Below are positions 1-64,000 of a DNA stretch of 64,000 bases, in pieces. The stretch covers positions 1 through 64,000 of the forward strand of contig DAIDGW010000147.1 of assembly GCA_027452245.1 (NCBI GenBank), in the 5' to 3' direction. Position 1 is the stretch's first letter, and the number at the start of each line of letters is the position of its first letter. A program made the translations under genes and the position numbers. The notes under the pieces were generated by a model. It was not told the DNA's origin and searched no databases. It worked only from the letters and a program-made list of their open reading frames with translations. This DNA comes from Acidobacteriaceae bacterium (lineage in GTDB: Bacteria > Acidobacteriota > Terriglobia > Terriglobales > Acidobacteriaceae).

Positions 1-56
1 TCGACCAAGGCCTCTCGACTACGAAGAGTGAGTCGGGCATTCTGGTGGATGTCCAT
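1..56 (-). CDS. IS481-family transposase, N-terminal fragment (runs off window)
   Basis: Reading leftward from an ATG at 56-54, the frame gives MDIHQNARLTLRSREALV and continues past the window edge. The first residues resemble the start of IS481-type DDE transposases, where an initial 'M-x-x-H-x-N-A-x-L-T' is common (family knowledge recalled, not searched). Only about 18 codons are visible, so the helix-turn-helix and the catalytic DDE residues are outside the window. The DNA immediately upstream carries the probable element end, given as a separate entry. I cannot tell whether the copy is intact. Confidence 0.5.
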   Translation of the reverse strand, partial: MDIHQNARLTLRSREALV

Positions 57-209
57 TCGATCTGTCCTCGGAAACTGGATTGCTCGTCACAATCAGCTTC
101 TCTGGTCTTGATCGAATGGACAACCTCTTGAAAGATCACAGGTGGCCCACCCTTCGTGACATCTGTTCAGTCCCATGACATCCTTTACACACTGTCTCGG
201 GTCTAGACA
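1..209 (-). mobile_element. Probable end of an IS481-type insertion sequence
   Basis: The transposase start at 56 lies about 150 bp inside a candidate element end: read leftward, a TGT-starting sequence (TGTCTAGACCC) begins at 209. IS481-type ends typically start with TGT. The other end is outside the window, so neither terminal inverted repeats nor a target duplication can be shown. The exact boundary is an inference. Confidence 0.4.
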
Positions 210-236
210 GACATCGCGAAGGGCGGGGCAGCCGGT
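141..236. repeat. Imperfect palindromic repeat around the IS end
   Basis: The stretch 141-166 and the reverse complement of about 210-236 match at roughly 20 of 26 positions. Both contain a GCCC..CCCTTCG core followed by a TCTGT end. A related GGnTGCCC..GCCTTCG core flanks the small element at 3084-3192, so this may be an interspersed repeat of this genome. The 180 bases between here and the gene ending at 389 show nothing else I can name. Confidence 0.4.
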
Positions 237-388
237 TTCGTGGGAGTGCCTGCGGGCGCAAACCTGGGCCCGCCCCCCATCCCTTGCCCCTCGCGGTTCC
301 CCATCCCGACACAAACCGGCAAGGGAGTAACCTAAACCTGTCGTATTCTTACGTGAACGAAAGCGGGGACAGGTCATATTTATCTCCA

Positions 389-1960
389 TCACCTTGCAAT
401 TCGGATTGCTTTCGAGCTTGAGGGTGCAGGTAAAACGACCAGCTGATGTTTAGCTGAGCCTGAAGATGACTCCTGCAGTAACAGCCCCAATCGCGCGTAA
501 ACGGACAACACTGGATCGCCTGAGTTAAGAAAAGCATTTAAGTATTCGGTTGAATATTTTGCTCCCACATCTCCCCTCAGAAGTTTTTTGGCATAAAAGT
601 ACCAATCGACCGGTCCGACCTGATCACTCGGATATTGCACGAGAAAATCTATAAATCGACCCAAGGCCTCTTTATGGAAAGGAGTTCCTGTCGTCCTCTC
701 GGTCAAACCTGCTAATAAGAGGGCCTTTTGATGAAAAAATTCCATTTGAGGTTCATTGGTTTCAGACCATCCGCTTAACGCTGTAAGAAAATCGTGCGCT
801 CTCGTCAGAAACGCATTAAGAGCTGCCGAAGTTCCTGCACTATCACCTGAAATGGGCGGTGCATTCAGAGACTGCAGCGTCCCAAGCAGATCAGAATATG
901 TCTTGGAACTCCATCGCGGCGGAGCCGAGGCCTCAGTATGCGGTGCATTCTTGATCATGAGTTCACCGACATCAATACTGGACAGTTCCGCTCCCCTCAG
1001 TCGTGCTCCAAATTCCTCATTAAATCGTGCAACAGCAACCGGCAACGCTGAGCCTTTGGGATCTACAATGCTATCGCAACACTGCCCGCTAAAATTTCGT
1101 ACCAGGTACTCCCGCATCGCTTCTAGAACAGGCCTAGATTGGATCTCGTGTTTTTCCAGCAGAGAAATAAACTTAGAAACACCGTCGAAGAACTGGTCGC
1201 CTGACATAACTATCGCGAAGGATTGCGGATCTCCGCCCAAATTGCGAAGTGTAGCAACGTAGGCCGGAACAAGGTCCTCTTGAAGTTCCTGATCTGTGAA
1301 GTGAACGCTGCCAAGCAGTTGAACCGCGTAAATCAGCTCTACGTGGGATTTGATATTTCTGATAAGTGAAGCAACATAGCTCGACCGAAATCCACCCGCG
1401 ATTTCATGATTCGAAAACCCGCCCTCCAATATTATTCCTAGTGTGTTGTAATACGCCTCCGGAAAGAAGTACCAGCTTGCGTCACACGGTAGCGGCGGAA
1501 CACCTGGAGCGTGAATCAATTCAAATAGCTCCCTCGCACGTTGTGGACTTGTTGGAAAAACCTCGCGCACTACTCTTGTCTGCAAGGAAAGACGATTCAA
1601 ACCGGTAATGTAAGAAGCGAGGGCATGAAGCCCACCGGGAGTCTCCTCGACATTAACCCCCCATGGACGCTCTTGGTAGTCGTCCTGTGAGAGAGAGGCT
1701 TTCTCAAACGCCTCCTTCAGAAGCTTGGCCTTTAGTTTTCCGTCGCGAATAAGGCCGTGCTGAGCAAGCTGGATGATTACATCAGACGCAAATTCAGGCG
1801 GAAGGCTTCGACTGTCGTCTATTAGGGATTGAATTGGGTCCGCAGCAATTCGCCCTGAACTCGAAGCTCGCTCAGATTGTCGCGGAGGCGCTTGAGAAAA
1901 GCTAAACTGGAGGCATACTGATGAGATTAATAGAAAAACATAAATTGCTGTCCGTATCAT
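389..1960 (-). CDS. Secreted protein of unknown function (523 aa)
   Basis: I do not recognise this family. The N-terminus has one basic residue, a hydrophobic stretch (about residues 5-20) and a Ser-Phe-Ser-Gln end, which is a plausible Sec signal peptide with cleavage near residue 23. The rest is soluble and rich in predicted helix with Leu and Ala, with no metal-binding or catalytic motif that I can name. The repeated helical look (for example ELFELIHAPGVPPLP and LLGSVHFTDQELQ) would fit a helical-repeat scaffold, but this is a guess. It stands alone: a hairpin separates it from the small membrane-protein genes upstream. No strong ribosome-binding site precedes the ATG. Confidence 0.7.
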   Translation of the reverse strand: MIRTAIYVFLLISSVCLQFSFSQAPPRQSERASSSGRIAADPIQSLIDDSRSLPPEFASDVIIQLAQHGLIRDGKLKAKLLKEAFEKASLSQDDYQERPWGVNVEETPGGLHALASYITGLNRLSLQTRVVREVFPTSPQRARELFELIHAPGVPPLPCDASWYFFPEAYYNTLGIILEGGFSNHEIAGGFRSSYVASLIRNIKSHVELIYAVQLLGSVHFTDQELQEDLVPAYVATLRNLGGDPQSFAIVMSGDQFFDGVSKFISLLEKHEIQSRPVLEAMREYLVRNFSGQCCDSIVDPKGSALPVAVARFNEEFGARLRGAELSSIDVGELMIKNAPHTEASAPPRWSSKTYSDLLGTLQSLNAPPISGDSAGTSAALNAFLTRAHDFLTALSGWSETNEPQMEFFHQKALLLAGLTERTTGTPFHKEALGRFIDFLVQYPSDQVGPVDWYFYAKKLLRGDVGAKYSTEYLNAFLNSGDPVLSVYARLGLLLQESSSGSAKHQLVVLPAPSSSKAIRIAR

Positions 1961-1978
1961 AATCTACTTACACTGCAC

Positions 1979-2020
1979 AAGGGGGCTGGCCCGTCGATAA
2001 GAACGAAGGCCAGTCCCCTT
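1979..2020 (-). terminator. Hairpin downstream of the 2042-2383 gene
   Basis: The arms 1979-1991 and 2008-2020 pair over 13 bases with one mismatch around a 16-nt loop. On the minus strand it follows the stop of the 2042-2383 gene. There is no clear T run, so it may be a rho-assisted terminator or just a structured spacer. Confidence 0.45.
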
Positions 2021-2041
2021 TGGCGTTGATCGTATTTCGAG

Positions 2042-2383
2042 CTACAGCGTGCGCTTTTGGATCGATGCAATCTCTTTGAACGACAGACCTGTATTCATGA
2101 ATATCAGTACTAACAATATGGCACTGCCTTCTAAGATCAGGGTGATCGATGTGTTCGGAAATAGAAACTTCGAGCCAACAACTAGCACAAAAACCGCTAA
2201 TGTAAGCCCGACGTCAGAGGAATGACACTCCCGCTTACTCGCTGCCTTCATAATGAAGGTCGCAGGCAGAGCAATCGCGGCGTGTCTTAGCAATCGATCC
2301 GAGTCGAATGTCGCGGCTGCAACCGCGCCTATCCCAATGGCAAGAAAAAGCGTAATTACGTTCTTCCGAGGAATGCCAAACAT
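2042..2383 (-). CDS. Small integral membrane protein, unknown
   Basis: The sequence contains three or four hydrophobic segments (near residues 6-22, 24-40, 52-70 and 72-92) and ends in a polar, basic tail (IASIQKRTL). I do not recognise the family. The ATG at 2383 is preceded by AGAAGGGGG with short spacing; an in-frame GTG at 2398 would add five residues and overlap the stop of the upstream frame at 2395. Position directly after a broken amidase-like gene suggests it was part of the same small operon. It could be a membrane partner or an immunity-type protein, but nothing in the sequence proves that. Confidence 0.55.
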   Translation of the reverse strand: MFGIPRKNVITLFLAIGIGAVAAATFDSDRLLRHAAIALPATFIMKAASKRECHSSDVGLTLAVFVLVVGSKFLFPNTSITLILEGSAILLVLIFMNTGLSFKEIASIQKRTL

Positions 2384-2394
2384 ATACCCCCTTC

Positions 2395-2755
2395 TCACTG
2401 ATATGGTGCTGGGTGAAGGGCATCATCGATGATTAAGGAAGCTGCGCTTCCGACAGAAAGACCGACTCCGGCTCCGATGCTGACTGCCCCTACCGGGATT
2501 GCTGCTCCTCCGAGGACAATTCCCAATTGCTTGAACGGGTGCTGAACGAAATCTTGTCTTAGCTGATGCCCGCCGGCAGGGAGCCGCGCATTCCCCCTGT
2601 GACTTCCGACCTGCGTGCTTGTCCATGTAATTGGCGACCTTATCCTTGTCCAGGTTGTTATTATCTTGCGCCAATCCTCTTGCGTTGCCGTTCTCCCTAA
2701 GGGCTGATTCACCAGCCTCTGCTGAATAGCTCAACCAAAACAACCAGTGCCGCAA
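2395..2755 (-). pseudogene. Frameshifted amidase/CHAP-like remnant
   Basis: Two overlapping frames together look like one protein. In the frame that begins upstream, the segment DKDKVANYMDKHAG...SQGECA resembles the catalytic-cysteine region of NlpC/CHAP-type peptidoglycan amidases ('K-S-x-G-x-C-A'). After about position 2580 the continuation switches to the other frame (AGGHQLRQDF...HPFKQ), followed by a glycine-rich hydrophobic segment (GIVLGGAAIPVGAVSIG) and a polar end. Each frame alone turns into Arg/Ser-rich text typical of out-of-frame reading. A one-base indel or a small deletion near 2575-2600 would explain this. The family assignment is a weak inference from one motif. Confidence 0.4.
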
Positions 2756-2789
2756 GCAACACGATCGGCCAGACCACCCATTTGTTCAT
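2709..2789 (-). CDS. Tiny membrane peptide (26 aa)
   Basis: A 26-codon frame begins at the ATG at 2789 and ends at the TGA at 2711-2709. It encodes one hydrophobic helix (WPIVLLAALVVLVELF) after MNKWVV and ends SRGW. It overlaps the 3' end of the 2731-2994 gene in another frame, and its stop overlaps a GTG that could start the downstream broken frame. The composition is that of a genuine single-pass membrane peptide, and the tight overlaps look like translational coupling. The ribosome-binding site is poor, so confidence is limited. Confidence 0.4.
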   Translation of the reverse strand: MNKWVVWPIVLLAALVVLVELFSRGW

Positions 2790-2994
2790 TCGCTTCACGA
2801 GTTGGGGGAAGGTCGGGCTCGGTCTTTCGAATCAAGAGGAACATCCCGTTGAGTACAAGCAGAGACAGAAAGCCAATGGTAAAAAGCGACAATCTGTCAA
2901 CGTTGTAGTTGCGATAGCCCAGGATCATCCCCAGCACCACTCCCACGTCGATGAAAGCCAAAATCAACTTGGAACTCACCCTGCGAGCTGCCAT
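2731..2994 (-). CDS. Small membrane protein, unknown (87 aa)
   Basis: An excellent ribosome-binding site (GGAGGGTAGGA) abuts the ATG at 2994. The protein has two hydrophobic segments, about residues 9-27 and 36-54, separated by a polar turn (RNYNVDRLS), then a basic/acidic tail. The last 20 residues (GGLADRVACGTGCFG) are read antiphase to the tiny membrane peptide and may be a run-on. It appears to be the first gene of the leftward set that includes the amidase-like remnant and the 2042-2383 membrane protein. No family recognised. Confidence 0.6.
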   Translation of the reverse strand: MAARRVSSKLILAFIDVGVVLGMILGYRNYNVDRLSLFTIGFLSLLVLNGMFLLIRKTEPDLPPTREANEQMGGLADRVACGTGCFG

Positions 2995-3083
2995 TCCTAC
3001 CCTCCACGAATCAAAATCGGGGGCTGGCCGGGTTTGTCGCTGCCTAGCTTACCTCGAAATGGGTGCCCAAGCCTTCGTGATTT

Positions 3084-3192
3084 GAGGCTGTTACGAAACT
3101 CAATTTTTAGCATCAGCGACCACAATATATTGAGGCTGCCCGTCCCGCTGAGCGCAACCTGTAACAAAAGTTCTGAGTTTCGTAACAGCCTC
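3084..3192. mobile_element. MITE-like element, 109 bp, with 19-bp TIRs and 5-bp target duplication
   Basis: The termini are GAGGCTGTTACGAAACTCA at 3084-3102 and its exact reverse complement at 3174-3192. The element is flanked on both sides by GATTT (3079-3083 and 3193-3197), which is a textbook 5-bp target-site duplication. It has no room for a transposase and so is a non-autonomous element mobilised in trans. It sits in the 335-bp gap 2995-3329, between the divergent small membrane-protein operon and an outer-membrane barrel gene. The flanking DNA beyond the GATTT repeats itself has an imperfect inverted GCCC..CCTTCG symmetry, so the element may have landed in an older palindromic repeat. 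Confidence 0.8.
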
Positions 3193-3329
3193 GATTTTCG
3201 AAGGCGGGGCAGCCATTTTTGCTAGTCCCTGGGGAAAATCGAATCCACGCCAGCCCCAGGCTTCGAGTCGCTTCCGAACCCGCCGAGTTTTCCTCGCCTG
3301 CTGAAGTTTGAGCAGCACCCGGGGCGCTC

Positions 3330-3959
3330 TCAGAATTTGAAGTAAGCGCCGACCATCGGCTCCGCCGTGTGGGTGAAGCCTCCGTTGGAGCCGAAGGCCG
3401 GAGTAATATTCGGAGCCCGGTTAATATTCCCGCGATACTGGAAGCGCAAGCCGATGTGCGGAACGAGTTTCCAGTCGAGCCCGGCACCGTAGACATAGAC
3501 CGGCTCGGTCGAAATTGTGGTTTCGCCCTGTCCGCTCACGGGCCGGTTGATCAGGACACCCATACCTGCCAGGGCGAACGGCCTGAACTTGCCCGCCGGA
3601 AACGAGAATATCCAGTCGCCAGTGATTTGGTGTGCATCAGTTGCAACGGGGGTAGAAAAAGAACCAGGCAGAGTCCCGACGGGGGTTACTCCGGCATAGG
3701 AGTAAACCTGGTTGGCATGGCTGAACGAATACGTGACTTCATAGCCAATCAGCGGACTGCGGATGTGGCGGAACTCAAACAGCGCCCCCACGGCGTCGGC
3801 TGCGTCCTGGTGTTCGAAGCCGAGGTTGTAGGTGGTTTGGCTGTTGAACGCGCCAAAGACGCTCAGGGCAACATCATTCTGGGCGTGGGCCACTGTGCCG
3901 GCCAATAAGGTGACGAAGATTGACAGAGCCAAACTCAGCCTCGAACGATTGAGTCGCAC
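3330..3959 (-). CDS. Outer-membrane beta-barrel protein
   Basis: The GTG start at 3959 is preceded by AAGGAGG at good spacing. A signal peptide with basic start, hydrophobic core and AHA-Q cleavage site covers residues 1-27. The mature part alternates polar and hydrophobic residues in strand-like stretches and ends in phenylalanine (GAYFKF), the usual C-terminal signature for insertion by the BAM machinery. At about 180 mature residues it matches the 8-strand OmpA/OmpW-like barrel size. It is monocistronic. Substrate or structural role cannot be told from sequence. Confidence 0.75.
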   Translation of the reverse strand: MRLNRSRLSLALSIFVTLLAGTVAHAQNDVALSVFGAFNSQTTYNLGFEHQDAADAVGALFEFRHIRSPLIGYEVTYSFSHANQVYSYAGVTPVGTLPGSFSTPVATDAHQITGDWIFSFPAGKFRPFALAGMGVLINRPVSGQGETTISTEPVYVYGAGLDWKLVPHIGLRFQYRGNINRAPNITPAFGSNGGFTHTAEPMVGAYFKF

Positions 3960-4103
3960 CTACAGCCTCCTTTGTTTCACCCTGCAAGTGTTTCATAACT
4001 GCAAGATCCGATGACGGCGGCTGCATTCGCCCCAGCGGGCCGGTGGTGGACACCTCGCAGCCTCACGATGTTTTCCCCCGGCTGCGGCGTCAGCCGCGCA
4101 GGA

Positions 4104-4889
4104 TCAGGCAACTTCTTTGCGTCGCGACAACTCCCACGCTTTCGCGTACTTCCAGGAAACATATGCCGCGTGGTAAAGATGCAGGAGCAAGCCTTCGCGT
4201 CCATCGAGAAAGCCAAGCCGAATAAAGTAGTTATAGAAGAATGTAAGCCACGGGCGCACGACAATGTCGACAAAACTGAATCCGCGCTTGCCCTTGGCCA
4301 CGGCCATCTCCGCTCCCAGAGACGAATAGCGGTTCATGTGCTCGATGTAATCCGACAGCGTGGGATAGGAGTGGTGAATCAGCGCGCCTTGCAGAATTTT
4401 GCCGGTGCGTCCATGGACCCGGAGATCTTCGTGAACGGCGCGACTCTCGAACTGGCCGCTTCCTTTCCGAAACAGGCGCAACTTTTCGTCAGGCCAGAAT
4501 CCTCCATGGCGGATCCAGCGGCCCAGAAAAAGATTCTTGCGCTGTATGAAAAACGCCACGGGCGTGTCGGCATCTGCAGACGCACTTGTCTTTTCTGCGA
4601 GTTCGCCAGCAAGTTCCGGATCAACTTCTTCGTCGGCGTCCAGACTCAAGATCCAGTCGCCAGTGGCTTTGTCGATCGCGGAATTTTTCTGCGCGGCGAA
4701 GCCTCTCCATTCTTCCCCGAAAACTTTGGCGCCGAACGATTTCGCGATTTCCACCGTTCCGTCGGTCGATCCGGAATCGACAGCGAGGATCTCGCCTTTG
4801 CCGTCGGCGACCAGAGGCTGCACGCTCGCAAGCGTGCGCGCGATGTTGGCCTGCTCGTTGCAGGTAATGATGACGACCGACAGTCTCAC
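4104..4889 (-). CDS. Family-2 glycosyltransferase (lipopolysaccharide core type)
   Basis: A GT-A fold is indicated by the N-terminal SVVIITCNE strand and turn, the VDSGSTDGT nucleotide-binding loop at about residues 37-45 and the metal-binding DAD at 84-86. The C-terminal half contains a hydrophobic, aromatic region (FFYNYFIRLGFLDGREGLLLHLYHAAY) like that of WaaE/KdtX-type glycosyltransferases, which add a sugar to the lipopolysaccharide inner core. The length of 261 residues is normal for that group. It probably acts at the cytoplasmic face of the inner membrane. The start is a GTG with no strong ribosome-binding site, so a slightly different start is possible. It is isolated from other polysaccharide genes. 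Confidence 0.8.
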   Translation of the reverse strand: MRLSVVIITCNEQANIARTLASVQPLVADGKGEILAVDSGSTDGTVEIAKSFGAKVFGEEWRGFAAQKNSAIDKATGDWILSLDADEEVDPELAGELAEKTSASADADTPVAFFIQRKNLFLGRWIRHGGFWPDEKLRLFRKGSGQFESRAVHEDLRVHGRTGKILQGALIHHSYPTLSDYIEHMNRYSSLGAEMAVAKGKRGFSFVDIVVRPWLTFFYNYFIRLGFLDGREGLLLHLYHAAYVSWKYAKAWELSRRKEVA

Positions 4890-5344
4890 GGCACGTAGGA
4901 TACACGTCTCTATCGCCGGCGAGAATTGACGGCCGCGGGTCGGCGGTTTCCCTCAATACGAGCTAAGTTATTGATTTTTCGTGCAGGCAAGAGCGGGAAC
5001 GCCGCAGGTTAAAGATGCCACCGAGACAGCAGGCCTATAACCCTTTTAATATCAAATAGTTAACATGTATTCGCCGCCATGCCGACAGGCTGATCGGAAT
5101 TTTCCAACGCCAAGCCTCCATAAAATGCCCATTGCGACGCATTAGAAGCCATTAGAGCGACGCGTGACCCTGCGGACAGCCTCAGTCCGGCGGCAGGATT
5201 TCCACAGCCTTAAATCGCACTACAGGCGAAAATTATCTTATAGCTATAAAATGGGCCTTTATTTCCCATTTTGGGAATTTGCCCAGCTTTCAGCTATACC
5301 GGCGGCGGATTTTCCCAATTTGGGAATCCGCCGCCACGCTGCAC
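4890..5344. other. Intergenic gap with repeated palindromes
   Basis: No gene is evident in this 455-base gap. It is AT-richer than its surroundings and contains a perfect 12-bp palindrome TTATAGCTATAA (5238-5249), and two copies of a TTCCCA-n-TTTGGGAA palindrome (about 5266-5280 and 5312-5326). The second copy is nested in the hairpin listed separately. Confidence 0.5.
5301..5335 (-). terminator. GC-rich hairpin after the first TolC-like gene
   Basis: An 11-bp perfect stem (GGCGGCGGATT with AATCCGCCGCC) encloses TTCCC..GGGAA inner symmetry. It begins nine bases past the stop of the leftward gene ending at 5345. No T run follows, so termination would have to be rho-independent without a U tract, or the hairpin may protect the mRNA 3' end. 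Confidence 0.5.
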
Positions 5345-7450
5345 TCATTCCTGTCCCGCCGGCGGACCTCCCGCATTATCGCCGAGCGGCTGCAAATCCT
5401 TTCGCGGCGCGACGTAAGGCACGGTGGGCAATTGCGTGACCTGTCCCTTGACGGCCTCGTCGATGCTGATGCCTTCGTGATCGAGCAGTAATCCGGTGGC
5501 GCGATCGAGTTCGATGCGCGACTTCTCGTATGCCGCTTTGGCCGATACGAGATTCGATTCGGCTGTGGTCAGGGCGGAGGCGGCCTGCAGGACTGTAACC
5601 TGCGTCATGAGCCCGACTTTCAGTTGCTGCTGATCGGCGTCGAAGGTCTGCTTGGCGAAATCGTAGGCCGATTGCGCGGCTTCCACGGCGACGCGGTTCT
5701 GGCCGACATCGAACTGCGCGTTGCGGACTTCGATGCGCACCTGGTTTTCGAGCTGGTGTTCGCGTACCTGCGCCTGGCTGTATTCGAGTTGCGCGCGTAC
5801 TTGTTGAGATTGCGCAAGGCGATTGCGGATGGGAATGCTGAGCGTCAGTCCGACGCCTTTGTCGGGAGCGGTCGAATTCACCAGCTGGTTCAGCGTTCCG
5901 CCATAGCCGACGGAGGTGGTGTTGCGGAACGGCGGCGGAGCCTTGGCTGGGTTGTAACAGGGAATGCCGGCGAACGCGCACGCGGGGTTAACATCGCCGC
6001 CGACACCGGAACCTCCGTAGTAGGCGAACGCGGAGAGCGTGGGCAGCAGGGCGTTGCGCACCGCTTTGTTGTTGATTTGGCGGCTGTTGAGATCGATGCG
6101 CGACTCCACCAGTTCGGCGCGGTGACGCAGCGCCTCATTGATCAGGTCCTGGGTGGGCGTGGGCGACTCATTCTGCGGAAGCTGCATGGTGGAGGTGGGA
6201 ATCACATCCGCGTCGGCGAGCATGGGATCTTCCATGCTGCGGCTGAGGGCGTTCTTCATCAGCAACTGCTCGAGGCGAAGATTGTTTTCCGCCAGGATGA
6301 GATTCTGCTGATTGGTGGCAACGACGCTCTTGGCGCTGACCACCTGAATGGGGGGGACGGTTCCCACTTTCGCCTGACGGGTGGCGTCCTCCAGCGCTTT
6401 TTGCGAGTACGCCATGGACTCCTTCTGCACGCGTACGTTCTCGTAGGCGTAGACGAGATCCCAATACATGTTCTCGATCTGGTCGACGGTGGTAATGACT
6501 TGCAGGCGGAAGGCGACGTCGGTGATCTCGCGGTTGTTTTTAGCGAAGCGGATGAAACGCGTATTGGGCAGGAAACCGAAACCCTGCAGAATGTTTTGCG
6601 TGAAGCGGAACTGGAAGTTGGAGCCGAGCTGGGGGGTGAACAGGTCGGTGGTGTTATTGCTGCTCAGGTGAGTATTGTTGAAGGTACCGCTGAGGATTCC
6701 GCCCCACTGGAAGCCCTGTGTGTAACCGAAATCGGCGGTATAGGTATTTTCCGCGAGCACCGGGACCGGGCTGAAAGGGCTGGTGGATTCGATCTGGTTC
6801 TTGTCGAGTTGGAGGTTGCTGGTGAGCAGGGGATCGAAGCTGGTGATGGGAGATCCGCTGCCCAGCGTGGAACTGACCAAGCCATTGGTACCCGTGCCGG
6901 CGCCGCTGGCAGCGATGGTGGTGCCTCCGGTACCGGAACCGACGGTGCTGCCCAGTCCACCGATGCCCCCGCCGGGAGTGTTCTGCACAATGCCGGCGTT
7001 GGTGCCGAGAATGCTGGCTCCGGACTTGGCGCGAAGAATGTCGGTGTCGGCGATATTGAGGTTATAGCGCGCGATTTCGATGTCGAGATTGTTTTCCAGC
7101 GCCAGGGCAACCGCGTCGTCGATGGAGAGATAGATTCTGCCATCGTGCATGAGTTGATCGATGCGCGGCGAATTTCCCAGGTTGGGGGGCGGAACCTCAC
7201 GCGAGATGTAGGGCCGCAGGAAATGGGGGAAGGCAGAACGCGAACGGGCATAGTCCTGCAGATGGACGGCCTCGCGCGAAACCGGCTGGGGCGCTACAGG
7301 CATGTCTATGACGGTTTGCGCCTGCGCAGACGGCGGCGGATTCTGCTGCGCGACTCCGGCAGAAACGAAACAGAGCAGCAACAGGATCACAATCAGCAAA
7401 AACCAAGGCGAAGACTTTGGGACCGCGAAGCGCGGCGATAGGCAAGACAT
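5345..7450 (-). CDS. TolC-family outer-membrane efflux protein (paralogue A)
   Basis: I place the start at the ATG at 7450, which has GAGGAG seven bases upstream; the frame is open for 31 further codons but without a ribosome-binding site. The N-terminus is a signal peptide (hydrophobic LLIVILLLLCFVSAGVAQ). Two tandem outer-membrane-efflux repeats follow, with the hallmark 'ALENNLDIEIARYNLNIADTD' type helix near residue 120 and the later 'KAAYEKSRIELDRATG' type helix near the C-terminus. A long Gly/Ser/Thr-rich insertion (about residues 150-210) interrupts the first repeat. Such proteins form the trimeric outer-membrane channel of type I secretion and RND pumps. The C-terminus is Pro/Gly-rich. 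Neither an RND pump nor a membrane fusion protein lies nearby. Confidence 0.85.
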   Translation of the reverse strand: MSCLSPRFAVPKSSPWFLLIVILLLLCFVSAGVAQQNPPPSAQAQTVIDMPVAPQPVSREAVHLQDYARSRSAFPHFLRPYISREVPPPNLGNSPRIDQLMHDGRIYLSIDDAVALALENNLDIEIARYNLNIADTDILRAKSGASILGTNAGIVQNTPGGGIGGLGSTVGSGTGGTTIAASGAGTGTNGLVSSTLGSGSPITSFDPLLTSNLQLDKNQIESTSPFSPVPVLAENTYTADFGYTQGFQWGGILSGTFNNTHLSSNNTTDLFTPQLGSNFQFRFTQNILQGFGFLPNTRFIRFAKNNREITDVAFRLQVITTVDQIENMYWDLVYAYENVRVQKESMAYSQKALEDATRQAKVGTVPPIQVVSAKSVVATNQQNLILAENNLRLEQLLMKNALSRSMEDPMLADADVIPTSTMQLPQNESPTPTQDLINEALRHRAELVESRIDLNSRQINNKAVRNALLPTLSAFAYYGGSGVGGDVNPACAFAGIPCYNPAKAPPPFRNTTSVGYGGTLNQLVNSTAPDKGVGLTLSIPIRNRLAQSQQVRAQLEYSQAQVREHQLENQVRIEVRNAQFDVGQNRVAVEAAQSAYDFAKQTFDADQQQLKVGLMTQVTVLQAASALTTAESNLVSAKAAYEKSRIELDRATGLLLDHEGISIDEAVKGQVTQLPTVPYVAPRKDLQPLGDNAGGPPAGQE

Positions 7451-7742
7451 GGAGCAACTCCTCGCAAGTGCATACGATGATGAAATCTGGTGAAGGCCGA
7501 AAGGAATACTCTCTGCCTCACAGGAACGCCAGTACTGCTGCAAATCATTCGCAAGAAACCCGGAGCAAATGATGGGGCTGCGACTTAATTCATATTAGCG
7601 GGAGTGAGCGAGTTCGCGAGCGATGAGATCGTAAAGAATTGTCAGAAGATGTAATCGCAAGGAGCTGGCAGGCGGCTTCAAAACAAAGCTCCCACCCTGC
7701 CGCGGCAATGCGCGACAGGATGGGAAGGCATTTCAGAAACGC

Positions 7743-9821
7743 CTATGGCTGCGATGAATTCGCCGGCGGAGTTGCGGGCGCCGGCTGCAGTTCTGAGGGC
7801 GCTTCCTTGCGCGGAGCGATGTAAGGAACGTGCGGCAAGGCGTTGACTTTTCCGTGGGCTGCATCGTCGATATTGATGCCTGATTTATCGAGCAGCGTCC
7901 CAGTGGCGCGGTCCAGCTCGAGCAGCGATTTCTCGTAAGCGACCGTAGCATCGACCAGTGTGGACTCGGAGGTGGCGAGCTGGCTCTGGTATTGCAGAAC
8001 CAAAGTCGCCGTGGAAGTGCCGAACTGATACTTCTTCTGTTCGGCATCGAGCGACTGCTGAGCCAGCGCGACGGCAGCTTTGGCGGAGTCGACGGAAGCG
8101 CGGCGCTGCTGCACGGCATATTGCGCGTTGCGGACTTCGATTTCCACTTGATTCTCAATCTGCTGCATGCGCATCTCCGCCTGGCGGAGTTCGAGTACGG
8201 AGCGGACTTGCAGCGACTGGGCGGCGCGGTTGCGGAGCGGGATGTTGATAGTCAATCCCATGCCCTTGTCGGGAGCAGCCGAGGTCACCATATTTTGCAG
8301 AGCGGTGCCATAGCCCACGGGTTTGCCGGAGCGGAACTGCACGGGAATGGCGGAAGGTGGAATACAAAAGATCCCGCTGGTGCTGGGACAAAACGGGGTA
8401 ATCGGATTCAGGGTTCCGGCCAGTCCGGAGCCGCCGTAATAGGCAAACAGATCGACGGTTGGAAGCATGGCGCTGCGGACCGCCTTGTTGCTGTATTGTC
8501 GGCTATTCAGGTCGATGCGCGACTCCACCAGTTCGGGACGATGACGCAGGGCATCGTTGACCAGGTCCTCGGTAGGGGTGGTATCGTTTTGCGCCGGGAT
8601 CTCCATGGTGGAGGTGGGAATCACTTCGGCGGTGGCGAGGATGGCGTCTTTGAGCGTACGCGTGACCGCGTTCTTCATCAGCAACTGCTCGAGTTGCAGG
8701 TTGGTTTGAGCTGTGGTGACCTGCTGCTGATCCTGCGCGACGGTGCTTTGTGCGCGCACCACTTCGATGGGCGCGAGGCTGCCGATTTCCACCTGCTTCC
8801 TGGTATCAGACAGAGTTTTTTGCGCGAAGGCCAGGGACTCGTTCTGGACGCGGGCATTTTCGTAGGCGTAGACGAGGTCCCAATAGAGATTCTCGATCTG
8901 ATCGACGGTCGTGATGACTTGCAAGCGGAATGCCACGTCGGAGAGTTCGCGGTTGTTCTTGGCAATGTGAATGAAGCGGTCATTGGCGGCCAAGCCAAAA
9001 CCTTGCATAAGATGCTGGGTCAGTTTGAAGTTGAAATTGGACGTCACCTGGGGCAGCAGGGTGGTGAAAGGCACGTTGGTGGTGACGTGGCTGTTGTTGA
9101 ATCCGATAAGGAGGTTTGTGCCCCACGCGAATCCTTGCGTGTAGTTAAAGTTGGCTGTACCGGTGTTCTGATTGACGACCGGAACTCCGTTGAAGCCGTT
9201 GGACGAGAGTTGATAGAGGTGGTCCATTTGAAGCGTACCGCCGATAACGGGGTCGAAGCTGGTGAGCGGCGGCCCCTGACCGAGGGTGGAACTGACCAGA
9301 CCGGCGGTACCGGCGCCAATGCCGCCTGCGCCGAGGCTGGTGCCTCCACTGGAAAGGCCGGCGGTGGCTCCAATGCCGCCCACGCCACCTCCGGGGGTGT
9401 TCTGCACGAGACCAGCGTTGACACCCAAGATGCTGGCTCCGGACTTGGCGCGGAGCACGTCGGTTTCGGCGATATCGAGGTTGTAGCGCTGGATGGCGAT
9501 ATCAAGATTGTTCTCGAGAGCCAGGGCAACAGCATCGTCGAGCGAAAGATAGATTTTGCCATCGTGCATCAACTGATCGATGCGCGGAGTGTTGGCCAGG
9601 TTCGCCTGCGGAACACGACGCGGCAAATAGGGCGAGATCACGTGGGGAAAGGCGTTCACCGACTTGGAATAATCCACGCCCAAGAATGGCTTTTGGGCGG
9701 GCGGAGTTTGCGGGCTGGGAGCTGCCGGCATCTCCTGTGCCCGGGCAGGCAGCGTCAGTACGACCCATAAGATTGCAACCGTGATCACGCAAAAAAGTTC
9801 GGCAAGGCGTGCGAATCGCAT
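7743..9821 (-). CDS. TolC-family outer-membrane efflux protein (paralogue B)
   Basis: The ATG at 9821 has GGAG eight bases upstream and is followed by a signal peptide (ITVAILWVVLTLPARAQ). It is clearly homologous to the neighbour ending at 5345: both share the RIDQLMHDGKIYLS segment, the ALENNLDI helix, the Gly-rich insertion with VSSTLG and SFDP, the TTVDQIENLYWDLVYAYEN segment and the RPELVESRIDLNSRQ segment. The pair therefore arose by tandem duplication. The 292-base spacer between them contains only a weak hairpin (about 7690-7722). Role as the outer-membrane channel of an exporter is a family inference; its partners are not in this window. Confidence 0.85.
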   Translation of the reverse strand: MRFARLAELFCVITVAILWVVLTLPARAQEMPAAPSPQTPPAQKPFLGVDYSKSVNAFPHVISPYLPRRVPQANLANTPRIDQLMHDGKIYLSLDDAVALALENNLDIAIQRYNLDIAETDVLRAKSGASILGVNAGLVQNTPGGGVGGIGATAGLSSGGTSLGAGGIGAGTAGLVSSTLGQGPPLTSFDPVIGGTLQMDHLYQLSSNGFNGVPVVNQNTGTANFNYTQGFAWGTNLLIGFNNSHVTTNVPFTTLLPQVTSNFNFKLTQHLMQGFGLAANDRFIHIAKNNRELSDVAFRLQVITTVDQIENLYWDLVYAYENARVQNESLAFAQKTLSDTRKQVEIGSLAPIEVVRAQSTVAQDQQQVTTAQTNLQLEQLLMKNAVTRTLKDAILATAEVIPTSTMEIPAQNDTTPTEDLVNDALRHRPELVESRIDLNSRQYSNKAVRSAMLPTVDLFAYYGGSGLAGTLNPITPFCPSTSGIFCIPPSAIPVQFRSGKPVGYGTALQNMVTSAAPDKGMGLTINIPLRNRAAQSLQVRSVLELRQAEMRMQQIENQVEIEVRNAQYAVQQRRASVDSAKAAVALAQQSLDAEQKKYQFGTSTATLVLQYQSQLATSESTLVDATVAYEKSLLELDRATGTLLDKSGINIDDAAHGKVNALPHVPYIAPRKEAPSELQPAPATPPANSSQP

Positions 9822-10247
9822 CTACTCATCTCCATTGTGATTACAACGACTGCGTTCGAATCGATGCACGGCATAGCGGTGCACCAGGGCTTGCGGCGCT
9901 TGCCCGGGAGGCTGGTGAAACAAAGCCAGACCCAGGCCTTGATACGCAAGAACCGCGGTCAGGGTTCCCGGAAAAACCGTCCAGAGAAGCAAAAACTGTC
10001 ACGACGAAGGCTGCCGGAAGTACGATGGCATGGCAGCAACGCGACGCCTCGTGGCTCGCGAGAGTGGCGAAACAGCATTCGCTTCCGGGATAACTTTTGG
10101 TGAAGCGATCCAGTATATCTGAGGGAGAGCCGCTCCCCCATTTAGCATTTCGTCTGGCCGCACTCCCGGATCGAAGAGGGCAGCCCCCATTTTCGGCCAC
10201 GAAATGAGTTGGATAATCGGAAAGCTGCATTGGATTCGAAAGATCGC
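9822..10247. other. Divergent intergenic gap, no gene seen
   Basis: This 426-base gap separates the leftward TolC-like gene from rightward truA and must hold both promoters. I see no convincing -35/-10 pair, RNA gene or small coding frame. The open frames here have out-of-phase, Arg/Ser-rich composition. Confidence 0.4.
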
Positions 10248-11000
10248 ATGCGCAATCTCAAATTGATCGTTTCCTACGATGGATCGGATTTCTCCGGATG
10301 GCAGGTGCAGCCGGACGCGCCGACCATCCAGGGCACACTCGCTACAGCCATTGGACGGATCACGGGCGAAAAGGTATTGCCGCAGGCTTCAGGGCGAACC
10401 GATGCGGGAGTACACGCGCTGGCGCAGGTGGTGACATTTGTCACAGAGTCGGCGGTCCCCACGGAAAATTTCGGGAAGGCGTTGAACGATATTTTGCCGG
10501 GCGCGGTGCGGGTGATCGAGGTAAGCGAAGCGCCGGCGGATTTCCACGCGCGGCATTCGGCGAAGGCGAAGACGTATCGCTACCGGATTTTTCGGGGGGC
10601 GATCTGCTCTCCGTTTCTGGCGCGGTATGTGTGGCATTTTCCGTATCCGCTGAATGAAGACGCGATGATGCGGGCCGCAGGGATAGTGGAGGGCGAGCAC
10701 GATTTCACCTCGTTTGCGGCGGTCGATCCGGAGCGCGGACGCGAGGGCGAGATGGTGTCGAATGTGCGGACGATATATTCGTCGTGGTGGGAGCGCGCGG
10801 GAGAAGAATTGATCTACAGCGTGAGGGGATCCGGGTTCCTGCATCACATGGTGAGAAATCTGGTGGGCACGTTCATTCTGACGGGAAAAGGAACGTTAAG
10901 CGTGGAGGATGTAGGACGAATTCTCGCGGCGCGGAACCGATCGGCGGCGGGAGCGACGGCACCGGGTAGCGGATTGTATCTGGTCAGCGTGGAATACTGA
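10248..11000 (+). CDS. truA: tRNA pseudouridine(38-40) synthase TruA
   Basis: The enzyme converts uridines 38-40 in the anticodon stem-loop of several tRNAs to pseudouridine. The start is taken as the ATG at 10248, giving MRNLKLIVSYDGSDFSGWQ, the usual TruA N-terminus. The catalytic aspartate is D52 in the GRTDAGVHA motif. The downstream KTYRYRI, DFTSFAA and GSGFLHHMVRN motifs are all present, and 250 residues is full length. It is followed by a convergent cupin gene with a six-base gap. A TTG at 10209 would add 13 residues that do not fit the family. Confidence 0.95.
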   Translation: MRNLKLIVSYDGSDFSGWQVQPDAPTIQGTLATAIGRITGEKVLPQASGRTDAGVHALAQVVTFVTESAVPTENFGKALNDILPGAVRVIEVSEAPADFHARHSAKAKTYRYRIFRGAICSPFLARYVWHFPYPLNEDAMMRAAGIVEGEHDFTSFAAVDPERGREGEMVSNVRTIYSSWWERAGEELIYSVRGSGFLHHMVRNLVGTFILTGKGTLSVEDVGRILAARNRSAAGATAPGSGLYLVSVEY

Positions 11001-11006
11001 GACGCG

Positions 11007-11363
11007 TCAGCGGTTTTCCTGGATGCGGTCGCCCTGGGTTGTGGGCTGAGAGATGACGAGAAAGCGTGCGGCCACGGAGGAAGGATTGCTGATCTGGTGG
11101 CGCGCTCCGGGCCGGACGCGAATGCCGCTTCCGGCGGGGATCAGCGTCGACCGGCCTTCCACTTCCATCATTACTTCGCCGGACAAGATGTAGAAAAACT
11201 GCTGCGCCTTTTCATGATAGTGGCGGATTTCGGCCGAACCGGGAGGAACGAATTCCTCGATGACGCTGAGGGTATCGTCTTTGACGAGGTGCCATCCATC
11301 GCAATCGTTGCCCCAGCGGTAGTGCTCGGCAGTTTCACGGCTGATGGGCGCGGGTTGGGTCAT
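11007..11363 (-). CDS. Cupin-domain protein
   Basis: This is a single small beta-barrel cupin of 118 residues. The metal-binding motif 1 appears as H-Y-H-E-(x3-5)-Q (HYHEKAQQFFYILSG) and motif 2 as PGARHQISNP, with the usual G-x-RVRPGA bend. Such proteins bind a divalent metal and may be isomerases, dioxygenases or sensors; the substrate cannot be read from the sequence. It is divergent from the DinB-like gene beginning at 11403, with 39 bases between the two starts, so they may share a control region. Confidence 0.8.
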   Translation of the reverse strand: MTQPAPISRETAEHYRWGNDCDGWHLVKDDTLSVIEEFVPPGSAEIRHYHEKAQQFFYILSGEVMMEVEGRSTLIPAGSGIRVRPGARHQISNPSSVAARFLVISQPTTQGDRIQENR

Positions 11364-11402
11364 GCGTGTTCGCCTCCGGAGAATCAGTGTAATCTGTTCG
11401 GC

Positions 11403-11891
11403 ATGAAAGCGGATGAGAACGATGTGAAGCGACTGATGTTACGGCATACCCTGGCCACGCTGGCGTACCGGGCGGAAAAGGCGATCCGCGACGTGCCGGA
11501 AAATTTTGCGGAATTCCATGCCTGTGAAGGAGCGCGCACGCCGGGGCAGATTCTGGCGCACATCGGCGATCTGCTGGATTGGGCATTGTCGATTGCGATG
11601 GGCAAACAGGAGTGGCACGATTCGAAGCCGCTGGTGTGGGATCAGGAGAAGGCGCGATTTTTCATGGCGATGGCGAATTTCGATGAATACCTGGCATCGG
11701 GTCAGCCGCTGCACGGTTCGGCGGAGAATTTATTTCAGGGACCGGTGGCCGATGCGCTGACGCATGTGGGACAGATTGCGTTGCTGCGGAGAATAGCGGC
11801 GGCGCCGGTGCGTCCGGAGAATTATTTTCGGGCGGAGATTGAAGTGGGACGCGTGGGAGAAAAGCAAGCGAGGGCGAAAAGGGAGTTCTGA
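11403..11891 (+). CDS. DinB-like four-helix protein
   Basis: A 162-residue helical protein with a DinB-superfamily pattern: an N-terminal helix with HTLATLAYRAEKAI, a central LAHIGDLLDWAL with a histidine, and a late ALTHVGQIALLRRI with the second histidine. DinB proteins usually carry three metal-binding histidines in these places and act in thiol transfer or stress metabolism. The start ATG at 11403 gives a normal length; an upstream open frame exists but is antisense to the cupin gene. Function is uncertain. The C-terminus is basic. Confidence 0.65.
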   Translation: MKADENDVKRLMLRHTLATLAYRAEKAIRDVPENFAEFHACEGARTPGQILAHIGDLLDWALSIAMGKQEWHDSKPLVWDQEKARFFMAMANFDEYLASGQPLHGSAENLFQGPVADALTHVGQIALLRRIAAAPVRPENYFRAEIEVGRVGEKQARAKREF

Positions 11892-11956
11892 AGTGGAATT
11901 TAAGCACGTGCAGGAGACTTGCTCACCAAGGTCAATCTGAAGATGAGCCAGCCTCT

Positions 11957-13087
11957 CTAAGGTATCTCCATGACTCGAGGAGAGCGGTTGTGAATGAGGA
12001 CCACCATCTTTCCGGTCCTGCTTAACCGCAATTGAGACATCGCCGGCGGTGGCTGGAGCGGAATCGGCCATGACGGTGAGGTGAACTCAACGGAAGCGGG
12101 TTCGCCAGCCCAAAGGGTGAACTGGATACTCACGGCATCGCCCCAACTCGTGCCATCCAGCCAGTCGTGCTTGAGTTCCAGTTTTCCGGTGTCCGCGACA
12201 AGTCTGCTATTTGCGAATGAGATGGAGTCGTGGATGTCCCGCTCTCGCAGGAACACTGCTTTTTGTCGATCCCAGGTACGCGTATCGAATGACTCCAGCC
12301 CCAGTTGGCGATGGATCAGCGAGCCCTTGCAGTATCCAGACTCGACCCAAAAGAGGCGGCCCTGTGAGAACGCGAGAGATGCAGGGTTTCGCGCCGTCAA
12401 GGTTCGCAAATGCGACCAGGGATTGGTCCCGAATACCTCTAGGGTGTCACGAATGCGCGTACACAACAAAGGTGCTGCGACAGCAAATCGTGTGCCATCA
12501 GAGTTCCAGTCAACGGAATTGATCCGACGCGGCGATTTCCATTTGAAGAGCAGGCGGCCACTGTCGAGATCGTAAGCTACCAAGATTCCTCTTTCGACGC
12601 GGTTTGCGGCAATAAGGACAACGTGGCCGGTCGGGGCGGTTTCGATGTGGAAAATGCGGAAATCGGTGCTCAGTTCCGGATTAATTACGCGCAGCAGTTT
12701 CAGACTCGATGGATCGAGTACGTACAATCTGGTTGGATCAGAACTCACCAGCATCTTGCCATCTGCCGTATAGCGGACGCAATTGGGCGTAGGCCCGGCC
12801 TTCAGATAGGTTGCCAATTCCGCGCCGCTGATTTTGCGGTTGTCCCGGTAATCCCAGATTTGAACAGACTCGGTAGCGTAGCTGTGGCCGTCAGCCGGAG
12901 TGTTTGTGGTCTCTACCGTAACTGCGAGAAAACGATCGTCTATGGAGAAATCAGCATCCGTTGCAGCCACTCTCAGGTCCCAATTCCTGATTGCGGGACT
13001 TTGACCGAATGCGGAAACGACGAGGAACGCCATCACTGGAAGCGAGGCCCGTACCCAACAGCGGCGTTCGATAAGTAAAGGCTTCAT
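11957..13087 (-). CDS. Secreted WD40/propeller-like protein, unknown
   Basis: The 376-residue product begins with a basic stretch and hydrophobic VMAFLVVSAFGQS, consistent with a signal peptide. The body contains repeated blade-like pieces (for example VRYTADGKMLVSSDPTRLYVLD and NSDGTRFAVAAP), the pattern of WD40/YncE-type beta-propellers. No enzyme motif is visible. No Shine-Dalgarno sequence precedes the ATG. It is likely a periplasmic or exported protein of unknown role and is not obviously linked to the flanking genes. Confidence 0.65.
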   Translation of the reverse strand: MKPLLIERRCWVRASLPVMAFLVVSAFGQSPAIRNWDLRVAATDADFSIDDRFLAVTVETTNTPADGHSYATESVQIWDYRDNRKISGAELATYLKAGPTPNCVRYTADGKMLVSSDPTRLYVLDPSSLKLLRVINPELSTDFRIFHIETAPTGHVVLIAANRVERGILVAYDLDSGRLLFKWKSPRRINSVDWNSDGTRFAVAAPLLCTRIRDTLEVFGTNPWSHLRTLTARNPASLAFSQGRLFWVESGYCKGSLIHRQLGLESFDTRTWDRQKAVFLRERDIHDSISFANSRLVADTGKLELKHDWLDGTSWGDAVSIQFTLWAGEPASVEFTSPSWPIPLQPPPAMSQLRLSRTGKMVVLIHNRSPRVMEIP

Positions 13088-13137
13088 CAGGAGGGTATTA
13101 TCGCCCCGAGTTGGGGATTCAGGTTGATGACAATCAC

Positions 13138-13167
13138 AAAAAAGCCCGGACGCCGAAGCGCCCGGGC
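13138..13167 (-). terminator. Intrinsic terminator of the S53 protease gene
   Basis: On the minus strand, the ten-base arm GCCCGGGCGC, a TTCG tetraloop and GCGTCCGGGC form a stem with a single G-T pair, followed by six Ts. It lies 19 bases after the protease stop codon. It is a canonical rho-independent terminator. Confidence 0.9.
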
Positions 13168-13185
13168 GAAAGGAAGCAAATTGAA

Positions 13186-15180
13186 TTACTGGATCACCAG
13201 AGTGAAGGTGGTGGAGTGGGTCTTGCTGCCGCCCGTACCGGTAACCGTGACTGTGTAACTGCCAGTGGTTGCGTTCTTGCCCACGCGTACCCCAATCAAG
13301 GCTGTTCCGGCGCCATTGATGGTCGATGGCTTGAACAGCACCTGTGTGAGATTAGGCACGCCGGAGACAGTCAGAGCAATCGGCGAACTGAAGCCGCCGG
13401 AGACGGTGGTCGTAACCTGACCTTTGCGTCCCACGGTTCCGCGCGTCGCCTTGATGGTCTGAGGCGCAACGCTGATGGTGAAGTCGCCGGTATTGACGGG
13501 AGCGAGCGAATTGACCAGCGCCTGTCCGTTCGGAGTACCGATACCGGTCGCCAGATCAAAACCGACGGTCGCAGGAAAACCATTGCTGCCGCTGGTGATG
13601 TCGTGGAAGTCGGTGCCGTAGCTGGAACCGGCAAGGATGTTGTACAGGGCCGGGTTCACGAAGCCGAGCGTCGGCTGCCCATTGGAGACGGCTTGCTGAT
13701 TGACCAGAGCCAGGAAGCCAGCCCACATGGGCGCGGCAAAGCTGGTTCCGCCGTAGAGGTTTTCACTGCAGGCTCTCTGATCGGCGCAGACATAGAACGT
13801 GTAGTTGGCATTCGCCGAAACATCAGGGCCGTTGCGCAGGGTTTGCGAGCACTTGGAGCATGCTGCGGCCGCGGCAACCTGCCACGAAGGAATCGGGAAG
13901 TTGTTCACAGTGATACCGCCGCCACCGGAAGACCAGGCAGTCTCGGAAGCCCAGGGGCCAGCGGCGCTGGACGTGGTCAGATCGGTGCCGCCCACCGACG
14001 TGATGTAGGGATCGTCGGCTGGCCACACGAAGTTGCTCTTAATCCATTTTCCGCTGTCGCCCGCGGCCGTGAAGAAGTTCTGTCCCTGAGCAGCGAACTC
14101 CTGGAAGAACGGATCGTCGGTGGTATTGTCGGTTGGTTTCCAAGCCCATGAGCAGCTGAGCTGGGCATTCAGCGGGCTGGCGGTTGCCATGGCGTTCAGG
14201 ATGCCCGGGTCGTCAAGGCTTTGACCGGAGAGTCCGCCCTTGCCGATGTACATGACCAGGCTGCTCATGTTCGGAGCCATGCCGAGAGCCTGGGTCATAT
14301 CCAGAGTCTGTTCGGTGTCATCGCAGAATCCACCCTGTGAGTTGTAGACGCAGCTGGTGCTCTGGCCGTCGACAGAATCCAAGGTAATCGGAACGTTAAG
14401 GGTCTGGTTAACGTTGGTGTAATAGGTGGTCAAGTCCTGAAGATCCGTGCCCAGGAACTCGAAGATGCCGAGCGACTGTCCGGCGCCGGTTAGGGTTCCA
14501 CCGGTAGTGGTGTAGTAGGCGGCGCGCATGTCGCTGCCCAGGAATGAGGCGCCGGGACCGGAACCGACGGTGGCGTTGCCAGTGACGCTATCGGTGCTCA
14601 CGTTGCGCTTCGAGTACATTGGGGTTGGACGCGAGAAATTGTCCAATCCGGAGATGCTCCAGAGGCGAACAGGAGTTTCGGGCGTGGGCTCCTTGTCGGG
14701 AGCGAAGAACGTGCGATTCTCGGTGGGATGCTGGTAAAGGCCCATGGTGACGTGCAATGCATTTTCCACAGTCTTGGTGGTTCCGCTAACACGCACGGTC
14801 ATTCGGTTTGGCGAGGTGGCCAGAATCTGGAAACCATTTTGCTTTGCCCATGCCTGAAGGGAGTCATAGTCGTTCTGGCTGGGACCGTATTTTTGGGTGA
14901 ATTGTTCGACAGTAAGGAAGTGCCGGTACATCGGGCTCGCGGGATCATTAAGGTTGGTCAGGAACTGATCCAAGTCTGCCTGGTTGCGATGGGGCAACAC
15001 AAGCGTCAGCTCCATTTGCTGGGTTGGCGCCAAATGTCCGACGAGGGGGGCTACGTGGCTGGTCACTTCGTCACGAGTAAGCCGCGTCATGGGAGATTGA
15101 GATTGTGCAACGCTGATAACACTCGCGAACGACAAGAGCGCGACGGTCGTCAGCACAACAGTACTGAATCTTCGTATCAC
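13186..15180 (-). CDS. Secreted S53 (kumamolisin/sedolisin) peptidase
   Basis: I choose the GTG at 15180 because AAAGGAGA stands four bases upstream, giving a signal peptide (VLTTVALLSFASVISVAQS). A pro-kumamolisin activation domain follows (about residues 35-190, with FLTVEQFTQKYGPSQ). The catalytic Glu and Asp of the E-x3-D pair are about residues 290 and 294, the oxyanion Asp is in AAGDSG near 375, and the nucleophile is the serine of GGTSFAAP near 480. The C-terminus is an Ig-like beta domain. S53 enzymes are acid-active endopeptidases that self-process after export. The gene ends in its own intrinsic terminator. Confidence 0.93.
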   Translation of the reverse strand: MIRRFSTVVLTTVALLSFASVISVAQSQSPMTRLTRDEVTSHVAPLVGHLAPTQQMELTLVLPHRNQADLDQFLTNLNDPASPMYRHFLTVEQFTQKYGPSQNDYDSLQAWAKQNGFQILATSPNRMTVRVSGTTKTVENALHVTMGLYQHPTENRTFFAPDKEPTPETPVRLWSISGLDNFSRPTPMYSKRNVSTDSVTGNATVGSGPGASFLGSDMRAAYYTTTGGTLTGAGQSLGIFEFLGTDLQDLTTYYTNVNQTLNVPITLDSVDGQSTSCVYNSQGGFCDDTEQTLDMTQALGMAPNMSSLVMYIGKGGLSGQSLDDPGILNAMATASPLNAQLSCSWAWKPTDNTTDDPFFQEFAAQGQNFFTAAGDSGKWIKSNFVWPADDPYITSVGGTDLTTSSAAGPWASETAWSSGGGGITVNNFPIPSWQVAAAAACSKCSQTLRNGPDVSANANYTFYVCADQRACSENLYGGTSFAAPMWAGFLALVNQQAVSNGQPTLGFVNPALYNILAGSSYGTDFHDITSGSNGFPATVGFDLATGIGTPNGQALVNSLAPVNTGDFTISVAPQTIKATRGTVGRKGQVTTTVSGGFSSPIALTVSGVPNLTQVLFKPSTINGAGTALIGVRVGKNATTGSYTVTVTGTGGSKTHSTTFTLVIQ

Positions 15181-15847
15181 GGTGTCTCCTTTAGCCTGGA
15201 AAGATTGGTTCTGGTGCAATACAGGCAACGTTCACCCGCAGGTTGCAAAAGCGTCGGGGATTGTACAACCATTACGCGCGCTGCGATAGGATGAAAGATT
15301 TTGCATTGCGTGGAAAAGCGGGCGCGCGCGCTTCATTGCGCCATAAGTTGGGTAAGTCACGCGACTAAATCAACGCGATTCGAGTTAGTAACTGGTTGAA
15401 TAGTTATTCGACATTCGATTTGGAGGCATGTGAGGATCTCGAGTAATGGCAGATTTCCTTTCCCCGGCTGCTGCTGATAGTGACGAATGCCTTCGAGTCG
15501 AAAGTACCCAGGAAGACAGACTAAAAGGCATTTTCCAATCTGAAGTTTTTTAATGGAAATCTGTACGGTCCATTGATCGCGACCAGGATGCTCCGCCGTT
15601 AAGCTCCCCAAAAATAGCACCGCCCCGGCCCGCCGATTATCGGAATCAAGTTGTCGGAATCAGGGAAGCGGACTTCCTCTGGAATCGTTACTGCTTAGCG
15701 ATTGGAGTAGCGGGCCCCGGACAGGTTGGTTTGCCGTGTTTGCACCATCTTTGCAGGGCCGAAATTTGGAGTACGATGGTGCGGTTCCACATAAGGCTTG
15801 CAGTGACGTTTCCCCCGTCGATATATATTCGTGGACCGGAGGTTTTC
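15181..15847. other. Long intergenic gap, no confident gene
   Basis: This 667-base stretch lies between the divergent protease and secreted-protein genes. A leftward TACAAT hexamer near 15264-15269 could be the protease -10, but no good -35 is present. One 87-codon leftward frame (15357-15620) exists, but it lacks a family signature and I do not call it. Confidence 0.4.
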
Positions 15848-16681
15848 ATGCGCCCGTTTATGGTGTTTTTTGGTGTGTTAGCAATGATCTCCAGCAGCGC
15901 CGCCAAAGATAAGTTCGAGGCATCGCAGTTTGTCCAGCAGCACCTTAACTCGATTGGAAGCGCTGAGGCCCGCGCCGCCGTCAAGGACTGCGTGGCGCAA
16001 GGGCCGGTGCAGTTCGAAGTGGTGAATCGCGGTGCGTTAACCTACGATGGCCCCGCGGTTCTGGTTTCCCAAGGTGATGATTTAGCCACGCAATTCAAGT
16101 TCCCGCCAACGGTTTACAGAACCGAATGGTTTGTGAGCAACGGAAAGAAAACATCTGTCGCGCAGGTGTTTCCTGGCCGCTGGTCGGAGTTTGGCACGTT
16201 CGTACGCACGCACAATGAAATCCTGACAGAGGGTCTTTGGGGAGGAACGCTCTCGACCGCATGGGCACTCTCACACCTCGACGAGCGCCATGCCAAGCTG
16301 AAGGATCGCGGCATGAAGAAGGTTGATGGCGTTGACCTGCAGCGTATCGACTACTTTCCCAAAAAAAACAGCGACCTGGAAATCCAGATTTATTTTGAGC
16401 CCAACACCTATCATCACGTGATGACCGTATATCAGTTGACGGTCACGGCCCCGCAGGGCTTCACGCCGAGCGAATCCGCGGGTATGCAGAATCAGGTATA
16501 CCGACTGGAGGAACGCTTTGGGGATTTCGCAACCGTAGACAATCTGACGTTGCCGACGCACTGGAAGATCACGTTTTCTCACGGCGCGGCGGATGTGGGC
16601 AATGTCGACCAATACGACGTGAGGGAGATCAAGATCCGGCACAACATCGCGGTCGATCCGAAGAACTTCGAGGTGAAGTAG
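15848..16681 (+). CDS. Secreted protein of unknown function (277 aa)
   Basis: The ATG at 15848 has GGAGG six bases upstream. Residues 1-20 (MRPFMVFFGVLAMISSSAA) form a short signal peptide. The mature protein has alternating strand-like segments, several Tyr/Phe-rich stretches and an ETRxG-like LKDRGMKKVDGVDLQRI segment. It resembles periplasmic lipoprotein-carrier-like or outer-membrane-associated beta proteins in general look, but I do not recognise the family. Its last 100 bases overlap, in antisense, the 3' end of the gene on the other strand. Confidence 0.7.
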   Translation: MRPFMVFFGVLAMISSSAAKDKFEASQFVQQHLNSIGSAEARAAVKDCVAQGPVQFEVVNRGALTYDGPAVLVSQGDDLATQFKFPPTVYRTEWFVSNGKKTSVAQVFPGRWSEFGTFVRTHNEILTEGLWGGTLSTAWALSHLDERHAKLKDRGMKKVDGVDLQRIDYFPKKNSDLEIQIYFEPNTYHHVMTVYQLTVTAPQGFTPSESAGMQNQVYRLEERFGDFATVDNLTLPTHWKITFSHGAADVGNVDQYDVREIKIRHNIAVDPKNFEVK

Positions 16682-17172
16682 AAGCGCAAGACCGCCCGCG
16701 ATGCCAGCACGAGTCGCATGTCTACGAAGGAGCTTCCTCGCGCCCGGGCTTGCACATCCAGGGCTGGAAAGCCTTGGACGTTGATCTTGTTCTGGCCGAG
16801 TGGCGTGCCTTGAATCTTTCGCAGTGCTCCGTCGCGGCTGGCATCAAGTATTTCATCCGCCGAATTCTGGACAACTTTCGAGCGCTCGACGCAAGTGATT
16901 GCGTAGGTCGTATTTCTAGTGGGAGAAAGGCTGACCATGGTGACGATCTCGGTGCCTCGGCTGTCGGTTGGGACATTGATCGGACGGGTAATCGGTTTCC
17001 CTGGAAGTTCAACGGAGAAAGAGCCATCAGGCGACGTATATTCCCGCCAGTTGTAGGGAGAATATCGACCGTAATTCGCGACGAAATGGGCTCCTAACGC
17101 GGCAATAATGATGACAAGGAACCAGCCAATGCTAAAGCGATACTTTTCGGGCGTGATGGATTCGACGGACAT
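16579..17172 (-). CDS. Single-pass membrane protein, C-terminus probably altered
   Basis: A transmembrane helix at about residues 15-35 (FSIGWFLVIIIAALGAHFVANYG) precedes a globular part with SPDGSFSVELPGKPI and FPALDVQARARGSSFVDMRLVLA, a pattern seen in small membrane-anchored proteins that begin with a 'DGSFSVxxPG' strand. The final about 34 residues (after VLASRAV) are read antisense to the convergent neighbour and lose the expected strand-helix ending, which suggests that the original 3' end was lost. The start is the ATG at 17172. I do not know its function. Confidence 0.5.
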   Translation of the reverse strand: MSVESITPEKYRFSIGWFLVIIIAALGAHFVANYGRYSPYNWREYTSPDGSFSVELPGKPITRPINVPTDSRGTEIVTMVSLSPTRNTTYAITCVERSKVVQNSADEILDASRDGALRKIQGTPLGQNKINVQGFPALDVQARARGSSFVDMRLVLASRAVLRFYFTSKFFGSTAMLCRILISLTSYWSTLPTSAAP

Positions 17173-17299
17173 ACGGGTATGAAGTGAAAACGATAGTATG
17201 AATCTCGAGCGGGGATCAAACGAGCAGCACGACTGCGACGAATAGGTTGTTTCGGAAGCGAGAATCAGCGAACATAGTCCTCCAGAAGTTCGAGGTGCT

Positions 17300-17995
17300 A
17301 TGAGAATTACGCAACGATATGAATCGCTACTCCGGCTCAATGATATCGCGCGGAAGTCGTCTTCGCTGGAGGGACTGTTTCGCGGGTTGTGCTCGGTGCT
17401 GCGACGGAATGTGCCGTACGACCGGGCGAGCCTGAGCATTTACGATCCGGAGCAGGACGGCCTGCGGATCGTGGGATTATATGGGCCGCATGCGAACAGC
17501 GTCTTCCGGGTCGGGCACATCCTGCGGCGCAGCCAGACGCAGGCGGGTTGGGCCTTCGAGCACAAACGCGCGATGTTCCGGCCGGACCTGCGACGCCAGG
17601 CCAGGTTTATCGGCGACGAGTACATCGTGAATGAGGGATATCAAGCGCTGTGTTCGACTCCGCTGATTGCGTGGGACTCGAGTATCGGAGTGATCTCGGT
17701 GGTGGCGTCGGGAAAGAGCCAGATGTCAGGGCGGCACGCCGAAATCGTAAGGGACCTGTCGGACCAGATTACGCTGGCCGTCACGTCGCTGCTGCCACGA
17801 TGCCAAACGCATGGCAGTACGAAACTGGTGTGTCCCAGATGCATCGGCGCATCTGGCGGGAAGAAGACGGTGCTGAAGCACCGCGAAGAACTTTCCGGGT
17901 GGGGACGAACGGGCGGGCGAGGACGGAAAAAGATGAGGACTGCGAGTGCTGCACCATGGCTGATTTCTGCCAACCTTTTACCGGCAAAAAAGTAA
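17300..17995 (+). CDS. GAF-domain protein with Cys/Arg-Gly tail
   Basis: Residues 1-160 form one GAF domain (ESLLRLNDIARKSSSLEGLF, then the NVPYDRASLSIYDPEQDGL strand-turn-strand and the IGVISVVASGKSQMS end), a fold that binds small ligands or chromophores. After it comes a short cysteine pair (CPRCIGASGG) and an Arg/Gly-rich stretch (LSGWGRTGGRGR). That tail could bind a metal or nucleic acid. No kinase, cyclase or DNA-binding effector domain is present, so output must come from the tail or a partner. GAGG stands six bases before the ATG. Confidence 0.75.
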   Translation: MRITQRYESLLRLNDIARKSSSLEGLFRGLCSVLRRNVPYDRASLSIYDPEQDGLRIVGLYGPHANSVFRVGHILRRSQTQAGWAFEHKRAMFRPDLRRQARFIGDEYIVNEGYQALCSTPLIAWDSSIGVISVVASGKSQMSGRHAEIVRDLSDQITLAVTSLLPRCQTHGSTKLVCPRCIGASGGKKTVLKHREELSGWGRTGGRGRKKMRTASAAPWLISANLLPAKK

Positions 17996-18003
17996 CGACA
18001 GAG

Positions 18004-18213
18004 TCAAGGGCTCGTGTCAGTGTACGCAGGCGGCGCTTTGCACGCGATCCGTTCTTCCAATTCCATGCAGCGCCGGCGCAGTTGCGCGGCCTCTTTTTCC
18101 AGGCGAGCAGCCAATGCGGTCAACTCAGCGATTTCAGCGCCTATCTCTTTCTCTTTTGATATCGGTTTGGGCTGCGCCATCACGGCGATCATGCCACACA
18201 TGCGATGATGCAC
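18004..18213 (-). CDS. Small coiled-coil protein
   Basis: A 69-residue frame dominated by a heptad-rich helix (EIAELTALAARLEKEAAQLRRR). An in-frame ATG at 18180 (MAQPKPISKEKEIG) gives a cleaner 58-residue product. It converges on the GAF gene with an eight-base gap. Composition supports a real small protein, but I recognise no family. Confidence 0.5.
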   Translation of the reverse strand: MHHRMCGMIAVMAQPKPISKEKEIGAEIAELTALAARLEKEAAQLRRRCMELEERIACKAPPAYTDTSP

Positions 18214-18612
18214 GGTAGGAAATTGCGAAAAAGCTAGCGGCTAGCTTTTCTTCTTATTGATTGCAAGGTTCAGCAGCGCTTGGCTAAGTTGCTCGTGGGG
18301 GCCGCGGCCGGCAGCGCTTGCCTAATTCTCGTGAGGGGGTGGGCTACACGTTGCGTCTGGTGCGCCCCCGTTTCACGCGCGCTGAACTGCGGTTCCCCTC
18401 AGCAAAGAGCGATCACAATGCAGGACCATGTGAACCCGGCGGCGGGATAAGCTCTCCCTCGCACTCGCCGAAGACCCTCATCTCTGGCAACGCCGGGCTG
18501 AATGGGGAGCGCCGGGATGGAGTTGCGCGCACTGAATCGAAGTCGACTTTCCGATACAATGGCGCGTTGAGCCACTTCCGCGGCCTTGAGGCCGCTAGCT
18601 GGAGGCAAATCC
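18214..18612. other. Intergenic gap upstream of the Cys-rich protein
   Basis: There is no confident gene. Two hairpins occur: an AT-rich one at 18229-18249 (listed as terminator) and GCGGCC-TTGA-GGCCGC at 18580-18595, five bases before the ribosome-binding site of the next gene, where it could influence initiation. A TACAAT hexamer at 18555-18560 is a possible -10. Confidence 0.4.
18229..18249 (+). terminator. Short hairpin with T-rich tail
   Basis: A nine-base stem AAAAGCTAG / CTAGCTTTT with a three-base loop is followed by a CTTCTT tract. It would serve as a weak terminator for rightward transcripts, although it lies about 230 bases after the GAF stop. Confidence 0.45.
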
Positions 18613-18948
18613 TTGGCGACCGGCGAAATGATCATGTCTGAGACGCAAACTCACATGCAACTTCCTAATCATAAAGTGAAGACCAAGAAGGCCGGACAGC
18701 GGGCCTGCAACGAAAAAGACGAAAAGGGCAAGTTCTGCGGCGGGCATTTGAAACGGTGGTTCTATGCCACCGACGTGGTCGAGCGGCAATGCGGCGACGT
18801 CGAACAGGCATGGGGCAAGGACGCAGAGGTTTACCGCTGCGAGAATTGCAAGGCGCTGTATCTGCCGTGTCCGACGGAGATAAAGGTCAATGTGGCCGGG
18901 CAAGGCATGATTTCGGTATTTGGATTGACGATACCAGAGAAGAAGTAG
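18613..18948 (+). CDS. Small Cys-rich (zinc-ribbon-like) protein
   Basis: The protein contains C-N-E-K-x-C spacing in ACNEKDEKGKFCGG, a lone Cys in ERQCGD, and a C-E-N-C-x7-C set (YRCENCKALYLPC), together enough to bind one or two zinc ions. I choose the TTG at 18613 because GGAGG lies seven bases upstream; ATGs at 18628 and 18634 are alternatives. The gene precedes an HMGL/LeuA-family enzyme by 138 bases and could be co-transcribed. No family name is recognised. Confidence 0.65.
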   Translation: MATGEMIMSETQTHMQLPNHKVKTKKAGQRACNEKDEKGKFCGGHLKRWFYATDVVERQCGDVEQAWGKDAEVYRCENCKALYLPCPTEIKVNVAGQGMISVFGLTIPEKK

Positions 18949-19086
18949 CGAGCTTCGAGTCGCGAGCCGTGAGCTTCGAGCAGTTGCGCGAACGAAGACA
19001 TCTGTGGGCTGGGGTAAAAGACAGGATTCTGTTTCCAGGCGTTCGTTTGCCCGAACGAGGGCCGGTGCTTGTGACTCGAGACGCAC

Positions 19087-20325
19087 ATGAATACCTCTGA
19101 TCTGATCTACGACTGGAACAAGAATTTCCCTCCGGGAATTGCATTTCCCGGGCCGGTGCTGCTGAATGACGAGAGCCTGCGGGACGGACTGCAGTCACCG
19201 TCAGTGCGTGATCCTTCGATCCCCGAGAAAATTGAAATCCTTCATTTGATGGAGGCGCTAGGAATCAATGCGCTCGATCTCGGGCTGCCGGGAGCGGGAC
19301 AGCGCGCGATCGAGGCGGTGACGGCGCTGGCACGCGAGATGGTCACGCACAAGATGAAGATCCAGGCGAACTGCGCGGCACGGACACACGAGAACGACAT
19401 TCGTCCGATTGCGGAGATCGTGCAGAAGACGGGATTGAAGATCGAGGCGGCGACGTTCATTGGATCGAGCCCGATCCGCCGGTTCACGGAAGGATGGACC
19501 GATGATTTTCTGCTGAAGACGACGGAGAAGGCGATCAAGTATGCGGTGTCGCTCGGGCTGGACGTGATGTATGTCACCGAAGACACAAGCCGCTGCGATC
19601 CGGAGACGGTGAAAAAGCTTTACGCGACCGCGATCGAGTGCGGCGCGCGGGCGATCTGCGTGTGTGACACGGCGGGTCACGCGACACCCATGGGAGCGCT
19701 GTCGCTGGTCCGGTTCGTGATCGAGCAGGTAGTGAAGCCTTCGGGCGAGAAGATCCGCGTCGACTGGCACGGCCACAGCGATCGTGGGTTGGCCATTGCC
19801 AATTCGATGGCGGCGGTGATTGCCGGAGCGAACTGCGTCCACGGCTGCGCGATTGGACTGGGGGAGCGCGTGGGCAACACGCAGATCGATCAGATGCTGG
19901 TGAATCTGAAACTCATGGGCATCCCGCCATGGGACGAGCAGGACTTGACCAAGCTCAAGCAGTACTGCCAGGCAGTATCGCGGGCGACGGGCGTGCCGAT
20001 TCCGGCGAATTATCCGGTGGTGGGCGATGATGCGTTTCGCACGGCGACCGGCGTGCATGCCGCGGCAATCATCAAGGCGTATCACAAGAAGGATACGATC
20101 CTAGCGAATACCGTGTATTCGGGCGTGCCGTCGCATGTGTTTGGAATGGACCAGGTAATCGATATCGGTCCGATGAGCGGAAAATCGAATGTGCTGTGGT
20201 GGCTGGAGCGGCGCGGGATTCCTGCCACGGATGACCTGGTGGACCGGATTTACGCGCGTGCGAAACAAAGCGACCATACGCTGAGCGAGGCGGAGATATT
20301 GGAGTGCGTGCAGGTCGTGCGGTAA
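19087..20325 (+). CDS. HMGL/LeuA-family acyltransferase or lyase
   Basis: The TIM-barrel family (homocitrate synthase, 2-isopropylmalate synthase, HMG-CoA lyase) is shown by NDESLRDGLQSPS near residue 27, where R-D-G binds metal and substrate, by HGHSDRGLA near 222, the HxH metal ligands, and by GLGERVGNTQ near 259. At 412 residues it has the catalytic barrel plus a LeuA-like accessory part, but not the full regulatory dimer domain of IPMS (about 510 residues). The substrate cannot be chosen between pyruvate, 2-oxoacid or HMG-CoA. No leucine or lysine biosynthesis genes lie next to it. Confidence 0.8.
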   Translation: MNTSDLIYDWNKNFPPGIAFPGPVLLNDESLRDGLQSPSVRDPSIPEKIEILHLMEALGINALDLGLPGAGQRAIEAVTALAREMVTHKMKIQANCAARTHENDIRPIAEIVQKTGLKIEAATFIGSSPIRRFTEGWTDDFLLKTTEKAIKYAVSLGLDVMYVTEDTSRCDPETVKKLYATAIECGARAICVCDTAGHATPMGALSLVRFVIEQVVKPSGEKIRVDWHGHSDRGLAIANSMAAVIAGANCVHGCAIGLGERVGNTQIDQMLVNLKLMGIPPWDEQDLTKLKQYCQAVSRATGVPIPANYPVVGDDAFRTATGVHAAAIIKAYHKKDTILANTVYSGVPSHVFGMDQVIDIGPMSGKSNVLWWLERRGIPATDDLVDRIYARAKQSDHTLSEAEILECVQVVR

Positions 20326-20589
20326 GTTCTGCGGTTGCGGCCGAGCAGGGATACTTCGCCGCGCAGCATGACGCCCCGATCGGTCGCCAACCGCAGTTTC
20401 CTCAAACGCGGCAAAATTGATCCGGGCCATGGCATGAGTGCTGCGAAAATCCGGCAGGAAGATAGATAAGATTTCACACCAAAGGTCAATCCCCAAAGGT
20501 AAATAACTCTTTGCTCCGTCAGGGCGATGTCTCTGGAGTAGCCGCTCGCGTATGTTGCGGCTGCACATTTCACTTTCCGGAGCGGCGTG

Positions 20590-23067
20590 ATGAGAAAAAC
20601 CTGGATGGCCATTGCGGTTATGAGTGGTTGTGTCGCAATTTTGTCAAGCTGCGGAACGTCAAGTTTGCCGCAAACAATCTTACCCACTCCAGCCCAGGCG
20701 GTAACTGCCGCTAAAGCCGCATTGACCATCGGATATGTGGCGGGTGATTCCGCTTCCAGTGTCACGCAGAACGTGACTCTGCCCGCCACGGCGGCGAATG
20801 GAGCCGTCGTTCGCTGGTCGTCAAGCGACCCAGGAGTGATTTCTACGACGGGCGTGGTCACGCGGCATGCGACAAGCGATGTCAGCGTGACCCTCTCCGC
20901 GACCATCACGGTGGGTTCGGCCAGCGGCGGCAAAACGTTTGTGCTCACGGTCAAAGCGCAAATGACGGATGTGCAGGCGGTAGCGGGGGCGAAGGCTGCT
21001 CTACAGATCGGCTATGCTCCGGGCGATGCCGCCAGCAGCGTCACGCAAAACGTCTCTCTGCCTGTAGCCGGCCTCGATGGCTGCACCGTCTCGTGGAGTT
21101 CGAGCACGCCATCCGTGGTTTCGACGAACGGCACGGTGACGCAATCTCTCACTGGCGATGTGCTGGTTACCCTGACGGCAACCATCCGTTTGAATGCGGC
21201 GACCACCAGCAAAGTTTTCATCGTTACGGTGAAGGCAGAGATGACGGATGCACAAGCAGTGGCCGCGGCCAAAGCCGCCTTGCAGATCGGCTACGCCGCG
21301 GGGGATTCCGCCTCGAGCGTCACGCAGAACCTAAACCTGCCATTGACCGGCAGTGAAGGTTGCACGGTCCGCTGGTCTTCGAGCAATGCGCCCGTGATCT
21401 CGAATTCCGGAGTTGTGCAACGCCCCGCCGAAGGCAATACGCCGGTCATGCTGACCGCGACCATTTCTTCCAACGCGGTGAGCGACACGGCAGAGTTTAC
21501 GGTCGATGTCGTTGGCCAGATTTCCGATGCTGCGGCGGTGGCCGCGGCCAAAGCCGCCTTGCAGATCGGCTATGCCGCGGGCGACTCCGCTGCCAGCGTC
21601 ACGCAGAACGTCACTCTCGTTGCCTCTGGCGCAGATGCGTGCAGCATCGCGTGGTCTTCCGACACGCCCGCGGTGATTTCAAATTCGGGGGTAGTTGTTC
21701 AGCCCGCGGGAAGTCCTGCGGTGGTGACGCTGACCGCGACCATTTCTTCTCACGCGGTGAGCGATACCGAAGCTTTCGTCCTGGATGTTCAACCAGCGAT
21801 GAGCGATGCGGCTGCCGTGGAGGCAGATAAGGCGGCATTAACGATCGGCTACGGGCCAGGAGATTCGGCCGCGAGTGTAACAGGCAATCTCGTGTTGCCG
21901 ACCTCAGGCACGCACGGAAGCACCATTACATGGGCTTCGAATAACCCCGTGGTGATTTCACCTTCCGGCGGGGTAACCGTGCCCAGCGACAGCGACGTTT
22001 CCGTCACCATGACCGCGACGATCGCTCGTGGCGTGGCCAGCGATACGGCGATCTTCCCGCTCACGGTGAAAGCGATGCTGCTCAGCAGTTGGGTTGACGT
22101 GACGAAGATCTCACCGGGCAACGGAGCCATCGAAGTGGATCCAGGCATCATTGTGGGAATACCGTTCCAGCGCGCGCTGGACGCCAGTACCGTCAACAAC
22201 ACAACCTTCCAACTGATACAGACGAGCAACTCGCAGGCCGTGCCGGTCGTGGTGAGCTATGACGCAGTGAACAAAATGGTGAGCCTCACACCGCAGTCGG
22301 AACTGGCGCAGGCGACGCAATTCACGACCATCGTCGGCACGACGTTGAAGGATGGGATGGAAGCCAGTCTGCCGAGCAGCATGCAGTTCAACTTCACCAC
22401 TCTGAGCTATGCGGACATCCTCGCGCAGTGGAAATTCGATGGCGACGGCAGCGATGCTTCGGGCAATGGCAATGACCTTACCAATATCTCCGGGACGTTC
22501 GACACTGAGATCGTCCATCAAGGCAGTGCCAGCCTCTACCTCAATAGCGCCGACGGGACTGCGACCTCGAACATCGATCTGGGAACGCAGCTGACGGTGG
22601 CGGTCTGGGTAAATGTCGACAATCCGATTCAGCCCAGCATCAATACCATCATGGCGAATACCGGCACCGACGAGGAGGCCAACGGTTTCAAGCTCTGCAT
22701 CAATCACTGGAACACGAGTGACCAATCGGTGGTCATTGAAGTCGGCGATGGCATGACGGGCGGCAAGTGGATCACGGCTCCGGGACTCATCCAGCCCGGA
22801 AACTGGTATCACGTCGCTTTCGTGATCGATGAACCCAACCAGGTCATGAAGATCTACTACAACGGCGTGCAGGCCCCGCTCAGTTTCACTTCCGATCAGG
22901 GTTACACGGTCGATCAATTCCATTACGACTTCTCGACCTCTGGACCGTTTACCATCGGAGCGTTTCCCGTCGAGGCCTACTACTTCAAGGGACATCTGGA
23001 CGACATGCGCGTCTACAACCGCATCTTATCGGACGATGAAATCGCGAAGATTGCGCAGGAAAACTAA
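20590..23067 (+). CDS. Lipoprotein with five Ig-like repeats and a LamG domain
   Basis: A signal peptide ends in a lipobox (LSSC at about residue 20), so the protein is anchored to a membrane, probably facing outward. Five atypical bacterial Ig-like repeats of 93 residues follow (each with 'AVAAAKAALQIGYAxGDSASSVTQN' and 'xWSSSxPxVIS' segments, residues about 35-500). A SbsA-like Ig domain (SPGNGAIEVDPGIIVGIPFQRALD) and a C-terminal laminin-G/concanavalin domain (WKFDGDGSDASGNGNDLT, then DDMRVYNRILSDDEI) complete it. Such architectures are typical of surface adhesins or polysaccharide-binding proteins. A GGAG lies seven bases upstream of the ATG; a GTG at 20587 is also in frame. Confidence 0.8.
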   Translation: MRKTWMAIAVMSGCVAILSSCGTSSLPQTILPTPAQAVTAAKAALTIGYVAGDSASSVTQNVTLPATAANGAVVRWSSSDPGVISTTGVVTRHATSDVSVTLSATITVGSASGGKTFVLTVKAQMTDVQAVAGAKAALQIGYAPGDAASSVTQNVSLPVAGLDGCTVSWSSSTPSVVSTNGTVTQSLTGDVLVTLTATIRLNAATTSKVFIVTVKAEMTDAQAVAAAKAALQIGYAAGDSASSVTQNLNLPLTGSEGCTVRWSSSNAPVISNSGVVQRPAEGNTPVMLTATISSNAVSDTAEFTVDVVGQISDAAAVAAAKAALQIGYAAGDSAASVTQNVTLVASGADACSIAWSSDTPAVISNSGVVVQPAGSPAVVTLTATISSHAVSDTEAFVLDVQPAMSDAAAVEADKAALTIGYGPGDSAASVTGNLVLPTSGTHGSTITWASNNPVVISPSGGVTVPSDSDVSVTMTATIARGVASDTAIFPLTVKAMLLSSWVDVTKISPGNGAIEVDPGIIVGIPFQRALDASTVNNTTFQLIQTSNSQAVPVVVSYDAVNKMVSLTPQSELAQATQFTTIVGTTLKDGMEASLPSSMQFNFTTLSYADILAQWKFDGDGSDASGNGNDLTNISGTFDTEIVHQGSASLYLNSADGTATSNIDLGTQLTVAVWVNVDNPIQPSINTIMANTGTDEEANGFKLCINHWNTSDQSVVIEVGDGMTGGKWITAPGLIQPGNWYHVAFVIDEPNQVMKIYYNGVQAPLSFTSDQGYTVDQFHYDFSTSGPFTIGAFPVEAYYFKGHLDDMRVYNRILSDDEIAKIAQEN
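20698..22092 (+). repeat. Five tandem in-frame repeats of exactly 279 bp
   Basis: The equivalent position of each unit (the codons of A-V-x-x-A-K-A-A-L) occurs at 20698, 20977, 21256, 21535 and 21814, a strict 279-bp (93-codon) period. Units three and four are almost identical over at least 40 bases (21259 and 21538). All copies lie within the lipoprotein gene and encode the Ig-like domains. Confidence 0.9.
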
Positions 23068-23085
23068 GCCGCGCGCCAAAGGAAA

Positions 23086-23109
23086 GCCGGGCCTCGAAAG
23101 AGGTCCGGC
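23086..23109. terminator. Bidirectional hairpin terminator between convergent genes
   Basis: GCCGGGCCTC, a GAAA tetraloop and GAGGTCCGGC form a ten-base stem with one G-T pair. It lies between the lipoprotein stop (23067) and the CoA-transferase stop (23130). T-rich tails flank both sides, best on the leftward side. Confidence 0.75.
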
Positions 23110-23129
23110 GATTTCTGCATGATGCCAAA

Positions 23130-24671
23130 CTAGTTGTATTCGCGGCGGCGCATGTCTCCGGTGCGGAGATAACGGTTGTGCCAGCCCAGCGATTCGGTCA
23201 GCAGGTGCGGGGTATGCTTGCCGTAGGAGAGCCTCTCGGCGCGGTTCAAGTAATCGATCAGTTCGGGTTTGTAATCTGCGTTGGCGCACTTCTCAATGAT
23301 AAGATGAGCGCGCTGGCGGGGAGAAAGTCCACGAAGGTCGGCCAGGCCGTTTTCAGTCACCACCACCTGCACATCGTGCTCGGTGTGATCGACATGCGAA
23401 ACCATGGGCACTATTGTGGAGATGGTCCCCTTCTGTGCTGACGATGGAGCCATAAAAATCGAGAGGTATCCGTTGCGGGCGAAGTCGCCGGAGCCGCCAA
23501 TGCCGTTCTGAATGCGGGATCCCATGACGTGGGTGGAGTTCACGTTGCCATAGATATCGGCTTCGATCATGCCGTTCATGGCGATCACGCCCAGGCGGCG
23601 AATGATTCCCGGATTGTTGGAGATTTCCTGCGGGCGCAAGACGATGCGGTCGCGGTAGCTCGCCATGTCGGCGTTGACTTCCGTCAGCATTTCGGGGCTG
23701 AGCGAGAACGCGGTCGCGGAGGCGCAGGTCAGCTTGCCTGATTTCAGGAGGCGAATCATGCCGTCCTGAATGACCTCGGTGTAGGAGGTCAGTCCTTCGA
23801 ACGTTCCCTCTTCCAGGCCGAACAGAACGGCATTAGCGATGTTGCCGACGCCTGACTGCAGGGGCAGGAGATTGGCCGGCATTCTTCCTTTTTTTACTTC
23901 CCAGCCGAGGAATTCCAGAATGTGACCGGCGATGCGCTTGGAAGCGTCGTCGGGCGCCTTAAAAGGACTGTTGCGGTCGGGAGAATTGGTCAGAACGATG
24001 GCCACGACCTTATTCGGATCGACATTAAGGTAAGGACTGCCAATGCGTTCACCGGGCTTGATCAATGGGATAGGTACGCGATTGGGCGGTGGCTGCAGGC
24101 CGTAATAAATGTCGTGCATGCCCTCGAGGGCCGAAGGTTGCCAGGCATTGACTTCGAGGATGACGCGTTCGGCCTGATCAATCCAGGTCTTATTGTTCCC
24201 GATGGACGAACTGGGGATGAGGCGTCCATCTTCGAGTACAGCGGTGACTTCGATGAGGGCGACATCCAGCTTGCCAAGAAATCCGTATTCGACGAACTGG
24301 GCGACGTGGCTGAGGTGGACGTCCATGTACTCCATCTCGCCGGCATTGATGCGCTTGCGGGTTTCAGGATCGGATTGATACGGCAGGCGAAGATGAATGC
24401 CTCCGGCCATGGCGAGGGCACCATCGAGTTCGGGGCCGGTGGATGCGCCGGTGAAGACACTGACCTGGAACTTCTGGCCATGAAAATGAGCCTCGGCGAT
24501 GCGGTGGGCGAGTTCGATGGGGACCACCTTGGGATATCCGGAGCCTGTGAATCCGCTCATGCCGATCTGGTCGCCGGAGTGGATGAGGGCGGCGGCTTCC
24601 TGGGCGGTCATGATCTTCTGTTCAAGGCTGGGATTCAAAACGCGGGAGGTGGCGGCCGAGGCTATCGACAT
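23130..24671 (-). CDS. Acetyl-CoA hydrolase / succinyl-CoA:acetate CoA-transferase
   Basis: The full-length (513 residues) class I CoA-transferase of the Cat1/AarC group transfers CoA between succinyl-CoA and acetate. The motif GMSGFTGSGYPKVVP near residue 38 binds CoA, and the catalytic glutamate sits in the segment LTSYTEVIQDG near residue 294. NGIGGSGDFARNGY and TENGLADLRGLSPRQRA are also typical. It could support acetate assimilation or a bypass of succinyl-CoA synthetase. It is not in an operon with TCA genes. The start at 24671 has a modest ribosome-binding site. Confidence 0.88.
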   Translation of the reverse strand: MSIASAATSRVLNPSLEQKIMTAQEAAALIHSGDQIGMSGFTGSGYPKVVPIELAHRIAEAHFHGQKFQVSVFTGASTGPELDGALAMAGGIHLRLPYQSDPETRKRINAGEMEYMDVHLSHVAQFVEYGFLGKLDVALIEVTAVLEDGRLIPSSSIGNNKTWIDQAERVILEVNAWQPSALEGMHDIYYGLQPPPNRVPIPLIKPGERIGSPYLNVDPNKVVAIVLTNSPDRNSPFKAPDDASKRIAGHILEFLGWEVKKGRMPANLLPLQSGVGNIANAVLFGLEEGTFEGLTSYTEVIQDGMIRLLKSGKLTCASATAFSLSPEMLTEVNADMASYRDRIVLRPQEISNNPGIIRRLGVIAMNGMIEADIYGNVNSTHVMGSRIQNGIGGSGDFARNGYLSIFMAPSSAQKGTISTIVPMVSHVDHTEHDVQVVVTENGLADLRGLSPRQRAHLIIEKCANADYKPELIDYLNRAERLSYGKHTPHLLTESLGWHNRYLRTGDMRRREYN

Positions 24672-24902
24672 AGAGAACGCCTTTCGCTAGGGCAGAGATC
24701 CAGCGATGTAAAGCTAACGGTGCGGGTTTTGGCGGTCTGTGACGGGAGTCACAGACGGGTGTGCGAAATGGGGGAGCGAGATTCCAAATTGGGAGCAACT
24801 CAGGATGAATCGGTGGGCGAGTTGGCGGACACCGGGGAGGGCATGAGGTGACTCTTGCCCAAAACCCGCTGTACATAGGTTTGCGCTTTCGCGCCTGAAT
24901 GA

Positions 24903-26963
24903 TTACTCTGCTGCCGATTTCGTTGTCCCGCCCGAGCTACCCGCAAACTCCTGGCCCATCCATTTTTCGAGCGCGGTCATATTGGCAGGGCGTCCGAGGA
25001 AGTTTTTGACCAGATCATTGGCCGATATTGATCCGCCCGGTTCGAGGACCACACGGCGGTAGCGCATGGGAGCGTCGCCCCCGAGCAGGTTCTTGTGGTC
25101 AAACTGCATGAAGAAGTCTTCAGCGATGACCTTGTCCCAGAGATAGGTGTAATAAGCGGATGAGTAGCCGCCGAGATGTCCGAAAGAGGCCCAGGAGTGA
25201 GTGTCGGGCAGGGGCATGAACGGCGTATAGCGGCGAACATCCTGCTGCGTGACGGTGTCGAAGTTCACACCGACAGGATTCTCTTTATAGACATCGTAGG
25301 AAATCGCGGTATAGGAATTCTGGCGGGCGACCCAGTTGCCGCGTCCAAAGGCTGAAGCTCGATTCATACGCTCGACCAGGTCGGCGGGGATGGGCTCGCC
25401 AGTCTTGTAGTTGCGGGCAAACTTTGCCAGGACCTGTGGGCTGCGGATCCATTCTTCGAGCATCTGCGAAGGCGCTTCAACGAAGTCGGCTTCCATCGAG
25501 ATGCCGCTGATGCCGGCCCACTGCTGCTGTCCGCCGAGAATGTGGTGCATGAGGTGTCCAAATTCGTGGAAGAAGGTCTCGACGTCGCCGTACTCCATCA
25601 GGCCGGGATCGGTCGCGGTGGGAGCGGGAAAGTTGCAGACCAGAATTGCTTCGGGCAACTGCTTGCCGTGAATGCCGTCGAGCACGGGAGCCATTTCTGC
25701 ATGGCTGTATTTGCCGGGCCGGGGATGCAGGTCGAGATAGAAGCGTCCGATGGGCTTGCCATGATCGAGGACCATCCAGGTTTCGACCGCGGGATCCCAT
25801 GCGGGAACATTCTTTTCCTGCTGGAAGGTGACGTGGAACAAATCGGCCGCGGTGTCAAGAATGCCCTGCTTGACTTGAGCGAATGGGAAATAAGGCCGAA
25901 CCGATTGCGAGTCGAAGTCGTATTGAGAGCGGCGCACGAGTTCGGAGAGATAGCCTGATTCGTAGTCCCAGATCTCCTTGGCACCGGGATCGGTCTGGCG
26001 CTTTTCCGCAAGCAGCATTTCAAATTCGCGCTGGGCCAGGGGACGCGCGGCGTCATTCACTTCACGGATGAAATTCGCGATGTTCTGGCCGCGCTTGATC
26101 ATCTTGTCGGCAGCGTTGTAGTCGGCCCAATTGGAGTAGCCGAGCAGGGTGGCAATCTCGTAGCGGGTCTTGAGCAGATTGGCGAGTACTTCCTGATTTT
26201 TCGGATAGGCGCGGGTATTGAAGGCAAGCGACATACGGCGGCGAAGGGCGTCGCTCTTGGCGAACTTCATTACCGGGAAAGCATCGGGGTAGTCGGTAGT
26301 GAGGTGAATTTTGCCGTCTGCGCCGGGCTTGTGGCGGTCGATGAAATCCTGCGGTAGGCCGGCAAGTTCGGAGGGATCGGCTTCGACTACCTTCTGGCTA
26401 TCGGAGATGTTCCGGTCGAACATCGACTGCTCGTCGGTTGCGCGCTCGTTCAATGTTTTGAGACGGGCGCGGGTGGCATCGTCTTTATCGACGCCGGCGA
26501 GGCGAAACTCCAAGAGTTGCCGCTGGACGTAATAGCGTGTGGCCGGATCTGCTTTCGAGAGATCGAGCGCAGCCAGCGCATGGTAGACATCGCGATTCAG
26601 CGCGATAGAGGTCTGCACCGCCGAGGCTTTGTTCAACATGGCGGTAGCATGATCACGGAAGGTCGCGTCAGGATGGACCTGCTCCATCAGACCGGCGAAA
26701 TAGTTGGCGGAGTTGACGCTCTGGATGGCTTCGTCAAACAACGTGAGCGTGTTGGCCACGGTGCGCTTGTCTTTGACGGCGACGAGTTTGGCGAGCGAAT
26801 CCTGCGCAGCCCCAAGGCGGTCATTTTCAATCTTCTCGAAGGCGGCAACGTCGGGTTTTTGCGCCCAGATCGTAGGCTGGGAGATAGAAGGGGTCTGTGC
26901 TGTCGAAATCATGCTCATCAAAACGATACAGCAGACAACGAAAAAAGAGCGCGTGCTCACCAT
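24903..26963 (-). CDS. M3-family oligopeptidase with signal peptide
   Basis: The zinc-binding motif HEFGH occurs at about residue 465, followed by HHILGGQQQW and an EAPSQMLEEW segment with the third zinc ligand. This is the thimet oligopeptidase/Dcp family, which cleaves short peptides inside a deep channel. An N-terminal hydrophobic segment (VSTRSFFVVCCIVLMSMISTAQ) makes it periplasmic, unlike cytosolic OpdA or Dcp. At 686 residues it is full length. It is divergent from the M20 peptidase gene, with a 143-base shared upstream region; both act on peptides. Confidence 0.92.
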   Translation of the reverse strand: MVSTRSFFVVCCIVLMSMISTAQTPSISQPTIWAQKPDVAAFEKIENDRLGAAQDSLAKLVAVKDKRTVANTLTLFDEAIQSVNSANYFAGLMEQVHPDATFRDHATAMLNKASAVQTSIALNRDVYHALAALDLSKADPATRYYVQRQLLEFRLAGVDKDDATRARLKTLNERATDEQSMFDRNISDSQKVVEADPSELAGLPQDFIDRHKPGADGKIHLTTDYPDAFPVMKFAKSDALRRRMSLAFNTRAYPKNQEVLANLLKTRYEIATLLGYSNWADYNAADKMIKRGQNIANFIREVNDAARPLAQREFEMLLAEKRQTDPGAKEIWDYESGYLSELVRRSQYDFDSQSVRPYFPFAQVKQGILDTAADLFHVTFQQEKNVPAWDPAVETWMVLDHGKPIGRFYLDLHPRPGKYSHAEMAPVLDGIHGKQLPEAILVCNFPAPTATDPGLMEYGDVETFFHEFGHLMHHILGGQQQWAGISGISMEADFVEAPSQMLEEWIRSPQVLAKFARNYKTGEPIPADLVERMNRASAFGRGNWVARQNSYTAISYDVYKENPVGVNFDTVTQQDVRRYTPFMPLPDTHSWASFGHLGGYSSAYYTYLWDKVIAEDFFMQFDHKNLLGGDAPMRYRRVVLEPGGSISANDLVKNFLGRPANMTALEKWMGQEFAGSSGGTTKSAAE

Positions 26964-27106
26964 ATTGGGACGGACCTCAGAATGAATTAGCTTTTCAATT
27001 GTACAGAGGTGGGGGTCATGCTGGGGCAGGGATGCTGCGACTGCCGGTCTAATCGGAGGTAATCCCGCACAAATCGCCGCGCGTTGTAAACTGACGCAAT
27101 ACCTTC

Positions 27107-28372
27107 ATGAGCCCCGTTCCTCCGCGGATGGACAAGCCGGATCTTGTGCCGACCATACAGCAGGAAGTGGCACGTCTGGCTGCGTCGCCGGAGGTACGTT
27201 CGGCGTTCAATTGGTTTCGCACCCAGGAACCGCAACTGACACACTGGCAGATGGAGATGGCGCGGATCGGCGCGCCTCCGTTTGGCGAGTCGGCACGCGG
27301 GGCATGGCTGGCGGAGCGCTTTCGCGAGGTCGGGCTCGACGATGTCCGGATCGATGACGTGGGGAATGTATTTGGCGTGCATCCGGGATTCGGGCGGCGC
27401 TACGTCGCGCTGAGCGCGCATATCGACACGGTATTTCCTGCGAACACGCCACTGAATATTCGTCAGCAAGGCAGCCGCTTGTATGGGCCGGGAGTCTCTG
27501 ACAATGGAGCAGGGGTGACGGCGATGCTGGCCATCGCTGCCCTGCTGCGGACGGTACGAATCCGGCACGCGCTGCCGTTTGTGTTCATCGGGAACGTGGG
27601 CGAAGAGGGCGAAGGCGATCTGCGGGGAATGCGGCATATTTTCGCGACGCCGCGATGGAAAGACGCAATCGCATACAGCCTGGTGCTCGATGGAGCGGGA
27701 TCAGACACGATTGTGGCCGAGGCGCTGGGCAGCCGGCGCTTTGAAGTGATTGTGCGCGGGCCGGGCGGACATTCCTGGAGCGATTTCGGGGCTCCGAATC
27801 CCATCGTAATTCTGGCGAAGGCGATTGATATGTTCACCGCCACTCCGGTACCGACGACGCCGAAGACAACATTCAATATCGGTGTGATTCGCGGCGGGAC
27901 TTCGGTGAATTCGATTCCCGAGTCGGCATCGATGAAGGTTGACATCCGGTCGACGTCGATGACGGAAATGGAGCGACTGGAGCAGTCGCTGCGGCTGGCG
28001 CTGAACCGGGCGGTGGAAGATGAGACGATGGCAGCGGAGATGCGATCGCCGGCGCAGCGGCGTCCCTCCGGCGTGAGTTGCGAGGTAGTGGTGATCGGCA
28101 GCCGTCCGGCGGGAGAGTTGCAACCCGGGGCACGGATTCTGCAGGTGGTGCGGGCGGTGGACTCGCAGTTGTCGAATGCGGCGCAGGTGCAACGAGCATC
28201 GACGGACGCCAACATTCCGTTATCGATGGGGCTGGAGGCGGTCGCGATTGGCGGTGGAGGATCGGGCGGCGGCGCGCACACGTTGCAGGAGTGGTTCGAT
28301 TCGAATGGGCGGGAGTTGGGCTTGAAACGGATTTTGTTAACCATGCTGACATTAGCGGGGGTGGGGGAATGA
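27107..28372 (+). CDS. M20-family metallopeptidase
   Basis: The M20 (DapE/ArgE/CPG2/PepT-like) catalytic domain shows SAHIDTVFP with the first zinc histidine, GVSDNGAGVTAM with the bridging Asp, and NVGEEGEGDLRGMRH with the catalytic Glu pair. A dimerisation domain follows (GGHSWSDFG), and the last histidine lies in GGAHTLQEWF. Length 421 is normal. Substrate (dipeptide, tripeptide or N-acyl amino acid) is unknown. Its stop overlaps the start of the amidohydrolase by the ATGA arrangement at 28369-28372, so the two are translationally coupled. Confidence 0.9.
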   Translation: MSPVPPRMDKPDLVPTIQQEVARLAASPEVRSAFNWFRTQEPQLTHWQMEMARIGAPPFGESARGAWLAERFREVGLDDVRIDDVGNVFGVHPGFGRRYVALSAHIDTVFPANTPLNIRQQGSRLYGPGVSDNGAGVTAMLAIAALLRTVRIRHALPFVFIGNVGEEGEGDLRGMRHIFATPRWKDAIAYSLVLDGAGSDTIVAEALGSRRFEVIVRGPGGHSWSDFGAPNPIVILAKAIDMFTATPVPTTPKTTFNIGVIRGGTSVNSIPESASMKVDIRSTSMTEMERLEQSLRLALNRAVEDETMAAEMRSPAQRRPSGVSCEVVVIGSRPAGELQPGARILQVVRAVDSQLSNAAQVQRASTDANIPLSMGLEAVAIGGGGSGGGAHTLQEWFDSNGRELGLKRILLTMLTLAGVGE

Positions 28373-30240
28373 AGGGATCTCGGGCGCTCAAGCGCCATAT
28401 GTTGGGGGAAACAAACGCGGCCGCTTCGGTAGGATCTGTCGAACGTACTCAAGCCTGGCAAAACCGGCGAGAGGGGGGCCATCCGGTTCTTGTCAGCTTG
28501 ACGGACCGCTCTTCCGCTCTGGCGGTCATGGGTGTTTTTGCATCTCTCTTAGTCGTGATGGCAAATTGCAGCGCGGCTCAACCCGCGGTCGCGCCCAACG
28601 GTCCCAAGGCGGACACCATCTTCGTACACGGGAACGTGTACACGGGCGTGCAGGCCAATTCGGAGTTCAGTTCGGTTGACCGCGAAGAGGCGATTGCCAT
28701 CCGCGGAGACCGCATTCAGGCGGTGGGCAGCAATGCCGACATCCAAAAGCTGAAAGGACCGCGAACACGGGTGATCGATCTGGGCGGGCACTTTGTGATG
28801 CCCGGCTTCAACGACGCGCACCTGCATCTGGCCGATGCCGGTCAGCAGAAACTGAATGTCAATCTCGAAGGCGTGAAGACGCTGGACGAATTGCGGCAAC
28901 GTCTGCAGGCGAAGGTAGAAACCGCCAAACCGGGTGCGTGGGTTGTAGGCGGAGGATGGGACGAGACGAAATGGCCTGTACCGGCACTGCCGAGCCGCTG
29001 GGACCTGGATGAAGTTTCCGGCGATCATCCAGTGATGCTGGACCGCGTTGATGGGCACTTGGCGGTGGCGAATACGAAAGCGCTGCAACTGGCGAACATC
29101 ACGATTGCCAGCCGCGATCCGCAGGGCGGGCAGATCGATCGTAATGAGAATGGCGAGCCGACGGGAATCCTGCGCGACACGGCGCAGGGGGCGGTGCGGG
29201 CGGTCATTCCTCCGCCAACGCTTGAGGAACGACGTGCAGGAATCGAAGTGGCGCTGGCCGACCTGGCCGAACACGGAGTTACTTCGGCGCAGGACTATTC
29301 TCCGGAGTGGGAAAATTTTCAGATCTACGAAGAACTGGAGAAAGAAGGCAAGCTGACGGCACGCATCTCCGAGTGGCTCCCTTTTGATGAAACGGTAGAG
29401 GAACTGACGAAAAAGCAGGCTTCGCATCCGCGATCAGACCTGATGCTGCACACGGGAATGCTGAAAGGCTTCATGGATGGTTCCCTGGGTGGACACACGG
29501 CGGCGCTGCTGGCGCCGTATGCGGACGATCCGAAGACATCGGGGTTGCCACGCTACGATGCCGACAAGTTGAATGCGATGGCCAAAGAGCGGGTGCTGGC
29601 CGGATTTCAGCTCGGGTTTCATGCCATCGGAGACAAAGGTGTGCAGATGGCGCTGGATGCATTTTCCGGAGCGGAGCAGGCCGCACGCGAACAAAAGATC
29701 AAAGCGGCGAATGGTGGAGATGATTATCGGCTGCGGGTGGAGCATGCCCAAGTGACGAGTGCGGCACAGATTGCCGAATTCAAGAAATTAGGAGTGATCG
29801 CGTCAATGCAACCGAGCCACGTGCTCACAGATATGTTCTGGGCACAAGACCGGCTGGGTCCGAAACGGGCGGCAGATTCATATACCTGGAATTCATTCCT
29901 GCAGGCAAGGGTGCCGCTGGCATTTGGAACGGATTATCCGGTGGAACCGGTAACGCCTTTCCGGGGACTATATGCGGCAGTGACGCGCAGAAGTGAGAAC
30001 GGCAAGATGACGTACTTCCCCGAACAGAAGCTCACGATGGACCAGTCCATCGCGGCGTACACAACGGGGGCGGCCTTTGCCGAATTCGAAGAGAAGGAAA
30101 AGGGCAGGCTGCAAGCTGGAATGCTCGCCGATTTCGTGGTGCTCGATCAGGACATCACCGCTATCCCTACGGCGAAGATTCTGCAGACGAAAGTTTTAAG
30201 AACCGTAGTCGGCGGAAAGACGGTTTACAAAGCGAAGTAG
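28369..30240 (+). CDS. Amidohydrolase-family protein (YtcJ-like)
   Basis: An amidohydrolase-3 domain begins near residue 70 (DTIFVHGNVYTG, then VIDLGGHFVMPGFNDAHLHL), where the DAHLHL pair binds the first metal. Later motifs are HAIGDKGVQMALDAF and FGTDYPVEPVTP. The protein hydrolyses amide or ester bonds of an unknown exocyclic or N-acyl substrate. The start ATG at 28369 overlaps the M20 stop; a second in-frame ATG at 28528 begins a hydrophobic MGVFASLLVVMANCSAAQ segment, so the true mature protein may be exported. The pairing with the M20 peptidase implies sequential degradation of an amide-containing compound. Confidence 0.85.
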   Translation: MKGSRALKRHMLGETNAAASVGSVERTQAWQNRREGGHPVLVSLTDRSSALAVMGVFASLLVVMANCSAAQPAVAPNGPKADTIFVHGNVYTGVQANSEFSSVDREEAIAIRGDRIQAVGSNADIQKLKGPRTRVIDLGGHFVMPGFNDAHLHLADAGQQKLNVNLEGVKTLDELRQRLQAKVETAKPGAWVVGGGWDETKWPVPALPSRWDLDEVSGDHPVMLDRVDGHLAVANTKALQLANITIASRDPQGGQIDRNENGEPTGILRDTAQGAVRAVIPPPTLEERRAGIEVALADLAEHGVTSAQDYSPEWENFQIYEELEKEGKLTARISEWLPFDETVEELTKKQASHPRSDLMLHTGMLKGFMDGSLGGHTAALLAPYADDPKTSGLPRYDADKLNAMAKERVLAGFQLGFHAIGDKGVQMALDAFSGAEQAAREQKIKAANGGDDYRLRVEHAQVTSAAQIAEFKKLGVIASMQPSHVLTDMFWAQDRLGPKRAADSYTWNSFLQARVPLAFGTDYPVEPVTPFRGLYAAVTRRSENGKMTYFPEQKLTMDQSIAAYTTGAAFAEFEEKEKGRLQAGMLADFVVLDQDITAIPTAKILQTKVLRTVVGGKTVYKAK

Positions 30241-30422
30241 CGGGGGCTACTTCCAATCCTGCAATAGAAATTTCCGCAGGTCTTCCCCTCCGGGCTGGGG
30301 ATTATTCCGCATCAAACGGTTTTTGCCGTGGCCGCGTCTAAGGGAAAATGCAACTACATTTTGCCGGCATTGCTGGTTTGCGAAGGCTTTCCTGATGGAG
30401 CAGTGGCATTCTGATAAATGGG

Positions 30423-30455
30423 TATAATTGAGAGGTTTAGGGGTATTGGAGGAAG
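30423..30455 (+). promoter_or_regulatory. Consensus -10 and strong RBS of the DegP-like gene
   Basis: A perfect TATAAT occurs at 30423-30428 and GGAGGA at 30448-30453. Initiation would lie near 30435, downstream of an upstream in-frame ATG at 30418. This rules that ATG out and puts translation at 30463. I see no convincing -35, so the promoter may depend on an activator. Confidence 0.6.
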
Positions 30456-30462
30456 GGTGAAT

Positions 30463-32052
<1,590 letters not shown>

Positions 32053-32101
32053 CCACATTGCGCCCAACAGGAACTGGCACTGTCCGGATTTGTAAGCGAT
32101 C

Positions 32102-32899
32102 ATGGAAACAGTGCGGAGCTTGTTGGGCGCTTTGATTTGGGGGGGACTTCGGGCGGTTTTGAGAAGGCAATTCCAGTTGCGAACCCGATTCTTACGCTGG
32201 GCAGGAATAAGCGTGGTGGCACTCGCCTGCTGCCTGGGATCCGCCGTGGCAAGATCGGAGGCAAGCCCATCGCGCACGACGACGAAGAAGCACTCGAAGG
32301 CGCACAGCCGTTCGAGCAAGAAGACAGCATCGCATCACAAGAGCAGCACGACGCATACGAGCACGGCGAGAAGGCGGACATCGGGCAAATCCTCCTCCAG
32401 GACCACCTCGTCACGCAGGTCGCGGTCACGCAAAAGAACTGCACGAGCCCGCGGCCAGCAGAAGATTGATTCCGATCGGACAACGCAGATCCAGCAAGCC
32501 TTGATCCGGCAGCATTATCTGACTGGCGATCCGAGCGGCAGTTGGGACGCCTCGACCGAAGCCGCGCTGAGAAAGTACCAAGCCGATCATGGCTGGCAAA
32601 ACAAGGTGGTTCCGGATTCCCGGGCTCTCATCGGACTCGGCCTGGGTCCGAGCAAAGACCATCTGCTGAATCCAGATAGCGCAATGACATCCGGAACTGA
32701 TGCACCTGCATCAACTGCGTTACACGCTACATCTCATAGTCCATCCCCCGCGGCGAACGGCTCTGCAGCGGGGGGAAGCAGTTCCAATCCGACCGCAAGC
32801 CGCCCTGCCCCGACCGGGGACAATTCCAATGGTGTTGGCAGCAGTCCCGCAGCAAAGAGCGAACCGCAAAACAGTCCCCAAGGAAATGGACCGCAGTAG
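32102..32899 (+). CDS. Secreted peptidoglycan-binding-domain protein, Ser/Arg/Lys-rich
   Basis: A hydrophobic segment (residues 33-47) and AVARSEA form a signal or anchor. A long low-complexity stretch of Ser, Thr, Lys and Arg (about 50-115) precedes a PG_binding_1-like fold (IQQALIRQHYLTGDPSGSWDASTEAALRKYQADHG, about 127-165). The C-terminal 90 residues are Ser/Ala/Pro/Asn-rich and probably disordered. The protein probably attaches to the cell wall. It follows the DegP gene by about 50 bases, so they may be co-transcribed. Confidence 0.72.
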   Translation: METVRSLLGALIWGGLRAVLRRQFQLRTRFLRWAGISVVALACCLGSAVARSEASPSRTTTKKHSKAHSRSSKKTASHHKSSTTHTSTARRRTSGKSSSRTTSSRRSRSRKRTARARGQQKIDSDRTTQIQQALIRQHYLTGDPSGSWDASTEAALRKYQADHGWQNKVVPDSRALIGLGLGPSKDHLLNPDSAMTSGTDAPASTALHATSHSPSPAANGSAAGGSSSNPTASRPAPTGDNSNGVGSSPAAKSEPQNSPQGNGPQ

Positions 32900-32995
32900 G
32901 CGCGCTCGCCTCAGTTACCCCTCCCCGCATCACCGAAATTTCTAACCATCGTAATCGTCCTGCTTTGTTCTCCTTCTTCGGGCGCGGTTTGAGTC

Positions 32996-34789
32996 ATGTA
33001 TCCTCAACGCATGTCGGTAGCTGAGGAATACCAGCGACGGACGAAGCAGCGCGAGGCGGTGGTGGCGCGGCACGAAACCGTGCACGTCCGACTGGGGAAT
33101 CTGCGCCTGCTGATGGCCGTGGGTGCGGCCGCAATCGCATGGGCATCGCTGAAGCAACACGCTCTGTCGCCCTGGTGGATTTTCGCTCCGGTCGTCGGCT
33201 TTGCGGCACTGGCGGCGTATCACTCACGAGTGTTGCGGGCGCGCGAACTGGCGCAGCGGGCGGTGGCGTTCTATCGAACCGGTCTGGCGCGGATCGAGGA
33301 CCGCTGGGCCGGGAATGGTCAGACTGGCGAGCGATTCAATGATCCTCATCACGTATACGCCGCGGACCTGGACCTTTTCGGCAAGGGCAGCCTGTTCGAA
33401 TTGCTCTCCACTGCACGCACCCGTAAAGGCGAAGAAACGCTGGCGCGCTGGCTGCTTGCGCCTTCGGCGGTGCAGCAGATCCGGGAGCGGCATGGCGCGG
33501 TTCGGGAATTGCGCGATGAGCTTGACTTCCGGGAAGACCTGGCGGTGCTGGGTACCGATGCCAACGTGGGCGTGTATCCCGAGGCGCTGCTGCGGTGGGC
33601 GGAATCACCATCGCAACTCACGGCGGGGTGGATTCGCTGGTTCAGTCTGTTGCTGGCGATCCTGGCGGTGGTCAGCGCAGTGGTGTGGGGAGTTTTCGGG
33701 ACGATTACGCCGTTGATCGTGATCATCCTGATCGAAGCCGGGGTACGCCATCGCTTGCGCGATCCGATGAAACAGATACTGCACGGATCTGAACATGCAT
33801 TCCGCGATCTGGGACTTCTGGCGGGGGTGCTGGCGCGGTTCGAACGGCAGAAGTTTGCGTCGGAGCGCCTGCAATCGCTGCAGCGAAATCTGGTGACAGA
33901 TGGAATTTCCAGCTCAAAGGCAATCCAGCGATTGCGGAGGATTGTGGAACTGGTTGATTCCCGGGAAAACTGGTTCGTGCGGCTACTGGACGTGCCGCTG
34001 ATGTATTCCGTGCAACTGGCGTTTGTGGCGGAACGGTGGCGCCGAGTTCATGGGCGTGCGGTGCGTTCCTGGCTCGACGCAGTGGGCGAGATTGAGGCGC
34101 TGCTGTGCCTGGCCACGTACAGCTACGAGCATCCCCAGGATCCGTTTCCCGAGTTTGTCGAGGATGCGGCCTGTTTGGAAGGTGCGGGGATTGGGCATCC
34201 GCTGATTCCGGAAGCGAAGTGCGTCCGGAATGACGTCAGTTTGTGCCATGGCGTGCGCACGCTGCTGGTTAGCGGCTCGAATATGTCTGGCAAGAGCACG
34301 TTGATGCGGGCGGTGGGAATGAATACTGTGCTGGCAATGGCTGGCGCACCGGTACGGGCGGAGCGACTGCGGATAACGCCGCTGCAGGTGGGAGCCAGCA
34401 TTCGCGTGAACGACTCGCTGCAGGAAGGACACTCCCGCTTTTACGCGGAGATTACGCGATTGCGGCAGGTACTGAACCTTGCCGGCAACCCTCCTTCTCT
34501 GCTGTTTCTTCTGGACGAACTTCTGCAGGGCACCAATTCGCAAGACCGGCGGGTGGGTGCCGAGGGCGTGCTCATGGGCCTGCTGAAGCGCGGCGCGATC
34601 GGCATGATCAGCACACACGATCTGGCGCTGGCGGAGATTGGCGGCAGCCTGGACGGGCAGCTCCACAACGTCCATTTCCAAGAGAATTTTGCCGAGGGAC
34701 GCATGACATTCGATTATCGACTGCGGGAAGGTACGGTCACCAAGAGCAATGGGCTGGAACTGATGCGCTCGATCGGACTGGAAGTGTGA
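32996..34789 (+). CDS. Membrane-associated MutS-like ATPase
   Basis: The C-terminal ATPase has Walker A GSNMSGKST near residue 428, a signature Q-loop/N-loop region (RVNDSLQEGHSRFYAEI) and Walker B LLDELLQGTNSQDRR near 504, the MutS domain V layout. The N-terminal part is unusual: two hydrophobic segments near 43-80 and 215-245 instead of the mismatch-recognition and connector domains. Proteins of this kind form a separate branch of the MutS family with unknown function, not mismatch repair proper. An alternative start lies at 33011. No mutL is nearby. Confidence 0.85.
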   Translation: MYPQRMSVAEEYQRRTKQREAVVARHETVHVRLGNLRLLMAVGAAAIAWASLKQHALSPWWIFAPVVGFAALAAYHSRVLRARELAQRAVAFYRTGLARIEDRWAGNGQTGERFNDPHHVYAADLDLFGKGSLFELLSTARTRKGEETLARWLLAPSAVQQIRERHGAVRELRDELDFREDLAVLGTDANVGVYPEALLRWAESPSQLTAGWIRWFSLLLAILAVVSAVVWGVFGTITPLIVIILIEAGVRHRLRDPMKQILHGSEHAFRDLGLLAGVLARFERQKFASERLQSLQRNLVTDGISSSKAIQRLRRIVELVDSRENWFVRLLDVPLMYSVQLAFVAERWRRVHGRAVRSWLDAVGEIEALLCLATYSYEHPQDPFPEFVEDAACLEGAGIGHPLIPEAKCVRNDVSLCHGVRTLLVSGSNMSGKSTLMRAVGMNTVLAMAGAPVRAERLRITPLQVGASIRVNDSLQEGHSRFYAEITRLRQVLNLAGNPPSLLFLLDELLQGTNSQDRRVGAEGVLMGLLKRGAIGMISTHDLALAEIGGSLDGQLHNVHFQENFAEGRMTFDYRLREGTVTKSNGLELMRSIGLEV

Positions 34790-34903
34790 AGAATACCCCA
34801 GATAAAAGTGTGCAGGTTACCTTAAGCTGACCCACTTGCCTGATTTTGCTTTCGGGTCCAGGCGTAGTCGAATACAATCACCTTTCTCGACCTGAAAATT
34901 CTT

Positions 34904-35104
34904 ATGGATACCTTGGGCTCTTGCCTGATTGCGCAGTTGTGTCTTGCGTTTGGAGTTGCCGGATTGATCTGGCCTGAAAAAATGATGCCGTTTTTCGGCG
35001 TGCTGATGTTTCCCTGGCGCGCGAATTCCAGAATGATCCAAGCCAACGGAGTGGTTGCGCTCGCAGCCTACCTATTGCTCATCGGGAAGTTACTGCTTGC
35101 TTAG
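34904..35104 (+). CDS. Small membrane protein (66 aa)
   Basis: Two hydrophobic segments flank a short polar loop (WRANSRMIQANG). The composition is natural for a two-pass inner-membrane protein, and I recognise no family. There is no strong ribosome-binding site before the ATG. It converges with the CpsB-type phosphatase gene. Confidence 0.55.
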   Translation: MDTLGSCLIAQLCLAFGVAGLIWPEKMMPFFGVLMFPWRANSRMIQANGVVALAAYLLLIGKLLLA

Positions 35105-35132
35105 CCGGAAAGCCCGGCATTCACATCGAAAT

Positions 35133-35888
35133 CTAATTGCTCTTGCGATAGCTTGCGGCAGGAGTGGGCCGCGGAAAGTACGGCAGCGGCTGGGATTCGA
35201 GGATCGCACGCGGATTTCCTTCCACCAAGACCTCGGCGATTCCCTCTCCGCAGAGTTGAGCGGCTGCGGCGCGCGCGGTCGAGAGCACCGGAACGCGCTT
35301 TTCGGTATCGTGCGCGTCGGTAGCAAGCACGTGCACAGCCTGATGCTCAAGTAGCCATTGAGCGGCGCGGCGGGAGCGTTCCCCCCAAAATCCAGTGAGA
35401 GCTGATCCTGTCACTTGAACGACGCATCCCTGCTCTGCCCATTCCACCACTCGCTGTGGACTCTCGCGCAGAATGGGATTGCGCTCGGGATGAGTGATGA
35501 TCGGCGTCAGGCCACAATCTCCAAGCTTGAGAAAAGAATCGGTAGTGTTTCGCGGGATGCTGAAGTTGGAGAACTCCACCAAAAGGTAGCGCGTGCCTTC
35601 GATGGCATAGCGGTCCGGATGAGCGAAAGCGTCTTTCAAATTGTCGTAAGAAAGATGGAAGTCGCAGCCCAGGCTGAGCCGGGGAGAGTTGCCGGTTTTC
35701 TGCTGCAACTCGGAAAGCAAGTCCTTTAGATATTCGCGATCGTAGGCATAGCGGTCATTGGCATGCGGCGTAGCGACCTGATGGGTGATGCCATCGGCGG
35801 CAGCCATGCGGCACATAGCAATGGAGACGTCCCACGACTTCGGCCCATCGTCTACTTCGGGAAGAATGTGCGAATGGATATCGACCAC
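35133..35888 (-). CDS. PHP-type tyrosine-protein phosphatase (CpsB/YwqE-like)
   Basis: The N-terminal HSHILPEVDDG metal-binding motif, the ATPHANDRY motif, the ITHPERNP motif near 135 and the TDAHDTEKR motif near 190 define the PHP (polymerase and histidinol phosphatase) fold of CpsB-type enzymes, which dephosphorylate tyrosine kinases that control polysaccharide export. At 251 residues the length is normal. Its usual partner, a BY-kinase with a Wzc-like domain, is absent here, so it may act on a substrate encoded elsewhere. Confidence 0.85.
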   Translation of the reverse strand: MVDIHSHILPEVDDGPKSWDVSIAMCRMAAADGITHQVATPHANDRYAYDREYLKDLLSELQQKTGNSPRLSLGCDFHLSYDNLKDAFAHPDRYAIEGTRYLLVEFSNFSIPRNTTDSFLKLGDCGLTPIITHPERNPILRESPQRVVEWAEQGCVVQVTGSALTGFWGERSRRAAQWLLEHQAVHVLATDAHDTEKRVPVLSTARAAAAQLCGEGIAEVLVEGNPRAILESQPLPYFPRPTPAASYRKSN

Positions 35889-36146
35889 GGTCGTTGGGAC
35901 GCCGGAGTTTCAACACTGAGATGGCGTGTGTCTTCGATTTAAGCAGATTCGCGGGTAAAGCGAAAGCGACGAAGGGTGGTTCGAGGGGAGTCGCCAAAGG
36001 AATGCGATTCAAAGGCTGTTTTGCGTGCCGTGAAATACTACGCTGGATCCGAGCGGATGGCCCAGATTGGTGCGCGGAGAATCGACTTGTACGCAAGGAC
36101 AAAAGGTTGAGAGTGCGGGAAGATCTGAGGGGCGAGAGAATGACGA

Positions 36147-37247
36147 TCATTGATGTTGGCCAGCGCCAGAATTTGGTGCGGCCGGCTGTTGCGGTGGCGT
36201 TAGAAGGATCTTGGTCTTCACGGCATAAAGGCGAAAGCGGGAGTAGATGTGGCGCTGCTGGAAGGATCTGTTCCGGAAGTCCCAACTCACAGTACATTCC
36301 CGAGGCACCCACAGTGCGGACGCCATTTTCGGGATTCGCACTTCCGCGAAGTGAATGTCGGTCGTAGTGCGGGACAAAAGGATATCGGGACGCGGTGCCA
36401 GCATATCCTGGCGTAAACGGACAATATGAAAGTTGGAGGAATCGATCCATGCGACTCCCTGAAAAAGAATCTGCACGGATTTCTCCTTCAGCACGTACTG
36501 AGCAGGAAATTGCACCGAGCCGGGTATCTGGGCAAATGCCACAACCAGAGTTTTGTGGCCATCCATCTCCTCACGACCCAGAAACCGAAAATGAGATTCG
36601 CGCCGGTTGCCGGGATAAAACCGCAGCCAATCGTTAATGAACCCTTCAGCAATGGGACCGTGACTCTCCAATTCGGCACTGCTGATTCTCCGCCCGTTCT
36701 TTCCCATGCGGTATTCGTCGAGAACAGCAACTCCCTGCGGCGTGCGGTGAGACATGAGCAGGTAGGTAAATTGTTGGTGCTGTGGCAGGAAGACCAGAAA
36801 TTGCTGAATGGGTTCCCCCTGCTCGGGCATTTTCGGATTTCGCCATTGGGTAATGACCTGTTCGTGGGAGATGACGTTGGGCATGCGCTGCAGCAGATGA
36901 ACACAGGTTTGGCCGACGCGATCGAGAAGTGAGTTCAGATTCTCTTCAGCGGTGGATAGATGGAGATCTTTCAACTCAGGGACGGCTGCCTGGAGTTCCG
37001 GCAGCGCATCATTAAAGTAAGGACTGGCATTCGCCCATTCCTTTTTCTGCGCCGCCCGCCAGTCGGCAGAAGGTGCGGCAGCGACTTGCGGCGAAGCGGT
37101 TCCGGGCGATTGGGGAGAAGCGGGCAATTGCGTTTGCGCGGAAGCCGAAAGCGCGAGAAAAAAAAAGAGAGCAGGCGCGAGAGCGCCGGTTCCGCTCACC
37201 GGACTATAGGTTCGGCAGAGTTTCGACGGGGGTACGGAAGAAAACAC
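36147..37247 (-). CDS. Secreted protein of unknown function (366 aa)
   Basis: A signal peptide spans residues 1-38 (hydrophobic ALAPALFFFLALSASAQ). The following Pro/Ser/Ala linker and the VPELKDLHLSTAEENLNSLLDRVGQTCVHLLQRMPNVISHEQVI helix-rich stretch precede a beta-rich C-terminal half (GREEMDGHKTLVVAFAQIPGS, LSRTTTDIHFAEVRIPKMASALWVPRECT). I do not recognise the family. The GTG start at 37247 has GGTGAAG upstream. Confidence 0.65.
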   Translation of the reverse strand: MFSSVPPSKLCRTYSPVSGTGALAPALFFFLALSASAQTQLPASPQSPGTASPQVAAAPSADWRAAQKKEWANASPYFNDALPELQAAVPELKDLHLSTAEENLNSLLDRVGQTCVHLLQRMPNVISHEQVITQWRNPKMPEQGEPIQQFLVFLPQHQQFTYLLMSHRTPQGVAVLDEYRMGKNGRRISSAELESHGPIAEGFINDWLRFYPGNRRESHFRFLGREEMDGHKTLVVAFAQIPGSVQFPAQYVLKEKSVQILFQGVAWIDSSNFHIVRLRQDMLAPRPDILLSRTTTDIHFAEVRIPKMASALWVPRECTVSWDFRNRSFQQRHIYSRFRLYAVKTKILLTPPQQPAAPNSGAGQHQ

Positions 37248-37338
37248 GACAGCTTCACCGGGTTTCAGTGTACACCGGCTCCAGCAGTGGTCCTTGCGTT
37301 AGGCACTGACCACCCCATCGTTCCAGACGGCGGGCGAC

Positions 37339-39225
37339 TCACTGTCCCGGCAAGAGCAGGATCGGGCTCTGATAGCGCGGCAAAGTGGTGGAGGATGGAG
37401 AGTAGCCGACGCCGAAGGGAGTCGCAAGATCGGTGACGAGGGTATCGGGCTGCTCGTTCCCCTGGCTGAGAGGATTGGGGATCGACATAATATCGGCCAC
37501 AACGCCGGCATCGCACACACCAACGTAGGCATGCGTGCTGTCGGGCGAGGCGGCGGTCGACAGACGGAAACGCGTGGTATAGCGCGAACCAGTGAGGCCG
37601 GGGATGGGAAGCGCCGCCGGCGTGTAGGGTATGACCAGACCACTGCTATCGGTTCCCTGCGGAACACAATCAATCGACTCAGCGACCGGGCCCGATCCAG
37701 ACATCATTGGAGACATGCGGGTCTCGATCGTGTTCGATTGGGTGTCGATAATGATCACTTCAGGCGTGACGATGCAGGTTGGGGAGAAGGTAGGATCGGC
37801 GCAGCCGGAAAGCGTATAGCTGCCGACATAGGCACGAGTGCCGTCGGGCAAAGCCGCCACTGAAACGGGACAGGGATGCAAGCAACTCGGGTAATTCCCG
37901 GTTACCGGGGCGAGATTGATGGTTGACATCAGCGAGGGATTGTCGGGAAGCCCAGTCGCCGAGTCGGTGCCGCCGTTCGTGGAGAAAATATAAATCGAAC
38001 TATTCATCGGGTTGGTGACGTAGAGGCGGTTGTGGTTCGGTTCGTAGCCGACGTAGTTGGCGCCAGCACCGACAGGAAGGACGCCGCTGACGGTGTCATT
38101 AACGGTATCGAGCGTGACGAGATTGCCGTCTCCCTGGGTGACGATATAAAGCTTCTGCGCATCGGCACTGGGAACCATCCAGGAAGCATTGAGTCCCGTG
38201 TACCCGACAAGGGTGTTCTGGGAGAAATCCACCGGGTTGTAGCTGCTGATGGTGTTGTTGCCAGCATTGATAGTGTAGAGCTTGTCGGTATTGATGTTGT
38301 TGGCCTCAACCATCGCGATGGGATGCGAACCGGCAGGCGTGTAAATAAGATTCGTAATCGCAAAATTTGTCGCATTGACGACCGCGATGGAATCGGTGCT
38401 GCTGAGATTGCAATTCGCGCCGTTCTCTTCTCCGTAGTTAGCTACGTAGACAGAGTTGTTCTGGGCAGCGGCAACCGCGTCGGGCAGGTAGCGGCAGAAA
38501 CCAGGATAGGCAGAAGCAGTTCCCGAGCCAGTGACAGGTGCAAGACCGGTAACGGAGTCCGTGTAGGTGATGGTGCTTCCGCTGATGCCTGTGATGGTGA
38601 ATGTGCCGTTGTATCCTGCGACACTCACTCCGGAAATCACCACGACCGCACCGGTATTCAATGTCGTGACTGGGACGGCGAGCGTGACGGTCACGGTCGA
38701 ACCAGTTTCGCTGATACTGGTGATTGTGGAAATCTGGGCGTTACCGATCAGATTGGGCAATGCGGCGGTGTTTACGGTTCCCAAACTGATGGTGAGTCCC
38801 TGAATGATCGGAGTAAAGGAAGAGACTACGTCCTCGCCGCCCGTCAGAATACTGCCAGCACTGGAAACGAACACGCGGGACGCATTGGGCAGCATAACCG
38901 CGGCTGTGGGGTTAATGTTCAGGTGGCCATCGCGGGCTCCCAGGCCGCCGGTTTCGGCAAGGATGGTGTCGCCGGAAACGTCGATTTGCATCGCAGATCC
39001 AACGTCATAATTGAACTGCGGGCCCGGCGGCGTGGACGAGGAGACCGGTGGATTGGCCGTGTAGTACCCGTTGGAATTGATGGAGAAGACGGTGTGAAAA
39101 TTCGCGGGGTTGGTCTGGATAATGTTGTAGGGAAAGACCACGGGGCGGTAGTAGTCGCCGCAAGCCATCCACAGCAGTATGGAGACGGCCACCATCGCTA
39201 ATCCTGACACACGTCGCAGAGACAT
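37339..39225 (-). CDS. Lipoprotein with YncE-like beta-propeller
   Basis: The start is the ATG at 39225 (GGAG five bases upstream); a long open extension upstream lacks protein-like composition. Residues 1-22 are a lipoprotein signal ending in WMAC. Ig-like Pro/Thr/Val-rich material near 110-210 is followed by repeated propeller blades (for example VSAYNGTFTITG, DAQKLYIVTQGDGNLVTLDTVNDTV, EPNHNRLYVTNPMNSSIYIFSTNGG, DGTRAYVGSY). The product probably sits in the outer membrane or periplasm. The function is unknown; the propeller could bind a protein or polymer. Confidence 0.75.
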   Translation of the reverse strand: MSLRRVSGLAMVAVSILLWMACGDYYRPVVFPYNIIQTNPANFHTVFSINSNGYYTANPPVSSSTPPGPQFNYDVGSAMQIDVSGDTILAETGGLGARDGHLNINPTAAVMLPNASRVFVSSAGSILTGGEDVVSSFTPIIQGLTISLGTVNTAALPNLIGNAQISTITSISETGSTVTVTLAVPVTTLNTGAVVVISGVSVAGYNGTFTITGISGSTITYTDSVTGLAPVTGSGTASAYPGFCRYLPDAVAAAQNNSVYVANYGEENGANCNLSSTDSIAVVNATNFAITNLIYTPAGSHPIAMVEANNINTDKLYTINAGNNTISSYNPVDFSQNTLVGYTGLNASWMVPSADAQKLYIVTQGDGNLVTLDTVNDTVSGVLPVGAGANYVGYEPNHNRLYVTNPMNSSIYIFSTNGGTDSATGLPDNPSLMSTINLAPVTGNYPSCLHPCPVSVAALPDGTRAYVGSYTLSGCADPTFSPTCIVTPEVIIIDTQSNTIETRMSPMMSGSGPVAESIDCVPQGTDSSGLVIPYTPAALPIPGLTGSRYTTRFRLSTAASPDSTHAYVGVCDAGVVADIMSIPNPLSQGNEQPDTLVTDLATPFGVGYSPSSTTLPRYQSPILLLPGQ

Positions 39226-39379
39226 CGACACTCCGGTTCTGAGATCTGGGTGGAAGCTGAATCGAACATTGTAACGGCTGCGGCGCATGCGCGCCAGTTT
39301 CGGGAGCCGTTCGATAGTTCTGGGATGCACGGTGCATCCGAGCGAGTTGGACGGAGCAAGCGTGGCGAGGCGTGCGGGG

Positions 39380-40222
39380 TCAGCCTTTGCGGCGGGAACG
39401 GGAGGCGCGGGCAGCGGCGGCAGCGGGCTTCTCGGATGCCGCTGGTTTCTTTTTCCCTTCCATTTGGGCAAGGCTTTGTTTGAGCGCGGCCATGAGATCC
39501 ACAACCGGAGCGAGTTTTTTGGGTTTGGGAGCTTCGGCGACTTCTCCACCTTCCAGTTTTGTTTCGATCAGCTTCTTAAGATTCTCCTGGAATTCATCTT
39601 TGTATTTTTCCGGATTCCACTCGTCGGCGAGGGCCTCTATGAGCTGGTGCGCGACTTTGACCTCTGCCTCCTTCAGTTCCACGTCGGGAGCGCCAAATCC
39701 ATCCACCTTGCGGACTTCGTCCTCGTAGTACATGGTGTGGAGCATGAGTCCGCCTTCGTGTGGACGCAGGAAGGTAGTGTACTCGCGATTGTGCATGGTG
39801 ACCTTGGCGATGGCGACGTATTCGCTTTCCTCGAGCGCCTTCGTGAGTAGGGCATAGGGGCGACGGCCAGCTTCTTCGGGCATCATGTAGTAGGAGGATT
39901 CAAAGTAGACCGGATCGACCTCGCTGGACTTCACGAATTCGAGGATTTCCATGGTCTTGGCGGTCTGAGGTTCAATCTTCTTGATCTCGTCCGGTTCGAT
40001 AACCACATATTCGTCTTTGCGGAATTCATAACCCTTGACGATGTCGGAACGATCCACGACAACGTTCTCAACCGGGCAGATGTATTGCTGCTTGACGCGC
40101 ACTCTGTCGGGGCGGTGCAGCATGTGGAAGGAAATTCCGGAACTGCGCGCACCGGAGAACAGACGAACTGGCATGGAGATGAGACCAAATGTCAAGTGTC
40201 CTGACCAGACCGACGCAGGCAT
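39380..40222 (-). CDS. ku: Ku DNA-end-binding protein
   Basis: The prokaryotic Ku core is recognisable from the first residues (MPASVWSGHLTFGLISMPVRLFSG), the KGYEFRKDEYVVIEPDEI motif and the LRPHEGGLMLHTMYYEDEVR segment. Bacterial Ku homodimers bind double-strand ends and recruit LigD for non-homologous end joining. The C-terminal 45 residues are basic and Ala-rich (KKKPAASEKPAAAAARASRSRRKG), the tail known to help DNA binding. There is no ligD within the window, so the ligase partner must lie elsewhere. Confidence 0.95.
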   Translation of the reverse strand: MPASVWSGHLTFGLISMPVRLFSGARSSGISFHMLHRPDRVRVKQQYICPVENVVVDRSDIVKGYEFRKDEYVVIEPDEIKKIEPQTAKTMEILEFVKSSEVDPVYFESSYYMMPEEAGRRPYALLTKALEESEYVAIAKVTMHNREYTTFLRPHEGGLMLHTMYYEDEVRKVDGFGAPDVELKEAEVKVAHQLIEALADEWNPEKYKDEFQENLKKLIETKLEGGEVAEAPKPKKLAPVVDLMAALKQSLAQMEGKKKPAASEKPAAAAARASRSRRKG

Positions 40223-40581
40223 AGGGAGTCCTCGAACGCATTTTTCAGGCTTGAACAGCTAAGCCCCACGGCACTGAGAGTTTAGCTCACAAGCTCAAAT
40301 TTGATGCACAAAAGACGTGTCGGGTGGAACCGCAAATTAAAGCACAATTGCATGGACATAAAAGAAGCGCCATACAATGCCTTGTAGTTATGAGCCAGAC
40401 TCGATTCCATCAAAGGCCGATCTTTCGGTGAAGCGTAGTTTTCGTCTGCAAGCTATTTCGGAAAGTGTGATTCAAAATTTGGTTGCACCAGGACGCAATG
40501 CGCCGTAGGCTGTTGCCACCCTTGGTTGTGTAGGCGCCTCGGCAGGCCCTGTGAGCGGTTCCTGAACGGCGCAGCAGAGTT
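40223..40581. other. Divergent intergenic gap, nothing definite
   Basis: The gap holds the promoters of Ku (leftward) and the diguanylate cyclase (rightward). I found no RNA gene, inverted repeat or small frame that I trust in this 359-base stretch. Confidence 0.4.
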
Positions 40582-41802
40582 ATGAAGGAGCAGTTCCTGA
40601 AATCTTTGTGGTCGCCGCCGGATCCAGTGCTGGCAAGTGCCGGAATGGCGGGCGAGGTCCTGGTGGCGAAAGTCCGGCTGGGATTGGCGTCCGTACTTTT
40701 GCTGATTCCCCTGATCAACGTTCTATTTTTTCCGATCAATCTCAAAGAAGTCATTGTCGGCGTCAGCCTGACGGTGGGCACGTTTCTTTTTTCCGCGCTG
40801 ATTTATTGGTCGCTGGCGCGGCAGTTCAATCCATCATGGCTCAGCTTTGCGACCAGCGGTTTCGATGTCACCCTGGTGAGCGCCGGGCTGATTCTGTTTC
40901 TCGTCATGAACGAGCCACACACGGCGGTAAATAGCAAGGTCGTTTTTGAAGGATACTTTCTGGCGATCGCGGCCAGCAGCATCCGGTATGACACACGGGT
41001 TTCCATCATCACGGGATTGCTGTCGCTAGGCGAATACATGGCGATCGTATTGTTCACGGCCCTGCATTGGGACCTGAATAGCCCGGCATACGCGCCCTAT
41101 GAGTATGGAGTGTTTAACTGGTCGGCGCAGATATCGCGATTCATCATTCTGCTGATCGCGTCGGCACTGGGCGTGGCGCTGGTAGCGCGCAGCCAACGGT
41201 TGCTACAGCTGGCGACCAGAGATCCGGTGACTGGATTATTCAATCGGGCCTATGTGGACGACCGATTTGAGGTTGAACTCACCCGGGCGAAGCGCTACGG
41301 CAATGCGCTCACGATTGCGATTATCGATGCCGACCACTTCAAACAACTGAACGATGCGCACGGGCATCTCGCCGGAGATATCGTGCTGAAGAGGTTGGGT
41401 GAACTTCTAAATAAGTCGTTCCGGCAGAGCGATATTGCCGGACGATACGGCGGCGAGGAGTTCATGATCCTGTTGCCGGACGCGAACATGAACGTCGCGG
41501 TACAGCGATTGGAACATTTGCGACGGCTGGTGGAGAAGACGCCGATTCTGGTGCCCTCGGCAGAGCACCAAGTACAGGTCACGTTCAGCGCTGGACTTGC
41601 GAGCTTTCCGCAAGATGGGAACAGGGCGGCAAAACTGTTCGCGGTGGCTGACGAAAGAATGTTCGACGCGAAGCGGTCGGGCCGCAACCGTATCGTAACC
41701 GGAACCACAGAAATTTCAGTAAGCCAAAACCTGCAAGTTCCTGAACCTTCGGGGGTTGGGGATCATCCAAATCGCTTGATGAAAGGGAGGCGGGATGACT
41801 GA
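40582..41802 (+). CDS. Membrane-bound diguanylate cyclase
   Basis: Six hydrophobic segments occupy about residues 30-210. A GGDEF domain follows: the active-site loop is GGEEF at 290-294, and an I-site RxxD (RQSD) lies at 281-284, the standard spacing, so c-di-GMP would inhibit it. The domain starts with the usual RDPVTGLFNRAYVDDRFE turn. The enzyme makes the second messenger c-di-GMP from two GTP molecules. The TGA overlaps the ATG of the DinB-like gene by eight bases. Confidence 0.92.
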   Translation: MKEQFLKSLWSPPDPVLASAGMAGEVLVAKVRLGLASVLLLIPLINVLFFPINLKEVIVGVSLTVGTFLFSALIYWSLARQFNPSWLSFATSGFDVTLVSAGLILFLVMNEPHTAVNSKVVFEGYFLAIAASSIRYDTRVSIITGLLSLGEYMAIVLFTALHWDLNSPAYAPYEYGVFNWSAQISRFIILLIASALGVALVARSQRLLQLATRDPVTGLFNRAYVDDRFEVELTRAKRYGNALTIAIIDADHFKQLNDAHGHLAGDIVLKRLGELLNKSFRQSDIAGRYGGEEFMILLPDANMNVAVQRLEHLRRLVEKTPILVPSAEHQVQVTFSAGLASFPQDGNRAAKLFAVADERMFDAKRSGRNRIVTGTTEISVSQNLQVPEPSGVGDHPNRLMKGRRDD

Positions 41803-42319
41803 TCCGCAATATCCGATTGGAAAGTTCCACTACGCCGGGCCACCGGACGAGAGTCAGAAACAGCAATTCCTGGAAGACATTTCCACAACTCCGGCAAACC
41901 TGCGAGCGGCGGTCACGGGGCTCTCGGAGGAGCAATTGAATACGCCGTATCGTCCAGCGGGATGGACGGTGCGGCAGGTAGTGCATCACCTTCCGGATAG
42001 TCACATGAATGCCTACATCCGATTCAAGCTGGGACTGACCGAGAAGGAACCCACGATCAAACCCTACGCAGAAGATAAATGGGCGATATTGGCCGACAGC
42101 CAAACAACTCCCATCGAAGTTTCATTGATGCTGCTCGAGTCGCTGCATACTCGCTGGATGCGGTTGATGGCGTCGCTGTCTGCAGCCGACTGGAAAAGCA
42201 CAATTCGCCATCCAGAACTGGGCGTCATGGATCTGGAGAAAACGCTGGCAATGTACGCGTGGCATGGGAAACACCATGTCGCGCAGATCATCGGGCTGCG
42301 CGAGCGAAACGGATGGTAA
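41795..42319 (+). CDS. DinB/YfiT-family metal-binding protein
   Basis: The three metal ligands appear as HHLPDSHMN near residue 65 and HGKHHVAQI near 160, with the four-helix DinB pattern and the N-terminal EQLNTPYRPAGWTVRQVV. YfiT-like proteins are bacillithiol/glutathione S-transferase-like. AAAGGGAGG precedes the ATG at a correct distance, and the start overlaps the diguanylate cyclase stop, which indicates translational coupling. Confidence 0.82.
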   Translation: MTDPQYPIGKFHYAGPPDESQKQQFLEDISTTPANLRAAVTGLSEEQLNTPYRPAGWTVRQVVHHLPDSHMNAYIRFKLGLTEKEPTIKPYAEDKWAILADSQTTPIEVSLMLLESLHTRWMRLMASLSAADWKSTIRHPELGVMDLEKTLAMYAWHGKHHVAQIIGLRERNGW

Positions 42320-42371
42320 GCAAGCTGTCTTAAGTTTTGCCGCATATAGGTCGTGCGAAGACAGGAAAGCT

Positions 42372-42992
42372 TCAGGTTACTCCTAGGGTCCATAACAGAT
42401 AGCTGGCAGATTCGCGCAACACGGCCACGCAACGCTGCATGACGCTATGGGGACGGGAATCCGGCCGCGGAGCTACGTAAACGGGCATGATTCCCTGACT
42501 CTGCAAAAGCTCGCGGATGCGGAAGACGTGATAGGCGTCGCTAACGGCGATGCAGCTATGCATCTTATTGGCGCGCATGATTACGGCAACGCGACTGGCG
42601 GACTCGGAGGTGTCGCGGCCCTGAGTTTCGGCGATGAGGGCTCGTTCGGGGATACCACGATGGAGAAGATAATCGTGGCCGACACCACCTTCACTGAATT
42701 TGGGATCGGCGGCAGCACCGCCGGTGGTGATTACGACGGTAGCGAGACCTTGCTCGAAGAGTCTGTATCCCTGATCGAGGCGGGCCCGTAAAACGGGCGA
42801 GGGATGACCGTCATATTCTGCCGCGCCAAAGATAACGATAGCATCTGCGTGGATATCCTGCTGTAACGAAGCCGTGCGAACGATACGGAAAGCGGTCACC
42901 GCGAGAAAAGCCGCGGCTGCCAATGTCAACAGCAGGAACGTCCGCCACAGGAAACGGCGCCAGAGAGACCGATTCGCGGCGTTTCTTCTCAT
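42372..42992 (-). CDS. DUF218 (YdcF/SanA-like) membrane protein
   Basis: A single transmembrane helix near residues 14-30 leads to a periplasmic DUF218 domain: IVIFGAAEYDGHPSPVLRARLDQGYRLFE, then TTGGAAAD and ESASRVAVIMRANKMHSCIAVSDAYHVFR. SanA/YdcF-type proteins influence envelope barrier function; some bind nucleotides or cofactors. The start ATG overlaps the stop of the upstream Sua5-type gene (42989-42992), so the two are coupled. Confidence 0.82.
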   Translation of the reverse strand: MRRNAANRSLWRRFLWRTFLLLTLAAAAFLAVTAFRIVRTASLQQDIHADAIVIFGAAEYDGHPSPVLRARLDQGYRLFEQGLATVVITTGGAAADPKFSEGGVGHDYLLHRGIPERALIAETQGRDTSESASRVAVIMRANKMHSCIAVSDAYHVFRIRELLQSQGIMPVYVAPRPDSRPHSVMQRCVAVLRESASYLLWTLGVT

Positions 42993-43639
42993 CCCTCCTC
43001 AGCAAGAAACTTGGTGATCTGCTCGGAAGGGATCGCGCCTTCGCGGATAACCTTCCATCTGCCATCATCACCGCTCAAATCGATGATGGTGGAGGCGACG
43101 TCCCGCGGTGAAGTGCCGCCATCGACGATGATGTTAATGCGTCCATGGAGCTGGTCGCGGACCTGATCGGCCGTTGTACACTCGGCGGCGCCGCTTAAGT
43201 TAGCCGAGGTGGCGGTAATCGGGATCGCCGCGGCAGTCACGACGGCCAGCGGAATCTTGGCGTTGGGCACACGGAGAGCGACATTGCCTGTGTTGGCAGT
43301 GACTTTCAAGGGCAGGCGAGAACCGGCTTTGACGATGATGGTAAGCGGTCCGGGCCAGAATTTTCTCGCCAGGGCATAAAACTCTGAAGGCAGGGCTTTC
43401 GCCATTTCTTCCGCCTGATCGACACTTCCAATCAGTAGCGACAACGGCTTGTGCCGCGAGCGAGTTTTGATCTCGTAAACTTTGTCGACCGCGCGGAGAT
43501 TGAACGGGTCGGCAGCGAGTCCATAAAAAGTGTCGGTTGGCATGCCCAGGACTTCACCGGCACGGATCTGGTCGGCGGCATACTTTACCAAGGAGACTTC
43601 CGGAGTTTCACTATTGATTTTGACGATCTCGGCGCGCAC
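42989..43639 (-). CDS. tsaC: L-threonylcarbamoyladenylate synthase (Sua5/YrdC family)
   Basis: This protein makes threonylcarbamoyl-AMP from threonine, bicarbonate and ATP, the first step of the t6A37 tRNA modification. The motifs MPTDTFYGLAADP (near 35), KTRSRHKPLSLLIG (near 58), and the ATSANLSGAAECTTADQV segment that holds the S-x-N are the YrdC signature. At 216 residues it has the single-domain form and no Sua5 C-terminal domain. It is transcribed with the DUF218 gene downstream. Confidence 0.92.
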   Translation of the reverse strand: MRAEIVKINSETPEVSLVKYAADQIRAGEVLGMPTDTFYGLAADPFNLRAVDKVYEIKTRSRHKPLSLLIGSVDQAEEMAKALPSEFYALARKFWPGPLTIIVKAGSRLPLKVTANTGNVALRVPNAKIPLAVVTAAAIPITATSANLSGAAECTTADQVRDQLHGRINIIVDGGTSPRDVASTIIDLSGDDGRWKVIREGAIPSEQITKFLAEEG

Positions 43640-43847
43640 GGCGCTCCCTTCACTGAGCAGATATTTCGTTTCGAAATAGCGTGAAAATTATCATAATACG
43701 GCAAAAGTGAAGTGAGTGGGGTCCATGGTTCGATGCACGGCCGGGCAAGAACGACGGGCGGCAGGCTGGCAAATTATCCGGCCGCTAATCCTCATCAATG
43801 GTCACCGGCGTCGTCCGGGTATGATGCAGTGAGGGAGCGCAGCAACG

Positions 43848-44690
43848 ATGGCAAACCCAGCATTGCGGAGCAGTGGCGAACGATTACGGAAGATTGAAGG
43901 ACGTCATAATGCGCTGGTCAAAGAACTGCGGCAGGCGTTCTCACGCGCTGACCTCACATCCGATGGATACTGTGCGATCGAAGGAATGAGGATCGTGGAG
44001 GAAGCAATCCGGAGCGGCTTGCGATTCCGAGCCGTGTTCTTCGAAGAATCGGCACCGGAACGGGCAGAGCGGTTATTGCCTCAGATCGGCTCGCATGTGG
44101 AGACGCTTCTTCTCCCCGACAAGTTGTTCAATGCAGCGGTGGCGAGCGAAACTCCGCAGGGCGTGGCGGCGTTGGTGAGGTTGAAACAGTTTTCCCTGGA
44201 CGACGTCTTGGATCGTCTGACGGTTGGGCCGGTTGTGGTGCTTGCAGGCTTACAGGATCCGGGAAATGTCGGCACGATTGTGCGCTCGGCAGAGGCCTTT
44301 GGCAGTGCGGGAGTGATCCTGGGTGAAGGTACGGTGAGCGCAATCAACTCGAAGGTGATCCGGGCATCGGCAGGTTCGATTTTCCGCATGCCGCTGGTGG
44401 TGGCCAGAGTGGCAGGAGCGATGGAAGAGGTCATCAATAAGCTGAGAACGTCTGGGGTGCGTTTGCTCGCGACGTCGTCCCACAAAGGCACGCCACTGGT
44501 CCAAGCGAACCTCGCCACTGCAGCCGCAATTTTTGTGGGGAGTGAAGGAAGCGGCCTGCCGCGTGGGATGGCCGCAAAAATGGATGAGAGTGTGGCGATC
44601 CCGCACAGTGAGCACGTGGAATCGTTGAACGCAGGGGTGGCGGGGAGCATCATTTTGTATGAGGCGGCGAGGCAGAGAGGACAGTTGTAA
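43848..44690 (+). CDS. TrmH/SpoU-type RNA 2'-O-methyltransferase
   Basis: An N-terminal substrate-binding domain (KELRQAFSRADLTSDGYCAIEGMRIVEEAI) leads to a SPOUT knot: LAGLQDPGNVGTIVRSAEAFG, GSEGSGLPRGM and IPHSEHVESLNAGVAGSIILYE are the three TrmH motifs. Such enzymes methylate ribose in 23S rRNA or tRNA. It lacks the highly conserved N of the classical NVSVA motif (here NAGVA keeps it). It precedes rarA by 38 bases. Confidence 0.9.
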   Translation: MANPALRSSGERLRKIEGRHNALVKELRQAFSRADLTSDGYCAIEGMRIVEEAIRSGLRFRAVFFEESAPERAERLLPQIGSHVETLLLPDKLFNAAVASETPQGVAALVRLKQFSLDDVLDRLTVGPVVVLAGLQDPGNVGTIVRSAEAFGSAGVILGEGTVSAINSKVIRASAGSIFRMPLVVARVAGAMEEVINKLRTSGVRLLATSSHKGTPLVQANLATAAAIFVGSEGSGLPRGMAAKMDESVAIPHSEHVESLNAGVAGSIILYEAARQRGQL

Positions 44691-44728
44691 ACAGGCGACC
44701 GGTTCTCCGACGAAAGCTTGAGTAAGTG

Positions 44729-46126
44729 ATGAGTTTGTTTCAGCCCCTTCCGAATACAGGTAGCGCGGCGGATGCCACACGTCCGCTGGCGGACAGGATG
44801 CGTCCGCGCACACTGGAGGAATACGTAGGGCAGGAACACCTGATCGGTCCGGGCAAACCGTTGCGCGCGCAAATCGAGCGCGACGATATGGGATCGCTGA
44901 TTTTCTGGGGGCCTCCGGGGACGGGAAAAACCACGTTAGCGAAGATTATCGCGGCCATGACGAAGGCCGAGTTCATCGAGTTTTCGGCCGTGCTCTCAGG
45001 GATCAAAGAGATCAAGCAGGTCATGGCGGATGCGGAGCGGGCTCGGCAGTACGGAACGCGGACTATCGTGTTCATCGACGAGATCCACCGTTTCAACAAA
45101 GCGCAACAAGATGCGTTTCTGCCGCATGTCGAAAAGGGCAATATCCGGCTGATTGGAGCGACGACGGAAAATCCATCGTTTGAGATCAATCCGGCATTGC
45201 TATCGCGCTGCCGTGTGTATGTGCTGCAGCCGTTGAGCGAAGAGCAGATTGTGCTGCTGCTGGAGCGCGCATTGACGGATCGAGAACGCGGGTTAGGGGC
45301 ACTCGAACTGAAGGCTTCCGCTGAGGTGCTGAAAAAAATCGCCAGCTACACCAGCGGCGATGCCCGCAGCGCATACAACGTGCTGGAAGTGGCTGCAGGA
45401 TTGACAAAATCCTCATCTCGGGCAGAACCCACCAGAAGTGGGACACCCGAAGATGGCCGGGAAATCACGGATGAAATTATTCACGATGCGCTGCAGAGGA
45501 GGGTGCTGCTTTATGACAAGACAGGCGAAGAACATTACAACCTGATTTCGGCGCTGCATAAATCGGTGAGGAACAGCGACCCCGATGCGGCGCTGTATTG
45601 GCTGGGACGCATGCTGGAAGCGGGTGAAGATCCGCTTTACATTGCGCGTCGGGTGGTGCGGATGGCCGTGGAAGATATCGGCCTGGCTGATCCGAATGCA
45701 TTGTCGTTGTGCATGGCGGCACGAGATGCGGTGGATTTCATTGGAATGCCTGAGGGCAATCTGGCTCTCGCGCAGGCGGTTGTTTATCTCTCGTTGGCGC
45801 CGAAATCGAATGCCCTTTATACCGCATATGGTGCCGTGCAACAGGATGTCGAGGCAACCGCAGCGGAACCCGTGCCGCTGCATCTGCGGAACGCTCCCAC
45901 GAAACTCATGAAGGGGCTGGGATACGGACGCGGCTACGAGTACGCTCATGATGTTGAAGGGAAAGTTGCGGACATGCAATGCCTGCCGGATAACTTGCGG
46001 GAGCGCATGTACTATCATCCGACGAACGAGGGGATTGAGAAACGGATTCGGGAACGGATGGAAGAAATCAAGCGTCAACGGGTCCGCGTGGGACAGCACG
46101 AAAGCGCGAGAAAGAAAGAATCGTAA
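44729..46126 (+). CDS. rarA: Replication-associated recombination protein A
   Basis: The AAA+ ATPase of the RarA/MgsA (WRNIP1) family acts at stalled replication forks. Residues 1-20 carry the SLFQPLP start, then [18 protein letters not shown]. The Walker [10 protein letters not shown] is near 56, Walker [21 protein letters not shown] near 110, sensor 1 in [21 protein letters not shown], and the C-terminal tetramerisation region includes [19 protein letters not shown]. Length 465 is normal for the family. The ATG at 44729 is preferred; a GTG three bases earlier is also in frame. Confidence 0.94.
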
Positions 46127-46169
46127 GGTACCCGCATAGCATCCGTTTAAGCATCGAGAGGCTAATCTC

Positions 46170-47432
46170 ATGGGGGCGGTTCCTAATCTCGCGAGAGTGG
46201 ATAATCCGCGGCCGGTTCCTTCCGCCGATCTCATCCAGGACCTGCAGCGGGTGCAGAAGGCTGCGCAGAAGATTGCATCCATCCTCGACCTGGATCAACT
46301 CATAGACAGCATTGTTCACGAACTGACCCAATCCTTCGGATGTGTGGAGGCCAGCATCTTTCTGCATGATGAAGACCGCGAAGAGATGGTTCTAACTGGA
46401 GTCCGGGGATGCACGCAACATGGCAAGGGCTGGAGTTTGAAGATTGGGCGTGAGGGGATGGTGGGGTACGTGGCATCCACGGGACAGATGCGCTACGCGC
46501 CGGATGTCGATAAAGATCCCTATTACATCGGATGCGAAGAAGCAACCCGGTCGGAAGTGGCAATTCCGTTGCACGCGGGCGAACGGTTGGTGGGAGTGTT
46601 CACCGCATCGCACCCGGAGCTCGACGGATTCCCGCGGCAGCAACTGCGATTGCTGCAGGCTTTCTGCGATCACGTGGCCGTGGCTATTAACAACGCTCGC
46701 CGAATTCACCTGGAACGAGCGGCACTCGATCGCGATGCCGAAGATGCTCGCAACATTCAGCAGGCGCTTTTGCCCAAGAGTTCGCCGTACATTCCCGGAT
46801 TTGCGATTTCCGGCTTGAGTGTTCCAGCGCGAGCGGTTGGCGGTGACTGGTACGACTTCATTCCCTTCCCGGATGGCCGGTTGGGAATCGTGCTCGCCGA
46901 CGTTTCCGGTAAAGGTACGGGGGCTGCGCTGCTGATGTCGGCAACCCGCGGGATGCTGCGGTCGCTGGCAGAAGCATGCTGCACACCGGGAGAGGTGCTG
47001 ACCAAGCTCAATCAATTGCTGGTGAATGATTTTCCCGCGGGAAGATTTGTGACGCTTGTTTATGGGGTGCTGGATCCAGCCAAGCGAACCATGATGTTCG
47101 CTAACGCGGGGCATTTGCCGCCGCTCTTCATTGACAACGACGGGGAGCACTTTCTCGAAGTCGAGCATGGCTTACCGCTCGGCCTGGTTTGTGGCGACTA
47201 TTCCGAGACAGAATTGAAATTGTCTCCGGGATCCCGGCTGGTCTTTTACAGCGACGGAATCACCGAAGCTGTGGATGGAGAAGAAGAGGAATTCGGGCTA
47301 TGCCGGCTGACTGAGCACGCAATGAAGCCGAATGCGTCAGCCGTGAGCATCGTGGACGATGTTCGTTCATTTGCGAATGGGTGTGGCGTGCGCGATGACG
47401 CCACGGTGGTATTTGTGGGCGTGAACCGCTAA
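46170..47432 (+). CDS. GAF-SpoIIE (PP2C-type) phosphatase
   Basis: The N-terminal GAF domain (about 40-180, with DLDQLIDSIVHELTQSFGCVEASIFL) senses a ligand, and the C-terminal SpoIIE/RsbU-like phosphatase (about 190-415) includes AVGGDWYDF, LADVSGKGTGAALLM and SDGITEA, where the metal-binding aspartates sit. RsbU-type phosphatases dephosphorylate STAS-domain anti-anti-sigma factors. GAGAGG lies at a correct distance from the start. The nearest STAS gene is at 62.2 kb, so the cognate partner is unknown. Confidence 0.9.
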   Translation: MGAVPNLARVDNPRPVPSADLIQDLQRVQKAAQKIASILDLDQLIDSIVHELTQSFGCVEASIFLHDEDREEMVLTGVRGCTQHGKGWSLKIGREGMVGYVASTGQMRYAPDVDKDPYYIGCEEATRSEVAIPLHAGERLVGVFTASHPELDGFPRQQLRLLQAFCDHVAVAINNARRIHLERAALDRDAEDARNIQQALLPKSSPYIPGFAISGLSVPARAVGGDWYDFIPFPDGRLGIVLADVSGKGTGAALLMSATRGMLRSLAEACCTPGEVLTKLNQLLVNDFPAGRFVTLVYGVLDPAKRTMMFANAGHLPPLFIDNDGEHFLEVEHGLPLGLVCGDYSETELKLSPGSRLVFYSDGITEAVDGEEEEFGLCRLTEHAMKPNASAVSIVDDVRSFANGCGVRDDATVVFVGVNR

Positions 47433-47837
47433 CTAGCGAAACCTGACCTGATGTTCCTTCAGAATGCAGCGATCCATCACGACGAAGATGCCGGCCTTGC
47501 GGGCCTTCTCGGCGGCTTTTTCGTGGATAACTTCTTCTTGCATCCATATAGACGGAACCTTCAGCCCGATTGCCTCGTCAACGATCGGCTCGACAAACTC
47601 TGGGCGGCGAAAGATGTTGACGATGTCAATCTTTTCAGGGACATCTCGCAATGAGGCATAGGCTTTCTCGCCCAAGGCTTCCTCAATTTCGGGATTGACC
47701 GGAATGATGCGGTAACCCTGGCTCTGCATGTAGGCAGAGACGCCATGGCTAGGGCGCATTGGATTATTCGAAAGTCCGACGACGGCAATGGTTCTGGAGT
47801 GTTTCAGCAGGTCAGCAATGGGATCCAATTGGTTCAC
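47433..47837 (-). CDS. CoA-binding-domain protein (YccU-like)
   Basis: A small Rossmann fold with the CoA-binding motif IAVVGLSNNPMRPSHGV at about residue 16 and the segment MQSQGYRIIPVNPEI. The family is widespread and poorly characterised; it binds CoA but lacks an enzyme domain. Its stop is directly adjacent to the phosphatase stop. Confidence 0.88.
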   Translation of the reverse strand: MNQLDPIADLLKHSRTIAVVGLSNNPMRPSHGVSAYMQSQGYRIIPVNPEIEEALGEKAYASLRDVPEKIDIVNIFRRPEFVEPIVDEAIGLKVPSIWMQEEVIHEKAAEKARKAGIFVVMDRCILKEHQVRFR

Positions 47838-47851
47838 TCCAGCATCTTACG

Positions 47852-49102
47852 TCACTTCTTGTTGGCTTCTTCGATTTTCTGTTTGTACATCTTTAGGGCG
47901 AGCTTTCGGATGGTCTCGGAAACTTCCTTATTGGTAGAGAGATTCTTCAGGTCCACGACCAACAGATTTTTCATGAGGTTGAGGCCGAGATCGAGCGGGG
48001 TGCGCGGATTCGCAACCAGGTTGCGAACGACAATGTAATTTTTCATGAAGCGGCGCTTGAGCGGGATCTGGCGCAAGACGGCTTCGAGCACGTTTTTCTG
48101 GCCGGCGAATTTTTCGACCTCGCCATCGGTAAGTTTGGGGGCTTCGAGAACCGCCAACGCTACGACCTTAGTACCGTCGCGGATCAGAATGGAGCGTTCT
48201 TCTTTGTTGCCTTTAAGCGCGAGTTGGATGCGTCCTTTGACATCAAGGGCAGAGATCTTCTGCAACGTGTTTTCGCGCTTTCCCTCGACGGCGTGAGGTT
48301 TATGTGCCTGAGCTTGATGTGGAGCGTGAGCCGGGGCGGCAGCCGCGCCAGAACTGGCTAGGGCTGGAACTGCCGTCGCGGGAGCACCCTTCTCTTCCGC
48401 ATGCTCAGGTCGTGCTTCAGCATTGAGGTCGAGACCGCTGCCGATCGCCTGAAATTTCTTTTCACCTTCTGCGGCAATTTCCGAAGCATGCTCGGCGAGG
48501 TAGGCATGCAGGTCGGGATCATGCTCGTCGGCGGTCTGAGGCGAACCGGATTCTGCCGTAGACGTATCGCTGGAAGCAGGTCCCGGTTGCGCCGCTGATT
48601 CAGCCTCGGGTACAGATTCCTGCTCTGGGTGAGACCTTCCTTCTATGATCCCGGTGATCTGCTTCAGATCGTCTTCCTTGATGTAAGGATTGGAACGGAG
48701 CATTTCCAGAATCGGGCGCGAAGCTTTGACTCGTGGACTCCCCAACATGATGTGAATGGTTTCGGCTGTGGCCGAAACCGCAAGCTTGGCAATCTTGTCG
48801 TCCGGGACAGCGGGATTCTCCAGCAGAGCAGGCAAAATCCGAGGCCTGAGATTATCGGGAGAGATAAAGTAGTCGAGCACCACTACAGAGGTTTGCGGAT
48901 CAGCAGCAGCCGCGATACAAGCCTTCTCATCCCAGCCAGCCAATGTCATGCGGGCCAGATCGCCGAAAACTTTGTTGTGCCGGGCCAGATAGACAAGAAT
49001 TTCGATACTTTCTGCGGGAGGAACGGACAAGGCGCCGCGAGCCGCAAACTGCATCATGTTGGCAGGAAGCCGGGAAGCACGAATCTGATCAAGAGTACGC
49101 AT
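47852..49102 (-). CDS. Protein of unknown function with helical N-domain and low-complexity linker
   Basis: An N-terminal region (MRTLDQIRASRLPANMMQFAARGALSVPPAESIEILVYL) contains short repeated helices with ALLENPAVPDDKIAKLA and MLRSNPYIKEDDLKQI, resembling HEAT/DUF2336-like repeats. An Ala/Pro/Glu/His-rich linker (about residues 155-270) follows, then a C-terminal conserved block (LKRRFMKNYIVVRNLVANPRTPLDLGLNLMKNL). No enzyme motif. The ATG at 49102 is chosen as an internal start that fits the first helix; 49117 is an alternative. The gene is leftward with its neighbours. Confidence 0.7.
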   Translation of the reverse strand: MRTLDQIRASRLPANMMQFAARGALSVPPAESIEILVYLARHNKVFGDLARMTLAGWDEKACIAAAADPQTSVVVLDYFISPDNLRPRILPALLENPAVPDDKIAKLAVSATAETIHIMLGSPRVKASRPILEMLRSNPYIKEDDLKQITGIIEGRSHPEQESVPEAESAAQPGPASSDTSTAESGSPQTADEHDPDLHAYLAEHASEIAAEGEKKFQAIGSGLDLNAEARPEHAEEKGAPATAVPALASSGAAAAPAHAPHQAQAHKPHAVEGKRENTLQKISALDVKGRIQLALKGNKEERSILIRDGTKVVALAVLEAPKLTDGEVEKFAGQKNVLEAVLRQIPLKRRFMKNYIVVRNLVANPRTPLDLGLNLMKNLLVVDLKNLSTNKEVSETIRKLALKMYKQKIEEANKK

Positions 49103-49184
49103 GGGAGTCGGAGGCATGGGAGTACAGGTCCCATGCTAAGCGGGAGAGGGGGATGAGCGAAGATTACCTTTGTCACTGGGAATT

Positions 49185-49793
49185 TCAACGCGGATTTGCG
49201 ATGGATTCCAGTTCTTCGACCGCTAATTCCAGGTCGCAAGTGATGCGGTTCAAAGGACGGGCAAGAAATTCGTCGAGTAGAGCGCGGTAGTACCAAAGAG
49301 TCCCCTGGCGTCCACCATTGAAACGCTCCCAGACAAGCTCGCCAACGGCACGGTAATCGGAGAGGATTGAACGGACATTGTTCAGCTTGTCGGCTGCGGA
49401 GACCAGCCGGGTTTCATCGTCAGCGCTCTTCAAATGTTCGAGATAGTCTTCTTTGCGCTGGCGCCAGGGTGGCTTCGGGATCGCGTAGGCGTCTGTGCAT
49501 CCGTCAACGATTTTTGCAACCCGTGCACCGAAACGCTTCCGAACTTCTTCGAGCATTGCCTCGCCGCCGCAGTCTTCGACCACATCATGCAGGAGGGCGG
49601 CAATCGCCATCTCTTCGTCACCGCCAGCTTCCAGGACCAGCGAAGAAACTCCCATGAGATGCGCAAGGTAAGGGATGCTGGAGGCTTTACGGGCCTGTCC
49701 GGAATGGAGCTTGGCAGCGAACGAAAAGGCGCGATGAAAGCGCGGGCCCAACTGGATCGGCCTCCTCGATTTTGATTTTTTCGGCGCAGACAT
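49185..49793 (-). CDS. HD-domain phosphohydrolase (SpoT/MESH-like)
   Basis: The HD motif appears as LLHDVVEDCGG near residue 70 with an upstream H in YLAHLMGV and a downstream D in ADKLNNVRS, the pattern of the SpoT hydrolase domain that removes pyrophosphate from (p)ppGpp. There is no synthetase, TGS or ACT domain, so it corresponds to a small alarmone hydrolase or another nucleotide phosphohydrolase. The ATG overlaps the prfB stop by one base (TAATG), indicating coupling. Confidence 0.85.
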   Translation of the reverse strand: MSAPKKSKSRRPIQLGPRFHRAFSFAAKLHSGQARKASSIPYLAHLMGVSSLVLEAGGDEEMAIAALLHDVVEDCGGEAMLEEVRKRFGARVAKIVDGCTDAYAIPKPPWRQRKEDYLEHLKSADDETRLVSAADKLNNVRSILSDYRAVGELVWERFNGGRQGTLWYYRALLDEFLARPLNRITCDLELAVEELESIANPR

Positions 49794-50894
49794 TACTGCT
49801 TTTCTCCGCGGCGCATGAGCAGGTAGGCGCGGATGAATGGCTGCAGATCGCCGTCCAGTACGCGGTCCACGTCGCCGACCTCCGTTTTTGTGCGATGGTC
49901 CTTGATGAGGCGGTAAGGCTGGAGAACGTATGAGCGGATTTGCGATCCAAAGTCGATGTCGAGCTTGGAGTCTTCAATCTTCTTCGTGGCCTCGCGCTTC
50001 TTCTCCATCTCGAACTCGTAGAGCTTGGAGCGCAGCATGCTCATGGCGCGCTCGCGGTTTTTATGCTGCGAACGCTCGTTCTGGCAACTGGCAACAAGTC
50101 CGGTGGGAATGTGCGTGATGCGGACAGCTGAATCAGTGGTGTTCACGTGCTGTCCGCCTTTGCCGCTGGAACGGTAAGTGTCGACGCGAATCTCTTCCGG
50201 CTTGATGACGACTTCGATGCTGTCGTCAATTTCGGGTGATACAAAGACGCTGGCAAAGGAGGTGTGGCGCCGCTTGGCCTGATCGAAGGGAGAGATGCGC
50301 ACAAGGCGATGCACGCCGATTTCACTGGTGAGCAGGCCGAAGGCATATTCACCATTCACGGCAAAGGTCGCGGATTTGAGTCCGGCTTCTTCGCCGGGTT
50401 GATAGTCGTAAAGGACGGTTTGGAACCCCTGGCGTTCCGCCCAGCGAAGATACATGCGCAAAAGCATGTCAGCCCAATCCTGTGACTCGGTCCCACCGGC
50501 ACCGGGATGGATGGTCACGATCGCGTTTCGAGCGTCATTTTCGCCGGAGAGCAGTGTTTCGGTCTCGAGTTTGTCGATGAGATCCCGGAGGGTCTGTATT
50601 TCCCGTTGCAGCTCGGAATCGACATTCTCGCCTTCGCGGGCGAGATCAAAATAGGCGGAAATGTCGTCGCCACGGCGAGCGAGGTCGTCGTCAGTGGCAA
50701 GGATGTGCTCCAAACGCTTTTTCTCGCGCATGACCTGCTGGGATTTCTGCGGATTCGCCCAGAGGCCCGGGTCAGCGGCCTGCTTTTCGATTTCGGCTAG
50801 CTGCGGACGAAGCTTGCCCGCGTCAAAGATACTCCCGGAGGTCTCGCACCTTTTTACTTAACGATCCGTATTCCTGTTCCAATTCTTGATTCAT
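49793..50894 (-). CDS. prfB: Peptide chain release factor 2, with programmed +1 frameshift
   Basis: The factor recognises UGA and UAA stop codons. The short leader frame starts at 50894 and reads 23 codons to CTT-TGA at 50828-50823; reading resumes at GAC in the +1 frame and continues to 49793, giving 366 residues, the normal size. A CGGGAG Shine-Dalgarno-like element precedes TAT-CTT-TGA-C, as in E. coli. The GGQ motif (SGKGGQHVN) that triggers peptide release and the SPF anticodon-mimic tripeptide (ISPFDQAKR) are present. Its start lies inside the end of lnt by 41 bases. Confidence 0.96.
50822..50839 (-). promoter_or_regulatory. prfB recoding site
   Basis: On the minus strand, CGGGAG, a TAT spacer codon, CTT and then TGA followed by C form the standard RF2 autoregulatory shift site. 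When RF2 is scarce, the ribosome slips +1 at CTT; when abundant, it terminates at the TGA. The Shine-Dalgarno-like element lies three bases before CTT, as in the classical case. Confidence 0.93.
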
Positions 50895-52560
50895 TCGATT
50901 GCTTGCCTTTGGTGCGGGATGTGAAGCGCGCGATGAGCGCTCCGATTGAAATTATCGCACACAGATACGCGAACCAATCACCGTGACGCGTGTAGAACGT
51001 AGTAACAGATGTAAGCGCATAGGGAGCGACCAGCGCGGCGCGTTGCTTTCTTGGAAGCTGAGTCACGACGCGTCCCCAGGGATCAATCGAGCCCGTGACA
51101 CCGGTATCGGTCGTGCTAAGGATCCAGCGGTCATTTTCGATGGCGCGCATGCGGGTCTGGTTGAGGTGCTGGGCGTAGGCGCCGCTGTCTCCATACCAGC
51201 CGTCGTTGGAAATGTTCACGAAGACCTGGGCTCCGTTGTTGGCGAATTGGCGGACTTCGTCGGGGAAAACAGACTCGTAACAGATGAAAATCCCCAAACG
51301 AGCTCCACCAGCATTAAGCGGGGAGCGAGAAGAGCCAGCTTCGAACTGACCGACTTCTCTCGTGAGGCCTCCAGCAAAGGAAAAAAGATCGGGAAACGGC
51401 AGGTATTCGCCAAAGGGAACGAGATGGACCTTGTCATAGCGGGTGATCCATTCGCCGGAAGGGTTAACTAACGCGGCCGAGTTGAACATCGGAGCATTGG
51501 GTCCTTGCGACCGGCTTTCAGGAACACCGATCGCACCGACCACCATCCAGGATCCCGCGCGCCGAGCGGTTTCACTAACGGCAGAACGGAATAGAGGATC
51601 GTTCGTCAGAAACGGGGCAGGCGATTCAGGCCAGACAAGCAGATCTATTTTGGTTGCGGAGATCTTTCCGGGCTCGAGTTGTGAAGAATCCGCCTGGGCG
51701 GAATTGACTGTCAGGTTGCTCAAGTCGCGAAGAGTGTTTTCGTAGTAGTCGCGTGTCCAATTGGCGGCGACCGGAATGTTCTGTTGCACCAGGAGGGCCG
51801 CACGATTGGAAACAGTGGCTGGAGCTTCGATCAACTGTCCCGACTGCAGAACAACCGCGGCGGCGAGAGCGGCAACGAGAAGAGGTCCGCGCTTCTTTCG
51901 GGGGACGACGAATGCGGCCGCCAAAGCTACGTTGACGAGAACAATTTCGAATGAAATCCCATAGACACCCGTCCAAGCCGCGATGCGTGCAAGGGCAACG
52001 TTATTAATTTGCGAGATGCCGAGCAGGTTCCATGGGAATCCGGTGATGCGGGTCCGGGCAAGTTCGACGGCCACCCATAAAAACGGAGCGGCCACAAGGG
52101 CACGCCGGTCGTCGTGGCCGGGACCTGCAAGCAGCGCGAGCAAGAGGCCAAAGAATCCGTGATAGAGAGCCAGATAAAGACAGAAAAGAATCAGAACGAG
52201 CAAAGCAGCGGCCGGACTAAGCCCGCCATACAGCCGCATGGTGTCGAAAATCCAATAGCAGGTACCCGCAAACCACAGGATGCCGCTGACGTACGCGAGA
52301 AGAAATCCTTGCGCAGGAGTGGCAGGCTGCAACTTCAAATGATCTTCAATTTCGAGTGCGCCGGCGGGACGGGCCCGTAGCAATGCCAGAACAAGCGGGG
52401 CCAGAGCCATCCAGGAAAAAACGTACAAACCGGGTAGGGGAAAGATCAGCACTTGCAGAGCTGCCGAGAGCAGCACAAGGAGCCATGCACTGGGATGGAT
52501 TTGCCGCACAGTCGAGGATAGCAAAATGCAGTTGCCCGTCGCCTGGTTGCTAGACCGCAC
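50854..52560 (-). CDS. lnt: Apolipoprotein N-acyltransferase
   Basis: The enzyme adds the third acyl chain to lipoproteins in the inner membrane. About six membrane helices occupy residues 20-230, and a nitrilase-like periplasmic domain follows with the expected triad: Glu in WPESPAPF, Lys in YDKVHLVPFGEYLPF and Cys in CYESVFPDEVR. Length 568 is slightly above E. coli Lnt (512). Many lipoproteins in this window would need it. Its 3' end contains the prfB start. Confidence 0.95.
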   Translation of the reverse strand: MRSSNQATGNCILLSSTVRQIHPSAWLLVLLSAALQVLIFPLPGLYVFSWMALAPLVLALLRARPAGALEIEDHLKLQPATPAQGFLLAYVSGILWFAGTCYWIFDTMRLYGGLSPAAALLVLILFCLYLALYHGFFGLLLALLAGPGHDDRRALVAAPFLWVAVELARTRITGFPWNLLGISQINNVALARIAAWTGVYGISFEIVLVNVALAAAFVVPRKKRGPLLVAALAAAVVLQSGQLIEAPATVSNRAALLVQQNIPVAANWTRDYYENTLRDLSNLTVNSAQADSSQLEPGKISATKIDLLVWPESPAPFLTNDPLFRSAVSETARRAGSWMVVGAIGVPESRSQGPNAPMFNSAALVNPSGEWITRYDKVHLVPFGEYLPFPDLFSFAGGLTREVGQFEAGSSRSPLNAGGARLGIFICYESVFPDEVRQFANNGAQVFVNISNDGWYGDSGAYAQHLNQTRMRAIENDRWILSTTDTGVTGSIDPWGRVVTQLPRKQRAALVAPYALTSVTTFYTRHGDWFAYLCAIISIGALIARFTSRTKGKQSNESRIGTGIRIVK

Positions 52561-52628
52561 CGACGGCAGCCAGTCGCCAGCACCAGCGGTGAAGGCTGTA
52601 CGCGATTGATCCGCACGAGGGTGCTTTG

Positions 52629-53225
52629 CTACTTCAAGCTGCTATGGACGAACTCGGCGATTTCTTTGGTGACGTAGGATGGTGGGGTTATTTGAAAAAT
52701 TGGGCAATCTGATTTTTCTGGGATCGAGATGTCGTGCCAACGTGTTCTCATAGGGGAATGAAGGATGGCCGCGTCCGCTCGGCTCAGGAACTCACGAGCA
52801 GATTTCTTGAAATCCGCGATGGCAGGATCGAGAACCGTTAGATAGAGATCCGGCTGAAGGTACTGCATGACACTGTTCGACTCGATGATCACACTCCTTT
52901 GGCCATCGATTTGCCGGCGCAAAGCGGGCATGGCGTCGGCAAGTTTTCCTTGCTGCGTACGCACCCAAAGCGAACGGGTTGCGCCTGCGACCAGGAAACG
53001 AGATGTATCGGATTGGCCGGAGCGGTCGTGATCTTCCGAGATGACCCAGGAACCGTCGGGGCAGGCACAGTCACATGCCGCTCCGCTCATAGAACAGACC
53101 CCATGGCCGTACTGGGTAATCTTGATGGCGGTCCAGTCGAAATCACGCAAGGCAGCAATCAGACCGGAGACAACGCTGGTCTTTCCCACGCTCCGGGAAT
53201 GTCCGCCAATGACAATAATAGGCAT
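52629..53225 (-). CDS. MobB-like P-loop protein with four-cysteine cluster
   Basis: The Walker A loop GGHSRSVGKTS (residues 7-17) begins a small P-loop NTPase of the MobB/CobB-type group (molybdopterin-guanine dinucleotide and cobyrinate enzymes). A C-x6-C-x-C-x-C cluster at residues 44, 51, 53 and 55 follows the first helix and could bind a metal or an Fe-S cluster; MobB itself has none. At 198 residues it has no fused domain. No molybdenum-cofactor genes are adjacent. I cannot name the substrate. Confidence 0.6.
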   Translation of the reverse strand: MPIIVIGGHSRSVGKTSVVSGLIAALRDFDWTAIKITQYGHGVCSMSGAACDCACPDGSWVISEDHDRSGQSDTSRFLVAGATRSLWVRTQQGKLADAMPALRRQIDGQRSVIIESNSVMQYLQPDLYLTVLDPAIADFKKSAREFLSRADAAILHSPMRTRWHDISIPEKSDCPIFQITPPSYVTKEIAEFVHSSLK

Positions 53226-53243
53226 AGCTAGCGATCTGGTCTC

Positions 53244-54248
53244 CTACTTCCTTCTAGTAGACAGCTTCGCCAAGGCGGCGAGTTGCTTCAAATAATCTCG
53301 CAGCGGCTGAACTGGAGTTCCCCAGAACGCGATTCCCTTCCCGCGCAGAATCTTATTGGGCAGAATTCCACCTTGCCCGCCAACCATTACGCCCTCGCAC
53401 ACACGGGCATGTTCGCCGATACCCACTTGACCTCCGAGCACGACGCCGTTTTCGATGGTGATGCTGCCGGAAAGGCCAGTCTGCGCCGCGATGATGACAT
53501 CTTCGCCGATCTGACAGTTGTGACCGATGTGCACGAGATTGTCGATCTTAGCGCCGCGTCCAATGCGGGTTTCTTCGAGCGCTCCCCGATCGATCGTCGA
53601 ATTGGCGCCGATTTCTACGTCAGCCTCGATGACGAGTTTCCCGACTTGGGGAAACTTCTCGTACTGACCGGTGTTGGGGTCGCATACGTAGCCGAAGCCA
53701 TCGCTTCCGAGAACGGCGCCGGCATGGATGATGACGCGGTCTCCGATGGTTGTTCCGGCGTAGATGGCGGCATTGGGGTGAATGAGGCAATCCCGTCCAA
53801 TCTTTACGCCGGGGCTGACTACCGCCCCCGAACCAATGTATGTGTTTGGTCCAATGCTCGCGTTTGCGCCGATGACAGCCCGTGGTCCGATGGTAACGCC
53901 CGCAGCCAAATGTGCAGCGGGATGGATCGAGGAATTAGGGTCGATCCCAGCTTCTTCAGGCGAATCCTCCAGCAGGCGGGCAGCACGAGCGAAGGTCAAT
54001 TTTGGATGGGAGCTAATGAGCAAGGGCTTGGCATTTCCGCCTGATAAGGGAAGGTCCGCGGCAATCACCGCTCCCGCAGCAGAATTCAGAGCAGCAGCCA
54101 GGTATTTCGCGTCTTCAACAAACACCAAGTCCTGGGAAGAAGCGGCCTTGACGCTCGCCACCCCACTAATGACGAGAGCGCCGGGGCCTTGAAGCCGTGC
54201 TCCGAGCGCCTCGGCTAGCTGCTGCAGCGAACGTTTCATGGTTCCCAA
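53244..54248 (-). CDS. lpxD: UDP-3-O-acylglucosamine N-acyltransferase
   Basis: The third enzyme of lipid A synthesis adds the second acyl chain to UDP-3-O-acylglucosamine. The N-terminal domain (ALGARLQGPGALVISGVAS and FVEDAKYLAAA) is followed by hexapeptide repeats (AAGVTIGPRAVIGANASIGPNTYIG...) that make the left-handed beta-helix. The catalytic His is in the IDNLVHIGHNCQIG segment near residue 245, and the C-terminal helix ends in a basic stretch. Length 334 is normal. It begins about 60 bases from the small membrane-protein gene on the other strand. Confidence 0.95.
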   Translation of the reverse strand: MGTMKRSLQQLAEALGARLQGPGALVISGVASVKAASSQDLVFVEDAKYLAAALNSAAGAVIAADLPLSGGNAKPLLISSHPKLTFARAARLLEDSPEEAGIDPNSSIHPAAHLAAGVTIGPRAVIGANASIGPNTYIGSGAVVSPGVKIGRDCLIHPNAAIYAGTTIGDRVIIHAGAVLGSDGFGYVCDPNTGQYEKFPQVGKLVIEADVEIGANSTIDRGALEETRIGRGAKIDNLVHIGHNCQIGEDVIIAAQTGLSGSITIENGVVLGGQVGIGEHARVCEGVMVGGQGGILPNKILRGKGIAFWGTPVQPLRDYLKQLAALAKLSTRRK

Positions 54249-54312
54249 TGTATAGCAACGCAGGAACCAGCGAAAGTCTTGAACAGACGACGCGAAAGCC
54301 TACAATCTGAGC

Positions 54313-54456
54313 GTGGAGAGAAAAATCTTCTGGCTGGTATTCGGGGGCCTTGGCCTGATCGCAGATTTTGTGCTGCCATTCTGGTGGGGCATGGCAGCCA
54401 CCATTCCCATTCTCTTTATCGCCTGGTGGGTTGCTTACCGCAGCGAGTGGTTCTGA
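54313..54456 (+). CDS. Small membrane protein (47 aa)
   Basis: A GTG-started frame encodes two hydrophobic helices (IFWLVFGGLGLIADFVLP and MAATIPILFIAWWVAY) joined by a short WWG loop and ending in SEWF. The composition is typical of small acidobacterial two-pass proteins. Its last 22 bases overlap, convergently, the lipoprotein gene ending at 54435. It lies next to lpxD in the divergent orientation. Confidence 0.6.
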   Translation: MERKIFWLVFGGLGLIADFVLPFWWGMAATIPILFIAWWVAYRSEWF

Positions 54457-54956
54457 GAAGTGGCAGCGGTGCCGCCACCGCTTTCGGTCATGGTGAAATT
54501 GCCGTACCCACTGCAACTGCCAGTCATCGTCCAATTGCCGGTAATCGAGTTGCCTCCTGTGACGCCAGTCACCGAGGTGCCGTTCTCAACCCCGGTCATA
54601 ACAAGCTTCGTACCGGGCGGAGTGGAGTTTACATTAAATGTGAGATTTCCCACGACCACGTTGTAGGGATTGGTGGTCAGATTGAGCGTACCGCCAGCGG
54701 TTGCGCCTTTGGGAAAACATGATCCACTTGTCTGGGTCGTCAAAAACGTGAGGCTAACGACTTCGAGCGAACCATCGCCATTCACGATGAATTGAGTGAC
54801 GAAACTAATGGCGCTCGCATCACCGGCTCCTCCGGTGAGTTGAGCGGACCAGGTTCCATTGGCTGTGGCAGTGGTTATCGGACTGCTGGTCGTGGTGCCG
54901 CATCCGGCAAGTACCAATGCATAGATCAGAAGGCCTAAGAGCGCCAGCTTCCTCAT
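54435..54956 (-). CDS. Small lipoprotein, unknown
   Basis: The ATG at 54956 is preceded by GAAGGGAAG. Residues 1-20 form a lipoprotein signal with ALVLAGC lipobox. The mature part is Thr/Gly/Ser/Val-rich beta sequence with repeated Thr and Gly (MTGVENGTSVTGVTGGNSITGNWTMTG), an Ig-like look. Family not recognised. Two cysteines (CFPKG and CSGYG) could form a disulphide. Confidence 0.65.
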   Translation of the reverse strand: MRKLALLGLLIYALVLAGCGTTTSSPITTATANGTWSAQLTGGAGDASAISFVTQFIVNGDGSLEVVSLTFLTTQTSGSCFPKGATAGGTLNLTTNPYNVVVGNLTFNVNSTPPGTKLVMTGVENGTSVTGVTGGNSITGNWTMTGSCSGYGNFTMTESGGGTAATSQNHSLR

Positions 54957-55127
54957 GAACTTCCCTTCGTTGGGTGGAGATGGACTCCGCAGTATAGCCA
55001 CACTAGCACAGCCGCGATGAGTCAAATTGGGAGATGCGCGCACCGACTGACCCACCGCACGGCGACAAGTTTAGGCTTTCCCTTCGGGATTTTCTAGGAT
55101 ATTACATCCCGCCTCTGTCCGGCTACA

Positions 55128-55589
55128 CTAGGCGACCTTCTTGATAGTCCCAGAGGTAGAAAACACCCCTTCAAAGGTCACGAAATAGGTTTCGACCTCT
55201 ATCCCGGGAAAACGGGCGCGCACTAGCTCGGCGGCGCGCTGCAGCTCCTGTCGATGGTGCTCGGCTTCGCGTTGGCGATTTCCGCCAAAGGCAGCAAGCC
55301 CTCCGTAAGTGGCACAATCGGAGTGGCTCATCAGGATGGCGCGGGTAGTTTTATGGAGCAGGATGGACATGCGCAGTTGCTCGAGGATGAAATCGCGTTC
55401 GAAGTCATTGCGCGGTGAGGCTAGGGTCTTGGCACCTCCAGCGACAACGACCATATCCGGGTGCAGGATCTCGCGACGGCTCAGGAATTTCTGCACGGCG
55501 TGCCGAATGCGCTCGTCGAAACAACAGAGCACCGCTGCATCGGCGGTGTAGGCGTCGGGCGAAGAGTCGAAATCAAAAACTTTTTCCAT
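55128..55589 (-). CDS. Carbonic-anhydrase-like protein
   Basis: A beta-carbonic-anhydrase-like pattern is visible: VLCCFDERIRHA with the first Cys and the Asp-Arg pair, VVVAGGAKTL, and MSHSDCATYGGL with the His and second Cys as zinc ligands. Real beta-CAs usually exceed 200 residues, so this 153-residue protein is short and may have lost or changed the carbonate activity. I placed the start at ATG 55589. The neighbours do not point to a pathway. Confidence 0.7.
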   Translation of the reverse strand: MEKVFDFDSSPDAYTADAAVLCCFDERIRHAVQKFLSRREILHPDMVVVAGGAKTLASPRNDFERDFILEQLRMSILLHKTTRAILMSHSDCATYGGLAAFGGNRQREAEHHRQELQRAAELVRARFPGIEVETYFVTFEGVFSTSGTIKKVA

Positions 55590-55731
55590 CAGCAAGAGAA
55601 TACCCGATGTCGCGATTCGCGTGCGAGCCAGAGTCCAACTCTGGAATATTGGCTCACAGTCCTGCCCGCCATCGCCTGTCAAGGGCCGCAACCGGGAGCA
55701 TAAACCCGAAGCAAACTACCCTATATATTGA

Positions 55732-56391
55732 TCAGGCTCCCCGCTTCGCCTTCAATTCGGCCAGCAATTGCTCGATGCGATCGTGTTTATCGAGGGCGGC
55801 TAGGCGCTCCTCGATGTTGTCGGCAGCGAGTTCGGATTTGGCCTGGCTCAAGGCTTCCGCGTGCGCTGCCTTGTTCTTCATGCGATCGAAGGTGGTAGAC
55901 TTCGCGTTGTCGCCGATCGCTATGCGGGCGTCACTCGCCTTATTGACGGCCCGTGCACGGCGATGTTGTGCGATGAGCAAATCGGCTTTCGCTTGCGCTT
56001 CAGTCAGCTTCTGTTCAAGGTTGCGCAAAGCCAATTTCAGATTTTCCACCTGCGCCTTCTGGTCGACGGACTGCTGGGCAAAACTCTCGCTCAGGTCCCG
56101 ATAGCTTTCAACGCGCTGCAACGATGCGCGCGCAAGATCGTCCTCTTTCTTGTCGACCGCCAGTTCGGCCTTGCGCATCCACTCGGCGATCTTGCTCTCG
56201 TTTTCCTTCTGCTTTTTTTCCAGCAGGTGCTGATCGGCGATAGCAATCGCGACCTGAGTCTTGACCTGCAGAAGCTGGTTCTGCATGTCGAGGATCACCT
56301 GCTTGATCATCTTGTCCGGATCTTCGGCCTTATCGATCAGATCATTGAGGTTGGCCCGGACTAACGTTGCGACTCGCTCTAGTAGTGCCAT
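55732..56391 (-). CDS. pspA: Phage-shock protein A (PspA/IM30)
   Basis: The 219-residue protein is the long coiled-coil of the PspA/IM30 family: ALLERVATLVRANLNDLIDKAEDPDKMIKQVILDMQ is the canonical N-terminus with the amphipathic helix that binds membranes, followed by heptad-rich helices to the end. It polymerises on damaged membranes and limits proton leak. AAAGGAG stands six bases before the start. It is the last gene of a leftward cluster with an XRE regulator and flotillin, consistent with a membrane-stress response. Confidence 0.95.
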   Translation of the reverse strand: MALLERVATLVRANLNDLIDKAEDPDKMIKQVILDMQNQLLQVKTQVAIAIADQHLLEKKQKENESKIAEWMRKAELAVDKKEDDLARASLQRVESYRDLSESFAQQSVDQKAQVENLKLALRNLEQKLTEAQAKADLLIAQHRRARAVNKASDARIAIGDNAKSTTFDRMKNKAAHAEALSQAKSELAADNIEERLAALDKHDRIEQLLAELKAKRGA

Positions 56392-56493
56392 GATGGACTC
56401 CTTTGAAATCAGCTTCAGGTTGGGGCTTAGAGCCTCGAGTTAAGGTCTGAATCTGCCGCTCGGCCCTCGTAACTCGCGGCTCGTAGCTCGGTT

Positions 56494-56730
56494 TCATTTC
56501 AACTTTCCATGTATGCGTTGCAGAGCTTGGCATTGCGGGCATGCGTTCCTTTTGGGACTCCAGGTGCTGCCGATGGCTACCCCGATGGCAATGCCGAGCG
56601 TCAACCAGATGGCGATGTGCCCGGCCATCACGCCGGCCACCGCGCCCAGAGCGGCTCCAAACGCAAGACCGAGACCGGTGCCTTTCGGCTTTGTGCTTGC
56701 ATTCTCGGTCGTCGGCGTCTTCTCGGACAT
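56494..56730 (-). CDS. Glycine-zipper membrane protein
   Basis: The start at 56730 follows GGAG. Two hydrophobic helices with small-residue packing (GLGLAFGAALGAVAGVMAG and LTLGIAIGVAIG) form a glycine-zipper hairpin; a CPQCQ pair and a basic tail lie at the end. Such proteins often help form oligomers or pores. Position between flotillin and pspA supports a role in the same membrane-stress complex. Confidence 0.7.
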   Translation of the reverse strand: MSEKTPTTENASTKPKGTGLGLAFGAALGAVAGVMAGHIAIWLTLGIAIGVAIGSTWSPKRNACPQCQALQRIHGKLK

Positions 56731-56831
56731 CGCATGCTCCACTGCTGCTGTTGCCAACATCGCCTTGCTCCCATTTCGAGATTCCCATGTCTCGCAACCT
56801 CGGCGAGACATGGGGCATTCCAGTTCGTTTA

Positions 56832-58271
56832 TCAATCGCCATTCACCAGGGGAGGCTTGGGAGCCTTATCGCCGATCTGGCGGACTTTGCCGAGCAGTTC
56901 ACCCAGAGGCATGCCCGAGAGCGTCTCAAACAGTGCCGGAACTTGCGCAGCCATTTTGGTAATGTCTCCGGTGATCTTGTTCATCCCGGCAGCATCGCCG
57001 TTTCCGGTCGACACGATCGTGATCTTATCGACATTTGCCAGCGGGCTGGCCAATGCTTTCACTACTTCCGGCAATCCAGTCAGCAGTTTGTCGACGACCG
57101 CAGCCTGGTTGTATTCCTGATAGGCCTCGGCTTTCACGTTCATCGCTTTGGCTTCCGCCTCGCCTTTCTTGAAGATGATCTCGGCTTCGGCTTCTCCCTG
57201 AGCGCGGATCGAGGAAGCGTGCCCCTCGGCTTCGACCATCAGACGCTGCTTTTCGGCAGCAGCGAGGGTTTCGATGCGCTGACGCTCGACCTCGGCCTGC
57301 TTCAACACGGTTGCGATCAGTTCTTTCTCGCGGCGATTGATCTCGGCTTCCTGCACCTTGACCTGTTGCTCTTTCTCGACCTGCTGCACCTTCACCTGTT
57401 CGGCGACAACCTGCTGCTGCATGATATTGGTCTGGATGTCATACGCCTTGTCGGCCTGTGCCTGCTGCCGCTTGGTGACTTCCTGGTACTGCGCTTTCTT
57501 GACTTCGAGATCGCGCTGCGCTTCGGCCTGTTTGGCAAGCGACGCAGTCTCGGCTGCAACCCGCTCCTGGTCGGCCTGGGCTTTCGCGACAGCCGCTTCC
57601 CGCTGCGCCAGCGCGCGCTTAATCGCCGTATCACGATCGGCTTCGGCAGCGGCCACATCGGCATCGCGCTTGATGCGGGCGACGTCGGGGCGTCCCATGT
57701 TGGTGATGTATTCGTTTTTGTCGCGGACTTCTTTGATCGTGAAGGAGATGACTTCCAGACCCATCTTGTTCATGTCGTCAGCGCAAGTGGAACGCATGCG
57801 ATCAGAAACCATCTCCGGTTGCTTAACGATCTCTTCGACCGTCAACTGTCCGATGATGCCGCGCAAGTGACCTTCCATCACCAGGCGGATCAGGCCTTGG
57901 CGCTCGTCGTCGGTCTTGGTAAGGAACTGCTCCGACGCGGTGAGAATCGATTCTGTGTCGGACTTCACCTTGATCTGCGCGACGGCCTCCACGGTCACCG
58001 CGACGCCTTGCTTAGTGTAAAGATCCTGCTGCGGAGCCACATCAAACGACATTAGCTCGAGCGAAAGTTCGCGGCAGACTTGCACCATGGGGAAGACCAT
58101 CGTGCCGTGTCCTTTGACCACACGAGTTCCGCCAAAGCCGTACACGATGAGTGCTTCATGCGGCCCGGCCTTGCGGTACAGCCTGGCCATGGTGCTGATG
58201 AGAAACAGAATCGCCATCAACCCCAAGCCAATCACGATCCAGATTTCAACAACGGTTGGTACTTGCAACAT
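56832..58271 (-). CDS. Flotillin (SPFH-domain protein)
   Basis: A hydrophobic N-terminal hairpin (residues 7-30) anchors the protein, followed by an SPFH domain (AGPHEALIVYGFGG, FPMVQVCRELSLELMSFDVAPQ) and a long alanine/glutamate-rich coiled coil (about 205-395, with EAEADRDTAIKRALAQREAAVA). The 479 residues and the GEAEAEAKAMNVKAEAYQ region match YuaG/FloT. It forms scaffolds in specific membrane domains. GGAGG stands before the ATG. It lies in the same direction as a NfeD-like partner, DUF1648 and pspA. Confidence 0.93.
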   Translation of the reverse strand: MLQVPTVVEIWIVIGLGLMAILFLISTMARLYRKAGPHEALIVYGFGGTRVVKGHGTMVFPMVQVCRELSLELMSFDVAPQQDLYTKQGVAVTVEAVAQIKVKSDTESILTASEQFLTKTDDERQGLIRLVMEGHLRGIIGQLTVEEIVKQPEMVSDRMRSTCADDMNKMGLEVISFTIKEVRDKNEYITNMGRPDVARIKRDADVAAAEADRDTAIKRALAQREAAVAKAQADQERVAAETASLAKQAEAQRDLEVKKAQYQEVTKRQQAQADKAYDIQTNIMQQQVVAEQVKVQQVEKEQQVKVQEAEINRREKELIATVLKQAEVERQRIETLAAAEKQRLMVEAEGHASSIRAQGEAEAEIIFKKGEAEAKAMNVKAEAYQEYNQAAVVDKLLTGLPEVVKALASPLANVDKITIVSTGNGDAAGMNKITGDITKMAAQVPALFETLSGMPLGELLGKVRQIGDKAPKPPLVNGD

Positions 58272-58347
58272 AAAACTCCCTCCTAAACCAGCTATGAGCG
58301 GTAATCTCTTTGCCGCCAGCTTGGAACTTTTCTGCGCATCCCGCCGG

Positions 58348-58749
58348 TCAGCGTCGCAAGGCTTCTGTTGTGACAAGGCACGACGAGGCTTGCGGTGGAT
58401 GGTCGAGGTTATAACGGAGCACCCAATGGTGCAATCCGCAGACGAATGCCAGCACCGCATAAAAGAAGACGAGCAACCCCCACGACATCAACTCAGTGGC
58501 CGCACGAGGCCCTGGCGAGCGGCGCACGAGGAAGCTGATCACGGTGAAGACCACCAGCATGAAAAGAACAACGAGCACCGAGAAATCAACCGAACTTTCG
58601 CGCGTAGTCCAGCCGTTGGGATTCCAGTTGGCATCAAAGTGCACCGCCATGCGGTGCGGCAGACGATCCCACACCAGCCACGAATCGAGAAAGGTGACGG
58701 GAAGCACCAGCCACATCAGCAGAGTCGCCCATGCGTAACGCGTCTTCAT
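58348..58749 (-). CDS. DUF1648 membrane protein
   Basis: Four hydrophobic segments in 133 residues and the LPHRMAVHFDANWNPNGW segment identify DUF1648, found in bacterial membrane proteins of unknown role. The ATG at 58749 is seven bases from the upstream NfeD stop. GGGAGAG is present upstream. It belongs to the flotillin operon. Confidence 0.82.
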   Translation of the reverse strand: MKTRYAWATLLMWLVLPVTFLDSWLVWDRLPHRMAVHFDANWNPNGWTTRESSVDFSVLVVLFMLVVFTVISFLVRRSPGPRAATELMSWGLLVFFYAVLAFVCGLHHWVLRYNLDHPPQASSCLVTTEALRR

Positions 58750-58755
58750 TCGTAG

Positions 58756-59388
58756 TCACTCTCCCTCTGATAAATCACTCCATAGCCGCACATACGCCAG
58801 GCCGCGCTCATAACGTGTGACGACCACTTCGCTGCCCTTGGGGATGGCCTTGCCGTCATCACTGCGAGCACCGCAGACGCGGCGAGTTCCCATCTGCGAG
58901 TACAACAACTCGCCCGTGCCACCTTCGCGGATGGGGCTGCAGATCGAACCCAGCACTCCGACCATCTCGTAATCGGCAGGGTCCATGAATTCTTCTCGCG
59001 AAATCAGGACTTTGCTCATGAACAAGAACACAATCCCGCCGCCGACCAGGCCGACGCAGATGGATACGATGAGTTCGAAACCTACCCACAGGCTCGAGTA
59101 CCGCGTCAGCAGAAACCCTGCCCCGCCAAACCAGGCAATGAACGCCATAAAGCTCATGAAATTGAAGGGCGAGATTTCCCCAGCCTGGCCGCGAACCGCA
59201 CCGCGAGCGCCAGTACCATGCTGTCCGATGCCAGCATGGACGTGCGCCCCGACATGGCCGTGCAGATGCGGCGGATGCATCCGATGCCCAATGCGGAAGC
59301 TTCCAAAGACAAAAGACAGGAAGCTGAAGCAAAAGCCAACTGCGAAGCAGACCAGATAGAAATCCGCCCAGGTAAACAGGTGAGTCAT
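58756..59388 (-). CDS. NfeD-like membrane protein with OB fold
   Basis: Three or four hydrophobic segments (about 10-28, 70-95, 97-125) precede a C-terminal OB fold with GVLGSICSPIREGGTGELLY and VVVTRYERGLAYVRLWSDL, the NfeD/YuaF signature. Such proteins pair with flotillin. A His-rich loop (HLHGHVGAHVHAGIGQHG, about 40-57) between the first and second helices is unusual and could bind a metal. The start overlaps the XRE stop by ATGA. Confidence 0.85.
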   Translation of the reverse strand: MTHLFTWADFYLVCFAVGFCFSFLSFVFGSFRIGHRMHPPHLHGHVGAHVHAGIGQHGTGARGAVRGQAGEISPFNFMSFMAFIAWFGGAGFLLTRYSSLWVGFELIVSICVGLVGGGIVFLFMSKVLISREEFMDPADYEMVGVLGSICSPIREGGTGELLYSQMGTRRVCGARSDDGKAIPKGSEVVVTRYERGLAYVRLWSDLSEGE

Positions 59389-59888
59389 CGAATTCGCCTC
59401 CCCTCCCCAGTGCGTCGACTGCTTTCCGGCTGCAAGGCTTCAAACAGGCGGTCCGCTAGTCCAGGAGTTTCCAGAATCGCACCAAGAAGCAGCAGGCAAC
59501 GGCGCGTGTCCTTTTCTCGCGCGCACTTGATCAGCACATTGCTCAACTCCGGATCGCTGGCGAAACGCTCTGACCCTTGCAGAAGCCAGACATCGAGCTT
59601 GCCTTCCGTAGTGCGAAGATCGGAGGTTAATTCCGTTTGGTAGCCTTCCGGATCGTCTACCAGAAATCCCGGATGCACCTTGAAAAACTTTGCGAGTAGA
59701 GCTCGCGAGGACTGCGTCATGTGCGGCCGCGATCCACTTTCGATTTGGGACAGGTACGACTGACTGATGCTCTTGCCCAACTCCTTCTTGATTGCGGCAA
59801 CGATTTCCAGCTGTGTCATGGGACGCCCCAGTCCCCGAAGAGACCCCTCGACTTCGCGCAAATACCGGATTTTCTCGCTCAATTTCAT
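59385..59888 (-). CDS. XRE-family transcriptional regulator of the flotillin/PspA cluster
   Basis: A helix-turn-helix of the Xre type occupies about residues 5-75 (LREVEGSLRG, MTQLEIVAAIKKELG and SQSYLSQIESGSRPH). A dimerisation or ligand part follows with LDVWLLQGSERF. As the first gene of the leftward operon it probably regulates itself: the promoter in front has its -10 inside a perfect inverted repeat. It lies about 10 bases downstream of the predicted transcription start, so the leader is very short. Confidence 0.85.
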   Translation of the reverse strand: MKLSEKIRYLREVEGSLRGLGRPMTQLEIVAAIKKELGKSISQSYLSQIESGSRPHMTQSSRALLAKFFKVHPGFLVDDPEGYQTELTSDLRTTEGKLDVWLLQGSERFASDPELSNVLIKCAREKDTRRCLLLLGAILETPGLADRLFEALQPESSRRTGEGRRIR

Positions 59889-59895
59889 ATCTCAG

Positions 59896-59934
59896 ATTGC
59901 AATAGTTATATTGCAATATGTAATTATATGTCAA
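59896..59934 (-). promoter_or_regulatory. Promoter and operator of the flotillin/PspA operon
   Basis: Read leftward, TTGACA (59934-59929) and TATAAC (59910-59905) are separated by 18 bases. The -10 is embedded in an exact inverted repeat with nine-base arms (ATTGCAATA and TATTGCAAT, spacer four bases; 59896-59917). The symmetric site fits binding by the dimeric XRE regulator encoded immediately downstream and would block polymerase. The start would be near 59898, so the leader is about ten bases. Confidence 0.75.
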
Positions 59935-60213
59935 GAAATATAAACCTCATTTTTTCAAGTAAATACAGCGACTGGAACCGGATCAGTTGGTCACGCCTGA
60001 TGCATCCTGCGAGAGACTCCAGCCATAGGGATTGACTCCAGGGTGTAGGATGACGGAATCAAACTTGGGTTACGGCGCTAGATGACGAACGCGAAACACC
60101 AAGGATCTTTCTGGGGGCTCCGTATCCACGCCGCGGGATTCGTCCTCAAGTCGGCGATCGAATCAGTGAACATAAGCCGGGTGGCGATCTCAAGAAAGTC
60201 GAGGGGAACCGCA

Positions 60214-60669
60214 ATGAGATTCACGGACACGGTGCACACAATTTTGCACAAAAAGGAAAACAGCCGAGTACTTTCGATCCGGCCTGAGCAGTCGGTCTAC
60301 GAGGCTATTGAAAAGATGGCAATCGAAGGAGTGGGCGCGTTGTTGGTGATCTCCGACGGCACACTCCTAGGCATCATGTCCGAGAGGGATTACGCTCGCA
60401 AAGTGATTCTGAAAGGGCGCTCCTCAAAGGAGACAGCGGTGAGCGAGATCATGAGTTCGCCTGTATTTAGCGTAACTCCGAAACACACTATTGATGAGTG
60501 CATGAGCATGATGACGAGCGGTCGCTTTCGGCACCTTCCTGTGGTGCATGAAAATGGTGATGTGATGGGCATCGTGTCCATGGGCGATTTGGTGAAATGG
60601 GTGATTTCGGGACAGGCTCAGCACATTGAGGAGTTGGAGGGCTACATCGCCGGGGACTACCCGAGATGA
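60214..60669 (+). CDS. Two-CBS-domain protein
   Basis: The 151-residue product has two CBS repeats: [28 protein letters not shown] and [33 protein letters not shown] pairs bind adenine nucleotides and sense energy status. The ATG at 60214 has GAGGGG seven bases upstream; an upstream extension lacks family support. The gene is monocistronic. Similar single-domain CBS proteins in other bacteria have unknown partners. Confidence 0.9.
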
Positions 60670-60842
60670 GTGTCAGGCTTTCTTCCGACGACGGGCGGTG
60701 ATGCCAGCGCGAATCCGCCTGAAAAGCTGCCGCGATCACTATGCTGTAACAACTTCCCCTATTTCGCATTCTTTTATTGAGCTGTCCGCATGCGAATTGT
60801 GACAGAGATGAGAATCGCCGTGCAGAAGGAGAAATCGAGACG

Positions 60843-61367
60843 ATGGCTGAGCACCAGAAGCATGCATTTGCAGAGATGGATCGGGAGGATCTATTACGCG
60901 CCCTCGAGATGTTCGCCAAAAACTGGCTGGCGCACGACGGTTGCTGGTTTCTGGCCGCGGAGGAGCGCTATGGGATGCCAAGCGCGATTGATCTGGACGC
61001 TCAATCATGGAAGAGGTTTGCTGGCGCGGAAGCAAGACGCATCATGACGACTTTCAATCTAGGATCGGGCGGCGGTCTTGCTGCCCTTGAAAAAGCATTG
61101 AACCTGAGGCTCTATGCGGTTATCAACTCGCAAAGAACCGAGTGGTCCGAGGATCGCAGGCGGCTGCGTTTCTTCATGGATGCTTGCCGGGTACAGGACA
61201 CCAGACTTCAGAAGGGCCTCTCCAATTTCCCCTGCAAGTCTGTGGGCGAGGTAGAGTTCGAGACATTTGCTGCGACCATCGATCCCCGGATTCGCACCAC
61301 CTGTCTCCACTGTCCGCCCGACGCAAAGCCAGGTCAGTACTGCGGATGGGAATTCACATTGGAGTAA
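60843..61367 (+). CDS. DUF6125-like cytosolic protein
   Basis: The family is suggested by FAKNWLAHDGCWFLAAEERYG and AIDLDAQSWKRFAGAEARRIM near the N-terminus. A later CKSVGEVEFETFAATIDPRIRTTCLHCPPD segment has cysteines that may bind a metal. Length 174 is plausible. The start at 60843 has AAGGAG upstream. Function is unknown and family naming is from memory. Confidence 0.6.
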   Translation: MAEHQKHAFAEMDREDLLRALEMFAKNWLAHDGCWFLAAEERYGMPSAIDLDAQSWKRFAGAEARRIMTTFNLGSGGGLAALEKALNLRLYAVINSQRTEWSEDRRRLRFFMDACRVQDTRLQKGLSNFPCKSVGEVEFETFAATIDPRIRTTCLHCPPDAKPGQYCGWEFTLE

Positions 61368-61445
61368 TGTGTTCCACGGAATGGCTGCCGACTTCCCCGT
61401 AACGAATTCCCTACATCTTGCATTTATCTGGCGAGGAAATGGAGC

Positions 61446-61904
61446 ATGAGCCCAAGCTATACATTTGAATCTTCAGCTCGCTGGACTAGGGGGAGGCGAG
61501 GGGTGGTCAAGGGCCACGATGTCGATCCAGCAATGGACTTCTCGGCACCTCCGCAGTTTCAGGGAACGGCAGGTGTATGGAGCCCGGAACATTTTTTTAC
61601 AGCGGCGGTAGCCACTTGCTTCATCACGACATTCCAAGCCATCGCAGAAATATCGAAGTTTTCCACCGGCAGCCTGGAAGTTTCAGTTGCGGGCCAAGTG
61701 GAAAAAGAGGAAGGCGGATTCAGGTTCACGCGGCTGGCCGTGCGGCCTACGCTCACAATTGATAGTGAATCTGACAGGGAGCGAGGAACACGTCTCTTAG
61801 AGAAAGCAGAACGCGCATGCCTGGTATCCCGCTCTCTACAGAGCCAGATTGTTTTTGAACCGCAAGTATTAGTGGCTCCTGCGGCAGGTGCTGTCGAGGC
61901 TTGA
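61446..61904 (+). CDS. OsmC-family peroxiredoxin-like protein
   Basis: The 152-residue protein has the OsmC/Ohr pattern: an early FSAPPQFQGTAGVWSPEHFFTAAVATCFITTFQAIAEIS, with the peroxidatic cysteine in TCF, and a second Cys in AERACLVSRSL. These proteins reduce organic hydroperoxides with the two cysteines. GGAAATGGAGC precedes the ATG. It is close to the FmdB-type zinc-ribbon gene. Confidence 0.85.
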   Translation: MSPSYTFESSARWTRGRRGVVKGHDVDPAMDFSAPPQFQGTAGVWSPEHFFTAAVATCFITTFQAIAEISKFSTGSLEVSVAGQVEKEEGGFRFTRLAVRPTLTIDSESDRERGTRLLEKAERACLVSRSLQSQIVFEPQVLVAPAAGAVEA

Positions 61905-61946
61905 ACAGGAAACGTGGTTGTATCATTGTGAAAACGAACGATAACT

Positions 61947-62126
61947 ATGCCTCTTTACGAGTACCAGTGCCGGAATTGCGGGAAGGCTTTCGAACAGCTC
62001 CGACGTATGAAGGATGCAGACAGCGACATCGAATGTCCGCAGTGTCATTCCTCCAACATTGAGCGGAAGTTTTCTGGCTTCTCCGCGGGCGGATGCGGCT
62101 CATCAGGTTCGCGGGGATTCACTTGA
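61947..62126 (+). CDS. FmdB-type zinc-ribbon protein
   Basis: A 59-residue protein with the canonical start MPLYEYQCRNCGKAFE and a second CPQC pair, four zinc cysteines in total. The C-terminus is Gly/Ser-rich (GGCGSSGSRG). Members are often called putative regulatory proteins, with no proven function. The frame lies between the OsmC and STAS genes. Confidence 0.9.
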   Translation: MPLYEYQCRNCGKAFEQLRRMKDADSDIECPQCHSSNIERKFSGFSAGGCGSSGSRGFT

Positions 62127-62214
62127 GCGCGCTAAACGCGACCGGTGGTCGCGACGAGCCGAATCTCAATTTCGTGTAAGGCCAGAAATGGCTCTGTGCC
62201 AAGTGACTGGCTAG

Positions 62215-62637
62215 CTAGTTGGTTCGGCAGCCGCACGGACGCAATGAAGATGGCAAGATCGCGCATATCAAGCGACACAATCGATGCGGTGAATCCCAGC
62301 GTTCAGCGCAATCTGTCAAGTGTAGCCGCCTCCAGAGGCCAGCTGTGAAATGCGAGACTCCGGGAATATCGCAGGCCAAGTCTTCCACGAACGGACGAAC
62401 ATTGGGATGAGCATACCCGAATCTGACTCCTGCGCTGGCAAGCCAAGCCAAGGTGCGACGGCCGGCCTCGTCAAGCTCCGTAACATCTCCCAAGTCGAGA
62501 ATCGCCTTCCGATCTTTCAATCTGCTTCGCACCTCAGCCCAACGTTCGGTGAGCAGGGGTACGGTTTCGCCGGTGAGGTTTCCTTCCAGCCTCATCTTTA
62601 CGGAAGTTGGTTCGTCGAAAATCAGGATTCGCAACAT
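62215..62637 (-). CDS. STAS-domain protein (anti-anti-sigma-like)
   Basis: The STAS signature is visible: KMRLEGNLTGETVPLLTERW, then DRKAILDLGDVTELDEAGRRTLAWLASAGV. The phosphorylatable serine or threonine of classical anti-anti-sigma factors normally stands after the beta-strand in D-x-S, but here the corresponding text is DEAG, with no Ser, so it may be a structural variant. The 140-residue length is larger than usual (about 110). Its ATG shares the CATG with the start of the frame on the other strand. The last about 30 residues look atypical. Confidence 0.75.
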   Translation of the reverse strand: MLRILIFDEPTSVKMRLEGNLTGETVPLLTERWAEVRSRLKDRKAILDLGDVTELDEAGRRTLAWLASAGVRFGYAHPNVRPFVEDLACDIPGVSHFTAGLWRRLHLTDCAERWDSPHRLCRLICAILPSSLRPCGCRTN

Positions 62638-62860
62638 GACTGAGCCCCCTAAAGGGAGAAATGCAAATTCGAATCGTTTGTTACAAGTCTCACAAGCGGG
62701 GTCCAGTAACGATGGCCGAGAGGTACCCTGCGAAGTGGACGGTCATAATGATCCCGTTCGCTTCGGGCGCATCATTTGCCGGCACAAAGGAGTTAAAGCT
62801 GAACGCCAAGTCATGACTGGGAGATCTATTGAATTGCCCCGGAGAATGGCCGAACAATGA
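62636..62860 (+). CDS. Possible small protein coupled to the TauE gene
   Basis: A 74-codon frame ends with TGA overlapping the ATG of the permease (ATGA at 62857-62860). The text HNDPVRFGRIICRHKGVKAERQV looks protein-like. The start ATG, however, shares its bases with the STAS start on the other strand (CATG at 62635-62638), leaving no room for a ribosome-binding site, so the real start could be elsewhere or the frame could be spurious. Confidence 0.35.
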   Translation: MTEPPKGRNANSNRLLQVSQAGSSNDGREVPCEVDGHNDPVRFGRIICRHKGVKAERQVMTGRSIELPRRMAEQ

Positions 62861-63627
62861 TCCTGCGATATCTGGGAGCACTGGTCACGGGGGTAATCAT
62901 CGGTTTTCTTGGAGGCTTGTTCGGCAAGGGCGGTAGTGCTGTCGCTACTCCCCTACTCAGTCTCATAGGCTTTCCCGGATTCATCGCCGTCGCCTCGCCT
63001 TTACCTGCCACTGTGCCAAGCACCATGGTAGCGTCCGCGCAATATTGGCGGTCTCAACTGCTGGATTGGGAGATTGTGTGGTGGAGCATTGGGGTAGGCA
63101 CTCCAGCGATTGTTGTTGGCTCGTTCCTCTCTTACGTCGTCGGGGCGCGGCCGTTGCTTTCAATGACGGGAGTTCTAGTACTTATCTTTGGCATCTCTTT
63201 TCTCTTTTTTCCCAAAGATCTCTCCTTAGCGAGAGCGGCGATCGACAATCCGGAAGAGCGCCGGCCGCGCTACTGGCGAGCAAGACTCATCGGAGTCGCA
63301 ACGTTTGTGGGACTAATCTCAGGGCTGCTGGCAAATGCGGGAGGATTTCTCTTGGTGCCGAGCTACACACAATTTCTGAAGCAGCCAATGAAGAAAGCCT
63401 TCGCCTGCTCGCTGGCAGTTTCCACTGTTCTGGCGCTGCCAGGCACCGTCGTTCATGCGTATCTCGGTCATATTTCCTGGCTCGTTACCGGTTTAGTAGC
63501 GCTCGGCGCAATTCCTTTTTCTCATCTCGGGGCTCGCCTGGCCATCAAGACTCGAGCCGCGAAACTTGAGCGATGGTACGGCCTGGCATTGACCGGGCTG
63601 GGACTCTTCTTTCTATTTCAGGTCTGA
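62857..63627 (+). CDS. TauE/SafE-family membrane permease
   Basis: About eight transmembrane segments in 256 residues, with the family repeats GFLGGLFGKGGSAVATPLLSLIGFP near 15-40 and LLANAGGFLLVPSYTQFLKQP near 155-175. These proteins export sulfite, taurine-derived sulfonates or related anions. The ATG overlaps the stop of a small open frame. No sulfonate-metabolism genes are visible nearby, so the substrate is open. Confidence 0.9.
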   Translation: MILRYLGALVTGVIIGFLGGLFGKGGSAVATPLLSLIGFPGFIAVASPLPATVPSTMVASAQYWRSQLLDWEIVWWSIGVGTPAIVVGSFLSYVVGARPLLSMTGVLVLIFGISFLFFPKDLSLARAAIDNPEERRPRYWRARLIGVATFVGLISGLLANAGGFLLVPSYTQFLKQPMKKAFACSLAVSTVLALPGTVVHAYLGHISWLVTGLVALGAIPFSHLGARLAIKTRAAKLERWYGLALTGLGLFFLFQV

Positions 63628-63672
63628 GCATTCTTCGACTCCCTTGAGCCAAGCTGGATCCTGCGTCAAAAA

Positions 63673-63999
63673 CTATTTTGCTTCGTCGATAATCTCAAGC
63701 ACCGTACTTTCAACGGCACCCGCGATTTCCGTAATGTCAGAGTCGGGGTAGAAATCAACAAGGGCAGAAGGACGCATTGTGCTGATCTCCGTCTTGCCAT
63801 TTCTGGTATACACCGCAATTGGACACGGGAGCATCAAGGCAATACCAACGTCTTTTTTCAGCACTTCATTTGCGTACACCGCATTGCAGATTTCAACCAC
63901 CTTCAGCGGTTCGCGTGGAAACCCATTTTCTGCCAGTGTCCCGGCAAAGTCGTGCGTGTGGAGAACGTGGAAACCTTTTTCCGCTGCCTTCTGCTGAAC
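63673..63999 (-). CDS. DUF302-domain protein (5' end outside window)
   Basis: The visible 108 codons read leftward from the right edge and include FHVLHTHDFAGTLAENGFPREPLKVVEICNA and LPCPIAVYTRNGKTEISTMRP, typical of DUF302. The frame continues past the window edge, so the N-terminus is missing. It ends at 63673, 45 bases from the TauE stop. Confidence 0.85.
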   Translation of the reverse strand, partial: VQQKAAEKGFHVLHTHDFAGTLAENGFPREPLKVVEICNAVYANEVLKKDVGIALMLPCPIAVYTRNGKTEISTMRPSALVDFYPDSDITEIAGAVESTVLEIIDEAK

Positions 64000-64000
64000 C

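What the first reader, a model, noticed from the sequence alone, without database searches (positions are those of the whole stretch)
59896..59934. Autoregulatory operator in front of the XRE-flotillin-PspA operon
The -10 hexamer lies inside a perfect 22-bp inverted repeat, directly upstream of the XRE gene that begins the operon. The combination of XRE, NfeD with a His-rich loop, DUF1648, flotillin, glycine-zipper and PspA in one leftward cluster suggests a membrane-stress module under a dedicated repressor. I do not know of a described system with exactly this gene set.
Basis: partly seen in the sequence, partly recalled or inferred. Interest (0 to 1): 0.65.

Follow-up and report, generated by a model that had tools for sequence, protein, structure and literature searches.

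The report
Self-controlling switch of acidobacterial membrane-stress operon
A small DNA-binding protein that begins a membrane-protection operon in soil Acidobacteria has a large, strongly conserved double-palindrome landing site built into its own promoter, so it most likely switches its own operon (flotillin, NfeD, PspA) off until the membrane is stressed.

Summary
The repeat is real, and is the inner part of something larger. They lie in a 36-bp operator (59889-59924, minus strand): two 15-bp palindromes (ATYGCAA-N-TTGCRAT), centres 21 bp apart, built into a sigma-70-type promoter and ending at the XRE start codon. Each of 81 sources (window and 80 relatives) has exactly one site above 15 bits, none elsewhere in 862 kb. 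Among 299 genomes of the class the operator model finds 80 of 111 with the regulator and 0 of 188 without; 30 of the other 31 have it below threshold or with a longer centre. The HTH is EspR-like; XRE-NfeD-flotillin-PspA order is kept in 51 of 51 long loci. Best reading: autorepression by two cooperating dimers. A few relatives carry the operator before a second pspA operon. The core gene set was already reported for Acidobacteriota (Popp 2022, PMC9239133), so this is a new variant of a known kind; my searches found no report of the operator. Binding, repression and signal are inferred.

The parts
59929..59934 (-). -35 hexamer TTGACA
   Evidence: TTGAC within 14 nt upstream of the operator in 71 of 81 sources, spacer to the -10 17 nt in 45 and 18 nt in 16 of these 71
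59905..59910 (-). -10 hexamer TATAAC, operator positions 15-20
   Evidence: TATAAA in 29, TATAAC in 9 of 81
59889..59924 (-). 36-bp operator: two 15-bp palindromes in tandem with a 6-bp AT-rich linker; also a dyad as a whole
59910..59924 (-). palindrome 1 (ATTACATATTGCAAT), in the -35/-10 spacer
   Evidence: 5 of 7 pairs match in the window, mean 5.2 of 7 over 81
59889..59903 (-). palindrome 2 (ATTGCAATCTGAGAT), over the predicted transcription start up to the start codon
   Evidence: 4 of 7 pairs match in the window, mean 4.4 of 7 over 81; the transcription start is predicted by position only
59385..59888 (-). XRE-type regulator, 167 aa; EspR-like HTH (1-84), low-confidence linker, C-terminal helical domain (94-158)
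58756..59388 (-). NfeD protein of the YuaF type, 210 aa, His-rich TM1-TM2 loop; start overlaps the XRE stop by 4 nt
58348..58749 (-). DUF1648 membrane protein, 133 aa (13 of 26 homologues found at this place are 275-311 aa)
56832..58271 (-). flotillin (SPFH/Band 7 + Flot), 479 aa from the start chosen here (the open frame begins at 58460)
56494..56835 (-). small glycine-zipper protein; the listed TTG start may be too early; library matches only weak and below cut-off
55732..56391 (-). PspA/IM30 protein, 219 aa

Best explanation
The XRE protein is a dedicated autorepressor of the XRE-NfeD-(DUF1648)-flotillin-(glycine zipper)-PspA operon. A dimer binds each of the two 15-bp palindromes; the sites lie 21 bp (two helical turns) apart on one face of the DNA, so two dimers can bind cooperatively. 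Site 1 fills the -35/-10 spacer, site 2 covers the predicted transcription start and runs to the start codon, and the -10 lies at the end of site 1 and in the linker between the sites, so occupation shuts out RNA polymerase. Low occupancy, or a stress signal that releases the protein, turns the whole operon on and refills the repressor pool. Shown here: the element, its architecture, its conservation, its exclusive pairing with the regulator in the genomes scanned, and the operon structure. Inferred: binding by XRE, sign of regulation, cooperativity, transcription start, inducing signal.
For: One operator above 15 bits in each of 81 sources and nowhere else in 862,027 bases (the matrix was trained on these sites; best score in one Markov-simulated copy of each source -0.9 bits, lowest real site 26.9). 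One place in the own genome. Class scan of 299 genomes: operator in 80, XRE in 111, all 80 within the 111, none in the 188 without (Fisher p 2e-47, but the genomes are related). Of the other 31 XRE genomes, 29 upstream regions were read and all 29 carry the operator, three of them with a 1-bp longer centre; G228 is seen (E 0.0015). The three best palindrome centres of the matrix are 8, 18.5 and 29. Promoter spacing fits sigma-70. XRE stop and NfeD start overlap by 4 nt in 63 of 78. The closely related flotillin (E <= 1e-90) is in 110 of the 111 XRE genomes and in none of the 188. EspR, the only confident PDB relative by sequence, is reported to bind TTTGC[TC][GA] and to have a negative effect on its own transcription (PMC3315491); the half-site here is TTGCRAT.
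Against: No binding or transcription data. The loci were fetched by similarity to XRE and are related, so counts are not independent. The operator matrix and its hits share training data, and some class-scan genomes are the same as fetched loci (for example G241 and L081). In one group of relatives the operator lies 343 nt (G275), 383 nt (L069) or 1989 nt (G241/L081) before the XRE start, which autorepression must span. The weakest standard-matrix site scores only 10.5 bits (L149). In the window the palindromes match in only 5 and 4 of 7 pairs. Ten of 81 sources lack TTGAC at the -35. An activator role is not excluded by position alone.
Confidence: 0.75

Rival explanations
1. XRE binds the operator but acts as an activator or dual regulator, or as an EspR-like architectural protein that coats or loops DNA.
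For: The HTH is closest to EspR, described as a nucleoid-associated protein with hundreds of sites (PMC3315491, passages). Displaced operators in one group could suit looping.
Against: One place found in the 6.2-Mb genome (150 of 1713 first-look candidates scored) and at most three places in any of the 299 genomes at E <= 1e-3 (stricter filters); the sites overlap the -35/-10 spacer, -10 and predicted start, a repressor position.
Confidence: 0.12
2. The palindrome is the site of another, unlinked regulator; XRE works elsewhere.
For: Half-site TTGCRAT is not diagnostic of one family; binding was not tested.
Against: 0 of 188 genomes without XRE have the operator at E <= 1e-3, and it stays with the XRE gene in sources whose flanks are otherwise unalignable.
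Confidence: 0.08
3. A chance AT-rich inverted repeat in an ordinary promoter.
For: 53 of 5000 local simulations had 9-bp arms with a spacer of up to 8.
Against: Conserved element of 42 bits, one in each of 81 sources, with near-random flanks.
Confidence: 0.01

Closest known systems
Acidobacteriota PspA-Band7/FloT-NfeD-HTH neighbourhood (Popp et al. 2022, PMC9239133; sections 8 and 11 and passages read)
   Same: Same phylum and core gene set; HTH regulators in the PspA operons proposed as potential regulators of operon expression.
   Different: In the sections and passages read the regulator is not identified further, and no operator or other target is given. Supplementary data not read.
EspR (Rv3849) of Mycobacterium tuberculosis (PMC3315491; passages and section 9 read)
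   Same: HTH domain homologous (E 2e-7; Z 10.9 over 79 residues); TTTGC-type half-sites as an inverted repeat at its own gene; negative effect on its own transcription reported.
   Different: EspR has hundreds of sites and sits in another gene context; here one or a few compact promoter operators and a flotillin/PspA operon. C-terminal domains could not be matched.
PspA-flotillin-YqiJ/YuaF and CesT/Tir-PspA operons (Ravi et al. 2024, PMC11237479; section 19 and passages read)
   Same: Flotillin, a YuaF-type 3TM protein and PspA in one operon.
   Different: In what was read, no XRE regulator leads these operons; that set has an AAA+ ATPase and a CesT/Tir protein.
Bacillus subtilis pspA-ydjGHI operon (PMC8581546; passages read)
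   Same: PspA works with an SPFH protein and membrane partners; envelope stress.
   Different: Controlled by sigma-W, not by an operon-encoded HTH protein.

Membership tests
XRE/HTH_3 regulators | HTH_3-type domain | tested here: met
   Window protein below the Pfam cut-off (19.2 of 23 bits), but 51 of 59 members of the alignment match HTH_3 at E <= 0.01, and the predicted fold matches Cro/434/P22 repressor domains.
EspR family | EspR-type HTH domain | tested here: met
   The only PDB matches below E 0.1 by sequence; top structural match, other HTH domains about 1 Z unit behind.
EspR family | EspR-type C-terminal dimerisation domain | tested here: inconclusive
   Reliable alignment covers residues 1-84 only; the full-length Foldseek matches have rmsd about 10.
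EspR family | nucleoid-associated, hundreds of sites | tested here: inconclusive
   One place in the own genome at E <= 1, but only with the strict 36-bp model and 150 of 1713 candidates scored; looser half-sites were not counted.
NfeD (YuaF type) | membrane helices plus C-terminal OB domain | tested here: met
   Profile hit to YuaF 2k14, E 3.8e-4; predicted 3 long helices + beta barrel; Foldseek YuaF 5e-6, QmcA-YbbJ 8e-5. Pfam NfeD below cut-off.
Flotillin | SPFH + Flot domains | tested here: met
   Band_7 1.4e-31, Flot 1.7e-8; below the FloT equivalog cut-off.
Psp envelope-stress systems | PspA/IM30 domain | tested here: met
   1.5e-36.
Psp envelope-stress systems | induced by envelope stress | not testable with these tools
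   needs expression data
XRE autorepression circuits | palindromic operator overlapping the regulator's own promoter | tested here: met
XRE autorepression circuits | regulator binds and represses | not testable with these tools
   needs EMSA and reporter assays

The most novel reading that the evidence does not exclude
A membrane-to-promoter circuit: the EspR-type repressor is made in fixed ratio with a His-rich NfeD protein (start and stop overlap by 4 nt), and the NfeD-flotillin-PspA membrane assembly holds or releases the repressor, so the state of the membrane (or a metal at the His-rich loop) sets transcription of the operon and, in some lineages, of a second pspA operon and of carboxypeptidase-regulatory-domain proteins carrying the same operator.
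Probability: 0.2. Interest if true: 0.75.

Novelty: new variant of a known kind. Interest (0 to 1): 0.5.

Why it matters
How Psp systems are controlled outside the few studied groups is largely open (my judgement). Here is a precise, testable 36-bp promoter-operator with its regulator for a flotillin/PspA operon; the regulator is found in 111 and the flotillin in 110 of 299 sampled genomes of the class. The operator model is a handle to find the regulon. It also gives an EspR-type HTH in soil bacteria with a simple, compact operator.

Tried and rejected
Chance repeat: rejected by conservation, although the local simulation alone would not have done so (53 of 5000). 'Perfect 22-bp palindrome': rejected, 9+4+9. 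The first matrix run misplaced many sites because the operator reaches the start codon; repeated with 14 nt of coding sequence. The apparent absences L069 and L081 turned out to be displaced sites. Apparent absences in 31 XRE genomes were scores below the cut-off or a 1-bp longer centre in the 29 read and G228; G273 was not read. A large EspR-like regulon: not found in the own genome with the strict model. Second pspA operons usually under this operator: no, 4 of 18, within about 1.5 kb upstream, less for one contig. PDB matches beyond the HTH: the VIA rows cover mainly residues 1-83, so nothing is said on the C-terminal fold. A CesT/Tir identity for the small protein before the second PspA: Pfam gave no match; left open. 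Literature, library of open papers only: PspA + XRE family + operon + repressor + envelope stress, Acidobacteria + flotillin + PspA (this wording misses 'Acidobacteriota') and Acidobacteria + XRE + flotillin found no paper; flotillin + PspA + NfeD + operon found PMC8581546 and PMC9239133, phage shock + flotillin + HTH + neighbourhood + NfeD found PMC9239133, PMC11237479 and PMC10936438 (the last only as a listing), Band 7 + PspA + Acidobacteriota + transcriptional regulator only PMC9239133; EspR + flotillin gave listings of unrelated papers. Supplementary data were not read.

Full report
What is in the sequence. On the minus strand upstream of the XRE gene (ATG at 59888) lie TTGACA (59934-59929), an 18-nt spacer and TATAAC (59910-59905). 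It is two perfect 9-bp arms with a 4-bp spacer. In the AT-rich local composition such arms arise in 53 of 5000 simulated stretches, so its meaning had to come from comparison.

Comparison. A pattern-based search of the genome-contig collection (84,980 species, close relatives only) with the XRE protein confirmed 122 relatives, of which the best 80 were kept; their record titles all name Acidobacteria or Terriglobia groups. Upstream of the gene a 36-bp element is shared, roughly ATYRCAnATTGCRATA-TAAA-TATYGCnATYTGYRAT, 42 bits in all. Scanning all 80 loci and the window (862,027 bases) found exactly one site above 15 bits per source, 81 in all. In 78 loci it ends -3 to 34 nt before the start codon, in 37 of them with no gap. 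In L069 it starts 419 nt and in L081 2025 nt before the XRE start; in the genome of L081 a serine-hydrolase-like ORF of 554 aa lies between. The -80..-31 flank is unalignable (mean pairwise identity 0.27) while the operator keeps 0.71. The matrix was trained on these sites, so the absence of other hits is the informative part.

Architecture. The matrix has three strong palindrome centres, 8, 18.5 and 29: two 15-bp palindromes, ATYGCAA-N-TTGCRAT, centred 21 bp apart, and the dyad of the whole. The pooled half-site is TTGCRAT. Half-sites about 10 bp apart within each palindrome are what one HTH dimer would need, and 21 bp puts the two dimers on one face (inference from general knowledge of such repressors). 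A 1-bp longer centre occurs in L134, L156, L158 and L165. TTGAC precedes the operator in 71 of 81, with a 17-nt (45) or 18-nt (16) spacer in most to the -10 at operator positions 15-20. Occupation would cover the promoter from inside the -35/-10 spacer to the start codon.

Regulator and operon. By sequence the HTH matches only EspR among solved structures at E below 0.1 (2e-7; profile 9e-7), and EspR is also the best structural match (Z 10.9, rmsd 2.5 over 79 residues; model pLDDT 86.5). Other Cro/434-type domains follow within about one Z unit, so the relation is to the EspR-type HTH, not to EspR function. XRE-NfeD-flotillin-PspA order is kept in 51 of 51 loci with at least 5 kb downstream; tblastn finds DUF1648 in 22 of 63 and the glycine-zipper gene in 26 of 51. 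XRE stop and NfeD start overlap by 4 nt in 63 of 78. NfeD is of the YuaF type, although Pfam is below its cut-off. Its TM1-TM2 loop has at least 5 His in 76 of 76 measurable of 78; L008 (cut by the contig end) and L055 were dropped because the anchor motif was not found.

Genome scale. The own genome, 6.23 Mb, has one place (150 of 1713 first-look candidates scored). In 299 genomes of the class (a sample, at least 90% complete) the operator model finds 80 at E <= 1e-3 and the XRE protein 111 at E <= 1e-10; all 80 are among the 111. Of 87 distinct places 77 lie -2 to 84 nt from an XRE start and one more (G243 C342) abuts an XRE start at a contig end; two are displaced (G275 343 nt, G241 1989 nt). 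Of the 31 XRE genomes without a model hit, 29 upstream regions were read: 27 score above 5 bits with the standard matrix (lowest 10.5), and L156 and L158, as well as L134 better, fit with a 1-bp longer centre (background maxima downstream of XRE in the 80 loci -5.6 for the standard and 3.2 for the longer matrix). G228 is seen (E 0.0015); G273 was not read. The closely related flotillin is found in 110 genomes, all within the 111 (G012 is the exception). Genomes are related, so the Fisher value is not a true probability. In a phylum sample 30 of 396 genomes match the XRE profile at E <= 1e-8, six of them outside the class; their upstream regions were not read.

Other sites. Seven of the 87 places lie away from XRE. 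Three (G040 C34, G045 C148, G243 C24) precede a small protein, a second PspA (28-30% identical to the window's) and further genes; G257 adds a fourth with a 1-bp longer centre; 14 other genomes of that family with that PspA show no operator in the stretch held (4 of 18). Three (G045 C53, G297 C431, G265 C201) precede ORFs; the two scanned (G045, G297) have carboxypeptidase-regulatory-like domains, and the third resembles the G297 one by eye. One (G040 C71) lies ambiguously between genes. All seven carry TTGAC at about the -35 spacing. A second PspA under the same operator fits a membrane-stress regulon.

Mechanism. Autorepression by two cooperative dimers is the best reading (0.75). The published EspR case, TTTGC-type half-sites in inverted repeat and a negative effect on its own transcription (PMC3315491, passages and section 9), is a parallel, not a proof. 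The signal is unknown; coupling to NfeD suggests, but does not show, control by the membrane complex.

Known or new. Popp et al. 2022 (PMC9239133; sections 8 and 11 and passages) already report PspA with Band7/FloT, NfeD and HTH regulators in Acidobacteriota, and Ravi et al. 2024 (PMC11237479; section 19 and passages) flotillin-YuaF-PspA operons. In the parts read neither describes an operator. The searches brought up no other report of one. Hence a new variant of a known kind.

Noticed in passing
L123:4048-7745, L126:2790-6218, L121: Second PspA operon with the same operator in a few relatives: small protein without Pfam match, PspA_IM30, then two proteins without Pfam match (scanned in L123); the order recalls the CesT/Tir-PspA dyads of Ravi 2024.
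   Followed up: partly
L124:2307-4109, L128:2325-4022, L129:2228-3910 (minus strands): Operator copies in front of ORFs; the two scanned have carboxypeptidase-regulatory-like domains, the third looks alike.
   Followed up: partly
L161:3587-5251 and 5257-5556: A serine-hydrolase-like gene and a small opposite-strand ORF between operator and XRE in one genome; related ones (L131, L069) have 343-383 nt between them.
   Followed up: partly
58348-58749: DUF1648 protein of 133 aa, whereas 13 of 26 homologues found at the same place are 275-311 aa; may be truncated in the window's lineage.
   Followed up: partly
56494-56835: Small glycine-zipper protein ends in a Cys/His-rich stretch that recurs in several homologues (CPxC...H), possibly metal-binding.
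   Followed up: no
60217-60669: CBS-domain protein (two matched stretches) divergent from the operon.
   Followed up: no
55128-55691: Putative carbonic anhydrase (Pro_CA_2) after PspA; a homologue is found downstream in 7 of 44 long loci.
   Followed up: partly
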